A DNA stretch of 64,000 bases, taken from positions 1,054,001-1,118,000 of the forward strand of contig NC_089458.1 in the NCBI RefSeq assembly GCF_026210795.1, given 5' to 3'. The stretch comes from Rhizophagus irregularis. Its lineage: Eukaryota > Glomeromycota > Glomeromycetes > Glomerales > Glomeraceae. Each line of letters starts with the position of its first letter. Position 1 is the first letter of the stretch. A program made the position numbers and the translations under genes. Below the pieces are notes generated by a model that made no database searches, was not told where the DNA came from, and saw nothing but the letters and a program-made list of their open reading frames with translations. Positions 1 to 64,000 of the stretch are shown one piece after another.

Positions 1-1
1 T

Positions 2-321
2 AATTCTCAAGATATGATTACGTACCAATTGTTATGGCAAAGATCTTTTACACATCCTATTTATAGAATAGCTAGCCTAGATTTAAATGAAGATGGTATT
101 GAAGAACTTATCGTAGCTACTCAATATGGTGTACATATTTTACAGGTAAACAAATTTTAAGGCTATATATTTAAGATTTACATGAGATTTCTTATTATTT
201 ATATTATTATTATATTTTTTTTTTTTTAAAGCCAAATTTAAGTAAAGCCAAAGAACAACTTTTGAAAGTATTAGATGAAATTGATAATTTAAATAAGGAA
301 TATAAAAAACTTTGTATATAA
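2..321 (+). CDS. Kaptin-like protein, C-terminal end (5' truncated)
   Basis: Two exons are visible: 2-145, then a GT-AG intron 146-231, then 232-321 ending in TAA. The first exon encodes a beta-propeller-like strand set with a DxNxDGxxEL calcium-loop-like motif (DLNEDGIEEL) followed by VATQYGVHILQ. That pattern is typical of the C-terminal FG-GAP-like blade of kaptin/ITFG2 proteins. The second exon is a short Lys/Glu-rich amphipathic helix. Kaptin and ITFG2 belong to the KICSTOR complex that tethers GATOR1 in TORC1 amino-acid signalling. That role is family knowledge, and the match here rests on only about 75 residues. The 5' part lies outside the window. It could be another FG-GAP/VCBS protein. 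Confidence 0.5.
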
Positions 322-510
322 TTATTTACAGATCTAAATAATAATAATAATTTATTTAATTTTTAAGATTGAATTTTTTAATTTTTTTCTAAAAATTGTT
401 AATGACACGTGTTTGCTGAACTGAGTCATAAAAGATGAACTGATTTTTTAACTATAAAAGGAATTGATATCCGTATATAAATCGAAATTTTTTTTTTGAT
501 TTGATTTAAA

Positions 511-1041
511 ATGTCTCGTATAACAAATCTTTTAAAAAATTCATTAAATTTTATTTTAAACTCTCAGAAACTAAAGTTCTTTTCACCATCTTCATCACAA
601 AAAAAATTAAAACTTCCACCATTAAAAGATGAAACTCTTCGTGACGAAATTTTAACACATCCAGCAGCACCGTTAAATAATCATCATCCATACAGAAGAT
701 ACTGTTTTTATGGAGATAAAGCATACAATTATTTTATAGCAAGAGAATTATATAATAGGTTACCTAATGCAAGCAATGGAGAACTTAGTATATTAACCAA
801 TAAACTTATATCAAGAAGTTTTCTTGCAGAAGTAGCTATTGAATGTGGTTTAGATAAATTGATTAAAGTAGCCAAAAATGCTCCAATATCCACCGGAATT
901 TTATGTGAAAATGTTGAAGCTCATTTTGCTATATATATATTAAATGGTATGGAAGATGAAATGAAAAAATTTACTTCTGATATTATTGATTTTTATTTTG
1001 AAAACAAGATAAACAAACAAAAGAAAAAGGAAACTTTATAA
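511..1041 (+). CDS. Degenerate RNase III-fold protein, possibly mitochondrial
   Basis: A single-exon protein of 176 residues. The first 40 residues hold many Lys/Arg/Ser and no acidic residues, as in a mitochondrial presequence. Residues about 65-150 follow the RNase III domain layout. The signature helix that normally reads ERLEFLGDSVL is here RRYCFYGDKAY, so the two usual glutamates are Arg and Cys while the GD aspartate is kept. A second helix reads ENVEAHFAIYILNG where catalytic enzymes have ADVFEAIIGAIYLDGG, so the last Glu is kept and the Asp is Glu. No double-stranded-RNA-binding domain follows. Mitoribosomal proteins mL57 and mL44 are known non-catalytic RNase III folds of this kind, so a structural ribosomal role is my preferred inference. 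A divergent processing enzyme is the alternative. Confidence 0.55.
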   Translation: MSRITNLLKNSLNFILNSQKLKFFSPSSSQKKLKLPPLKDETLRDEILTHPAAPLNNHHPYRRYCFYGDKAYNYFIARELYNRLPNASNGELSILTNKLISRSFLAEVAIECGLDKLIKVAKNAPISTGILCENVEAHFAIYILNGMEDEMKKFTSDIIDFYFENKINKQKKKETL

Positions 1042-1959
1042 AAATAATTAGTTTTCTCTCTTTTTTATTTGAATGAATAATTTTAATTATGTATATATAT
1101 TTATTTTTTTTTATGTATCTGGAATTAAAGATTTTTTGTTTTTTTTTACACTATTACATTTATTACTATGAGGTTTTAACCAAAGTTATTTGGCCAATGA
1201 TGACATACTAGGTAATTGTTTGTCAAAGTAATTGTAAGAAATTTTTGAATGTTTACTCTTACTGAATCCAGAATCTTTAGGTGTAAAATTTCATTTTTAC
1301 ATGATCTTTATACACTTATATTTGGACTTTCAGTTAAAAGATCCATGCTGATCTCAAAGCAATATTATATACCACGTTTCCTCTTTCGTGATTTTCTTTA
1401 TTGATATTTTTATGGGTGATGTTTATTTAAGAAAAAGTTATCAGTAGTTTAAAGTTGTATACGGGACGTTAGTCTCCGTGGTATCCGCCGTGATGATAAC
1501 ATCTAGGCTGATCCGTGAAATAACTATTACTTATACTCTTATGTTTTGTAGCAGTAAACATGTGAGTTTGTGACACACCAAATAAGAGAATAGTCGATCG
1601 ACACACTTCAAATGTCATTAAAGATTTTATGAATTGGATATTAATCCATTCGGATGGTTATCTGGATCATCCATTATTTACGAATCGGTCATCTGGTCAT
1701 CTTATATTGAGATGGTTCATCCGGATCATCTATTTATTTACGGACCGGATGATGAATTATTATTTTTCAACTTAGTAATTATACTTATTAAAAAAAAAAA
1801 AATGACAATAGTAAGCTAATTACGTATTATAATAATCTATACACTATAAAAGATTATATTAAATGTGTCAAAATTTTTCATTTTAATTAGAAATGATTTT
1901 AGTTTATTTTTAGTCACGGCATCAACCAAAAATTTTTGCCAATTAAAATTTAATTTTTT

Positions 1960-2137
1960 AATCCCCTGTCGCACTAAGTGTCACTCATGATCACCTTCAT
2001 ACTAATTTTTAAAAATTGCGCGTGGTTTACTTATTTCCCGTCTTTATATAGATAGCCGGGAGATTACTAATTTTAGTTTAAAATAGTTAAAAGTTTAAAA
2101 TAGTTAAGATTTAATGAGTGACACGCTCCAGGGGATT
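1960..2137. repeat. Short inverted-repeat element (MITE-like)
   Basis: The arm at 1960-1988 (AATCCCCTGTCGCACTAAGT, then GTCACTCA) is the imperfect inverse of 2113-2137. It encloses about 125 bases of AT-rich sequence. No transposase or clear target duplication was found. A decayed non-autonomous DNA element is the simplest reading. Confidence 0.45.
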
Positions 2138-2141
2138 ACCC

Positions 2142-2268
2142 ATTTATTTCATGGGGAATTGGGAATAATAGGGTTTTTTTTCCGAAGATTACCCATTTAT
2201 TTAACGGGAAGGGGTTTTTTCCCTTCGGGAAAAAAACCCTATTATTCCCAACTCTCCATGAAATAAAT
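2142..2268. repeat. Near-perfect 46-bp inverted repeat with internal hairpin
   Basis: Arm 2142-2187 matches the reverse complement of 2223-2268 with only a few mismatches. The shared core is GGGAATAATAGGG followed by a T-run. A further shorter palindrome lies inside (GGGAAGGGG...CCCTTC). The unit directly abuts the 1960-2137 inverted repeat, so the two may be parts of one composite element. Confidence 0.6.
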
Positions 2269-3211
2269 AATACAAATTATATCAACAATTTGTAAAATTT
2301 TGCCACTCACATACATAATCTCATAACGCCTTTAAACCATATATTCGGGTCAATATAGTGTTAATATCCATTAACCTTTATTGGATTAAATGATTTGCCA
2401 AATTTTAATATTTTATAGATTTCGTCCAATCTTTTTTAACTGCAAATTAATACTTGGTTTGTAAATTTATCCGTTTAAAATTACTTTGTCCCCATTACAC
2501 ACTGTATAATCAAGGTAGTAGCACGAAGAGGCACAACGGCGTTCCAAGCCATTACTTTGTTTACCTTTTTTAGTTCTCGAATTCCACCAAAATTCATTAA
2601 AGTTTTAAACAAGTAAAATGAATAAAAAATTCTCAAATAATTTGTTTAAATAATTTGAGTAGTTTGCAGAATAATAAATTTATTACAGTATCTTTAATAA
2701 GATTAGTATTTGAGACCTAAATTAAGTAAGATCCCATAAATTTTTACAGGTTCAAATTCAAAGAAACCAGAAGAGAATGAATCTCTTTTTGTGCTTATTA
2801 TATATATATTAACTATTGACATCTCTGATCTTCGCTTCTTAACATTGTTCGACAACTATTCTAATTTTTAAAGGTTTTTTACGATATGTACGATTTCATG
2901 TAAATGTAAACAGGGAATATTTTTTTTCGTAAGCTTGTAAAAATGTTGACATGGAAAGATTTTCTAATCATCATTTTTAATATTACTGATTGACGGGATT
3001 CAAAAAAAATTTACGTATTACAAAATTAACCGTCCTTCATTGAGATGAATATGTATGGTAAATAATTAACATATATAGATTAGAATATTTTTTTTTAGTA
3101 GGTGTTACCAACATTGTGGATAATGCTACAAAGATAAAAGGAGTTAAATTAAGAATTAGCATATAAACAAATTTTCTTTGTTTCTACTCTCTCAATTTTT
3201 TATTTACAATT

Positions 3212-5642
3212 ATGAGCGAAACAGCTGCACCTAAAAAGAAAGCGGTTTATAAAAGAGTGAATAAAGTAGCGGAGGCTGCTGTGGATGGCATGGAACCGGT
3301 GGTTAATACAATAAATACAATTTGTGCCGGAGTAGAAGCCGCGGCAAATGTAGCAGTACCATTTGCAAATTTTTTACCACTTATAGGAGAGGTATCTAGA
3401 TTACTTAAAGAAATTGTAGATATATATCAAACAGCAGAGCATAATAAAAGAATATGTGGTGTAATGTTAGATAGAGTAACCATAGCTGAATCTGCTATAA
3501 AAAATTTAAAAGTTCGTAGAGAAGAGAATGAAGATTTTTTTTCAGAAGAAAATTATATTAATTTACAAAAATTAGTTACCGTGGTTGGTAAAATACGTAA
3601 ATTTTTAGCAGAAATTTCTCAATTAAAGGGATTACAAAAATATATTCAAGCTAAAAATATTGAAAAGACTACAATGGATTTAAATAAAGAATTTGATTTT
3701 ACCATTCAACTTTTGGAATTTGCTTTCATGGTTGATTTTAGTGCACGTAATGATATTGATAATAAAAAGATCAAAGCTGATATCGAAGATTTATCTGAGG
3801 TAACTAGTTTATAATTTTGTTAATAGTAATTTAATTTTTTTTTTTTTTTAATACGTATGAGATAAATATAATAATTTTTAATTAAAATATTCATTAATAG
3901 TATCTTCAAGTAATCGGAGGTGGTCTAACTGATACGAATAAAAATGTCTCCGATCTGGTTGTACAATTGAGCGTACTTAATAAAACAATAATGGACAAAA
4001 CTGAAACTAATATATTTCAAAATGAATTACTTCCATATAATGATTTTGATGAAACTGAAGTTGATGAAAATATTGGTAAAAAAATAAAAAAATTTAAAAG
4101 AATAAAAAATGGAATTAATGATTTCGTTGCATTAAAATTAGTAGCAGATGAAAGTAGTAACGAAGAAGCTAAGAATAATATTAAAAATCAAGTTACAATT
4201 TTAAGAAAATTAGAAGAATGTCATAATATTATTCAATTTTTTGGTTTAACTACTACTGATGGTAATAAATGGTTTTTAGTAACTGAATGGGCTGAATATG
4301 GTAATTTACGTGAATTTTATAATACTTATGGTCCACTTGATGTTAAGGTGAAATTATTATTTGCTCTTGATATTTCTAGAGGTTTAAATTTCTTGAGAGC
4401 TGTTGAGGTAATTATCTTTGATGAGAGTTTCTTGTTTTTTTTTTTTTAAAAAAAAAATTATATTTATATACTTTCCCTTTAAATAGATTGTTCATCGTGA
4501 CATAAGAGCCGAGAATATTTTAATTACGGATCATCAAACAGCCAAGATTGCAAATTTTAATTCAAGTAGAGCCGTAACTGATGTTACAAAAAATCACAAA
4601 ACTACATTAGAATGTGTTCGATATTGTGCTCCAGAAAAATTAGAAAGATTAGGATCTCAAACTAAATATGATACAAAGAGTGAAATTTATAGTTTTGGTA
4701 TTTTACTTTGGGAAATTGCCGAAGAAAAAGTTCCTTATGCGGATTATAAAGATATTATGGCTATTACTGAACTTGTTGGTGAAAAAAAATATCGTGAACC
4801 ATTTTCTGAAGTTTCTCCTTTACCAAAAGAATATCAAGATATTGCGAAAAAAGGTATATATACATATATATACATATATATACATTTTTACAACTTATTT
4901 TAATATTAATATTTTATCAATATTTTTAGCTGTTGATCATGATCCCAATTATAGACCTTCATTTACAAGGATATTTACCGTATTACAAGAACTTTTTTCG
5001 AAAAAAAGTAGACCACCACCATCACCTCGTATAAATTCTTCTGGTTCTAATTCTCCTTCTTTAAGGCGTCAAGGAACTATTGATAGTTTTAAACTATCAG
5101 AGGAAGAAGAAGATGATATTATGATATTACCAAATTTCTCAGATTTTAATTATATGACAGTAGATGAAGCAGCAAAGCAACATAAACTCCCTGATGGAAA
5201 TCGGGAATTAGCTTATAGATGTTTTGATGCATATTCAGAATTAGGAGATATGAAAGCGAAATATTTTAAAGCATATTATATTCAACAAAAATATTTTGAA
5301 GTTGATGATATGGATGCAAATGAGAAAGATCAATTAATAGCGAATTTATTTAAAGAAGTAGCAGATTCAGGTGATGAATATCCTGAAGCTCAATTACGTT
5401 ATGGTAATTGTTTAATTAAGGGGATCGGAGTTAAAAAGAATTTAAAAGAAGCAGCAATTTATTTTACTAAAGCAGCTGAAAATGGACAAGTTGTTGGTAT
5501 GTTTAATGCTGCTAGTTTATATTTTTCTGGTGGTGCCGGTAAAAAAGATCCTAAATTAGGAGAAAAATACATGAAATTGGCAGCATATAAACAGCATGCG
5601 CAAGCTATTGAGTATTGTAGGAAAAATAATATTCAATTATAA
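3212..5642 (+). CDS. MLKL-like four-helix / pseudokinase / Sel1-repeat protein
   Basis: Exons 3212-3799, 3901-4407, 4487-4853 and 4930-5642 join in frame (GT-AG throughout) into 724 residues. Residues about 25-225 form an amphipathic helical bundle (PLIGEVSRLLKEIVDIY, RICGVMLDRVTIAESAIKNL) typical of the MLKL/HeLo-like N-terminal domain found on many Glomeromycotina kinases. Residues about 240-500 are a tyrosine-kinase-like fold with VALKLV (beta-3 Lys), HRDIRAEN (catalytic loop), CAPEKL and SEIYSFGILLWE. The glycine loop is absent, the helix-C Glu position reads Gln (NQVTILRKL), and DFG is replaced by ANF. It is therefore probably a pseudokinase. A Ser/Pro-rich linker (PPPSPRINSSGSNSPSLRRQ) and two or three Sel1 repeats follow (about 600-715; AEAQLRYG-type and AAENGQ motifs). 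It may be a signalling adaptor or membrane-acting effector by analogy to MLKL. That function is inference. Confidence 0.82.
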
Positions 5643-6386
5643 TATAATATTATATTGATTGTAACTTTATATTTTATATATTTTATATATATGTATATTT
5701 TTTTTTATTTCTAACATATTAGGATAAATAAAATTATTTCATTATTTCAACTAAAATATATAAAAAATTAAAAAAAAATTATACCTTGTTAATTATATTT
5801 TAAAATTACTTATTTAGTTTAAATTTGGTTACATTTCCGTTATTTTCGATTAAAAATTTTTTGATCATCCAATTAAAGGAAAATAAAACCGGAATTTCGG
5901 AATTCTTAAAACGATTTAATTTTATTTTATTTAATTATTTAATATTGTAGTTTGACCGAATAATAAATATAATAAATACAGAACCAATTCAATTATATAA
6001 TTCATCTTTGTTTGGCTAATCATAATAAGAGTTTCATATGCTTTATTATACAAAAACTCGATGTAAGGAAACCAAATTTAGAGAAAAAAAAAGCGGTATA
6101 AATTCCAAAATAAGTTTAGTTTTATTCTATTTGTTTGTTTACTATAGATTTTATGACCAATAATACATTAATATGAAGATTACATTATAAGCATTATAAG
6201 CTGATCGATAAGATCTCCTTCGTTTATAAAAAAAATCCTTTTGAATTGTTTTTAATAAATAAACAATTATCTTTCTCCTCTCTTTTTTTCAACTTCTCTA
6301 AATTAATAACGAACGATAAAAAAAAAAAACCTTCGTAAAATTCGTAAAAATTCTAAAGCATTTCTATTTCATAATCAAAATTAATT
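5643..6386. other. Intergenic, AT-rich
   Basis: No gene or RNA is recognisable. The stretch contains poly-A/T tracts and a CT-rich leader at about 6270-6300 that probably belongs to the 5' end of the F-box gene. Confidence 0.5.
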
Positions 6387-8009
6387 ATGAATCGAAGAAA
6401 CAAATATTTCAATCAATATTTATTTTTTTTAAAGAAAAAAAATAAAATTGAAGGAAGACGAGAAGAAGAAAAGAAGAAATATATTAAACTTCAAACATTT
6501 CCTGACTGTCTTCATTTAATATTTAATCATTTAAAAAATGATCGATCAACATTATTCAAATGTATTCAAGTGAATAAATTATGGTGTCATATAGCAATGC
6601 CATATTTATGGTATAATCCATTTGAATATTCCAATCCAAAAGGAGATTTACTTATTAAAACATTATTAAATTGTTTACCACAAAATGAAAAACAAATTTT
6701 AGATGATATAAGATTATTTGAATATTCTTTTAAAAATATAACACCATTATTTAATTATCCTAAATTTATAATTTGCTTTAATTCAGAAAATTTTATTAAT
6801 TATGTTAAACAATTATTTAATTCAAATATTACATTAATCCTTCATCTTATAGGAAATATGATATTTCATCGATTTGATAGATTAAAAATTTTAGAATTAC
6901 ATTTTAATGATCAATATAATAATCAAAATGATTATAAATTAATTGAAGATATTAATTCTTCAATAAAATTTCAACAATCTCTTACAAAACTTACAAGATT
7001 TGAAATTCAAATTTATATAAATGAACATACAAATTTCATAATTAATTTATTTGATAAAATTTCAAAATCTTGTAATAACATTCATCATTTATCCTTTATT
7101 ATATATAAAGGAAAATATAATTTTTATCAATCACTTGATAATTCTATTTCATCACTAATTAAATCACAATCTGAGTTAAAAAGTTTGGTGATGAATGAAT
7201 ATTGTTTAAGTTATGAGAATACGTCAATATATGACGCAATATCATCAACTCATTCAAATTCTTTGAAATATTTGGGATTTTGTGTAATCAATGATTATTC
7301 TTTATTAATGAAAATAATATTAGCTTGTAAGAATTTAGAAACATTAGAAATTACTCAACAAGGAAATAATGAAAAATTATTCAATATAGATGATGAAATT
7401 ATTACAAATCAAGAAATTTCTATTAAATATTTTTATTATCATGATATAATTGGAAATGAAAATTTTATTAAAACAATTCTTAAAATGTCATCAAGAAATT
7501 TCAAATCATTTTCTTCAAAATATATAACTGAAGAAATAATAGATACGATGGAATTTTATTGTCCAAATATAACATGTTTAAATATTTTAATGAATTCAAA
7601 TCATATATTAAATTTAATACATTTAATTAGTGGTTTGGAATTTCTTAAATATTTTACTTTAGAATTAGAAAATGGTTGGCCAAAATATCGCGATGAAAGA
7701 TTACAATTATTCGCAAATATTTTACCAAAATCTTTAACATATTTAGTTCTTAATTTTTATATTACTCCTCATCAATTAAATTTCTTTCTTAAGGAATGTG
7801 CTAAAATTCAATTACATACTTTAAAATTAATGTACTTTAATCATAATGATTTAGATCATTTAAAAGTAATTGTTGATTATTCTAAAGAATTTAATCACTT
7901 AAAACAAGTTAAATTTATGGAAAGAAGATTATATGAAAGTGAAACTAATATTGATGAAACTGTTGATTGTGATGTTAAACCTTTTAATTTTAGTCATTAT
8001 GTTAAGTGA
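6387..8009 (+). CDS. F-box protein with LRR-like C-terminal region
   Basis: An intronless protein of 540 residues. The F-box spans about residues 35-80: LQTFPDCLHLIFNHLKNDRS, then TLFKCIQVNKLWCHIAMPYLWYNPFE. This has the usual order of hydrophobic positions and the W-C of lineage-expanded Glomeromycotina F-box proteins. The remainder is a long run of irregular Leu/Ile/Asn-rich helical repeats resembling degenerate LRRs (LKSLVMNEYCLSYEN, LETLEITQQG, LKYFTLELENGW). F-box proteins bind Skp1 in SCF ubiquitin ligases and use the C-terminal part to bind the substrate. The substrate is unknown. The first ATG adds a Lys/Arg-rich 33-residue leader and no later Met precedes the F-box. It has sister copies at 13.9 kb and 34.9 kb. 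Confidence 0.8.
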   Translation: MNRRNKYFNQYLFFLKKKNKIEGRREEEKKKYIKLQTFPDCLHLIFNHLKNDRSTLFKCIQVNKLWCHIAMPYLWYNPFEYSNPKGDLLIKTLLNCLPQNEKQILDDIRLFEYSFKNITPLFNYPKFIICFNSENFINYVKQLFNSNITLILHLIGNMIFHRFDRLKILELHFNDQYNNQNDYKLIEDINSSIKFQQSLTKLTRFEIQIYINEHTNFIINLFDKISKSCNNIHHLSFIIYKGKYNFYQSLDNSISSLIKSQSELKSLVMNEYCLSYENTSIYDAISSTHSNSLKYLGFCVINDYSLLMKIILACKNLETLEITQQGNNEKLFNIDDEIITNQEISIKYFYYHDIIGNENFIKTILKMSSRNFKSFSSKYITEEIIDTMEFYCPNITCLNILMNSNHILNLIHLISGLEFLKYFTLELENGWPKYRDERLQLFANILPKSLTYLVLNFYITPHQLNFFLKECAKIQLHTLKLMYFNHNDLDHLKVIVDYSKEFNHLKQVKFMERRLYESETNIDETVDCDVKPFNFSHYVK

Positions 8010-8653
8010 GAGGTGTGAGAGATGCGAGAGATGTGTTGATTATTACTATACTATATATTTAATTTTTTTTCTTCTAAGTCACTCAAATACATCAAACCTG
8101 TTACATGCGATGTTGGGGTTCTAGCATTCAAATGAATGAGAGCAGAAAATACTATGTAAGCACGAGACTCATGCTGAAGTAGATCTTTAAAAGATGGTTT
8201 ATTCAATGCAATCCATGTATTTTAGTGTGAAATGGTGTAAAAAAAAAATAAATATCGTAATATTCTGACGATACAGATCTGATTTTTACGCGTTATACGC
8301 GCGCACCTTTTGCAACACGTATAAACGCGTTTTTTTCTGTACAAAACTTTCATTTATAATAAGCAGCTGTTCGGCAAGTATGGGACTACTCAGATACTCC
8401 CGCTTTTTGCTTTTTCTGCTATATGAAATAAAAGTTTAAATATTTGAAAAAAATATTTCACTTTTCAAAAATTCCATTAATAAATAATACCACGCGTACA
8501 TTAAAAAAAAATTCCCTTTTCATAGTTAAGGTTTGATTATTTGGAATCCGGAATTAATATTTTTTCTAGAATATAATTCTAAATGTCTAAATGTCTTTTT
8601 CTTCATAACATGTGATCTTCTCATGCCATATGGCATCCATGTTAATTCATCGT

Positions 8654-8670
8654 ATGTTTGAAGGGAACAT
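8654..8670. repeat. Target-site duplication, left copy
   Basis: ATGTTTGAAGGGAACAT is repeated exactly at 8801-8817 on the other side of the A-tailed insert. Confidence 0.85.
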
Positions 8671-8800
8671 CAGGCAGGGTGACTGTTTCGATGGTTGGGT
8701 TAATACTAATATAGGTGTAGTGTAGTTGTTCCTTTTGTAAGGGCCTAGCTCCCAAGTTTGTATAACTCCCGTCATTGTCAATTTTTAAAATAAAAAAAAA
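8671..8800 (+). mobile_element. Retroposed 3' fragment (SINE/LINE-tail type) with 17-bp target duplication
   Basis: A 130-bp insert ends in TTTTTAAAATAAAAAAAAA. It is bracketed by perfect 17-bp direct repeats, ATGTTTGAAGGGAACAT, at 8654-8670 and 8801-8817. A long target duplication plus an A-rich 3' end is the hallmark of target-primed reverse transcription. The insert has no coding potential. It could be a 5'-truncated LINE tail or a SINE. The target is itself part of a decayed coding region on the minus strand. Confidence 0.85.
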
Positions 8801-8817
8801 ATGTTTGAAGGGAACAT
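8801..8817. repeat. Target-site duplication, right copy
   Basis: An exact repeat of 8654-8670, lying immediately after the A-rich tail. Confidence 0.85.
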
Positions 8818-9240
8818 GCTTGGTTCACCCCAGTATAATATTCGATGTGTACTTCCATTACCACCGCTAACTTCCTGATTTTTTAAACCATCATACTCGT
8901 TAATTAACGGTCTCGTCATCATTATATTGTACAAAATCTTCCACGGTACTTGAAGTTTATGTCTTTCCCTATCTTATCTCTCCTCTACTAACCTTTATTC
9001 TCCAGGGAATGCGCAATAACACTCTTCTTCGAGTATGGTTACGTTTAGTATCAATTAGGTGCTGTATTTCCGGGGAACGGTTACCCATTTGCATCCAAAA
9101 TTCATCATACATTTCATTAAAACACGCCCGATCAAACTGTTCAGGCTTGTAATGGGAAGGCCTTTTCGTTACCACCCATGATTTGTGAGAGAATTTCGTA
9201 CCCTCTTTTTAGTGCCTTCCATTTTGTACTATACTGTTGG
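8818..9240 (-). pseudogene. Relic of an unidentified protein-coding gene
   Basis: On the minus strand an open stretch from about 9205 to 8969 encodes a peptide with ordinary coding character (KPEQFDRACFNEMYDEFW, NRSPEIQHLIDTKRNHTRR). It lacks a good ATG context and runs into a stop upstream. Further 3', about 8955-8818 is open in another frame (VPWKILYNIMMTRPLINEYD ... HRILYWGEPSMFPSN) up to the insertion site of the retroposed fragment. The parts cannot be joined into one clean frame by an obvious intron, and base composition is less AT-rich than the surroundings. I do not recognise the family. A decayed host gene or a transposon-encoded protein are both possible. Confidence 0.4.
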
Positions 9241-9579
9241 GGACTTGGGGTGTCTATAGATAATAAAGATTATTATTTATGAAATCTTAAAATATTTTAT
9301 TGTAAATACAGTGAATGGCTTAAAAATTATTTTTTGTAAATATCGAAATTAATTATAAGAACGCGAAAAAAGATTTTATAATAATTTGGGTTAGCTTATA
9401 AAAACGACTATATTTTTATATCCTAGAGTATACGTCATCTGATTGACGCGTTTAAATTTTGAAATCTTGAGGTTATATAATTTTAATCAATCAATGGAAA
9501 AACTTCTTTCTCTCTCTCCTTGTCATTTTGCCATTTCAACTCTTACGCGTTTTTTTATTTGTAATCCTAAGTTATTAGT

Positions 9580-10410
9580 ATGATAACTGAAGAATCAGTT
9601 CTCACTTCCTTCTTACTTAATAGTGAACTTGCAGATAATTTATCTCTCAAACAGTTCACTAACCTTTTTCCTGTAACATATAGGTAAATAATCAATTTCA
9701 CAATTTAAGTATTTTATTTAATTAAATTAACAAATATCTTTGTTATATTTTATAGAAACAATCCTCTTATAAAGACATTATATAGAGAATTTCAATTAGA
9801 GCGTAATACAATTAGAGAAACTGTAAAGGCAAATATAATTGAGGAATGTAGAAAACCTGAACAATGGGAAAATCTTGAAGATAATATGGAAGTTGACGAT
9901 GATATAGATGAACCATATGATGAGGTGAAGATGTACCGCAAATTTCTACGAATTTTTTCAAAAAGACATTAATTAATATTGTTAACAATTTTTTTTTTGA
10001 TGAAAGTTTGAAGATAATCGACTCTCGTTAAAACAAGCTATTTCTATCTTATCTAAAGCTAAGAGACATATGACATATGAAATCTATAGGATGAATGAGG
10101 ATTTTAACGAATTATTCGAGGGGATAGAAAAGTAAGTATTTATTTTATTTCGAAATATTTAATTATTATCATTAATAATAATTATTCTTTATTAGTTCCA
10201 AAAATGAATTAAGTGATTTAGTATATGGTAGAATTCCAAAAGAAGGTTTTGGTAAAGATGATGCTATTGATGGACTGAAGGTAACGAACGTTAATTCTCT
10301 GACTAATGTTAAATGTATTTGTTATTGTACTATAAGTCTTACTTTCTACTTTGCAATTTACCTAGGCGTTAACGAAATCATGTAATGATATGCTAGAAAT
10401 AAATAAATGA
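9580..10410 (+). CDS. Cnl2/NKP2-family kinetochore protein
   Basis: Five exons (9580-9683, 9756-9924, 10007-10131, 10196-10280, 10366-10410) join in frame into 175 residues. The N-terminus (EESVLTSFLLNSELADNLSL, then KQFTNLFP) followed by PLIKTLYRELQLERN matches the conserved block of the Cnl2/NKP2 family. That family is a small subunit of the inner-kinetochore CCAN/Ctf19-type complex in fungi. The remainder is predicted helical and rich in charged residues, in line with the coiled-coil nature of the family. Length is within the family range. The gene is tail to tail with the dihydroxyacetone kinase gene, 270 bp between stop codons. It was not obvious as a long open frame because every exon is under 170 nt. 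Confidence 0.8.
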
Positions 10411-10680
10411 ATAAGATATTAATTTCTCACGTGTTTTTTTCAAAAAAAAAAACACTCTTAATTAAACACGATATTAAAGTTTCATAGCAAATTTGATCGG
10501 TTTATATATAGATTTAAGTTGTATAATTAAAAAATAAATTTTACAAATTTTAACATTGGTGATTAATCAAATGGTATAGAACATATGATATGTCGCATAT
10601 TATATGTTAACCCAAAATAATTTATTAATAATATATATATGTTAAGTATACATAGAAATAAAGTATTATAATATCAATAA

Positions 10681-13441
10681 TTATTCACTTAAATGATCGT
10701 AAATTCCATTAAGAATAACATAAGCTGCCCATGCTCCAGGATCAGGAACCTACAGATATTAATGAAGAAAATTTAAATTTTAAATTTTTTTCATAAAAAA
10801 ACTATCTTATTAAAAAAAGAAATTTTTACCTGAGCTTCTTTAATAATATTATTAGCAATATAAGTTGATCTTCCCAACTTAGGTTTCATTCCTTTTGTTG
10901 ATTCTGCACCAATTCTTGCAGCTTCTATTGCATCTTTAAATGCTATCATTGTATTATCATCATTAGTTGAGAATAATATATCTGTAAATGAGGTTATAAA
11001 TGGAATTATTACATCCATCATAGTACGATCTCCCTTTCTTGCTGGCGTATAGTTTTGAAGTGTACTTAATGCAGACTTAATATATATTTAAAAGTGATTA
11101 ATGTAGTGAATGACATATAAATTAATCAATAATTTTAAAAATAATTACCTTTAAACTTGCGCCAATACATTTACCATCTACTAAAATTTGATCTTTTTTA
11201 TTGTCATTGTCTTCTATCTTAGCTGCAACAAAATATCTTAAACTATTTGATATTGCACCTATAAATAAACTATCAATCCAAAAATTAATTATAATATATT
11301 GGTAATAATTATAATATTAATAATATATTTAATTAGGTTTATTGAATTACCAGTATAGAAAACCAATAGTCCCACCTCTTTCTAAGATATTGCTAATTTT
11401 CATTAAACCTCCCGAAAGATCATTAGTCATGATTTGTTTTTCTTCCAATGCTTTTAGAATATCTATATTATATAATGAAGGTTACTGATTGAAATATTAT
11501 ATTAATTAAACGATTTAAATAAAAAAAATGTTTTGGTAAAACCTGTTGCTCCATATTTCAAAGTCAACCCACAATCTCCATCTCCTACAATTGTATCATA
11601 TTTTGTTATTTCTGGTTCAGCTTGAATAAGAGCATTACAAGCTGCTTTAATCGTAGATTCAAATAACTGTGAATTTACTAATAATAATAATTAAATTAAT
11701 TAATTAATCAACTTAAATTAAATTATAACAAAGGAAAAGTTTAAAATTTACCATTGACAACAAAAAGGTCTTCTTCCTTTTCTTTGAAAGAAACTTTTTC
11801 ATCTAAACTAACATCCAAATTTGAAATATCAACTTTTGAATGATTAACCCAACCTGGAGTTTCAGCTTTTATATCCAATAAAGGAACTACATCCAAATTC
11901 TTTGGTAACTTTAAAATAGATAAAGAAACCCCAGGCATATTAAGTGATGTCATATAATGTCCAACATAAACCCTTCTTACATAGAAATTCTTTTTAACTA
12001 AAAAGAAATAAACAGAAATAAAAATCAGAGCATAAGTTAAAAAAAAAAAATTGTAAATCAAAATTAAACACCAAACCAACCTAGATAATTAAAAGCATCA
12101 TTTAGTACTACTCCAAGCTCAAGTGCAGAAATACCACCAAGATTATTAACTAATAAAGCAATCTTATCTTTTTCGGGGTTGATATCCAAAAAAGATCTAT
12201 CTTCATCATTGGTATTGATAATAGTATCTAACATCTTTTGCACAAGTTCACTAGATGGAGGAAGCGATATCTTTTGAAATCCGGGTTCACCATGAATACC
12301 CATTCCCAATTCGATCTCATCATCAGGTAAAAAAGAACTTTTAGTTGTTCCTGGAATTGTACATCGATCGAATGTAACACCAATGGTTCCAATATTTTCG
12401 GCAACAAGAAGTGCTGCATTCTTAACTTCTTTAAGGCTTGCCCTAAATAATACAAATTTTTCAATATAAAATAAAATGAAATATAAAGATATAAATAACA
12501 GTTCCTACCTTTTTGCGGCCATAGCACCTGCAATTTTATGTACAAAAATTGTACCAGCTAGGCCTCTTCTACCAACTAACCCGCTTTGTTGTCTCCCAAC
12601 TCCAACATCATCTCCAACAATTACAATTTCAACTTTTATTCCTTCGGCTTTTGCTTTTTCTGCTGCTAAGCCGAAATTTAAACAATCTCCAGTATAATTT
12701 TTTACAATTAATAGTGTACCATGAGGGGATTGCACACGACGAATTGCTGCTAAAATTTGCGAAGTTGATGGTGATGCGAAAATATTTCCTGATACTGCAG
12801 CTGATAAAAGATTAGGTCCTACAAAAGCAACCTAAAATAATATAACAGTGAGCAAAAATTTTAGCATTCAAAGGAATTAGTGTAAATTTTTTTTTTACAT
12901 GCGCTGGTTCATGACCGGCTCCACCTATGATAAGAAAAAATATTGATATAAATTAAATTTGTATCTATATTCCATAAATAATTGATTAGAAAACCTACCT
13001 CCAGAAATCAAAGTGACTTGCTTTTTTCTAATATCATCAATATCAGCCCTATAAACAACTTAATATTGAAAATGATTATTTTAATTTTTTTCTTCCTTCC
13101 TTTTTTTTTTACAATATTTATGATAACCCATTCTAAGAATTTATTTATGTATTTACTCTTTTCCTTTTCAATAAATCTCAGAGAAGGATAAGACAAACAA
13201 AGTCCTCGAAGTGATTCAATTACAATCTTAAATTACAAAAGATTTAAGTTAGGTTTATTCCACATTTTTTTTTTATTAGGTAATTGAATAATTAGTTATA
13301 AACTTATAATACTTTATTTGGATCATTGACGAAATGTTTAGGACGTCGGGAAGGTGATTCTTTTTAAAAAAAAATTACGTTGAGAATACTTTTTTTTTGT
13401 TCAACATTCATTCGTTCATGAATACCTTTATTTGACTCCAT
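10681..13441 (-). CDS. DAK: Dihydroxyacetone kinase (glycerone kinase)
   Basis: Thirteen exons on the minus strand (13441-13426, 13359-13313, 13226-13157, 13058-12999, 12924-12899, 12831-12509, 12442-12081, 11997-11752, 11677-11543, 11462-11351, 11269-11149, 11075-10830, 10749-10681) join without a frame break into 610 residues, the normal size for eukaryotic ATP-dependent Dak. The DhaK (substrate) domain shows [40 protein letters not shown] and GMGIHGEPG, which holds the His that binds dihydroxyacetone covalently. The C-terminal DhaL (ATP) domain shows VGDGDCG and [20 protein letters not shown] and ends [20 protein letters not shown]. It phosphorylates dihydroxyacetone to DHAP in cytosolic glycerol/C3 metabolism. 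One exon is only 26 nt and the first is 16 nt. The start ATG at 13441 is the only one that feeds the correct phase. Confidence 0.93.
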
Positions 13442-13877
13442 TTTAGAAAATTTGTCTCGAAAAATCCGAGATTTGTGAAACACTGCAAGATGAAATGCAA
13501 ATGCGATTACGCAATCTGACATTGTTGCAAAAGTATCGGACTTGACCCTTCTGGTGGCATCATCTTGAGCCCTTATTGTAAAATATATTATGCGGGTTAA
13601 GTCAGCACCGCGTGGTGGGTCAAGAACGACACATTTGCGACACTGTTCGCTGTAAGTGGAAATTGATGTTATCTTAGAAGATAAGGCAGCCGCTTGTGAT
13701 TAAAAAATTGATAAAGATGATTCCCTATCTCGGATTTCTTTTCACAAGTATAAATCGGATAAAAAATTTTCTGCGTCGGAATGTATGAAATTGGATAGTT
13801 TGGAGGACGATTGATTTACATGAAAAATATTTTAATTAACACCTTTTAGAAAAAAATTCCATTAAAAAAAGAATAAA
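13442..13877. promoter_or_regulatory. Divergent promoter region between DAK and F-box gene
   Basis: These 436 bases separate two divergently transcribed genes, so both promoters should lie here. The middle is less AT-rich and contains short palindromes such as CACCGCGTGGTG. No specific factor site can be named. Confidence 0.4.
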
Positions 13878-15590
13878 ATGGCAAAAAATCATTATTTACA
13901 ATTAATTGTTTTTAATAATTGTCTTAATCTAATTCTAGATTATTTAAAAGATAATAAAGAAGCACTCTTCTCATGCCTTTTGGTTAATCGATTATTTTGT
14001 CAACATGTTATTCCATATCTTTGGAGTTCACCTTTTGAACTTGAAACAAATCCAAATAAACATAAACTCATCCTTCGAACGTATATTTCTTGCCTTTGCG
14101 AAGAAGAAAAACAACAGTTAATTAATTTTCAAATTGAAAATGAAAGTTTATCAACTCCAAGAGATTATCCAAAATATCTTGAAATATTTAATAATCAACA
14201 TATTCAAGACGCGGTTGAAAAATTCACTTCAACTGAAGAAAAAGTTGAACGAACGGACATGAAAAATAAGAAACGTAAAATTAGAAAATTACTTTGTAAA
14301 ATTATTACAAATCTTCTTATTAATCGTACAAAGGGTTTTACCTGCGTGGAAATAATAAGCAGCTCTTCAGACCTTAACTCTATAGATATTGATTATACTA
14401 TTTTCCCTAGATTAAGCCAAGCTTTATCGAGGCTGCAGGTATTCGAATTTTCAGGTGTATTTTCTCAAGGGATATGTCAACTTTTCACAAATTTTGCACA
14501 ACATATAAATACGATTAAAAAATTATCAATTCTTCTTCAACCTCAAGATGAAACACTTGAAATTACTCAAGCAATAACGAAATTAATTAAATCACAAACA
14601 AAGCTCACTTCTTTTACAATAACACAATATTGGGATAATCACCCTTGTTCAAAAATTTATTCTGCAATCGATTCTCATTCGAATTATTTAAATCATTTAA
14701 GAATTGAGGGATTAGCAGATGTTGAACAATTATTGACCGTCTTGCAAAATTGTAATAATTTAGAAACTTTGCAATTATGGGAGTTTGGCGAGATTGATAA
14801 CGATTCCCTATTCAATTTAAAATATCCTGGATTTAGAATTGAAAGTATCAAAAATCTTTATTGTGATGGATATAGCCCAAGCCATTCGAATTTGACAACC
14901 GTCGGATTATTTCTGAGAATATGTGGTCGAAATCTTAGAATGCTTTGGTTAGGTCACGTAACAAAAGAATTACTTCAAGATATGAGAGAATACTTTCCAC
15001 ATTTAAATTATTTATCACTAAAAATTTATGAAGAACTTCTTCTTGATCTAACCAAATCTCTTCCTTCTATGCCATTAGAAAATTTAATATTATCTATAAT
15101 ACCAAATTTTCACAATTATAATTCATTTAACACTACTAATACCGCGTTAGGATTTACAACATCTTCAATAATGAAGTTGGTGAAATCTATACCAATAACT
15201 TTACGTTATTTTGGTTTAGATTTCAGAATGAACAAAAAAGACTTTAAATTTTTTTTTGAGAATTTAAGAGTTCCATTAAATCAACTAGCTATATTAGAAA
15301 ATTCGAATCATGATTATGTGTTAATGACTGTAATAGATTACGCAAAAAGAGTTGAAAGTTTAAAAGAATTTATATATGATCAAAGTTATGATCATACAAA
15401 TTTTAGCGAAGAAATGCTTGAAGAAGCAAGAACTGTTATCCCAAAAATAAGAGTTATTAAACGTGGAAAATCATCGATTTGCAGTAAGTTCAAGATAATG
15501 TATAGATCAAATGTTTAAACTCTTTACTAAAAATTTTATATTTAATTAACAGAAAAATATTTTGATATACAATATTACGAAGTGAGCTGA
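13878..15590 (+). CDS. F-box protein with LRR-like region
   Basis: The F-box lies at residues about 6-55: LQLIVFNNCLNLILDYLKDN, then KEALFSCLLVNRLFCQHVIPYLWSSPFE. Degenerate Leu-rich repeats extend to the C-terminus (LTSFTITQYWDNHPC, LETLQLWEFGEI, LRYFGLDFRMNK). The unspliced frame stops at 15518 (546 aa). However, a consensus donor (GTAAGT at 15484) and acceptor (AACAG ending 15552) would instead give a final exon 15553-15590 and end the protein ...CKKYFDIQYYEVS. The spliced version is favoured here because both sites are good and the phase fits. By family it is a substrate receptor of an SCF ubiquitin ligase. It diverges from the 6.4-kb and 34.9-kb copies, so these are family members rather than recent tandem duplicates. 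Confidence 0.8.
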
Positions 15591-15917
15591 GGAAATTAAA
15601 ATCTGAAAAATGTAAATGTATGCATGATAGTGGATTTTTTTTTTATTTTTTATGTGTAATCTCGAACATTAATTTGGGTTTGTCCTACTGTTTTTATAAA
15701 TATATAAACTTGATTTAATAAAAGCGTTCCGCAGTTTATTATAATTTATCGGTAAAATAGAATCAATCACCCTATTTTGTGGACCAATCACAATAGGCAA
15801 TAATGGCAGGATTGAGATGAGATTAGCGTTTATTAGTGTTATAAATTCAAAAAATTTCAAAAAAATTCTTATGCGCGCAAAGCGCGTATCATTAATAAAA
15901 TTCATATGCGCAACCTA

Positions 15918-16554
15918 CTCCCAGCCAAAAAGTTTCTAATTCTTTAATCAGTAAAATTTTAATAGGTTAACTAAAAATAAGGTTATATTCCAAATTTCAT
16001 AAAGATCGGATAAGTAGTTATCAAGAAATCGGCTATTAAAAAATCACCAATTTTGTATGTAATAGTTAGAACTGATGATTTTCACGGCTGCGCCGTGAAA
16101 TCATGATATTCCAGCTCCGTGATCATCTCTTGGTATCCGTACCATAAAGCCCTTTAATATACTTATTTTGACTAATAGTGATAAACTTTTTATTCCAATA
16201 TTGATAGATTTTTTACCCATCTTTTTAAATAAACATCACCCGTGAGAATACCAAGAAAAAAAACTAGGAACCGTGGGATAAAAAGTAATGATTTACATTA
16301 TCAAATATCAACTCATTTCTTGATAACTACTGATCCAATCTTTATGAAATTTGGAACATACCCTTATTTTAGTTAACCTATTATTTTATTGAAACCACTC
16401 TGGTTAAAGAGTTAGAAATTCACAGAAATGTCAATACAATGATTTTAGAAAATTCCAATACAAAGAAATTTTTTTAAAAAAATTATATAATTACTAATGA
16501 ATTTCTATTTAATATTATTAAAAATAGGGTGGTCTTAAACTTTTTGGCTGGAAG
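15918..16554. mobile_element. TA-flanked foldback MITE, Tc1/mariner type
   Basis: The left end after TA (15916-15917) reads CTCCCAGCCAAAAAGTTT. The right end before TA (16555-16556) reads AAACTTTTTGGCTGGAAG, the inverse. The two halves are imperfect inverses over most of their length (for example the TTTCATAAAGATCGGAT block near 15995 against ATCCAATCTTTATGAAAT near 16335), meeting near 16,200. No transposase frame is present. TA duplication and the CCAAAAAGT terminal motif fit the Tc1/mariner superfamily. Confidence 0.7.
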
Positions 16555-18095
16555 TATAATTTCATATGTGCTTTATATATTATATTAAAATAATGACAGA
16601 CGCTATTAAGAAAAATGCTACCTTGAAATACCCGACTGCATTTTAATTTTACTAATTCACATGGAATTCAGATTAGAATTATATTTGCTAATTAAATTTC
16701 TTAATGCTGGCTAGATTTCTTAATGCAGGCTAAAATTTTATGTAATATCAAAATAAAATTTTTACTTTTTTTAGTATTAAAATGATATAAATGCATGTTA
16801 ATAATACATAGTGTATTTATAAGTAAAAATCCAATCAAAATCTTTATATTATAAATTTATACAAGTTTATTTATCTTTTAAAGTAACTAATTATTAAAAC
16901 TTGTAATTTTTATATATCTAGTTCCTAATTTTGTAAGATTAAAATTTTACACAAAATTTCAGTTATAATTAATTTGAAATTAAGCTTAATTTTAATTATA
17001 TTTTTGTAAAATCAGATTAACTTTTAATATATTTTGTAAAAATACTTATTAACAGTTAATTATATATTTTTGTTAAAAAAAATTAAAAATAAAAACTGTA
17101 ACTATTTAATGGAAAATAATACATTTATATTAGTAAAATTGTAGAAAAAATGATAAATATAATATAATAATACTAATACTTTTCAAATTTTAAAAAGACA
17201 AAAACTAAATTTTAATAATACTTTTTAATATTTTAAAAAACAAAAAGTTATAGAAGGATTCTGGATATATTTAAAACAAGTTATAATTTGACTTCTAATA
17301 AAAAATATGTAAATTTAGTCAAATTTATTTAAAAATTTAAAAATCAGTTTTTAGTTTATTTTGGCCAATTTTTTTAAATTATAACTATTAATAATAAATT
17401 CTATTAAATAAAAAAATGTTTATTTAAATCTATTTACTAGATTTTAAAATAATTGATTAATTGCAAAAAACTAAAAAAGTAAAAGGTATTAATTTTAATA
17501 TAGAATTAAAATTAGACATAAATTATATATTAGATATTTATCTAAAATCCTGTTATAAATTATAAGTTTTTAAAATGAAATTATTTTTTAAACTTGTAAA
17601 AAAAAATAATTTGATTTTAATAAAATATAATATTTAAAAGTATTACATAATTTTTATCAAATAAAAGTTAATTTTATTTTTATATAATTTATAAATTTCA
17701 AATCTAATTCCTATATATAATAAAATATTTATATATAAAATTGATGCTTTAACTATTTTTCAAATGGTTGCATAATTATATAATTATAATTATATAAAAA
17801 ATATAATGTTGTGGTTACAAATTGCAGATTGTAATTAATAAGATCTAGTTACAATCACATTTTTAATAATAATAAAAAATACAGATTGAATAATATAAAA
17901 ATAATATAATTAAATAATAATGAAATTATACATTAATTTTATTATATTAATTTTAATATAAAAATACTGTAAAATAATATTATGCTTTAATATTAAAATT
18001 TAGGTAGTAAAGATCTTATAAAAAAAATTATCCATTTTATTTAAAATAATAAATTTATATTTAAATATAACTAATTATAATTAAATAATATGTTA

Positions 18096-18247
18096 TACAT
18101 GCTGCCCAAATTATTTTAGGATGTCATAATTCATTCGGTTTATATATAATTTACTATGTAAAGTGCCAAAATAATTTGGGATGCCATAATTGAATTTGGG
18201 ATTTTACTTATAATTACGGCAGTCCAAAATAATTTGGATGGCATGTA
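18096..18247. mobile_element. Palindromic MITE, family with the 48.2-kb copy
   Basis: About 152 bp starting TACATGCTGCCCAAATTATTTT and ending CCAAAATAATTTGGATGGCATGTA. It is a near-palindrome with a TA at each end. The same element lies in the opposite orientation at 48155-48326, sharing internal segments such as ATTTACTATGTAAAGTGCCA and the CCGAATGAATTATGGCAT region. It stands out from the surrounding AT-rich block by containing CCC and GGG words. Confidence 0.75.
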
Positions 18248-18702
18248 TATAATATGTTATATTATTTAGTTATAATTAACTTAGATTAAATTATTTAGTT
18301 ATAAAATAACTTAACTATAATTAAAAGGAGAATGTAATTATATGACTTTTAATTAACTATCATAATACAAAAAATTTTTTGTATTATTCAATACATTTAT
18401 GTCTAATAAAATATTTGTAAATTACTAAATATTAAAAAATATATATTATTTTCTTACTTTTTGGAATCTGAAAATTCACCAGATATAGTTTTTATTTAGA
18501 CTTAAATATTATATTTTGGAGAAAATATCAAAGGAAGTTTTAAAAAAATTGCGAATCGTTTGGTAAAAGTTTAAAATTTCTCTACTGGAAAACATAATAT
18601 TATTTTTTGTTAACAAAAAGTATTTTATCATTTATTAATTTAATATATTTGTATTTTATAGATATATTTTTACGTCTTTACAAAAATAATAATAAAATAA
18701 TT

Positions 18703-18944
18703 AAGGTTGCTTGTCTAAACCTCTTCAAAATCCTATGATTAGTTTCGTCAAAATTTTACTATAGATTTATTATAGTTTCGGCAGAGTTTCAGCAGTTTCG
18801 GCATTTATAATAAGTTTCGGCAGTTTCACCTTTCTCCAAAGTTTCGCCAGTTTTTTAATATAACTTTAATATAGTTTTGGCAGAATTTCGCTTTTCGGCA
18901 AACCGCCATCTTGCCTAAACCCCTAGGTTTCGGCAAGCAACCTT
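18703..18944. mobile_element. Inverted-repeat element with AAGGTTGCTTG termini
   Basis: Left end AAGGTTGCTTGTCTAAACC and right end GGTTTCGGCAAGCAACCTT are inverse copies, and the ends sit within TTAA on both sides. The interior carries repeated TTTCGGCAG words, unlike the surrounding AT-rich DNA. A related but truncated start (TTAAGGTTGCTAGGCAAAAT) occurs at 20826. The superfamily cannot be assigned. Confidence 0.6.
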
Positions 18945-19189
18945 AAAAATAATATAAAATTATTCAAACTAATTGTATTTTGTTTTTGGCCTTTATATTT
19001 TAAATTTTTGTACCATTGATAATCTTATTATAAAACATGTAATTATACACTTCTCTTAAATAATTTACTTATAATAATTATATAATTTGTATATAACTAA
19101 ATAACTTACTTACTAGATTATTAAATAAATAATAATTAAATAATTTTAAATTTAATAACTAAATATAAGTTATATAACTATATCGAATT

Positions 19190-20400
19190 ATCACAAATAT
19201 TATACTAATTATAATAGCTACTATATTAAAAATTATAGTACTTATATATATAGATCAAATTTAACTAAAAGTTAATTTTTAAGTATAAATCAATGATTTC
19301 GAATTTATAATTCTAGCCAAAATTTTCTTAATTCTGGCCAAAATCATAATTCTGGCTTAAATTTAATTAAAATTAAAAAATGTAAATCAAATATAAAATT
19401 ACATTTATATAATATAATACTTTACCTATTATTATTATTCAAAATATTTTTGAGGACTTAACCAACATTTTAATTAGTTTTAAAAGTTAAAAAATTAGTA
19501 AATAAATTCAAGTCATAAAAACCATCTATTTTTACTTATAAATACCATTAAAGATGAAATATCTTGCCATCTAGTGATTATAAAAAGATGAATAATAGCT
19601 TGATAGTAGCTTGATAAAATTATCTTATTAAAGTGATTCTAATGGTGATAACTGATGAGATCAAAATTTTATCATCAATAAATAATGAGTTAGTTTTCTA
19701 AAAAAGAATATGTAATTTTTCACTATCTAATGATGGTAAAAGGACAAATAATAGCTTATTAAATACAAAAATATGTTTATTTTGATAATATTAACTTATT
19801 ATTTATTGATATTAGAAATACGATTTTAGCAGCATTAGAACTGCCTTAATAAGATAATTCTAATAAGCTATTATTCATCTTCTTATCATTACTATATAAT
19901 AAAAAATTATATATTCTTCTTCATAACACTAACTCATCATTTATTGATGATAGAAATATGCTTTTATTACCATTAAAATTGCCTTAATAAGATGATTCTA
20001 ACAAGCTATTATTTATCTTTTTATAATCACTAGATAGTGAGATATTTTATTTTTAATGATATTTTAATAGTAAAAATAAATGGATTTTTACAACAAAATC
20101 CAACTTGAATTTACTTAATTTTTTAACTTTTTAAACTAATTAATAATAGTTAAAATGTTATTACATAAATGCATATTATATTTGACCTACATTTTTTAAT
20201 TTTATTCAAATTTAGGTCTGAATTATGATTTTGGCCAAAATTAAGAAACTTTGGCCAGAATTATGAATTCGAAAATTATTAATTTTACTAAAAAAATTAA
20301 TTTTAACCAATTTAATCTATATATATAAGTTCTAATACTCTATATTTAATAATTATATTACACCATAATTTTTAATATAACTATCATAATAAAAAAAATT
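19190..20400. repeat. Decayed palindrome of about 1.2 kb
   Basis: The left half (19240-19600; e.g. TTCTTAATTCTGGCCAAAAT and ATTAAAAAATGTAAATCAAA) matches the inverse of the right half (19990-20340; e.g. ATTTTGGCCAAAATTAAGAA), with many substitutions. Internal blocks such as AATAATAGCTT also pair. The symmetry axis is near 19,790. No coding frame is present. It is probably an old foldback transposon. Confidence 0.6.
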
Positions 20401-20981
20401 AGAGGTAATAATATACATAAAGATTAATATAATTTAATTTTATAATCTAATTATAACAATTTTTGCTGTTTATTTTTATTATATTTTTTTGCTTTTTTTC
20501 TATCTATTATATTGTTATTATGTAATTAAATAATTTAATTGTAAATATATATAATAATATAATCTAATTATTACTTTTTTTATTACAAATTATATACTTA
20601 TGATTGCTTTTGAATTCTGTAGTTATTGGATTATTAAATACTTTATTACTAAGAAGTTGACTATATATTGATGCTCTTTATTGTACTTTTTATTATAAAA
20701 AATATCATGTCAGATAATATAGTAATTTTGGGATTAATTTTAGCTAATACAGTAATACTATATTATAATTATTTTAGCTGATTTTAAAATACATAATTTA
20801 AGAAATCTATCTTGTTATCTTCTGATTAAGGTTGCTAGGCAAAATTAGGTAGTTTAGCAAACTGTTGAAATGTTGAAAGAGTTAAACTTGATGAAACTAT
20901 ATTAAAATATTAGTGAAACTTGATAAAAGATAAAACCTATAATAAATCATATTAAACATCGAAATAATAATAAAATATTAT

Positions 20982-21445
20982 GACAAATTATTAATTTTAG
21001 CTGAAATTAGGGTATTGCTAAGATCACTGGCCAACTGATGGGAGGACTGGGTCAAATAGGAGTTTTGGGATGTTGGTGTGTTTCTTTGCCATCAGTGCAT
21101 ATAATATTAACCCTTTTTTTTTACCCGCATTTTTTGTTTTAAAATCCTTTTTTTTCATTTATATCGTAGTAGGTCTTGCTAAATTTTTCTAGGACTGAGA
21201 CTAAGAGAAGGGCATCCCCTCTAAGAAAGGACAATTTTACATTGGACTTACTCTCATAGTTCCAAATTCACCTACAGCTGCACACGTAGGGGAATCTCTT
21301 GTAGAATGACAAGTGATTTATTAGTTACTTAAATTAGTTTAAATTTTATGTTATATTACTCGTATATGTATTGACATGAACTTTATTTTAATAAACTAAT
21401 AAATGTGCAGCAGCGTCAAAAAAAAAATAAAAATAAAAATAAAAA
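20982..21445 (+). mobile_element. Retroposed fragment with A-rich tail and probable 16-bp target duplication
   Basis: From about 21,000 to 21,420 the sequence is clearly less AT-rich than its surroundings and ends GCAGCAGCGTC followed by an A-rich tail. The 16-mer AATAATAAAATATTAT occurs at 20966-20981 and again at 21446-21461. The duplication is low-complexity and so weaker evidence than at 8654. No intact reading frame is present. The 3' end is consistent with a LINE tail. Confidence 0.55.
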
Positions 21446-22299
21446 AATAATAAAATATTATAAAAAAATTGGCAAAACTAAAGTTTAGACATTTAGCCAA
21501 ATTCAAAACTAATTTAAGCAGGCCATTTTAATTCTAGTAGTATTTTAAAACTATTGTAAAACTATTATAAAATTAATAGAAAATTTAGCTTGAATGTCAA
21601 ATTATTATATTTCAATTTTAGCCAAAAATTATAAAATAGTATTAGTCAAAATAATCAAATTTTGATAATTACAGAAATTAAATATATGATATATTTTATG
21701 TATATTATTAAAAGAATCATATAATAGTAATATTTACTAGAGTAAATTTTAGTAACAGATAATATTCTATATATATATTATTGGAAAAATTATATAATCA
21801 GAAGGTTCAATATTAAATAATATTCAGCAAAAAAATTTATACAATATTAAGTAGTTATATTTTATTATACTTTTAGTTTTGGGTACTTTTTAATTATTTT
21901 TTTATTACTTTTAAGTAAAAAGATATTTAACTTAGACATTACTATATTTATTAGTATTTAAATATATACCATTAAAGTATAGATTTCTGTTAATATTTTT
22001 ATTATTTTACATAATAATTTTGCAAAAATTTACATTTTCAGATATATATTCAGATATTTTTTTTTATAATTTGCTTATTTAAATTTAAAAAATCTTAATA
22101 ACAAGTTGTATTATTTTTCATTCAGATATATACTAATATTAAAATAAATAAATGCTATTATTTTTTAATAAATTATATTATATATCTACTTACCTTTGAT
22201 ATCATATTCAAATATACAGTATATTAGTAATAGAATTAGTAAATTTTGTAAATTTCAATATTTATCTAATATTTTTAAACTTATTTATTTTAAAGTATA

Positions 22300-22803
22300 A
22301 GACTAGTTTTCTCCCTATATGATTTAACTCAGGTAACATCACCTATGTAAAATTAAATTATGTAGATTAGTCAGGGTTAGGGTTAGGATTAGAAATTGAA
22401 TTAAAGGATTAGGATTAGGATTAGGATTATGGTTAGGGATTAGGATTAGAATAAGGTTTGAGTTCACTAGAATTATTAAATTTGATGATATCATTTTAAA
22501 AAATAAAATTTCCAGTTATAAAAGTTATAAATTTTAATTTTTAGCTACCCCTTAGTTTTGTGGGTGTGGTTTTTTGTATCGTGGATATGAATAAATTTTT
22601 AAATTTTCGACACTAAAAAAAAGCTAAGTCCTTAAATACTTAATGTTTTTGAACTCAGTATGCATGTGATCAGATGACACTTAAATGTCACTTGTTTCTT
22701 ATATGGTGAAGATCAATACAAACCACACCTATAAAACTTGTGTGCAATTTTTAGTACAGGTGATGTCATCTAGCTAGGTGACATCTTTCAGAAAGAAAGT
22801 TAG
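22300..22803. mobile_element. Inverted-repeat element enclosing a telomere-like tract
   Basis: The left end (about 22300-22346, with AGGTAACATCACCTATG) is an imperfect inverse of the right end (about 22756-22803, with CAGGTGATGTCATCTAGC). About 400 bp lies between, including a TTAGGG-like tract and AAACCACACC words. No transposase is visible. Confidence 0.45.
22373..22456 (+). repeat. Interstitial telomere-like repeat tract
   Basis: The tract begins GGGTTAGGGTTAGGATTAG and continues with several GGATTA units, then GGTTAGGGATTAGGATTAG. TTAGGG is the usual telomere repeat of most fungi. Here it is degenerate, about 80 bp long and internal. Confidence 0.75.
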
Positions 22804-23609
22804 TAAAATTCTATTTTAAATATTATATATTAAAAATGCATTTATTTTTAATTTTTTTAACAATTTGCTATACTTTTTTTTTATTTATTAAAAAAAATAT
22901 TTTACCTATTTTAAAAATATATTGAATTATAATAACTTTACTTATTGACAATATATATACTATATATATATTTCACCTATTTTTAATTAAAATTATATTA
23001 GAATAATTTTCTTACTTACTATAATAATATTAATTTTAATAAATATTTAAATAACTTAAATAGTTAACTATAATAATAATTTCAATTTGAAATCAGATAA
23101 TTATAATAATTATAAATTTAATTATAAGCAAATATATAGTAAAGAAGCTTCTTATATTTTTAACTAGTATTATTATTAAAATTTTATTAATTTAATTACT
23201 AAATGTAAAAAAGTAAATAATTAATTGATATGACTTATATTTTAAAGTAGAAAAAGTTTAATAATAAATTTTCTTAAATAAAATTTAAAAAAGTTGTCTT
23301 ATTAGTTATTACTACTTAAAAATATATCAAATGATAAAAAGTTATTGGATTTCTATTGTTTATATAATGATTATAATTGAAATAAAATAAAAAATAAATT
23401 AATTATTAAAATCAATTAAAATAATCAGATTTTAAAATTTTTTATTGCAAATAATATTTTAAAAGTATATAGTTTATCTAAAATTTACAAATATATTAAT
23501 AGTTAAAAACTTTTAAAAAGTTGTAATTAATATTAATATTTTACATAAAAATATAAAAATAAATAAAGTTAAAATTAATGATTAGAGTTCTTTAAAATTA
23601 AATTAAATA

Positions 23610-23830
23610 TAAAACTAATTTGAATTTGTCAAATCAAATTAAATTTAAATTAAATTCAAATTAAATATCAAATATTTGTTAAATTACCCAATTAATAAAT
23701 TAAAGAATTTTCAAATCAAATTAAATCAAATTTAAATAAAATTAACTAAAGCTAATTTGAATTTATCAAATTCAAATTGAATTCAAATTAAATGTCAAAT
23801 GTCAAATTAAATTGCAGAACTCTATTAATA
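23610..23830. repeat. Low-complexity AAATTTAAATT / TCAAATT tract
   Basis: Repeated words TCAAATTAAATT and TTGAATTTGTCAAAT recur on both strands, giving a locally self-complementary tract of about 220 bp. No gene is present. Confidence 0.5.
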
Positions 23831-24974
23831 ATATTTTCATTTAGATCTATTATTCTTTATAAAAGCTTTATATTAAATTTTTGATTATAACTGAAAAGAT
23901 ATTTTAAAAAAATTAGTAATTACTACATTATTAGATCTTAGTAAGTATAACTACCATATTTTATATATATCAGTTTTTTTTATTAATTATTACAAATTCA
24001 AAGTATTTGCAGAATTAATATATATTTTAACTAAAAAAAAATTAGCAAATATATTAATAAAAGATTATTTAGTTAAAATTTTAATCTTTATTTTATAGTT
24101 TAGTAAAAAAAGACTACATAAAGTATTTTCTTTAGTTTTTATTAAATATATAATAAATGGAATAAATTTGATTATACTAGAGTTTAATCACTTTTTAGTT
24201 TAAATTTTAAAGTAAAATCCTATATATTTAGTGCAAAAAAATAATAATTTACTAAAAATAATTGTAAATCAAAATATATTACAAAATGCATGAATTTAGT
24301 TTTACAAAGTATTTTAACTATTTTAGTAAAAACTAAATTATTAAAAAAAGAAATTTATAAATCTTGTATATTTTAATTAAAAAGCTTTACTAAAATTTCA
24401 TTATATATATAATAAAAATCAATAGTAATTCAGTTATATATATATTAGCAATAGAACATTTATTGTAAAATGCTTTTAGTAAGATAGTAATAAATAAACC
24501 TAGAAAAGTTTTTAAATATAATAGCTATTTATTGTGAAAAAAAATTTAGCAGAAAAATAAATATTCTTTACAATTTTCTTATAAGATAAAATAAAGGCCT
24601 TAATTTTCCTAAAGTCTTCATAAAAATCTTATTTTAAATCAAATATAATAAAACCTTTATAGTAATAGAAATGTATAAAAAAAATATATATAAAACCATC
24701 ATCTAATAAAGATAATATTTATATAGGTTTATCTTGAGAAATAAAAAAATATATGTTTACTTCTTTAAATTTATCTATTCTTAATAGTATTTTATACAGA
24801 TCAAATTAATTCTTTAAATTTTCAAATTTGAATCTGAACTAAATCATTTAAATCTAATTTAAGATTTAACTTGAATTGCAAAGATAAAATTTAAAAACAA
24901 AGTGAAAATCCATTTTAAAAGTAAGAAATATAATAAGAATAAATAAAAAAAAAAAGCAAAAAAAATTGACACAG

Positions 24975-25165
24975 TTAGGTTATAAAATATAGTTACATTT
25001 AGATTATTAGATTTGGATTATTTAGCCATACTCAGATTATATAATTATAGGTAAATTATTTAGTTATATTTAAATTATATGGTTATATATAGATAGGTTA
25101 TTTAGTCACCCTTAGATTATATAGCTATAGGTAAGTTATTTAAACATAATTAGGTTATTTTGTGA
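24975..25165. repeat. Degenerate tandem repeat of about 40-bp units
   Basis: Units built around TTAGATTATATAGTTATAGG and AATTATTTAGTTATA recur about four times with variation. This is an AT-rich minisatellite at the right end of the desert. Confidence 0.5.
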
Positions 25166-25558
25166 TTAAATAATTTAATCTAAACTGATTATAACTACTG
25201 TAAATAGCATAATTATATTATTTAATTACAATCAGCTTATATTATTAATTTCTTACTTTATATAATTTAACTAAAATACCTTATTATTAAAAATTTTTTT
25301 TTATATATTAATATATAAAATATAAATAATATAACAGTTATTAATTCAATTTTTTAAATGAATTTAATAATGTAATTCTTTATTATATTAAATATCAACT
25401 TATAATTTCTTTCAAACTAATTTACTAATTTTTAAAATTGCAAGTAATTAGCTAAGTTTATAAATGATCAGAAATTTTGTTTAATAGTTTTATCAGAAAA
25501 ATCTTTTAATTGATTTTAATTATAATGTGTTATTATTTACAAGTTATATTTTCATAAT

Positions 25559-25789
25559 TTGACCTTGGTAAAATTTCATGTCGGGATGGTGTCTTTCGTC
25601 CATTCGGAATTAGGATACGTCAGGAAAATGGGAATCCAAAGCATCGTGACATCAAATGCCGATCGTAAAGAGTACATGTTGTGGCACAAAAGTCCAAATT
25701 TGGACAATTTCCGATTTACAAGGAATTACTGTCTTCCTCCTGACAGATATTATATGTTTTTTGATTGGATAAAAAAAAAAATTGTGTAA
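25559..25789 (+). pseudogene. Short coding-like island, unidentified
   Basis: A 76-codon open stretch without a convincing ATG (it opens on TTG). Its base composition is clearly richer in G and C than the desert it borders. The peptide has a plausible globular character (GMVSFVHSELGYVRKMGIQS, NYCLPPDRYYMFFDWI). No family was recognised. It may be the last exon of a decayed gene whose upstream part was replaced by the AT-rich block. Confidence 0.3.
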
Positions 25790-27320
25790 TATGATATCAT
25801 GGGCATATTAAATTTTTAACTAGTGTAAAAATGCATAATTGCAATTATCATGCTAACGTTATTTACGATAAACAATTGACAAATATAATATAACAGAAAA
25901 TCGTAATTTGCGCTTCACTTGTCAAACTGACTGATTTTCAACATTAGGTTGGACCAATCAAAGAATTCTCTTTAAAGACATGTAAAATAAATCTTGTATA
26001 TAACCGGTAACTAAATCCTATTATCTATCACGATTTAAACCATATAAGAATTCCATACTTTAAAATCTTTGCTATTTTAAATATTGTAACAAGGATTCTA
26101 ATAATATTGATTACTTTAATTGTAAATCATTTCCGTGATTTTCATTCCTTTGCCGAAGTAAATCAAGGATAAAACTAATTTTGGAATAAAAAAAAAACAA
26201 TGTCACAAAATGACTGAAATAATTTATCCGATGATGAACCATCAAAGTACAGTATATCGTAATTAAAGATATAACATGATGAAATTCATATCATTTTCAC
26301 GAGTAATAACTTTTTGCTGTAATACCGTACAGTAATAGAAAATAGAGATGTAACAACCTTGTAAGTTGTAACTTAGATGGGAGCGGTAACTTCCGTGGTT
26401 TACAATATATAGACATAATTGATTATAGATCATCATCAATTAATTTCTTGAGAAATTTTCTTTTTTCATTAATTTAGTTTTCTCCGAAAATTTATAATTC
26501 CTCTGCAAATCAATATTGTAATAATATGTAATAATATTATAAAGTTTATAAACCATAAATTTGCCGGTTACCGAAATAATATTTGTTTATGTTTTATTTA
26601 TTATTGTAATTTGAATAAACCCAATCCTTTGTTACTTAATGTTGTTGTGTAATGATTAAATGATTTCATTTATAAACAGTTACACGGTTACACCAGATAC
26701 GTGTAATGTAAATAATGAAAAAAATTAAAGTAAAAATAAAAATGTAAAATTGAGTAAAATACCAAAAGAGTCCTGCACCAATTAAATGAAGTAGAATATG
26801 ATGATTTAATAGAAGATAAAATCGATTTTTAGTGAATTCTGTATTAAAAAAATTGGAATTCAATTATTTTGATAAAAAATAATCCTTGATTTACAAAGAA
26901 TGAATCATATATCCAAAAATAAAAAAATCCGGTTACCGGAACCAATTTTTTACATCAATGAGATTTTAATTTAGAAACGTGTGTAATTTATTTAACGCCT
27001 TAACGCCACAAACGATGAACAAAGAAATAAGAAATCGGAGAGAGAAATTGTGCACCCAAATAATAATGTTATTAAGATTTTTTTAATCGTCAAATCAACT
27101 CAATAATTATTTAAAGAAATGGAGATATTTTTAAATACATATCTTTTTATTAGAAACAAATGATCAACATACGCATAATACGCATAATAATAGAAATATC
27201 TTTTTCGAATCATTTCAATAAAAATAATAAAAAATTTACATTATAATGTGATGAACGAATGAATGGATAATATATATACCAGTATATATATTATCATATT
27301 ATATATATATATTATTATTG

Positions 27321-28311
27321 TTATTTAGCTAAACAAGTTAATAAAAACGCAGTATCAAAATAATTTGCATGTGAAATTATTGATAAATTTGGTACTTGAG
27401 AATTACTACAAGTTTCATCTTCGGCTGTAGAACATTCTACAATATTCTTTTCCCTATAATATTAAATAATAGATAGTTAGTACCAAAATGTTAATCAAAT
27501 ATAGGTTACATATATTAATACACACAAATATAGTAATTACTTACGGGTCAACCCAAAATTCAGGGCCATATTGATTATATTTAAATGATTGAGGGGGTAA
27601 ATGAGGTATAATATCATTTCTATTTACAATTCTAAAAAATTTAAAACCGGTACTTTGAACAAATTTAGCAAAATCCTGATTACCAGTACGTGGTTCACCA
27701 TAAGTATAAGTTATAAGGTTAGAAGGATTTAATTCAGGAGTATCAATTAAATCTAATGTTTGAAATACTGCTAATGAACCACCTAATGAATGTCCAGTTG
27801 AAATAACTTTATAATCAGGATTTTTTTTAATTAAATCTTTAAGTAATTTAGTAATTTCTTCTCTCGTATCATTATAAGTAGCGAAAAATCCGGAATGTAC
27901 TTTTGCATCCTTAAATTTAGAATTAACGAATGGAGTTTGAAAAAATTCTGTATCAGATACAAAACTTTTAACATCAGCTGTACCTCTATAACCAACTATT
28001 ATCGATTTTTCTTTATCATTTATTGCTACATAACCGTTATTATCCCTTGGAACCGTATTTGAAAAGAACTTAATAAGTCGTGTACCAGCAGTTTCTCCTA
28101 AACATGCTTTACCACAATTCCAATCTGTTACATTACAATAAGCAGCACTAGCGAATTTTACCCATAGTTTAAATTCTCGAATATCATCATCGGTTACCGG
28201 AGTTTGTGTATTATTATTTCGACGAATAGGAGATGCCTCACTAACCATAATAGTGAACAATAATAAAGTTGTGAGACCAATGAAAATACGATTAAAAATT
28301 TTTTTGAACAT
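27321..28311 (-). CDS. Secreted class 3 (fungal) lipase
   Basis: Two exons, 28311-27545 and 27453-27321, encode 299 residues. The N-terminus (FIGLTTLLLFTIMVSEASP) is a clear signal peptide. The alpha/beta hydrolase carries the nucleophile elbow GHSLGG at about residue 173, preceded by VGYRGT (oxyanion loop), and YTYGEPRTGN after it. An Asp in RNDIIPHLPP and a His in SIISHANYF, encoded in the second exon, complete the Ser-Asp-His triad. Cysteines in YCNVTDWNCGKACLG and at the C-terminus (VECSTAEDETCS, LLTCLAK) suggest disulfides. It should hydrolyse acylglycerols outside the cell. Without the small second exon the protein would lack its catalytic His, which supports the splice. Confidence 0.9.
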
Positions 28312-28429
28312 AATTAATTTGAGTAAAAATTTAATTTAGGAAAAAAAAGTATTTTCAAAGAAACTTTATTATTGGTTATTTAATACGAAAGCACAGCTCT
28401 CGATATTAAAAGGAGGTGGATAATAAAAA

Positions 28430-28470
<41 letters not shown>

Positions 28471-30231
28471 AATTGATGTAAAATTATCCATAAAAATATT
28501 TTGATGATTTTTATAATAAAAATTTTCTCTTGTTATCTCAAAGAATGAACTATTACTTATCTTTTCTTGCGAATTTAACCATTGTTTATTATAAAAATTG
28601 AAGTTTTTTTAATCTTGTATACTATAATCGAAAGATTAACCTTGTTCTTTGTGACGATTTCGATAATTTCACGATTTTCTTCACATGTTTAACATGATTT
28701 TAGTAATTTAACCATTTAGATATTTAGATGGAAAACAAAAATGTTTTAGAATTGTTCCGACAATTAATTTTCTGCATCACGACTATTAATTGCATGTTAC
28801 ACAACTACCAAAAATTTAACTATTGTTTATCCTCTGGAATTGTGCCATGGAAATTATACCTTTTCTCTAATTCTTCTGAAACATTGCTTATTTAAGTTAA
28901 AAATGATTATGATTTTTAGTTTGAACTCCGTGTTTCAAATGCGGCGCAGTCATTTACGTTTTAGTGGCACCATTGCACCACATATTTGCTTTGTTAAATA
29001 TATCGAGTAATTTTCTTTGATTTTTATTTTTGTTTTAATGGATTTTATGGAAAGTAACACATGATACACATCCACGTTTTTTTTTTTATTCTTTTTTTTT
29101 CAAGTTTTTTTTTTAAATTTTAAATCCAAACCGGTTTATTATTATCTATCATTTTATATATATATATTTTACGATATCAGATAACATTTTATTATTTATT
29201 CACGTGAAATTTTTTGTTTAAATAAATAAAGAAATTTTACAATGATCATTTAAAATGATCATAGACGAATAAATTTTACAATGGAAAATTTCAAAAATCT
29301 TGGCAATATGCAAATTGTTTCATTGATTGCTACAATGACTTACTAAATCTTAATTTTTTTGAAACATCAAACATACATTATAGCCAAGATAGCCAAGGAA
29401 GACCAAGAAGAATCTTTTTTAATTTATTTTGCAGTTTTTTTTTTATGTTCACGTATTTAAAGTGAGTTATACAAAATAAATTAACATCTGTAACATGATT
29501 TTATCCGGTATTTTTAAGTTACATATATACTGTATATTATTTATATTATATATTTTTTTATTGTATATTATTTAATTGTATATATGATATGTACTTATAT
29601 ATGTATAAATATATATTATAATACATATATATAAATTAAAAATTTTTAATTCTTTTTAAGAAACGAATATAATATATAAATATACATAAATATACAAAAC
29701 CTATATTTTATTATTTATGCGTAATACGAAATGTTGATACCGACATATTGATACCGACCTTCTATTACAAAAAATCAATTTAATCCATTTTTGGTGAATA
29801 AAAAAAACCTTTATAAAAAAAATTTTTTTTTTCTATTCCAATAATTTCTTTTCTTTTTCTTCTTCATAAAGTTCTCTTATTTTATTTATAAAGAATATAT
29901 ATATACAACTACATTTTTTTTTTTTGTACCTTGAATATCAAATATAAATAGGGGCTTGATTTTTTTTTTATTTTATCTTATTTTATTTTATTCTTTTTTT
30001 CTTCTTTTTTTTTTTTTTTTGCTTTTTAACCAAAAATACAAACTACTCCTGAATTAATTTAAACTTTCTGTACTAGTTTTTCGGTCTGAATAGGTTCATC
30101 AATTCCTTTTTTAACAGAACAAAATTTCCTAAAATTTATATAACGCACATTCTTGATTTTTTATTATTCCCCAAAAATAGTTCATTTCCGTAAAACCCAT
30201 CTTTTTTTCTTTCCCTACTCAAGGAATAATA
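28312..30231. other. Divergent intergenic region
   Basis: About 1.9 kb separate the lipase and the RING-LRR gene, which are transcribed away from each other, so both promoters lie here. A (GA)n tract is at 28434-28466, and T-rich and TATATA tracts lie at about 29,520-30,020. No gene was seen. Confidence 0.5.
28434..28466. repeat. (GA)n microsatellite
   Basis: About 16 uninterrupted GA units lie roughly 125 bp upstream of the lipase start. They may be neutral or promoter-associated. Confidence 0.9.
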
Positions 30232-32199
30232 ATGTCACGACCAAAACGACCTTCGATTGTAAATGTTACAAGGGAAGATTTTAAATATGTTGATCCTGAT
30301 TCAGTTAACGAAGATTTATTTTGTTCAATTTGTCATGATGTATTTGATACAGTAAAAAGGATTAGAAGATGTAAACATGAATTTTGTTATGCTTGTATAC
30401 TACAAGCATTAGCTCAAAATAAATCTTGTCCAATTTGTAGAGCTAATTGTACTGAAAATGATTTACAAAGCTCAACAAGAGTACAAAATGATTTAGAACA
30501 ATTATTAGTTTACTGTAATTTATCTCCTGATTGTGATTGGAAAGGTACAAGACAAGATTTAAGATTTCATTTAAAGGTAAGTATATATTAAATATTAAAA
30601 AAAAAACTCGAACTTGAGTAATAAAAAAATTTATTATTATTATTTTTTTTTTTATAGATCGACTGTCAATTTGTACCAGTAAATTGTAATGAACATGAAA
30701 ATCATCCGGATTGTAAATTGGTATTTAAACGTAAAGAAATTGATAAACATAGAGAAGAATGTAATTATAAAATGACCAGTTGTCCTTTAAATTGTAAACG
30801 AAAATTTTACGACTTGGAAGCTCTTGAGGTAAAAATATTTTTAGAAAATAAATATTAATATCCTAATATTCACTAATATCTTAAACTTTCAAATTTTTTT
30901 TTTTTTTAGTCTCATGTAAAAGTGGAATGTATTAATCGACCAATAGCTTGTCCAACTTGTAATCAACCTTTATTATATCATGAATTAAAAGATCATGATT
31001 TTGTTTGTTTAAAAAAGATAATAAATTGTCCTCATAAAAATATTTTGGGTAGTTTTGGTGGTTGTTCAGAAGAATTTGAAAGAAAAGATTTATATGAACA
31101 TTTAAAATCTTGTAAAATTGAACCATTTAAAGAAGCATTTAGAGGAATAAATATGCATATGATGACATTAGAAAGAAAGATTGAATTATTACAAATATCA
31201 TATAAAGAAGAATTGGATAAATTATCAACTTTAAAATTACATTCTGAAGATGTTACAACAGCTGGTCAAATTAGAAATATATTAAAATATAATCCCGCTA
31301 TAAGATCTTTACATTTATTGGAATTTCAACCTGGTACAAAATGGCAATATATAACTGAAGTTTTACAATCAAATGATATTATATCAACTGTATCATTAAA
31401 AGGTAGTGAAATTGAAAAAGTTGGTGCTGTATTATTAGCAAAAGCATTAAAACATAATAATTTTATTCATACTTTAATATTATCTGATAATAATATTGGT
31501 GATCAAGGTATTGAATATTTATCAAAATCTTTAGAAATTAGTAAAACAATTAAAGTTATTGATTTGGCTGGAAATAATTTTGGTGATAAAGGAATGGAAT
31601 TATTATGTAGAGCATTAGAATCAAATAATTCAATTGAATCTATTGATTTATCATGGAATAATTTTAGAACAAAAGGTATTGAATCTTTATCAAAAGTATT
31701 AGAAAGATCAAGATGTAAAATTCTTAATTTGGATCTTAGTAATAATGATATTGGTTATAAAGGTATTGAAAGTTTGGCAAAAGGTCTTGGATTAAATAGG
31801 TCAATAAGAACTTTAAATCTTGATCATACTAAAGTTGGTAATAAAGGTATTGAATATTTATCAAAATCTTTGGAAAAAAATTTTACTTTAGAGAAATTAA
31901 TTTTAGCTGATAATCATATTGATGATAGAGGTGCCGAATTTTTATCTTATGCTTTACTTGTTAATCAAACTTTACATACTTTAGATTTAGAAGAAAATTC
32001 AATAAGTGATATTGGCACTGATTTAATGATTAAATCTATTAATAAGAGTGCTTTAATAGCTTTTTCTGGTGGTAATTATGTTGATTATGGTAATATGATT
32101 AGAACAATTTTTTTAAGGAAGAATTCAACTACAAGAGAAGGTCTTAGAAATTCTACTAAAGGCATTCAATTTGTTAGGGTGGTTACTGAACGAGAATGA
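30232..32199 (+). CDS. RING finger / TRAF-type zinc finger / LRR protein
   Basis: Exons 30232-30576, 30658-30828 and 30910-32199 join in frame into 601 residues. Residues about 31-70 are a C3HC4 RING (CSICHDVFDTVKRIRRCKHE, then FCYACI...CPICR). Residues about 92-250 contain TRAF-like Cys/His fingers in a repeated C-x-H-x-C arrangement (CPTCNQPLLYHELKDHDFVC, NCPHKN...FERKDLYEHLKSC). A short coiled coil follows (about 255-290, MMTLERKIELLQISYKEELD). Residues about 300-570 are ribonuclease-inhibitor/NLR-type LRRs of about 28 residues (LILSDNNIGDQGIEYLSKSL, IDLSWNNFRTKGIESLSKVL). The RING should give E3 ubiquitin-ligase activity and the LRR should read a ligand or substrate. The domain order resembles TRAF proteins with the MATH domain replaced by LRRs. 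Each part is clear. The function is inferred. Confidence 0.88.
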
Positions 32200-33087
32200 G
32201 ATTTCGTATTTTGTTGTTTTTTTAATTGTATAAAATTCTTTAATATTGTTTGTTATATAATAATAATTTATTATTTTTTTTTCTTCCTCTTGATATTAAA
32301 AATATTTATTTTTAAATTGTAATTAAATTTACTATGACCTTTTTTTTCATTTTTTTTTCACCTGTAGAAAGAACAATTTATTTTTTTTTTAAAAAAAAAG
32401 AAAGTCATAGCGTACGATTGGTAATGTTTAGTATATGATTGATAACAGTATCACAAATTACTATAAATAATAAATACGCGAAATTTTTATTTTTGTAAAT
32501 CGGACGTATTCGCTTAATCCGAATTCTGTAGTTAATAATTTAGTGTAATACCATAAAATTACAAATTTACTTTAAATTTACCTCAAATTTACCTTTAAAA
32601 AAATTACCATAAATTTACCAATAAATTTACCATAAAAATATCATTATGGAATTATCATGGGATAAATAAATAAATAAATAAATAAATAAATCCTCGCATA
32701 ATATATATATATATATTTTGTTATTAAACAAGTTGTCAAAATAACGAACAATTAATATTTATTCGTTCTATTTTTTTTTTTAAAAAAAAAAAGTTTATTC
32801 ATTATAATTAATTAAAAAATTTTTTAATTCGTTTAAAAAAATAATAAGCATTATTATGCAATTTGTTAATTGGTTTGACAAAGTACACTTTTCTACATAA
32901 TAAAAGTACCTAATACTGATATACTTACTGTACGTAATTTCATTTTTAAAAATTTATTTTTATTATTTTTTTTTTTTTGAGGGTTTTTTTTTTTTTTTAC
33001 AAATTTACATATTCCTATTCACATCATGTGTTCCTACAACGTGTTCCCACCAATGGGTTCCCTGTTCCCACTATGTATACCAAAGAC
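32200..33087. other. Convergent intergenic region with simple repeats
   Basis: This stretch lies between the 3' ends of the RING-LRR gene and the minus-strand F-box gene. It contains a degenerate AAATTTACC minisatellite (about 32560-32640), a (TAAA)n tract (32663-32691) and an (AT)n tract immediately after it. No gene was seen. Confidence 0.6.
32560..32691. repeat. AAATTTACC minisatellite followed by (TAAA)n
   Basis: About six variants of AAATTTACC/CATAAATTTACC are followed by seven TAAA units and an (AT)n run. Confidence 0.75.
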
Positions 33088-34866
33088 TTAAGCAAATCTT
33101 ACAATAAAATCAAAGACCTTTTCTATAGAACTAATTCTCATATCATTCCTCATACCCACTTTATTAAAATTACATTCAATAATTTTAACATTATTTCTAA
33201 AAGCATATTCTTTTAATACCTTTTTAATTTCATTCTTTGATCCAATACATCTCAAAGATAAATATTTCAAATTAATTAAACATTTTTTTAGAAAAATTCC
33301 AACATCATAAGTTGTAAATGCACATTCTACAACAATAGATAATTCTTTCATTGAAAATGGCATTATCTCTGCAATCTTTTCCAATATTACACCAGGATCC
33401 GGTCTTTTATCTCTTATACTTGCTATACGATAACCTCTTCTTACATGTAAAGATTGTAATTTATTACAATTTTTGAATATTGGAAATAAACTCTCGAAAT
33501 GTGAATTATCATTTCCATTCTCAGTTAAATCAATTCTCTTGAGATTTATACAATCTTCTGCAATACATTCTATTACATCAGGATGAATCGAATTTTCAAA
33601 ATTTAAAATTATTTCTTCAAGGTTACAATATAAAGATTCAGTATCTTCACCACTTATCATTCTTAATAATTGAGTTTCATTAGGATAACTATAATCAAAT
33701 TGTAATTTCTTTAAAGTTGGAAATGGATAAGTATAAAATAATCTATTATGACCTGAAATAATTTCATTCTCATCATCATAAGTGAGATCACCACAATATA
33801 AGAAAATTAATGATTTTAAATTTGTAAAATCATAAAGAGCCTTAAAAGGACAACAATCATTAAAACTACATGAATTAAATTCCAAACTAGTTAATGTATC
33901 AAAATGAATTTCTAAAGATTTAAAAATTTCCGCAATTCCATAATCAACCAAAGAAAATGTAAGATTTTCAAGTTTTTTTTGAGCTTGAATTAAAGGTGCC
34001 CAATCAGTTGATTCATCATAATCAGGATTAAAAATTATTTCAATTTCATTAAGATTATGACAATATTTAATCATTGAATTAATAATTGATTTTTTATAAA
34101 AATTTCCACCACAAACAAATTTTTGTAACCTTGATAAACATTTGAAAGCGCTTGGTAGAAGTGGAAGTGAAAGGTATTCTTTAAAATATAATCCATGATA
34201 AAATTCCAAATCAATTGTTGAAAGATTTAAACCATCAATATAAGGACAATTTTCCATAAAGAGTTTGAATAATTCATGAGTCATTGCAATTATACGTTTA
34301 TTAAGAATATAATGAGATGGATAAGATTCATCAGCTGTTTCATCATAAATTGTATCATGATCTTCATAATCATCTTCGCTATCATCATCATCATCATAAT
34401 CACATAATGAAACGAGTATTTCTTCTTCTTTATCCAAATTTTGATCTTCATTTGAACGATTCAAAAGATTCAATTTAAATTTATTAAAATTATCTTCAAG
34501 ATCATCATTATTATTCGAATATTCATCATGCCACAAAGTCCATGAAGCCTCATAAACTTCAAAGAAATTGAGATGTCGTATATAATAAGGATATTTAAAG
34601 ATTGATTTCCTTTCTATAATCTTTTTATGTAACCCAAGAAGAGTCAATGACTCTTTTGAAAGCCATGGAAGATAAAGATTTATAAGTTTTTTGTGATTGT
34701 ATGTTGGACATAAATGAAAAGGTTGTTTATAAAGTAGAGGTACTGTAGATTTACACCAAATCCTTGAGACCAATAAACAAGAATATAAAGTATTAAGATC
34801 ATATTCCAAATGAGAGAAAATTTGTCCAAGTAATTCAGGTGCTAAATTACTTGATTTCATAAACAT
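33088..34866 (-). CDS. F-box protein with acidic insert and LRR-like region
   Basis: An intronless protein of 592 residues. The F-box is at residues about 6-52: LAPELLGQIFSHLEYDLNTL, then YSCLLVSRIWCKSTVPLLYKQPF. A strongly acidic segment at about 140-180 (CDYDDDDDSEDDYEDHDTIY) separates it from irregular Leu-rich repeats (LTSLEFNSCSFNDC, LKSLIFLYCGDLTY, LKRIDLTENGND, LQSLHVRRGYR), which have clearer LRR spacing than the other two F-box proteins here. It is likely an SCF substrate receptor. Two near-adjacent Met codons (MFMK) are both possible starts. The frame is intact. Confidence 0.82.
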   Translation of the reverse strand: MFMKSSNLAPELLGQIFSHLEYDLNTLYSCLLVSRIWCKSTVPLLYKQPFHLCPTYNHKKLINLYLPWLSKESLTLLGLHKKIIERKSIFKYPYYIRHLNFFEVYEASWTLWHDEYSNNNDDLEDNFNKFKLNLLNRSNEDQNLDKEEEILVSLCDYDDDDDSEDDYEDHDTIYDETADESYPSHYILNKRIIAMTHELFKLFMENCPYIDGLNLSTIDLEFYHGLYFKEYLSLPLLPSAFKCLSRLQKFVCGGNFYKKSIINSMIKYCHNLNEIEIIFNPDYDESTDWAPLIQAQKKLENLTFSLVDYGIAEIFKSLEIHFDTLTSLEFNSCSFNDCCPFKALYDFTNLKSLIFLYCGDLTYDDENEIISGHNRLFYTYPFPTLKKLQFDYSYPNETQLLRMISGEDTESLYCNLEEIILNFENSIHPDVIECIAEDCINLKRIDLTENGNDNSHFESLFPIFKNCNKLQSLHVRRGYRIASIRDKRPDPGVILEKIAEIMPFSMKELSIVVECAFTTYDVGIFLKKCLINLKYLSLRCIGSKNEIKKVLKEYAFRNNVKIIECNFNKVGMRNDMRISSIEKVFDFIVRFA

Positions 34867-35987
34867 GATTAATTATTATGTTTATTTAACTCGTTGGATG
34901 TTGAGTTAACTTCCCAACCAATAATAAATTTGTAGAAAAAAAAATATATATATATATTTTTTTTTAAAAAAAAATAAAAATTAGATCGATTAGAAAAATT
35001 TACATAAAAAAATAGGGAAAGGAATGAAGAAAAGTAATTTAGATAATAGGAAAGAGGTTATATATATATATATATATTTTTAAACTTTAAGATGAAACTA
35101 ACTTTGCCGAAATAGGAAGACTAGGGATAATAGAATAGAAACAAGTTCATATGAAATGAAGTAACGTATTTAAATAGATTATCGGAGAGTAAAGGCTTTT
35201 TGCCACTCAGAATAAAAAAATCTTCATCTGGAAACTTATCAGTAGGAAAAAGAACGATTATTCATAAAGTAGGTTAATAAGTTTTAACTTTGATCTTAAC
35301 AAAAAAAAAGATTGATATATTTGGTAGGTCTGCATTAATTTTTTAAATCCATTCAGCTGTTTCTTAGACTTTTATGTAAGCTCACTTAATATTTTCTTTG
35401 TTTCGTAAACCAGTCTTATTCACAATTAATAATAACCTGTATATTCATGATTCATATTGAAGATATTTTTTTTTTTTTTTGAAATAGCCTCATGTGAAAT
35501 TTTATATAAATGTATATTTACAATATATTAATTACGTCGAAGCATTTCAGTTTTTGTCATCAAAAAGATCTCCATGACATTTTATCGCCTCAAATCTCCG
35601 ATTATTTTCATTGTCGTATTAATTAAACTTTTGATTACATAAATAAATATATATAAAAGTCTTTTATTCACGTTCCGCACGTTCTGATAATATTTTTAAA
35701 ACAATCGCTAAAATTTATTATTGTTTATTTGTTATTACGAAAATTTTGACAAAAAAAAAAAATTTTTTTTTCATGCAAGAAAATTAGCATATAATTATGC
35801 AAATTTAGATATTTTCTGAAATATACCCCCTTTTTTTTTGATAAAAATAGAAGCAAAAAGAACGTATGTTTCACTCTTAAATTTTTCATGCAAATTTCTT
35901 ATTGAATTCTATCGTGAAATATACTCTTTTTATTCATCCAATGTAAATTAAATCCCACATATATGACTCAACATTGAGACTGCGTCA
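34867..35987. other. Intergenic, AT-rich
   Basis: This holds the upstream region of the F-box gene and the 3' flank of the HMG-box gene. There are several A- and T-runs, with T-rich tracts at about 35465-35480 and 35755-35770. No gene or RNA is recognised. Confidence 0.5.
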
Positions 35988-37679
35988 TTATTGAAATTTA
36001 TAGCGGAGTTCAGAGTCAATTGGAATGACAACAGCCAAAACCTCACTTTCATTTTCTCCTGGTGTATCAATACGTGGTTGTCTTGGTTGCTGATTCTTTC
36101 GACCGTATAATCTATTTTGCTTCACGGAAACTTTTTCCCGTCCAAGTTTTGCTTTTGATTGGTAATGCTGCGATTTAATTAAGAGATTAATTCAATTGTT
36201 TAATGTAAAATATTTGGAAAGTTAAGAAATAATTACAGTATTTACTTTTTTAATGTTAGCCGGAAGTTCAAGCCATTTTTTCGCGGATGAACTGATTACG
36301 TCTCGTGCCTTCCGCGATTTATTCTTTGACTTTTTAAACTGTTTCTTAATATAATAATTATAGCCATTCATCGTTCTTGTAGATTTTTTCACTTTTACTT
36401 GATTTTGTTCAGAAGAATTTGATTCTGTAGATGATAAAAAATCCGAATCATTTTCTTGAGGAATAGATTCTCCCATAGGATCATCAGAAGTTACATGTAC
36501 ACCGTCCGTTTGATTAGGTTGATGATATGTAAAACTGATAACGCCTACTGTATTTTCTACTTGTTTTCGAACATTTTCCGGAATAACTTCACGGAATTTA
36601 TTATACAAAGCTAATTGATCCTTGAGAGCTAAAGTAATTCTACCATACTCTTGTTTGACCTACAGTATATAAATAAAATTTTAAAATAAATATATATATA
36701 TATATTTTTTTTTAAAAAAAAAGAAAAAATTTAGTAAATAAAAAAAGAGCTTTACTACTACTTTTGTTTTAATATCCACAATTTCTTTACGTTCATTATT
36801 GTTATCATTGTTAAATTCATTGTTTGTTGATTCTTTGTTAATTTCATTATCTCTTTTAAGACAAATCTCATCATCTTCTTGTTGAATTTCCATGTTATCC
36901 TTGTCAATATAGCTCAAAATGAGATCATTACCATTTCTAACATCAAATGATTGCATCTTATTGTAATTATCAAGAACGATATTTTCGCTAATAAGATTTC
37001 TATTATCGAGTGTATCGTCAAAAGTTGATGACGTATTAGGTTTAGGAAGAACCAAAGTATTGCAAGTAATATCATTTTCATTATTTGATGAAAATATATT
37101 ATTAGAAGTAATTTTATTATTATTAATATCAATTAGCATATTTGCAATTTGTTCTGCTTGAGGTAATGTAATTGGATCGTCTGAAGATTTTTGTTCTTCA
37201 AGAGTTGACATAGTGCTTTGATTATCGTTAAACTTGGTCACTTCATTATTAAAATTGTCATCATTTTGTTGAAATTTATTTTGACTTTCTTTCGTCCTTT
37301 CTTCTTCACGTGGAGATACTATCGCACTTGAATCCTGGTTCATCCCTTCGTTAATAAAATTAATATTACCATTATAATCATTATTGACTACGTCGATTAA
37401 ATTTTGATTAAAATTATCCATATTCTTGTTTTTTTCATCTACTAATTTTGACAAATTATCAAAGTCTTCTTCGAATTGAGAAATTGAAGGTATCTGTTCA
37501 GAAGGATTATCCATATTAATAGTAATTCTGGAATTTGTAAATATTTTATAATTAAGAAAAGGATCAAAATCAGAAGAGAAATTAGAAGAAGTGATTGTAG
37601 AAAATGAATCGCCAGAAGTAATTGTTGAGACTGAAGCAGGAGATGTTGCTCGAGATACAGATGTTATCGTAATATACAT
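35988..37679 (-). CDS. HMG-box protein (MATA_HMG-like)
   Basis: Three exons (37679-36762, 36659-36246, 36167-35988) join in frame into 503 residues. The first 300 residues are low-complexity, rich in Asn, Asp, Ser and Glu. An HMG box follows at about residues 400-455: TRTMNGYNYYIKKQFKKSKN, then VISSSAKKWLELPANIKKHYQSKAK. It shows the N-terminal basic patch, the central Trp and the third-helix K-x-Y pattern, and the last part is encoded across the second intron. A basic tail follows (KLGREKVSVKQNRLYGRK). HMG-box proteins of this class bind the DNA minor groove, and Glomeromycotina genomes carry many MATA_HMG genes. This one is not next to a homeodomain pair, so there is no reason here to call it a mating-type locus. 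Confidence 0.75.
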
Positions 37680-39997
37680 TTAGTATTAGGATTATTAAGT
37701 GAAAATATAATATGTCATCAAGAAAAGAACCTAAATTTGTATTATAATTACGTATTAAACTTTATTTAACCATTTATATGAATATATGGATACATAATTA
37801 AATTTGATCGCTGAATCATTCTATTTACCATAATCAATAAATTAATAGTTCACTCATGTTTTTTTAAAAAAGGATATATGTATTTAATGAACTTCCTAAT
37901 AAAGCAAAAAGATCTTATCAAACAATTCACAAGAACTAATAAAGGAATATTCGGTAAAATATTATAGATAATTTAGTATGAGGGGTTACAATGATTATAC
38001 ACGTGTCGTAAATCTTACTTTCCGCATGAACCGGTTTGTATGAATTATCTTAAAAAACCTGTTAATACTATTTATTTTATCTTTCAATTTGTTTCTTTGG
38101 CAAGTTGGCTTTTGTTTACTTGCTCCTTTTCTTGCGCTATCAGAACTTTGTAACCTGGTTTCGACTTAGACTAAAAGATTGAAATGAACCAATAATATAG
38201 CGTATAGATATTGGTGTTTGTATAATCAATTGGTATATCAAAATTATATCGGTATATCGATAATTCGTTTATCAGTAATAAAATTACAGTACTGTTGTTT
38301 ACTAAATGAATAATACATTGACTACCAACAAGATTACCAAAGAGATAAAATCTTACTACTTATTAAGTACTGTATCGGGGTACAGTCAGATCGATATTCG
38401 AAAAATCATTCATAGAAAGTTAGAAACTCCTTGTAAATAAAAAGCCTGATTATATTATACAGAATATATGTAATAATAATATAAAAGGATTTCACAAAAT
38501 TTTAAAAATCTAACTATTGAATTTTATTATATTTAATTATACTATATCTGATATTATTGTTAATTGGTATATTAAAGCAAAATTATTTTAATTATATGAT
38601 TTTTATTAAATATATTATCATAATGTATTAATTTTATATATTATGTAATAAATTTATTTTTTCATAAAAAGAGAATTTGTTATTATACTTTCTAAGAATA
38701 TTTTCTCATATATTAATTTTTATTCAGATTAGTATTAAAAAAAAGTATTTTTTTAGCTAATTTAAATTAATAAAAGAGTTAGTAGGTTTTTTTACTTAAA
38801 AATAGTAAAACTTTATTAATAATTTTAATTTTTTTTAAAAAAAATTGTATTTATCTGAAAACCTTAAATTTTATTTAGAAATTAAAATAAAAAGGTCTAA
38901 TGAAATTAATATCAGAAGAGGTGAAAATATTAATTATTACATACTACATTTTTATTATATAATAATAAATGGATAAGAAAATAAGCAATAACAGTAAGAA
39001 TTACTTTATAAATAATATCAGAAAAAATAATAGATTAAAAAATTACTAAAAAAAAAGGAAAATAGTTACATATGTAATTTTCTTTAACTTCTTTTAAAAG
39101 AAATATCTTTTAATTTGTCACAAAATTATATAAATTACTTTTTCTACTACTTTCATTTTTACTTTTACATGATTGTTTTCTTAAAAAAAAAAGAAAAAAA
39201 TAATTAAAGTCATCACAATTATTAATTATCGCCGTTTTCAAAACGGTGTACTGTACGCAGTTTATTTGTGATTATATATTCGAATACCAATATTCGCCCA
39301 TATTCGTCCGGGTTTCGTCCGGTTTTCGGTTTTCTTTTTTTTATTCAAATTTAAACTGCGTACATCATTTTGAAACAGCACATAATATCTAGTGATCATT
39401 AAAATTGGATTACTGATCAGAACGCTTCGGACGTTTAACGATAGTTCTACTTACTATATTTGGAATATATCTACCAATCAAAAGATGGTTAGGTTTTTGA
39501 AAGTGATCTTTATTAGAAGTTTCCCGGACTTATGATAATCGAAGAATTATGCTGAAAAATTGTTGAAAGAGTCCCAATATTTAGGAATAATTTGCAGACC
39601 ATTGGTATTTATTACTCACAATCAATCGATGTGCAAGGAATATAGAGAAAAATTTTTAATTGAGTATAGTTTTATCAAACAGCAAGCAACAAGATAACTT
39701 AAGAAAGAATTATGTGAAAGAATTATGCGAATCAGCCTAAGCTACGTTTAATATTACAAAAACCAAATTGTTATTCCTGAATATCTCGAGAATTGGGGAC
39801 TCATAAAATGAATTCCAAGCTTTAAGTACATTGCACATATGCATTATTTTTTGTCATAGACTGATTATTTTTTTTAATACATTATGCTTTTTGAATGCAA
39901 TACAAAAAATATTACGCGATATACTTATAACAAGATATATCATGATAAATTTGACGGTTGCTAATATCTATTATATCTAAATTTATCGATTTTTTAA
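37680..39997. other. Intergenic, AT-rich, with one inverted-repeat pair
   Basis: About 2.3 kb without a gene. The segment 38,480-39,220 is especially AT-rich. An imperfect inverted repeat (39236-39264 against 39352-39377, TACGCAGTTT-type ends) brackets about 90 bp and may be a small decayed MITE. Confidence 0.5.
39233..39378. repeat. Small inverted-repeat element
   Basis: CGTTTTCAAAACGGTGTACT with GTACGCAGTTT on the left is mirrored by AAACTGCGTACATCATTTTG on the right. The length is about 145 bp and no target duplication was identified. Confidence 0.45.
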
Positions 39998-42362
39998 TCA
40001 GGGGCCCACATATTTTCTACTTTTCTTATTTGCTGGAGTTTGGGAAGGATTTCCAAATGATCCTCCTTTCTCACGAACATGTTCTGAATTCTTTCTTTTT
40101 CGATTTCTATGCGCACGTGAATGTGAAACTGAGATGTTATTTGTGCGTTCACAAATAGTATTCAACGTAGCCTAAAATTAGATGTTATAACAATAAGATA
40201 CTATATATTATCAACTGTAAAAATGACAAACATATTAATACCTGCAAATCAGTGAAAAGTACATAAAAACTTTCAAGAACTGACAGCGTTTTTAGAGTGT
40301 TGGGCATCCTGGCATGAGATATTCTACCAAGCCGTAGCACATTCGTCGCTTTACAATCCATTCCATATATATTATGTACCCACCCTTAGCAAGGAGCAAA
40401 GAAAAATGATTAGAAAATGCAAGTTCTAAACTTCATCACTATAATTACTTCTGTTGCTTAATTACCCCATGAATGTATTCCAAAAACAAATGTACTATGT
40501 ACGTCAGAGCTAGGCGCTTTTGAGTTTTCTTTAAAGAATGTATATAAAATATCTCGCATCGCTACACACAAGTCTACTTTATCTTCATGAATCTTTTTTT
40601 GATGAGGCTCTGGGAGTCCACCACTTCTGAGACCTATGAGTGCCTCAAGTCTATTGATGCTATCCTTCAAGGTTCCTCGAAAATCGCACTTTTGCCCAAC
40701 ACGGGCTCTGAGAACAACGGAACGATCTTCATTTCGACGATGAGCTGATGCCCAACATGCAATTTCCCCACTATAAAATTTTAAAGATGATATATAATTA
40801 CATGAAGTCAGACTGGCCATGTCTCTTATCTATACTTACACATCCATCTTTAGTTCTTCTCTATTTAAGAATCTTTTTGCAAGCATATTTGGAAATGCGT
40901 TATCGAAATCAGCCTCGGAAATGGGAAGATCAAGTCTTTCCAGATTTTCGGCGCTATATGTTGTAAGAATTGACTGTAAAAAAAAAAACAAAATAAGGCT
41001 TTGATAATTATATTTAGCATCACTCACTACGTAACAACAGCCCGTCTTAAAACGGTGATAATATTTTTTTCTTCATCGCTAAGCTTTATTTTTTGATTCT
41101 TTTCAATAATTTCCGGTGTTATTCTATCGATCGCATTGATGATGACTTTATCATCTTTTTTCGTAATCTAAAATTGTTGAGTCAGAAACATTTTTTTGAA
41201 GTTGTAACAGGAGAAATATTTTTCTTTTAACTTACTTTATCAACTTCTTCGAAAAAATACTCAACTACACCATTAATATCCGATTCAATCAATTTAACTT
41301 CGTTATTGAAACTTTCAACCATTTCCTCCCATTCACTCATCGAGAAAAGAGATTTAATTTGGGAACTCTCGGTCAAGTCAAGTATGTTCCAATATGCGAG
41401 GCTATAAGTGAAAAAAAAATCTATAATTAAAAATAATCATCGCTAACGTCCACATTATCTATAATAAACCTACTTCAAACATTTTTGGACTTCAGGGATC
41501 GTCTTGACGTAACTTGTTAATTTATCTCCAACGTTTGTGCCGCTACGCAGAATCCACGGACGCTGACAAGTTGATGACATTGGCTTGGATTCTTCGAAAC
41601 GTTCTATGAAGTTGTTGTTATTATTATCGTTGCTGATGACACCGTTGTGAATTTTGTCGGTATTCCTCTTGTCCTTAATAAATTCATCGATTTCATCTAC
41701 AAACTCCTCTTCTTCCTTTTCTTTCTCCTCCTGATCTTCTTCACTCGCATCTGGATCTGGATTAGAATTCGTGTTTTTTGCTGATGATCCATCCTCAAAT
41801 AAAAAATTACCCAACCTTTTCAAATATATTCATTAAAACCTTTAATTTGTCTTTGAAAAATCCGATTAGTTTACCTTGTTTAATGCCAACGTATTTATTT
41901 CCTCGTGAAGACTAAGATTAGTATTACGAATATTATGACGAACTAAAATCTATACATAAACTTGTCAATGTTTAATCAAACCATCAAAGGGCCAGTAAAC
42001 GGACATACCGCTGTTCTTTGTTGCATCCATGTTTCCCAGTCTTCTAAAATTCTTGCCTCCTATAAACGAAATGGATCACGGAGTAAGATGATAGTGAATT
42101 ATCACTTCATTCAATTACATACATTCACCAATTTTTTCATTTCTTCGAATTTATTTCGCAAATCCTCGGCATCGGTTTCTTTCAAAGCAAGGTTGAGCGC
42201 CTTCTTATATTTTTCAGACGCTTTAATTCGATGAGTTGGAAATATAAATCGAAAAAATGCAAGTGGAGTTGGATCGGGACAAGTCAACATCCAGTAAACG
42301 TGACGTTCTTGCTGAGTTATGTTTGTTATGTTGCGTGAGGATTTTGATTTTGATTTTCCCAT
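39998..42362 (-). CDS. Multi-exon protein of unknown function
   Basis: Ten exons on the minus strand: 42362-42123, 42059-42009, 41949-about 41891, 41815-41474, 41401-41236, 41167-41036, 40973-40840, 40770-40466, 40384-40242 and 40171-39998, about 580 residues. Nine are supported by phase continuity. The third-to-fourth junction is awkward: the best-looking donor (41874) gives a frame error, whereas a weaker GTTGG donor at 41890 keeps frame. The fifth also uses GT-TACG. The protein has a WxxW helix, an acidic Glu/Asp-rich middle and a conserved-looking block (GEIACWASAHRRNED, RARVGQKCDFRGTLKDSINR, LEALIGLRSGGLPEPHQKK, KVDLCVAMRDIL), then a basic C-terminal tail (HRNRKRKNSEHV). The D...E...K spacing in the block recalls PD-(D/E)XK nuclease-like folds, but this is speculative. 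I do not recognise a named family. Confidence 0.65.
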
Positions 42363-42451
42363 ATCAGCTTAAAAATGAGAAAAATATTTAAGCATATCGT
42401 TGATCAAAGCAAATGAGATAAAAAACTAAAGTGAGTTGTTCTTTATATAAG

Positions 42452-42636
42452 GCCGGCCACCAACTATTACGATGACTTGCCATTACTGGCTTCCGACAGT
42501 CTCCCTCTGTCGCAGACGCCTTATGTGCTAAACAACTCTCCAGTAACTCTAAACGAGAAAATCAGCCGGCCATCAACTATTACGATGACTTGCCATTACT
42601 GGCTCCCGACGGTCTCTCTCCGCCGCAGACGCTTCT
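42452..42636. repeat. Two tandem copies of a GC-richer 70-bp sequence
   Basis: A segment beginning GGCCGGCCACCAACTATTAC at about 42452 recurs with about 90% identity (judged by eye) at about 42564, including ACGATGACTTGCCATTACTG and TCGCAGACGC. The period is about 112 bp. It lies just upstream of the unknown minus-strand gene and could be promoter sequence duplicated in tandem or part of a decayed element. Confidence 0.7.
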
Positions 42637-43085
42637 TTTCTGTTCAATAAAGCTACGGTTTACAAAGAGGAGGAAATCAGTTACTTATTTTACCTGACTA
42701 ATGTCTTTTTACGCGAAAATTGTTCGATCTTTTAAGTTGTTCGTACACGAAATTGTTTCAGAGTATATTTTTTTTGGCGTGTTTGGAAATCTTTCGTTTT
42801 ATTTTTATAGATGAGTAGAACACAATTCCAGTTTAAACTAAAGTAACTATGTACAATGTTAGATACATGAAGTAGAATGTTAATGAAAGTGAGAATTAAC
42901 CGCCCTAAGACGCGTCGTCTACCGATACTGAAAAATATTTCGTTATTTTTATTTTAAGTGAAACTCATACAATAATAGTACAAACTGTGAAAATACTAAA
43001 CTAAGCGAATGAAAAACAGAATCTATAACTACCGTAATGTTCAGATTGTTCAGATTAAAAAAGTCTAAAGTAATACCGTATACGC

Positions 43086-43093
43086 GATCCAAG
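43086..43093. repeat. hAT target-site duplication, left
   Basis: GATCCAAG lies directly before the TAGGGATG terminus and is repeated exactly at 45535-45542. Confidence 0.9.
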
Positions 43094-45534
43094 TAGGGAT
43101 GTTAACGGTTCGGTCCATCCGGTTTTCGGTCCAAAAACTGGTGGTTTGAGTACAAAACCGAACCGTTATAGGTTTAGAACCAGAGTTTGAACCGAAGTTT
43201 GGACTGAAGTTTAGACCGAAGTTTAGACCGGATATTTATAGTATTTTATACAAAATTGTGTAATGCAGATCATGAATTTAAATATATCGTATATCGTCAA
43301 AAAATTTTTTATTATAAGAAAAAAAATTACCAACAAAATTTCACATAATGTAAAAAAAAGGAAAAAAAAAGACATATTGCAAGTATTGATTCAATTTTCC
43401 ATTCTTTCTTTTTCTGATATCCAATTTTTCATGCATATAATTGCCCTTGCCGTTTCAGGATCTAACCTATTTCTAGTTTTTGAAATAGTTAATCCCGGAA
43501 ATTGAAAAATGCCCTTTCTGATGGAACCGACGTTGCTTGGATTGTTAAATAATCCTTAGCTATTTGAGATAGTACTGGGTAATCCTTTTCATAAGTTTTC
43601 CACCAAATTAAAGAACCTGTATTACTATCTACTGGAGAATTTAAGTATCGATCTAATTCATCATGCGATACTTCTTGACGAATATTATTTGGATTAAGTA
43701 AATTAAGAAAATAATCACGAGATGATCGTGCTGGTGCTGATGGTATGGTTTGATTATTTAAGGGTAAATATGACAAATATAATTCTTGTAATTTACTAAT
43801 AATTTCAGTTATATCATTATGACTAAATAATGTGGTTTTGTAGCGTGGATCTAATATTGAAGAAGTAATGGAAGATTGATTCAAATATTTGTCCCAATAG
43901 GCTTTCAATTTATTACAAATTGCTGATGCTATTGCCTTTTGTGTATGGTGATTTCCTCTTTGATAATGATCCAATTTTTTAAACATTCCATTAAAAACCA
44001 ATCTTATATCACCTTGTGTAGGATTTTTTGATGATGATAATAAATTGGTTGCTTCATACATAGGTTCTAATACCTTTGCTAATTCCTGTAAAAAAAAAAA
44101 TAATAATTAATAAATATATAATTATAAAATAAAATAAATAATAATTTATAAAATAAAAAATACCTTAATATGTCGCCATTCAGATATTGTTGGAAATAAA
44201 TCTCCAAGTTCTTCAACATTTGTTGTTGCAAGTAATTCTGAAACACCCTGCATTAAGATTTGTCTATTAATCATAAAATATGTGGAATTCCAGCGAATGT
44301 CTATATCTAAAATTGGTTTAAGAAATTTAACTTTTTTAAGGGTACAAATTTCTGATAATTTATCCAAAAATAATGGTGAATTCTTGATTTTAACAACAAA
44401 TTGACGAAGTTTTTTGATTTCATTTCCAACATGACTCATTCCTGCTTTTACTGCTAAATTTATAATATGTGCAGCACATCTGTAATGAGTAAAAGCCATA
44501 TTATTAAACTCCTGATCTAATTCAGTTGCTAGTTGATTACCACATGCTATCATGTTGCTTCCATTGTCTGTAGTTAATGCAAGAATATTATTACTGATAC
44601 TAAACTCTTCAAGAATTTGTAAAAGCTTGCTAGTAATTAACCCAGCTGTATGAAAACCATTTACAGGAATTAAATCAAGTAAGAGATTTTTTAATTCCCA
44701 ATTGTTGTTAATATAATGCATTGTTACTCCAAGATAACAATCTTTTGAGATTTCTGAAGTCCAAATATCAGTAGTAAGAGAGATTTTTGAGTTAATTTGT
44801 GAGACTTCATTAATTAACACATTTTTTCTCATTTTATAATTTTCTATGAATTTTTCCTTTAAGGTTTGTCTGCAAGGTAAAATATAGTGGGGATTCAATT
44901 TATTAATTAATAATTTGAATTCAGGATTTTCAACAATGGTAAAAGGTTGCAAATCAGTTGCAACAAAATCAACCAAAGAATCTGTGATAGGTTTAGATTT
45001 TGATGGAGAGTAAGGTTTAAAACGTAAAGTAGTTTAGCGGGTTTCAGGTTTTTTATAATGTGATGGATGTTTTTTAGTTAAATGACGTCGAAGTGTAGAT
45101 GTTGGATTACCAGGTGAATAAAGTTTTGCACACAAAATACACTTATAGTTTGTAATTAACCAACTTTCCTCATCTTGAATTTTTTGAAAAAACTCCCAAA
45201 CATCTGCTGACAATTTCTTATTTATAATTCTTTCATCATCAGATGCTGAATCATCTGATAAATTATTATCGTCATTTTCAAAAACTCCCGACATAGTTGT
45301 AATAATGCAAGGTGATATAAAAAAATGTAAGAATGTAAAATCCGTTATTCTTTTATTGTAAAAAGTTACGCGTGCAGATACACGTAACCGTTAATTGAAC
45401 CGATCTAAAACCGGTTCACTAAACCGGTTTCTATCGCTCGGGCTCTGGCGCTTCGACGTTTGAACTGAACTGAAACCGGTCCTATGATCAAACTGCGGTT
45501 CGAACCATCCAATCATAAACTGTTAACATCTCTA
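43094..45534 (-). mobile_element. hAT transposon, structurally complete
   Basis: The element is 2441 bp. Termini TAGGGATGTTAACGGTT (43094) and the inverse of TAGAGATGTTAACAGTT (ending 45534) are imperfect inverted repeats of the hAT type. They are flanked by a perfect 8-bp duplication, GATCCAAG (43086-43093 and 45535-45542), the diagnostic length for hAT. Subterminal regions are rich in CGGTTCGGT/ACCGGTT repeats. One transposase gene fills the interior on the minus strand, in two coding segments, and is inactivated (see separate entry). The exact target duplication suggests a fairly recent insertion. Confidence 0.93.
43391..45294 (-). pseudogene. hAT transposase with BED zinc finger, inactivated
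   Basis: The coding region starts at 45294 with an acidic leader, then a BED-type zinc finger (YKCILCAKLYSPGNPTSTLR, then RHLTKKH). A stop at 45034-45036 interrupts the frame, but the same frame continues at once into the RNase H-like catalytic part (LTTDIWTSEISKDCYLGVTM, ALTTDNGSNM, RCAAHIINLAVKAGM). An in-frame GT-AG intron of about 75 nt lies near 44160-44090. The C-terminal dimerisation region (SLIWWKTYEKDYPVLSQIAK, ATSVPSERAF) then suffers a one-base frameshift near 43505. The expected tail is readable in another frame down to 43391. One nonsense change plus one frameshift make it non-functional as read, unless the stop is a sequencing error. Confidence 0.9.
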
Positions 45535-45825
45535 GATCCAAGCTTCGGTAAGCGCGTAACCTTCCAAAAAAAAGCTCGCCATGTGATTTTGAACATGTGA
45601 TTTTGAGCAAAAACATATTTCGCACAAGGCCGCTAATAATTAAGTATAAATTCAAAGTACTTGATTATAAGCCACTTTTAAATATGAAATCACAACTTCG
45701 TTTGCTGCATTTAAAGTTAACTCAGATCTATTCATTTATTCAAATTTCAAAGTATTGTTTTTTATATGAAGCATAAATATTAATATTAATACACTAACAG
45801 CTAATATAAATTAAAACTATAAAGC

Positions 45826-45842
45826 ATGTAAACAATATTGAT
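45826..45842. repeat. Target-site duplication, left copy
   Basis: ATGTAAACAATATTGAT, 17 bp, is repeated exactly at 46578-46594. Confidence 0.85.
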
Positions 45843-46577
45843 TTTTATTTTTATTTTTTATTTTTATGTATAGAAAAACCAGATTGTAGTAAAAATTACA
45901 AGAATAACATATGAAATGAATTGAAAGTAATTCTATCACTAACAACCAAGCCACCCGTAGTGCAATGTGTGACGATTTCTAGCCTAGAGATATAGGGTGG
46001 CCCAACATAGTTGGGACCACCCTATATCTACACCTCTAACCCTCCTCTAAGGGGGTAATGCATTGGTCGTCTATGCCCAGTCTACACTACCTCAGGTTAG
46101 AGTCGACCGCAAAGTATTCACAGCTCTTCAAATTGGCTTGCCATTAAGTGGTTGGTAGTCCCGCCCCTACCTATTATATCCCCTAAGGGCCTTTTTCGGG
46201 TACCAAGATGTTTTAACAAGAGCTATATGAACCTTATGGCAATCCAAATATCCTGAATTTACAGCTCCCAATGAGACAAACAGGCTGTTCGGAGTGATAG
46301 CACCTACCAGCTCCTAAACGTTCGGTCGAGTCAGTGACTTGTTCTAGGACTCGCCATACCAGTCTACCAATAATCACATCAACCACCTCACCATTGGTTG
46401 GCATCATTTCAGCTCCCCCTAAGGGTACGGGATCTTCAACGCAGTTGGTGGCTGCGCACGCAGTAATATTCATAGCAAGGATCATTGGCTGGACGATCTG
46501 AACCTACATCCTATTGATTGGTCGTATCAATAGGGAGTGTAGATGCGCAGCCATTACACAGTGACGCCAATCCCTAT
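45843..46577 (-). mobile_element. Retroposed element of 735 bp, minus orientation
   Basis: The insert is bracketed by exact 17-bp direct repeats (45826-45842 and 46578-46594). On the minus strand it ends in an A-rich tail (plus strand TTTTTATTTTTATTTTTTA), so it inserted by target-primed reverse transcription. It is markedly less AT-rich than its surroundings. A hairpin GATATAGGGTGG...CCACCCTATATC lies at about 45988-46029, near the 3' end. No reverse-transcriptase motif is visible in the open frames of up to 83 codons. It is a 5'-truncated LINE, or a long non-coding SINE-like unit. Confidence 0.8.
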
Positions 46578-46594
46578 ATGTAAACAATATTGAT
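46578..46594. repeat. Target-site duplication, right copy
   Basis: An exact copy of 45826-45842. Confidence 0.85.
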
Positions 46595-46919
46595 AGGTGC
46601 GCACAAAGTATTAAACACTGCATTGCAGAATCACATGAGATACACCCATTATCATCACTTTTTTTACTCTTGAGTATTAGACGTATATGACATCTTTGCG
46701 AGTGATACCAGGATGTCATGTACATCTAAGAAAAAGACAAAGTGACATTCGTAATCAAAGATCAATCTTAAACTATCATTGCCAAATGCCAATATATGAA
46801 TATAAAGAATTCTATTGGTTGCTATTTTATAAACTTATTTTTTTAGAGAAGTTTTTAAAAAAGAGTGCATATCAGGTATTAAAAACATGAAAAAATTTTT
46901 TTGATGTTTATATTTGTTA

Positions 46920-47450
46920 TCTGCCTCTCTTAGGGGAGTTACATATATTACGTAATATTCAGTTTAATATAAACTTACTCCCCTCCTCCCTCTTGTCAGA
47001 TTTAATAACCAATCAAATTATAATATTTATAAATTATATATTTTATTAAGTGTAATGTAAGATTTTGGTTACCCCCTCCCCTCCTTTGATAATTACGTAA
47101 TATCTGTAAGCTTCCTTATCATTAGATTGTATTTATTATTCTTTTTTTTATTTATTGGTTACAACACTATTTTGTATTGAAACACTAGACAACAGACAAA
47201 AACTCTCTAAATGGAGCATTACTAGTTTCTAGATAAGTGTGAAATGGCTCAGGAGACATTAAAAGAAGTGTGTATTTTTTATTTTGCAAAGTGAGTAACT
47301 CCTAAGCTAAAATTAGAACAGATTACTCAATTGAGTTGGGGAGTTCACAAATTTTATTTAGAAGAATACTGGATTTGTTTACTTAAGTTGGGTAAGGATG
47401 ATGAGTAATTTTTTTTTTTTGCAAAAGTAGGCAACTTTTAGGAAAATCTA
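46920..47450. other. Transposon-derived intergenic sequence
   Basis: At 46930-46965 the sequence AGTTACATATATTACGTAATATT resembles the ends of the 48.4-51.7-kb transposon. A mirror-type end (ATTACGTAATATC) lies at 47092-47106. The segment 47312-47375 (CAGATTACTCAATTGAGT, then GAGTTCACAA) is repeated at 48333-48393 beyond the foldback elements. No intact gene is present. Confidence 0.5.
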
Positions 47451-48156
47451 TATACACTCCCCGGTAAAAAGTATCCGACCACCCTAAAAATTAAAAAATC
47501 TTAAAAAATTCAGTGGGCCCAACAATAAATTTATATTTATTTTAAAAGTTTGAGATTTTACGAGACACTTTTTAAAAGTGTTTTTTTAGCTTAATTATTA
47601 GTAAAAATTGGCATTTTTTAATTAAAAATGGCAAAATTCTCAACTTTTTAACTAGAGCAGTTACGGCCAAATGAATTCCAGAAATCAATTCTTTGACTAA
47701 AAAATAGCTTATGTTTAAAAAATCAGAAAGATTGGACTGGTAAAAGTTGCCGAAAAATCCACCACTGAAGATCATAATTTTTATACTAAAATTTGGCAAA
47801 AATGGTGATTTTACCGTTTTTACATATAAAAATTATGATCTTCAGTGGTGGATTTTTCGGCAACTACCAGTCCAATCTTTCTGATTTTTTAAACATAAGC
47901 TATTTTTTAGTCAAAGAATTGATTTCTGGAATTCATTTGGCCGCAACTGCTCTAGTTAAAAAGTTAAGAATTTTGCCATTTTTAGAATTAAAAATGTCCG
48001 CCAATTTTTACTAATAATTAAGCTAAAAAAACACTTTTAAAAAGTGTCTCATGTCTCAAACTTTTAAAATAAATATAAATTTATTGTTGAGCCAACTGAA
48101 TTTTTTAAGATTTTTTAATTTTTAAAGGGTAATCATACAATTTTTGCGAGTGTATA
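47451..48156. mobile_element. Long near-perfect foldback MITE, Tc1/mariner type
   Basis: A 706-bp palindrome. Ends are TATACACTCCCCGGTAAAAA on the left and the inverse of TATACACTCGCAAAAATTGT on the right. Arms of about 340 bp match almost throughout and meet near 47,800. As a result the same open frame (IMIFSGGFFGN, SNLSDFLNISYFLVKELISG) appears on both strands, which is a by-product of symmetry and not a gene. TA dinucleotides at both ends and the terminal motif fit Tc1/mariner. Transcribed through, it would fold into a long hairpin RNA. Confidence 0.8.
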
Positions 48157-48326
48157 CTGCCACCCAAATTATTTTGGACTGCCGTAATTATAAGTAAAAT
48201 CCCAAATTCAATTATGGCATCCCAAATTATTTTGGCACTTTACATAGTAAATTATATATAAACCGAATGAATTATGGCATCCCAAATTATAATTATGGCA
48301 TCCCAAAATAATTTGGGCAGCATGTA
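48155..48326. mobile_element. Palindromic MITE, copy of the 18.1-kb element
   Basis: Begins TACTGCCACCCAAATTATTTTGG and ends CCAAAATAATTTGGGCAGCATGTA. It is the inverse-orientation relative of 18096-18247, with a small internal duplication (GAATTATGGCATCCCAAATT). It starts at the same TA where the foldback element at 47451-48156 ends, so one inserted at the terminus of the other. Confidence 0.75.
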
Positions 48327-48413
48327 TAAAAATCTAGAATAGATTACTCAATTGAGTCAGAGAGTTCACAAGGTTGACTTAGGAGAATTACCTGTTTTTT
48401 CTTTTAATTCTTT

Positions 48414-51400
48414 AGGGCCATAACATTTATTACGTAATATTTTAGGGGGTGGGGGTAGAAGAGTAGCCTTAGTAAAATCTTACATTACACGTAATTAATA
48501 TATCACGTGATATGTAATTGCTTTTTTATATAATTAACTTATTGTTCGTTTAGAGTAGAACGCGTACAGCGTACAATTTTGTTATAATAACGATATTTAG
48601 TATTTACCTTCGGAAAATTTATATTTTTTTTTTATTAATTTAATTAATTAATATAATTTTAAAGTGTATATTTTAAAAATTTTCTAACTTATCAATGTCG
48701 ATCATGTAACGTGAAAAAAATCAAAAAAAATTTTTTTTTTTATAATGATATTGAAGCTTTTATTTGAATATAAAAGATCTTATTAATAAAATTCCTATTC
48801 CGTTACTCTTTATCTGAAATATAACTTCTTAAAGGTATCTCAACATACGGAACTAAGCGTCATTTTGGTGGCTGTGAACGCAAAGTAGAATCGTCAAATG
48901 CTTTTGAATTCTGTGCATTTCGTTTATCGGTATGTTCTTTTGATTTTTGAGCTGTAGGATGTGCTGTTCTCCTATGATTCATTAAAAAGTTAATAGTAGG
49001 AAAATACTTTTGACAAGTAGAACAGCAAAGGCGGGAGTATTTTTCTTTGAAGGATGGATAATGAGCATCGTAACCTGGAATTTTTAAAAGGTCACAATAC
49101 TGAAGTAGATGAATAGGATTTGTATAATATCCATCCTTAGCTTTGGTAACGGGCGGCATAAAACCATTAAAGGTTTCAAGAAATTCTATGGCGTCATTAG
49201 CCCGAGATGGTTCACAACAACTTGAATCTTTGCATTTTTTTATATCAATTGAATATGCGCACAAATTGCAGTGTCTTTCAATCCAAGACAATGGAACAAA
49301 ACATTCGGAAAAGGTGTGCTCATTTGTTTCATCATCTTTTTGAACATTGTTTTGTTTTTGTTGTCTTTTTAATTCTTCAGCTTTCTCCTTTTCTGTACTC
49401 TTGAACTGTAGATTTTCAAAAGGATTTTTAAGCGTGTCAATGTATTGAGCATCAACATGTTTTCCAAAAATTGAATCACGACTCCAAATGTTACAAAGAG
49501 CTTCTCCGGCATGTCAAAAATTTTGAGTAGCCAATTCAGGATCTATAACAATGCCTTGCGAATTTAAATGTTTACCAAAATGATCAATTGGTAAAGTGAT
49601 TCACCAGATAATGTTGCCATACCTCTTTCAACTGGATTATATTTGGACTGTCCCGGAGCATGTGTTCGTACGCTCAGGTAATCCAAATCGAACTTTTTAA
49701 AAAGTTGGCAATATACTTTAATATTTTTTAAATGTCTGGGATTTTTGTCCGGACTTCCATCCACTAATAATATCCAGATGGGACGAATTTGTTCATTAGT
49801 TTTCAACGCATCATCATATTTAGAATCTAAGACAAGGCTTTCCAAATCCTGCATATGTGTAAGTGAAGAAGTGCCAATTGACCATTGGGACGTACAAAAA
49901 TTGCAAGCTGTCCTGTTCAAATTTCATCTTTTGATTCATCAGGTTTTATTATTAGATATACCGAAGGAATTAGTTTCTGTCCACTTCCTGAAGGGAAATC
50001 ATGATCGGCTACAAATACAGGCTCATTTATTGATTGTAAGGTACGAAATGTTCGTCCCACTGCAGGCATTCCGAGACCTATTTTTGCTTTATCATCTTGG
50101 GAAATAATAACAGACATATCGGCAAACATAGAAGCAAATTGCCTTACATATTTAACGGATGCAAGACAATAGTGCCCATCAATGTGTTCTTGAGTATCTG
50201 TATGTGAAATTCCTGCTACTGCAACCCATACTGGATGATGATGAGCCTTTGCAGCAATTGAATTAGCTTGTCGAGATAAGAGGTAATTGTTTAGTGTTGT
50301 TCTTGCCATGTAAATATTGTAATTTTCCTTCAGATTGTTACGTAAATTATCAATGATCTGTACTTTTACTACTTCTTTTCTTCTTTTTGAATCAGCTGAT
50401 CCAAATTCAACCGAGTCATGAATCCGATCGTGTAAATCAGGGTGTGCAAAAAGCAATGATGGGCGGCCAGGATGATCATATCGAACTACTTCTTGACTTT
50501 CAGTAAGCATTTTAACTTTCTTTGTTCTGCAATTTTGCGCATACGTTGCATTTCTTTTTAATTTAACAATTTTTTTCCTATTAGATTCTATTTCAGCTTG
50601 AAGATTCTCTATTTTTGTATACATGTCATGTCGAACTTGAGAATCAGTCGTGATATTATAGATTTGTTCAAACTCAGTAATTTTTTTTTCTGCTACTGTG
50701 ATTTCATTTGCTATCTTTTTTTGAGCTGATGCATTAGCTGGAATTTCTTCTTGTATAGGATCAACTGAACGAATAGTAGGAAAAGGAGTTGTAGTATCTT
50801 TTCTAGTATGTACAGTATAACTTGGTCGTATTATTTGCATGTTATAAAGATTATATGGTGTAGATAAAAAGTTTCTAATTATTTCATCAATTTCTGCCAT
50901 GCTTTTACTTTTAACCTTATTCCATTCTTGTGTTGCTTCATTACAAATATCAGCACGATTAGGATTACTATTTCCTGTTTTAACCATAATGCTATATACA
51001 TATGCATTAGTGAATTTTTGATATCTATTTGTTGGTGACTTATAAATCAGTTTTTTATTAAATTTAGGACTAAACAAAAATGTTTGATAGCTCATTTTAA
51101 GTAAAATATTGACGTGTTTAATTTGTAGAAATACTTTGTCAAAAAATACTTTAAGTCCAAATTTATTCAGTCGCGAAAAATTTACAAGAGTAAAAATCTG
51201 AAGTAGCAGGCAGATCAACATAGATATCACATAAAATTGACATCATACGGCAATTTTTTTTGTTGAAAAATTTTTAATGGTCTAATATCCTCTCCTGTTG
51301 GTGTAACCCAGTATATATCATTATGATGCTTCTGCAACTCTACAGGATTAACTCTATTCTGAATTACGACCTTATATTTTACATTATTATAGTCAAATAT

Positions 51401-51656
51401 GTCATCAAACTAAAGTACTGTAAATAAGCATCTTTACAATTAAAACACTATTATTTTCGTATTAAGGGTTTAAAATTCTAAATCATGGTTAAACGTAAAT
51501 TCTTGTTTAAATCGTTTAAATCATTATTCAATCGGAGATCTGTTCTAATCCAAAAAAGACTAATTATTAATATCACGTGATTGACATATCTTACGTGGAG
51601 GTGGGGGGTATACACTTATAATAAAATAATATTAGGTAATATATGTCACCGCCCTT
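48414..51656 (-). mobile_element. DDE-type DNA transposon of about 3.2 kb, unclassified
   Basis: Imperfect terminal inverted repeats are AGGGCCATAACATTTATTAC, then GTAATATT (from 48414), and the inverse AGGGCGGTGACATATATTAC, then CTAATATT (to 51656). They are followed inward by G-rich GGGGGTGGGGG / CCCCCCACC blocks. One long broken transposase gene lies on the minus strand. No target duplication could be fixed. Further copies of the end sequence occur at about 46930. The superfamily is not recognised with confidence. Confidence 0.65.
48860..51095 (-). pseudogene. DDE-type transposase, inactivated by stops and frameshifts
   Basis: It reads from ATG at 51095 (MSYQTFLFSPKFNKK) on the minus strand. 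A Lys/Glu coiled coil lies at about 120-170 (KKIANEITVAEKKITEFEQI). The catalytic-like segment has ISQDDKAKIGLG (first Asp), then FVADHDFPSGSGQKLIPSVYLI, then WILLVDGSPDKNPRHLKNI (second Asp), and YNPVERGMATLSG (Glu). Breaks are a TGA at about 49917 (after DESKDEI), a one-base shift near 49885, a shift near 49590 (after MATLSGE) and a TGA near 49520 (NF-stop-HAGE). The frame then runs on to a Cys/His-rich tail (ERHCNLCAYSIDIKKCKDSS and CCSTCQKYFPTINFLMNH, a C2H2-type finger) ending at 48860. Both TGAs replace positions where Arg (CGA) is expected. Confidence 0.75.
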
Positions 51657-51948
51657 ATATATTTTTATTTTATTTTATTTTTATTTTTTTATTTTTATTT
51701 TCTTTTTCTTTTTAATTACTTATTTACTTAATAATCAACTCAAGCAGACATTTTAACTTTGTTATTAGTAAAGTCAGCTAATTCTAGAGGAGGAATTGGC
51801 TATGTCTTCTTTACCATTAAATAAAAATTTAGCACATTATTAATAATTCTTTCTCATAATAGGTAAATCCAGAAATTTACAATCATTGATTCCAATAGAA
51901 TTTCAGAACTGAAAGTAATGAATGATATGCAGCTTTTTCTATTTTTAG

Positions 51949-52594
51949 TTATTTATATTAAATGTAGAGTTTGAAACCGGTTGCACCAACTGGTTTAAAA
52001 ATCAGTTTTAACTGATTTTTTGACAATTCAGTTTGACCTGAATTCATATTCTGAAACTGGTTTGCATTTAAAATGGGGGCAACTGGATTTCCAACCTGGT
52101 TTGATATTGAAACTTTATAGTGCTAGCTCAAATTACGAATTAAAATCATGTGACCACGGATAAATAGTTTAGTCACCAGGTAAAGTTATGTTACATAAAA
52201 TTTTATTACAAATAATTGTATCCCACAAAATTTCGTATTGTGTTACACAAGGGTTGTAATTCTGGCCGGAATTATAACTTGGCCAGATTTATGCCGATCA
52301 CATTTAATTCTGGCTGGAATTATCAAATATATACGATTTGGTTATTCGGTTTCAATCAGATTTTGTGAAATCGGTTTGAAACAGATTGAACCAGTTGCAC
52401 CTGTTTTAAATTCAGTTTTCAAAAATAGAACTGGTTCTAAACTCTAATTGAATGTATTCATTTCTATGAATTAAAAAAAGATGTTACTGAACCTGAATTA
52501 CTTTATATCATTCAGTTGAAAAATGTTGATGATTATATTTTAAAACAACATTGTTCAATACCAATTATGAAATTACTTAAGTCAAAAAAACTTG
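51949..52594 (+). pseudogene. Exon relic of an unknown gene, interrupted by a MITE
   Basis: When the 482-bp MITE (51965-52446) is ignored, the flanks give a possible exon that begins after an AG at 51947-51948 and reads IECIHFYELKKDVTEPELLY, then IIQLKNVDDYILKQHCSIPI, ending near a GGTAAC donor at 52594. It shows coding character but no recognised domain. Neighbouring exons were not found. The MITE breaks it, so the locus is inactive. Confidence 0.4.
51965..52446. mobile_element. hAT-type MITE, 482 bp
   Basis: Ends TAGAGTTTGAAACCGGTT and the inverse of TAGAGTTTAGAACCAGTT. They are flanked by 8-bp repeats ATTAAATG (51957-51964) and ATTGAATG (52447-52454), one mismatch. The interior is rich in AACTGGTT/AACCGGTT words and has no coding frame. 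Confidence 0.8.
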
Positions 52595-53072
52595 GTAACT
52601 AATTAATTTTCTGCTTGTTTTGATAAAATTTCTATATTTAGCTATTGAATATTATACCTTTCAGGCTATTGATGCATTAACGCATCTGAATGGGATAGGT
52701 TAATAAAAAATTTACAGATTTTTTTACAGTATTATTAAATGTAAAAATTGAGAGAGAAAGTATTTATAATAATTTTTTTTATAATATTAGAAACTTTTAA
52801 AATAAAAGAGGATTTTATTTTTTTTTGAATGTAAAAAAATAACTATTCTTTATTTTTATATCTAGTGTTATTTTTAATTATACATGTCAGTTGATAGTGA
52901 ATTAAAATTTTGATAAATAAAAAAACCAAAATTGTAAAAAATATAAAAAATATAAAATTACTATACCAGCCCCTCTAAATAGCAAACAATTTTTTAGTGC
53001 GCATATATTATATTAGTAGAAATCACTTATGATTAGACATTACACATTTTTCTCAAGTATATATTTTAATAA

Positions 53073-53957
53073 TACACCCACCTGCCAAAAGTATCCGGAC
53101 ACTTCTAAAAAATGACCATTAAATCACATTATTTTGACGTCTAGTGATCAGAATTTAACGATTTATGATTCATTGGATTCATCTAATTGAGACGCATCTA
53201 ACCGCAGTATTTTCAAGTCTGTAAATTCAATAGATCAGAAGTTATTGCTGAATGTCTAAAAACAGTAAAATGCAAATAACTTTTGATCTATCAATTCTAG
53301 AGATATGAAAATAATAGATACAATGTACCTTAACAAGATAAATCTAATGAATCATATTTCATTATTCTAAGTTTAATAGGGAAGAAAATGTTGTGAAATT
53401 TGTATTTGCCAAAGTTTTAAAGATAAAAAATGAATTACTTCATAAAGTTAAATCACATTATTTCAATAACCAGTGAACAGAATTTAATTATTTATGATTC
53501 AATGAATTCATATTATCAAAATGCATCTAATTACAGTGTTTTTATGTCTCTAAATTTGATGGATCAGATGTTATTCTCAACAGTAAAATGCAAATAATTC
53601 ATTATTCACTTTTAAAAATTTGACATATACAAATTTCAAAATGTTTTCTTCTCTATTGAACTTAGAAAGATGAAATATGATTCATTAGATTTGTCTTGTT
53701 AAGATACATGGTATCTATTATTTACACGTCTCTAGAATTGATAGATCAAAAGTTATTTGCATTTTACTATTTTTAGACATTCAGCAATAACTTCTGATCT
53801 ATTGAACTTACAGACTTGAAAATACTGCAGTTAGATGCGTCTCAATTAGACGAATCCAATGAATCATAAATCATTAAATTCTGATCACTGGACGTTAAAA
53901 TAATGTGATTTAATAGTCATTTTTTAGAGGTGTCTGGATACTTTTGGCAGGTGGGTA
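53073..53957. mobile_element. Foldback MITE of 885 bp, Tc1/mariner type
   Basis: Left end TACACCCACCTGCCAAAAGT, then ATCCGGACAC. Right end is the inverse of TACCCACCTGCCAAAAGTATCCAGACAC. The arms of about 430 bp are near-complementary (e.g. ATGATTCATTGGATTCATCT against its inverse near 53845) and meet near 53,515. TA occurs at both ends. The CCAAAAGTATCCGGAC terminus closely resembles that of the 47.4-kb element. Confidence 0.8.
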
Positions 53958-54394
53958 TACATTTAAATTACCATTGGTATTTTTATTCATTATTTATAAT
54001 CAGTATTACTGTATATTGCTAGTTGAAAACGCTTTGAAAACAAACATATTCTCATATTAGGATTAGATGATACATTTTATGCAATTACATGATTTTTAAC
54101 TAAAGTCGCTACATTGTGATATGTAAAAATCACATTATCAAAACTCTTGATAATAAATAATAATAAACTTCTTGACTTGTTATATAAACTTATATTTTAG
54201 TAGGAATCATGCAGAAAGAGAACAAAAGTAAAAGTATTCAATAATTTAGGTTTTTTTGCTTTTTCAAAATAAAATTAAAGAATTTTTCTTTAAATAGACT
54301 CTTCAATTCATGAGAAACTAAAGAAACTAAGTATTAGATTAAGTCAATTTGAATCTTATATATGTAAACCCCAAGAAAATGGTTCTGAAATTCT

Positions 54395-54402
54395 GATATA
54401 AG
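54395..54402. repeat. hAT-MITE target-site duplication, left
   Basis: GATATAAG is repeated exactly at 54856-54863. Confidence 0.85.
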
Positions 54403-54855
54403 TAGAGTTTCGAACAGGTTGACCAAATTCAGGTAACCTAACAGGTTGACCTGAATTTATCAGGTCAGGTTTAGCAATTGCAATTCAGCATCAGTTCAGG
54501 TTGTAACATTAATATAACCTAAATGACCTGTTAACCTGAAACTATGATTTTATATAATATAAGTGATGGTATTATAATTCACTTTTTATATTGATTTTAT
54601 ATAATAAAAGTGAGTTGCAGTATCGGAATTCACTTTTTTTATATTGATTTTATATAGTTGTGGTATTGCGATTCACCTTTTTATATGATTTTAATATAAA
54701 AAAGTGAATCGCAATATTTTCAAAAAAAATGTTTTGCATCATTTTTTTTTTTGATATTTTAATAAAAATCCTGAAAATTTTCAGGTTTCAGTTCAGGTCA
54801 GGTCAAACAAATAACCTGATATAACCTGACCTGACCTGACCCATTTGGAACTCTA
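54403..54855. mobile_element. hAT-type MITE, 453 bp
   Basis: Ends TAGAGTTTCGAACAGGTTGACC and the inverse of TAGAGTTCCAAATGGGTCAGG, flanked by a perfect 8-bp duplication GATATAAG. Subterminal CAGGTCA/TGACCTG words repeat many times. The middle (about 54540-54715) is a degenerate 55-60-bp tandem repeat (TGATTTTATATA...AATTCACTTTTT). Confidence 0.85.
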
Positions 54856-54863
54856 GATATAAG

Positions 54864-57236
54864 GTTATTAATTCATAGAAATATGAGCCTTTTACAGAAA
54901 AAAGATGTAATAATTAGATAAGGGATTTAGGGTAAAGAAATTATAAAGAGAAGAGTTAAATGTTCAATTATATAAATTATATCAATGAAATGATATGATC
55001 CAAAAAAATGTACAGTACATCAAACTTTTTTCAAAAACTGATTTCATAGTACTATATGAACTTTTAAGCATATAAAAAAAATTCTTAATATAATCAGAAA
55101 CTTATGAATCCATATTACTTAATTCATGTGACATATTTACCTCGGTATATAAAAAAATTTACATACCAAACTTCGATCATATAAATCAGTATTGATTGAT
55201 ATAAATTAAAATATAAATTTTGACCTTTGAAAATTAGTCTTCTTTAGAATAATATAACCTGAAATAACCTTAATTTCAACAAGTTATAATGTTATATTTG
55301 GTATTAATTACTATCATTTGCTTTTGTTGCTGATAATTAATTAAAAATTAAATAAAAAATATTGATTCATATTTCATTATTTTATATTTGATCATAATTA
55401 TTTATTTCAAGTATTTTAATTCGTTCATTTAGATTAAATAAACGTGATTGATTTAGGCAGCTATGTCACAAAATCATGAATTTATAGATATTAAAATAAA
55501 ATAAAATAAAATAAAATTGGCTTTTAATAATAAAACATCAAATTTATTTTCATCTGATGTAGCACGAAATTTCAATGACGTGTGACGCGTGCGGACAACC
55601 GGATGACATCGCCCTTCGAAAACATATAGTCCTTCGCGTGATAATAAACTTGCAACTGGTGCCACTCTTGATGGGTAGTAAAATCTTCCGCTTCTCAAAA
55701 TCATTTTTCTTATTCTGTTTCAACCACTTCTGTGTCCACTGCATCTGCGTCCACTGCATCTCGCTGTCTGGAATTATGTTAATGTTGTTGTTCATGGCGA
55801 AAATACTATATTTTATGTAAAAGCAGAAGAGTTATTAAATTTTTCTTTTGAAAAACAAAGAAAGATTCAAGTAATAAATATTATCCACCGCTCTTATTTA
55901 TTGTTAAAAAAAGTAAAAAATTTGAAGGTATATACCTTTGAAATACCATAGACAAAAGTTTCGGAGCTATAGGAGGGAAAGGAGAAAGGGGAAAAGGATA
56001 AGGGAAAGTAAGGGACGAAAGGAAGTGAATGAGAAAGGAAGGAAAAGGGAAGGAATGTTATTTGTTTGTTTTTATTTTACTTAAAAAGTCAAATACATAC
56101 ATTATAATGCCTAAGCGCCAAAAATTTTATAACATACAACGAATTAACTAGTCACCTTAGTAGTGAACGCGCTGGGACAAAAATAAAAAGAGAAGGGAAA
56201 GCGAAAGGAGCATACCAGACCTTTTTTTTCTGCACCTTTTTGATGATAACTTTCCAATACATTATTAACAAATGAAATCATTTTAAAGATTCTATAATAA
56301 ATAATGATACAGTAAATATAAGTTTCGTGGGCGCGGTTTGTGTCAATCTTCACTATATAAGGAACATGTGACATTTAATCTGGTCGGCTGATTTTTTGGT
56401 CGACTTTGTACTACTCAAAATTTACGAATAAAATTATTTTGTAAATTGAGTTGAAAGTTTGCAGTTAAGTTCGACTTACACGTGAAAACAAATAAAAATT
56501 TGTAATAATTAGCAAAATGACTTTTATTGGTCGCCGCGGTGCTTTATTTATTTTTCGAACTAAAAAAACCCCAATTTTTTAGTTTTTTTTGTTCGAATTT
56601 TTGTCGCGTTACACAACAAGATCAGGCCAACCAAAACAAATGAAACCCGACCGAAAAACCCAACCGACCGGAAATGAACAGGCCTATTTTAAGTATCTGA
56701 GGGACAGTCAGTTTTTTTTAATGTCAAAATTTTATTTGTCACCCCCGCAAAAGAATTTTTTCAGTTTGTAAGTTATCTTTTTCGCTAATCCATACAGTTG
56801 ATTCTATATGAACCTTATGTAATCTTCTGGATGTACAATTAAATTTAGATGCCGTAACTAATTGAGATGGCATAATAATTTGGGCCGTAATTAATTTGGG
56901 ATTTGAGACTAGTATACGTTTAGCAGCAAGTGTTCTAAGCGAGTTAATTTCGAAAAGGTTGAATTATTGTACGAATTTGATTAAAATGATTTAAGTCAAG
57001 TTCTGAGTTATAAAATTTAACAAACATTATTTTTAAAAATAACTCCTAAAATTGTATTTCAATAAATTACTTTCTTTGATCGATATTCTTTTATTGTAAC
57101 GCGTTGATACGTTACTAATGAATATAATAAAACAATCTATCAACTATTTAATTAACAAAAAATTATCTTTCTGATAAATCTGTAATTTGTATATTAAATC
57201 ATTTGTGCTTAAAGCGAATGTTATTTATATCCCGTT
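54864..57236. other. Intergenic region, mostly repeats and relics
   Basis: About 2.4 kb with no intact gene. A coding-like island at 55,550-55,795 (minus strand, MNNNINIIPDSEMQWTQMQWTQK) has a 15-bp internal duplication but no recognised domain and no supporting neighbours. A polypurine tract lies at 55,968-56,058. A small inverted-repeat pair rich in GGTCGG/CCGACC lies at about 56,381-56,407 and 56,645-56,672. A fragment resembling the 18.1/48.2-kb MITE is at about 56,850-56,910. Confidence 0.5.
55968..56058 (+). repeat. Polypurine tract
   Basis: Some 90 bases are almost entirely A and G on the plus strand (AGGAGGGAAAGGAGAAAGGG and similar). It could form triplex DNA. There is no gene evidence. 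Confidence 0.8.
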
Positions 57237-60200
57237 TTATTGCCTAATGACGAGTCTAACATATGGAACCTATAAGGCAACAACATAATTAGTTTATTTA
57301 ACCATTTTATTTAAGGATTGCAAAGAAAAAGTTTTTATATTTACCTCTACATCTTCTTCATTACGATCGTTTACAACCATTTCTAAAGTTAACGCTTTAA
57401 CATGTGGCGGAATAGGTTTCTTAGCGATCGATTCCACTAATTCTGATAACCTATATATATTAATTAAGATCAATTAATTACATGTTCATTAACATTATTT
57501 ATTAAAATGGATTCTTAATGGTGTACCTCATATTTTTACGTTCTTCCCTTTTCTTGCCTTGCAGAAAGAATGCATATAACATACTTGCACCGCACGACAG
57601 CATTGTCACATCTAGTTCGTGGTTCTTTTTGAAATAATCCAAGAATTCTTGAAGTGTAAGATCACCTTCAATATCAAATCTATCCCATAAACTCCATTCT
57701 GTTTCGTGATACTAATAAATTTAGATAAAAAATTAGGTTCAATAGAAAAGTTTGATAGAATATAAGAAAAAAGTACGAATACATAAAATAATTACCTTGA
57801 ATTTAGGCATAGCAATAGGCTCTGAAAATCCAAAGAATGGTAGAGCTAAATTTACAAAACCATTTTTATAATCTTCTATCTTATTCTTGCCACCAATAAT
57901 TTTGTATAATTCTAAACATACTAATCCAGTTACTAATGCTGTCGTTGTAGCAATAGCCGGTATAATTTTACCAGCAATGAATTTAGTCTTGTGACGATCC
58001 GCTGGTTGAATACCATAGTTCGTGGCTCTTAAATTAGAGGTTGCAGTGATGAAATCAATATGGAAATTTGTATCATCATCTTTTTCGAATTCTACTGGAT
58101 TCAATCGGAATCCAGGAATTGATGCTGGGTCGGGTAAACTTGAAATAATTTCTTGTAGTTCATTTTCATCAGTTGTTAGCTGAATATTTTCATTTTCTTG
58201 CACTTGAATTTTTACACCAGATTTTGGATGAAATTCAGGTACCATAACATTACTTAACACATTTTTAATGTATTCTCGATTTGTTTCACCTAAATATTAT
58301 AACGAATTTTAATGTAAATAATTATAATATTAATAATGAGTAAAATACTTGAATATACCTTTGAGACCATAATTGAATGCATGTAAATTTGCCGCTGTTA
58401 CGATAAATTCTAGATGTTCATTCTAGTATGCAGAAATATGAATTACTTAATAGTTAATCATTAAAAACGAAGAATATTGATATATACTTACATTGTTAGC
58501 ATCAAAGACAATTGGGTCAGGTGCTCTCTTTGGACCAGACCAAAACTTCGTACCAGTGGACGTAATCTATGTAAAAAAAAAACCCTTAAACCGTTAGACT
58601 CTGTGGACTTCGTTACACGTAACAACAGATTCAACCATCCCATTTATGATGTGGTATTTGATTTAATTAACACAATAAATAAACTATTTTGTAGCGACTT
58701 ACTGTATCTTTTGGGAAATTGAATAGTAGCTGTTGGATAGTATTATTAAAATATTCTTCAAATTTCAAACGAGCCCATGTAACGCACTCTTCGAACGTTA
58801 ATGGACGTTCGCTAACTAAATAATTTTGAACTCCTTCCAGAATTTCTTTTGAGCCACTACCATGTTTTGCTGTAGCTTCAATAAAGCCAGATTGGCTTAG
58901 ATAGGAATTGACATTTTCAGCAGGTGTTTTAAATAACCCTTCAAACAATTCACGCGCCCACTGAATTGTATGTTCAATTGCATTTGGAAAGTTTTTTAGA
59001 GTACAAATTGGAATAGATTTTTCGGGTGGGTCTTGGGATGATGAATAGGATTCAGTAAGGTACGGAATAACAACTTGTGTATTACCCTTTGTGCCTAGTG
59101 TTCCGGACTCTAATAAAGGTTTTCTAAAGTATACACATCGTCTATCCATGTATTTACCTAAGAATTCACAAAAAAAAAAGAAAAGATTAATGGTATAATT
59201 AAAAATTCTCAACATCACATCCTAATAAACTGCTTACGGGCATCAACGTTGTCTAATGCATTGGTTACTCCGTCCAAACGATCAAAGAAATCATCATTAT
59301 AAACATTTTCAGTTTCTACGCCAACACGATCTTGGTGAGCAATATATTTTCCTTTAGTTTCAGGATTCATTCTGTTTATGGCAGCAATTGCGGTTTCTGA
59401 TTTTAATTTCTAAAAATAAAATTCTTTTTTAAAAACTTTTTCTTATAATCTTGATTAATTAAGAGATCTAATTAATACATACACCAACGTCACGAGAACG
59501 GAACAAGAATTGTCGATTTAAGTTACTTTTTTCAATTGTATCCATATCTGTAACATGCACAGCACCTCTCGGACCAGTACCCAATCCCATCATAGCCCAG
59601 TTTTTTAGCATTTCACATCCAATAGCACCAGCACCGACCTAATCAAAAGAAAGATAAGAAATAATTTTCACACTATAATTATATATAAAAACAATAAATT
59701 TAAAAAATACCAAGAATTCTCTAAAATTCGCAATTTTATGTTGAAAATCTTTGCCAAATACTGCTATTTGACCATCGTAACGAGAATTGCACTTGTGATT
59801 ATATAAGTAAAAATCAATGTTAGAATAACAGAAATTATTTAGGCAAAAATCAAAATATAAATAAAAATAACAACATACTGGAGCACAATTTTCTTCGTTC
59901 AAAGTGTCATTATCTGGCAAAGACTCCAAAGAATCAAAATAAAAGAATTGTTGTATTGGGTGAAACTTCCCACTGCAGGCTTTTAATACTTCTTGAGCAA
60001 CTAATCCACCAAAAAATGCAACCATGGGTGATAAATCTCCAGTTGCACAATATGCAAGTTGTTTAAGAAGCTTATCGTCATCAAACTCAACCTAATAATA
60101 GTATATTATATTAATATCGGAATACCGATAAATATTCGATACTTTATACTAAGAATTTTAAAAAATACCTTTTCCTCGCATTGATCATTAATATTTTTAG

Positions 60201-61765
60201 CAAATCGAACCAATTCTTCTGCATCAGTTTCGTTGTGCGGACGAGGTAACGAACCATGATTTTCGACAAACGCATGAAGAGCCTGAAAACCAATATGCAA
60301 TTGACCAGGTCGATCCCATTTAGCAAAATCAGAAATAAGATGATCCGGTTTCCCTAAAGATTCTCGTAAAGATTTCTAAATAATGTAAAAACCATATATT
60401 AAACTAAATATTTTATATTTTCAAACACATGACATGAAATTTCTTAGATGCAACTCACAAACTGAATTGTCTTTGGTTGCTTAACTTGGGTGAAAATACC
60501 ACCACTAATATAGTCACCATATGTTGATGTATTACCAATGTTAAAGGTATAGGGACCTAAAATTAATGTATAAAATTAATTTATAAAATTTATACTTTAT
60601 ATATTAATAAAACCATTTGTATTATAACATCACACTTCTAGCAAACTTACCAAGCACTTTTACTTTCTTAGGTTCACAATTATTTAATTCTTCCATACCC
60701 TTTATTTCAGTAAATGTTACATAATCTCCATCTTCTAATCCATGTCTTGATTCATCAAGGCATGTGACAATACCTTCCTCTTCTTTGGATACTGCAGCCA
60801 CCATTCCCGTTACCGGATTTTCACCGGTAGCATCGATTATTTGAAATTTGTCACCAAAATCATTGAAAACCACACTAGTGTTCAATAAAAAAAAAGTGTA
60901 AATAATCCCATGTCTAAACATGATAAAATAATAAAATATAACATCCTTTACCCAAAAAGGCCGCGCACATCAGTTGATATAAAATGTATCCCATTTGCAT
61001 GAGTAAAATCATTAATTTCCAATTGTTTTTTAAGAGGCGTTTCTGTCAATACGATAACCTTAAAATATTTATGATCCAGATCAGATAAATACATACAAAA
61101 TAACTTCCGTCAAAATAAATTATAAAATTTCTACCTGAAAATTTTTTATTTTATCATTGGTTAATTCGCCTTCCAATACAGATATCGGTACATATTGATT
61201 AAGTTCGGCCAATCGTGGCGCAGATGTTGCATCTCTCGGTTTTCTGACATCCTCTTCTCTCAAGAAGAACTGCAATTAATAAAGTCAAATTCTTCATCAG
61301 TTCATTTAGTTCATTTAACAAAATTATCAAGTTGAAAAAAAAAATTGTTGATTTTCTAACCTGCGTAGACAAGTCAGAAATTTTTACTGGCTCAGGATCA
61401 TAAAGAGTAACACTCTTTACACCAGCAAGAACAACATTTTTTGCTTTATTTTATTTTATAATAATAAACTAATTAGTAAATTTCTTTATTAACATGCAAT
61501 TATATAAAATAACAAAAAATTCAAAATTAATACCTATTTCAATACCAAGACCCTTTAAGCCAACGATAAGAACGTTGGAACTGCCCATTTTCTTCATTGC
61601 ATCATGTCCAAGAACATAACTATACGAAAAAAATGATCCACATAGTTTAGCATTATTTAAAACAAGTTTAAAAAATTGTTAGCGAAACAATTTATAAACG
61701 AGTAAATACAGTTGTCGAGAATAAAGTCCCTCGTCAATAGTTTGATCGGCTTTTTTGCTTTCCAT
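57237..61765 (-). CDS. UBA1: Ubiquitin-activating enzyme E1
   Basis: Nineteen exons join in frame from ATG at 61765 to TAA at 57237-57239: 61765-61710, 61619-61534, 61443-61361, 61269-61135, 61058-60952, 60874-60651, 60556-60459, 60375-60169, 60091-59879, 59791-59711, 59638-59483, 59409-59238, 59157-58703, 58566-58492, 58422-58359, 58289-57796, 57711-57527, 57450-57345 and 57269-57237. The product has 1009 residues (yeast Uba1 has 1024). The inactive adenylation half has [16 protein letters not shown] and [15 protein letters not shown]. The active half has [20 protein letters not shown] and [19 protein letters not shown]. The catalytic cysteine domain has [20 protein letters not shown], where C is the ubiquitin thioester residue. 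The C-terminus is a ubiquitin-fold domain ending [13 protein letters not shown]. It activates ubiquitin with ATP and hands it to E2 enzymes in cytosol and nucleus. Confidence 0.96.
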
Positions 61766-63145
61766 TTTGTCAAAATTTACTCGTTCAAACAGGAAAATAA
61801 AAAAAGTTTTTTATGATCCTTATTGATCCTTTTAGCATGAAGGTGAAGAAAAGGTTAATAAAGTGGTCCTTAGTCATGTCTCATTTACCAACTTTTTACA
61901 CTTCACGTGAATTGTGGCGTATTAACTGCGTAAAAGAAATTTTTTTGTAATACATGCACAGTATGTCAGCTTTTAACTTTATAGAAATGGTTTTGTTGAC
62001 TTCACCGCCTTGTCGATCTCTTCATTACAGCATTCTGAAAAAGCTTGACAGAGGAATGACGCTTAAGGATAAATATAGTTTCAAATATAGAACTTAAACG
62101 AGACTTATACAGACTATGAAGGAGTATACTCTCTTTGATAAGGCAAGTGGAATCTATATTATGATTAATAAGATTACAGAGAAGTATTTGGTATATCTTA
62201 AGTTCTGCGTACGCTGCCAACCTATCACTTGTTCTTATCGCTATAACATCACGTCTTGCTACCGCTAGACGCTAGTGGCTTAATTTCTAATGATGCTTCT
62301 GAAGGGTAAGGTAAAGTTATCAGTATCATTTTTTAAGAATTCGCGATTTTTGCTCATAATTTTATCTTTTTATAGATTCTTATGCCGCGGCTGGTAGTAT
62401 AGCTGAACAAGTCTTATCTGGATTTGGATCATTTCATTGAATGGTGAAAAATGCAAAATAGCTTGTTACAAAGTTAAGCTAGATGATGTATATAAAAACG
62501 GCGTTAAAAAAGCTTTGGGTATTGTGTTTGGAAGCTGTGGTTTGGTTTTCTGTTTGGTTCGAAAATGTCAGGAGTCAGGACACATTAAATTCAATTTTAA
62601 TTATCCAACGTGTTCCAATGTGCGAGTTTAAAAATTCAATTTAATAATTGAATCTATCAAATTTCTGTTCTTGTTAGTAGTTTAAAGAATGTTAAATCAA
62701 CTATTTTAGTTTATTGGAAAGATTTTATAATCCTGTTAGCGAAACTATTGCGATAGAAAATTCTAAGGTCCGATAAATTACTTTTACTGCGCCGCAAAAT
62801 TAAAAAAGTACGTGTTATACTAAGTCAGGCACCAGAATTATCTTAATTTGGCTAGAATTAATTGAAAAATTATGGCCTAATTAGGCAATTTGTTCTAATT
62901 TTAGCTAAATTATATGTTCAAGGGAAGAGTAAAATATTAGATTGGTGGCATAACGTCACTAGATATGAAAATTACACTATTAAACTGATGTATATTTTAT
63001 TTTATTTAAATTAATTTATTATTCAATTATTAGTTATACAATTTATTGAAATTTAACTATTTTTAGCTTTTATCTTAAATAAATTATAAATTTTTTTATT
63101 AAATTTATATATATATTTTTTTAAAATTATTGTATCTATCTTAAT
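61766..63145. other. Intergenic region with ABC-transporter relic
   Basis: This holds the probable E1 promoter (61,766-62,000), a coding relic at about 62,270-62,630 (listed separately) and AT-rich sequence downstream of the IDH gene. No other gene is seen. Confidence 0.5.
62270..62630 (+). pseudogene. Relic of an ABCB/MDR-type ABC transporter exon
   Basis: After an intron-like segment (GTAAGG near 62,308 to TTTTTATAG ending near 62,377) the sequence reads SYAAAGSIAEQVLSGFGSF, then stops. In another frame it continues YKVKLDDVYKNGVKKALGIV, then FGSCGLVFCLV. These match, in order, the motif A-YA-AGSIAEQV-S-IRTV-F and the following helix (Y--KLD-AYK-GIKKA---G-G-G) of the first transmembrane domain of ABCB-type exporters. 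A short deletion/frameshift and stop separate the two halves, and no Walker motifs are present. It is a decayed fragment. Confidence 0.7.
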
Positions 63146-63979
63146 TTAATTTTTATAGATTTTTTTCAAATTATTTGTAATATGTTCCAAAAATTCACCT
63201 GTAGTAACATAATGTTCTCTTTTTAAACTATAATATTTAATAAACAAAAAAAATATATATATATTTTTAGCAAATTAATATTAAATAAAATTTATAATAT
63301 TTAATAATAATAAAAAAAAAATTATAATTAACTTACTTTTTACCATGAATTGTTAATGCAAGATCTTTAGTCATTTTATTATCTTTGTCAACTGTATCAA
63401 TACAAACTTGTTCAAGATCATGAGCAAATTTTATTAATTTTTCATTATTATCTAATTTTGCTCTATGTTCTAATCCTCTTGTCCATGCAAAAATCGATGC
63501 TATTGGATTTGTTGATGTTTCTTTACCCTATAAATTTATAATTAAAAAAAATCAAATTTTTTATAAATAAATATAAACTAAAAACAAATAATTTCTTACT
63601 TGTTGAAATTGACGATAATGCCTTGTTACTGTCCCTATAAAAATAAATAATAATAATTAATATTACATTATAATAATTAACTATGATATTAAATAATATA
63701 AATAATAAAATTTTACCATGAGCAGCTTCGGCTTCTATTGTTTTTCCATCAGGAGTAAAAAGAACACTTGTCATTAATCCTAAAGAACCAAACCCTAAAA
63801 CAAAAATATATACATATTATTAAATAATTAAAATACTTGTAATTATACTCTTTTTTAAAAATTTTTTAGGATTACCTTGAGCTAAAATATCTGACTAATT
63901 ATTTTAAACATAAAAAATAAATAACTTGATTTTCAATAAATTTAATATTTAAACCAAATAAAGATTTACCTGAACATCT
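63146..63979 (-). CDS. IDP: NADP-dependent isocitrate dehydrogenase, C-terminal part (5' end beyond window)
   Basis: Exons on the minus strand: 63979-63970 (10 nt), 63894-63876 (19 nt), 63794-63717, 63634-63600 (35 nt), 63527-63337 and 63227-63146. Phases agree throughout. The reading is [80 protein letters not shown], then [12 protein letters not shown] and a C-terminal [15 protein letters not shown]. This is the dimeric NADP-IDH family ([12 protein letters not shown] with the NADP-binding His, [15 protein letters not shown]). It converts isocitrate and NADP+ to 2-oxoglutarate, CO2 and NADPH. Whether it is the cytosolic, mitochondrial or peroxisomal form cannot be told because the N-terminus is missing. 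The last residues (KKIYKN) are not a PTS1. Confidence 0.94.
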
Positions 63980-64000
63980 CTAAGAAAAAAATAAATAAAA

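Follow-up and report, generated by a model that had tools for sequence, protein, structure and literature searches.

The hyphae of mycorrhizal fungi fuse and carry many nuclei. In Rhizophagus irregularis, a gene at 3212-5642 on the forward strand of the stretch of DNA analysed here (64,000 nucleotides, positions 1,054,001 to 1,118,000 of contig NC_089458.1 in assembly GCF_026210795.1; hereafter the window) is predicted to encode a protein with an N-terminal four-helix bundle (4HB), a kinase fold and C-terminal Sel1 repeats. An earlier note on this DNA had likened the layout to that of MLKL, the animal necroptosis executioner. This raises the question of whether the protein is a switch of the MLKL type, or whether it is a signalling scaffold, a convergent look-alike or the decaying copy of an active kinase. 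Here, we describe the gene, its relatives in the same genome and its likeness to systems known from animals, plants and other fungi.

The four exons that the earlier note had proposed join into a frame of 724 amino acids (aa) with 0 internal stops, and the three introns (101, 79 and 76 nt), all GT-AG, have a GC content of 0.11-0.17 vs 0.26-0.31 in the exons. Exon 1 (3212-3799; aa 1-196) starts with a basic segment and a hydrophobic stretch at about aa 37-58, followed by the MLKL-like 4HB; about 60 aa precede its match to the Pfam model MLKL_N (PF22215), which covers 3401-3739 (aa 64-176; E 1.1e-4) and scores 22.1 bits, under the cut-off of 27. Intron 1 (3800-3900; 101 nt, phase 0) separates the 4HB exon from the remainder. 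Exon 2 (3901-4407; aa 197-365) encodes a linker and the kinase N-lobe with a degenerate Gly loop, where by alignment the beta-3 Lys275 of VALK is retained (4135-4137) and Gln293 takes the position of the helix-C Glu (4189-4191). The motifs HRDIRAEN, NFN and CAPE lie in exon 3 (4487-4853; aa 366-487 and base 1 of codon 488); the HRD motif (aa 368-370; 4493-4501) is retained, and alignment to intact relatives puts Asn388-Phe389-Asn390 (4553-4561) at the DFG position. Exon 4 (4930-5642) adds the end of the kinase C-lobe, a Ser/Pro/acidic linker, the Sel1 repeats and the stop, with two Pfam Sel1 stretches, the better of them at aa 639-673 (5382-5486; E 1.1e-12). For the whole protein, Pfam returns PK_Tyr_Ser-Thr (9e-43), Sel1 (2.3e-12, two stretches) and MLKL_N (0.0016), and MLKL_N is the best match of exon 1 alone; Pfam and the motif alignment agree with the helical N-terminus, the kinase fold that lacks important catalytic motifs and the Sel1 repeats described earlier. 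An AlphaFold2 single-sequence model of exon 1 only is of low confidence (pLDDT 46.7, pTM 0.35). The predicted four-exon model draws its best support from intron positions that recur in relatives: among 54 other modelled loci, for which the window protein itself was the query, the position 488/phase 1 recurs in 35, 196/phase 0 in 24 and 365/phase 0 in 22. Judged by its frames and motifs, this is a real MLKL-like pseudokinase gene with conserved motif losses and a putative function.

A palindromic repeat (2142-2268), with 46-nt arms that are 93% complementary, lies some 0.9 kb ahead of the gene, and the stretch around it (2100-2310) has 112 matching pieces genome-wide and is MITE-like. The window further holds an RNase III-like domain at 505-1038, with a weaker mL44 match, and two F-box-like proteins (6375-8006 and 33091-34872), each a single long frame slightly under the Pfam cut-off. 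On the reverse strand are pieces of a hAT transposase (43492-45033; Pfam match on the 43492-44106 frame, the remainder judged by translation) and a partial gene for a ubiquitin-activating enzyme E1 (57742-58296; UBA_E1_SCCH).

On balance, we think it somewhat more probable than not that the gene encodes a switch protein of the MLKL type, with Sel1 repeats or a TKL kinase as input, a 4HB restrained by the pseudokinase and a response that acts at a membrane. At rest, the pseudokinase would keep the 4HB domain from acting. A signal would be sensed via the Sel1 repeats, or relayed by an active TKL-type kinase like those fused to sister modules; the pseudokinase would then be phosphorylated or rearranged, a TKL kinase acting in trans or in cis to release the 4HB, and the released 4HB would oligomerise and act at the membrane. 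The output could be self-directed death or the sealing of a compartment when non-self, infection or injury is met. The Sel1 repeats may be an exchangeable input module or a scaffold, which a kinase may replace in the closest relative. If this is true, these loci would be candidates for genes by which mycorrhizal fungi tell self from non-self or respond to injury. An executioner module beside or within a kinase chain would, moreover, be a natural test of how a pseudokinase gates a 4HB and of the age of the pairing.

The relatives of the gene within the genome bear directly on this reading. In 146.7 Mb (32 contigs), exon 1 has at least 147 matches among those listed; 19 of the 147 were dropped (E above 1e-7) and 128 4HB places were carried forward. 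After the removal of eight duplicate or overlapping loci, 50 of the 55 modelled loci (window included) have a 4HB together with a pseudokinase. The alignment reaches the Sel1 part (past residue 680) in nine modelled loci besides the window, and the absence of Sel1 was not counted, because the stretches often ended before that part. Clusters of 4HB loci are found on C15 (0.46-1.1 Mb), C29 (1.28-1.46 and 2.81-2.96 Mb) and C20 (2.09-2.13 Mb).

Several of these loci join the 4HB to further domains. In L064, L096 and L097 (C29), one intron-free open frame runs from the end of a kinase C-lobe through a linker and a 4HB into the N-lobe of a pseudokinase, and the exons upstream bear a Gly loop and DFG. 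This frame, open in three loci, is the evidence that the linker between kinase and 4HB is predicted to be coding; for the linker of L096 and L097 dN/dS is uninformative (pN 0.051, pS 0.039). A kinase also precedes the 4HB in L098, L099 and L100 (with DLG, DLG and DFG, respectively), in a different frame, so that a predicted splice is required. Two or three 4HBs followed by a kinase with DFG occur in L012, L017, L024 and L034 (C1). In L101 and L102 (C15), the end of a kinase, a weakly MACPF-like domain of about 690 aa and a 4HB share one frame, which in L102 continues into the N-lobe of a pseudokinase; the kinase of L102 has DSG. The ~690-aa domain (1415-3502 in L101, 1951-4029 in L102, minus strand) matches the fungal MACPF-like model PF22693 weakly, with E-values of 1.4e-4 and 0.012 that both miss the cut-off, and is found in 59 merged regions of the genome, 11 of them immediately upstream of a 4HB. 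On C28, one frame of 1520 aa is matched by this domain and by a clear MACPF match nearby. The closest relative of the window gene (C1) may carry a kinase in place of the Sel1 repeats: a predicted splice runs its pseudokinase into a DFG kinase at this place, at a junction where the aligner placed the introns differently in two runs and where a separate downstream gene is possible.

By their motifs, the linked kinases are not fully canonical. DFG is retained in L064, L096, L097, L100, L010, L013, L012, L017, L024, L034 and L101, while HRD is replaced by HCD in L097 and L013, by HKD in L102 and by HTD in L101. L034 has Ser for the first Gly of its Gly loop, and the Glu of APE is Gln in the four tandem-4HB kinases (L012, L017, L024 and L034), in whose models helix C is unresolved. 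In a 4HB tree of 67 rows (a quick search, with L040 left out), the window copy falls into a set of 14 with a support of 99, together with eight 4HBs of tandem kinases and three of L022, and pseudokinase-linked and unlinked 4HBs require six changes. It is probable that the 4HB changed partners repeatedly, and the 4HB-pseudokinase module is combinatorial within this genome.

Such a distribution is also what the main rival draws on, which we regard as a real but lesser possibility. In that view, the protein is a signalling scaffold that permeabilises no membrane; its 4HB would serve in oligomerisation or as an adaptor, and its pseudokinase and Sel1 repeats would gather active TKL kinases, for example in the sensing of plant or soil signals. 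The tandem 4HBs ahead of the DFG kinases in L012, L017, L024 and L034 and the internal position of the 4HB in L064, L096, L097, L101 and L102 speak for it, as does the description, in the accessible part of PMC8647823, of the expanded kinase and Sel1 families of R. irregularis, which lie near Mutator-like elements, as signalling-related genes. A plain MLKL mechanism, with a free N-terminal helix, is likewise ill-fitting, because the 4HB is internal or present in two to three copies in several relatives. However, the pseudokinase ranks MLKL first among solved structures (see below), and 4HBs are found close to MACPF domains more often than expected. With expected counts that assume an even spread along the genome, and with cases that are non-independent since tandem duplication inflates every count, 8 of 38 MACPF places have a 4HB place no more than 5 kb away (mixed orientation; expected 0.27), 13 of the 59 regions of the ~690-aa domain lie within 1.5 kb (all on the same strand; expected 0.16), and 13 of 150 listed kinase places lie within 3 kb (all on the same strand; expected 0.70), where the kinase probe was by construction similar to the four tandem-4HB kinases and these are 4 of the 13. 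In a general Pfam kinase sample, 6 of 147 listed places lie within 3 kb of a 4HB place, namely one pseudokinase (L015), two kinases on the opposite strand and three on the same strand. The association is weaker here than for the 150 places, and each count covers the places listed out of a larger set of kinases.

The neighbouring kinase and MACPF-like domains make a role of the proposed MLKL-type switch in cell death or hyphal incompatibility, which the earlier note had put forward, a more likely hypothesis, though they do not show it. A bolder form of the switch, which we find possible but doubtful, is that some loci encode single-chain, necroptosis-like units, in which an active kinase is fused in cis to its own 4HB-pseudokinase executioner, some with an intervening MACPF-like domain; the window gene would then be the Sel1-controlled form, and recurrent swapping of the 4HB and of the end domains would give this mycorrhizal symbiont a combinatorial repertoire for death or allorecognition.

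The likeness to MLKL can be followed in each of the two domains. For the N-terminal domain, 61 of the 95 MLKL_N places listed for this genome pass the cut-off, 5 of these only with in-frame neighbours, and 14 control genomes gave one match, below the cut-off. MLKL_N is matched by 48 of 51 4HB sequences at E<0.01; the match of the closest relative is weaker than that of the window gene (E 0.077). Exon 1 alone found no match in the PDB up to E 10 and none in NCBIfam up to E 1. A profile of the 51 4HB sequences (A2) matches MLKL chains in the PDB with E 1.7e-6 to 8.8e-5, along residues 10-123 of the mouse MLKL chain; these are the sole PDB matches with E < 0.01, the next one being at 0.04, and the result is partly circular, because 24 of the 51 rows were picked through PF22215. 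A profile of 27 close relatives, none of them chosen by MLKL_N (A1), found no MLKL in the PDB, and its HMM-HMM comparison with two MLKL sequences is weak (E 0.0094, probability 4%), with a score of 21.5 vs at most 18.2 in all 60 column shuffles. With an E limit of 10 for the window protein and of 0.01 for the 51 4HB members, no HeLo or HELL model of Pfam (PF14479 and relatives) gave a match.

For the window pseudokinase, MLKL pseudokinases make up 11 of the 12 top PDB sequences, several of them constructs of one protein (best 4.3e-27, 98.3 bits), by a small margin over a JAK chain (97.1 bits, a lead of about 1 bit) and B-Raf (91.8 bits, about 6 bits). With L055, a distant paralogue with 4HB and pseudokinase that MLKL_N itself had picked out, a JAK chain comes first and MLKL ranks 2, 4, 5 and 6; full-length MLKL here beats kinase-only MLKL by 11-14 bits (86.3 vs 75.4; 82.2 vs 67.8), as expected from a true 4HB match. 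When only the kinase part of the window protein is the query, full-length MLKL chains score 1-2 bits below kinase-only ones. For the linked kinases of L096 and of the closest relative, neither MLKL nor RIPK is among the 60 PDB hits listed for each, which include ABL, FGFR, MLT/ZAK, roco4 and CTR1. That the two domains both lead to MLKL speaks for common descent, as far as a comparison with solved structures goes. The MLKL-like layout of the earlier note is upheld in that the pseudokinase ranks MLKL first and the N-terminus matches MLKL_N, with the qualification that the latter match is below the Pfam cut-off in this copy; to judge from these comparisons, the MLKL reading is stronger than the earlier note had stated. 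It is, in our view, unlikely that fungi joined a helical domain and a TKL pseudokinase, neither of them related to MLKL, in an order that only resembles it: such convergence would agree with the weak sequence match of the 4HB and with the small lead of MLKL over JAK, B-Raf and ABL, but both domains point to MLKL also in the distant paralogue L055, and the two linked kinases have no MLKL among their listed PDB hits.

The kinase part itself retains VALK, HRD and the catalytic-loop Asn. Its Gly loop is degenerate (IGKKIKK vs IGKGGFG in the intact relative L024), and against the IADFGLSK of intact relatives it reads NFN at DFG, with Asp changed to Asn388, Phe389 kept and Gly changed to Asn390. Alignment confirms the lost Gly loop, the Gln at the helix-C Glu, the lost DFG and the retained VALK and HRD that had been noted before, and corrects the earlier reading of ANF, which was one residue out of register. 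By these motifs (NFN, Gln at the helix-C Glu, degenerate Gly loop), the window kinase is predicted to be catalytically dead. Whether the loss is conserved was answered with a motif table of 70 loci including the window (50 from whole-stretch models and 20 fetched as kinase pieces; L022 was left out, having no kinase in its stretch). At the DFG Asp, 67 loci have Asn, 2 have Lys, 1 has Gly and none has Asp, and the DFG Gly is retained in 1 of 70. Of the 65 loci with a residue at the beta-3 Lys column, 63 retain the Lys; 64 of 70 retain the HRD Asp, and the helix-C Glu column holds Gln in 38, His in 12 and Glu in 7. NFN is a fixed family signature within this genome, rather than the mark of one decaying copy beside relatives with an intact DFG, as the earlier note had allowed. 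Activation-loop positions 392 and 399 are Ser or Thr in 66% and 74% of the 70 loci, which may hint at an upstream kinase that phosphorylates them.

In a kinase tree of 88 rows (a quick search with long-branch warnings, L040 among them; L091, with less than 200 aa, was dropped), 69 pseudokinase rows lie on one side of a branch with an SH-aLRT of 95, and the window copy and its C1 relative form a group with a support of 97. The window gene and this closest relative share 83% identity over exon 1 and 85% over exon 2, and dN/dS between the two is 0.53, with a synonymous excess (Fisher p 0.0009). Values are 0.41 against the C32 relative, with 0.23 for the Sel1 part, and 0.76 against the C9 relative; they reflect purifying selection, though it is not strong. 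The C9 relative (L018 with L073, C9:1814792-1819300) is Sel1-bearing and has lost HRD too. Decay from an active TKL/Sel1 kinase is a highly improbable account of the window gene, and decay of a single copy is rejected because 67 of the 70 loci in this genome, window included, have lost the same Asp to Asn: the missing Gly loop, helix-C Glu and DFG, the dN/dS values of 0.53 and 0.76, which are not low, and the loss of HRD in the C9 relative would suit it, but the pseudokinases form one side of a branch, the frames are open with recurring introns, and synonymous changes are in excess against the closest relative.

Kwon et al. 2019 is said to deal with pseudokinases and may cover the kinase part. 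The existence of the family is already in print, because PMC8778642 (2022) reports Sel1-bearing MLKL homologues of Glomeromycotina: by its account, homologues of the MLKL family (TCDB 1.A.105) are found "exclusively in Glomeromycotina" and "possess a repetitive Sel1 domain", and, going by the accessible part of that article, these are very probably the family of the window gene. That part gives no account of catalytic motifs, of fusions to kinase or MACPF-like domains, of 4HBs in tandem or of a phylogeny. In the portions of the open-licence literature that could be consulted, no report was found of cis kinase-4HB-pseudokinase chains or of a fixed NFN signature. New here are the kinase fusions and the near-uniform dead-kinase signature, the family itself being partly known.

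The window protein shares with animal MLKL an N-terminal 4HB followed by a pseudokinase, a retained beta-3 Lys and a lost DFG. Animal MLKL has GFE at the DFG position and lacks HRD. Unlike it, the window protein has C-terminal Sel1 repeats and combines NFN with a retained HRD. According to the accessible part of PMC12881547, a separate kinase activates animal MLKL in trans, and HELL domains occur in fungal kinase or pseudokinase proteins. The fungal HeLo/HELL and basidiomycete MLKL-like proteins (HET-S, HELLP, BaMLKL) belong, as far as the available excerpts describe them, to the same MLKL-related 4HB superfamily, and the basidiomycete forms, too, have an extra helix ahead of the bundle (PMC9815663, in part); unlike HeLo/HELL, the window family matches no HeLo or HELL Pfam model. 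Plant MLKLs such as wheat Pm13, an MLKL protein with an N-terminal domain, seem alike in layout from the description in the accessible part of PMC10951266. What sets the window family apart from animal MLKL is, in addition, its 128 4HB places in one genome and the joining of its relatives to kinases with DFG.
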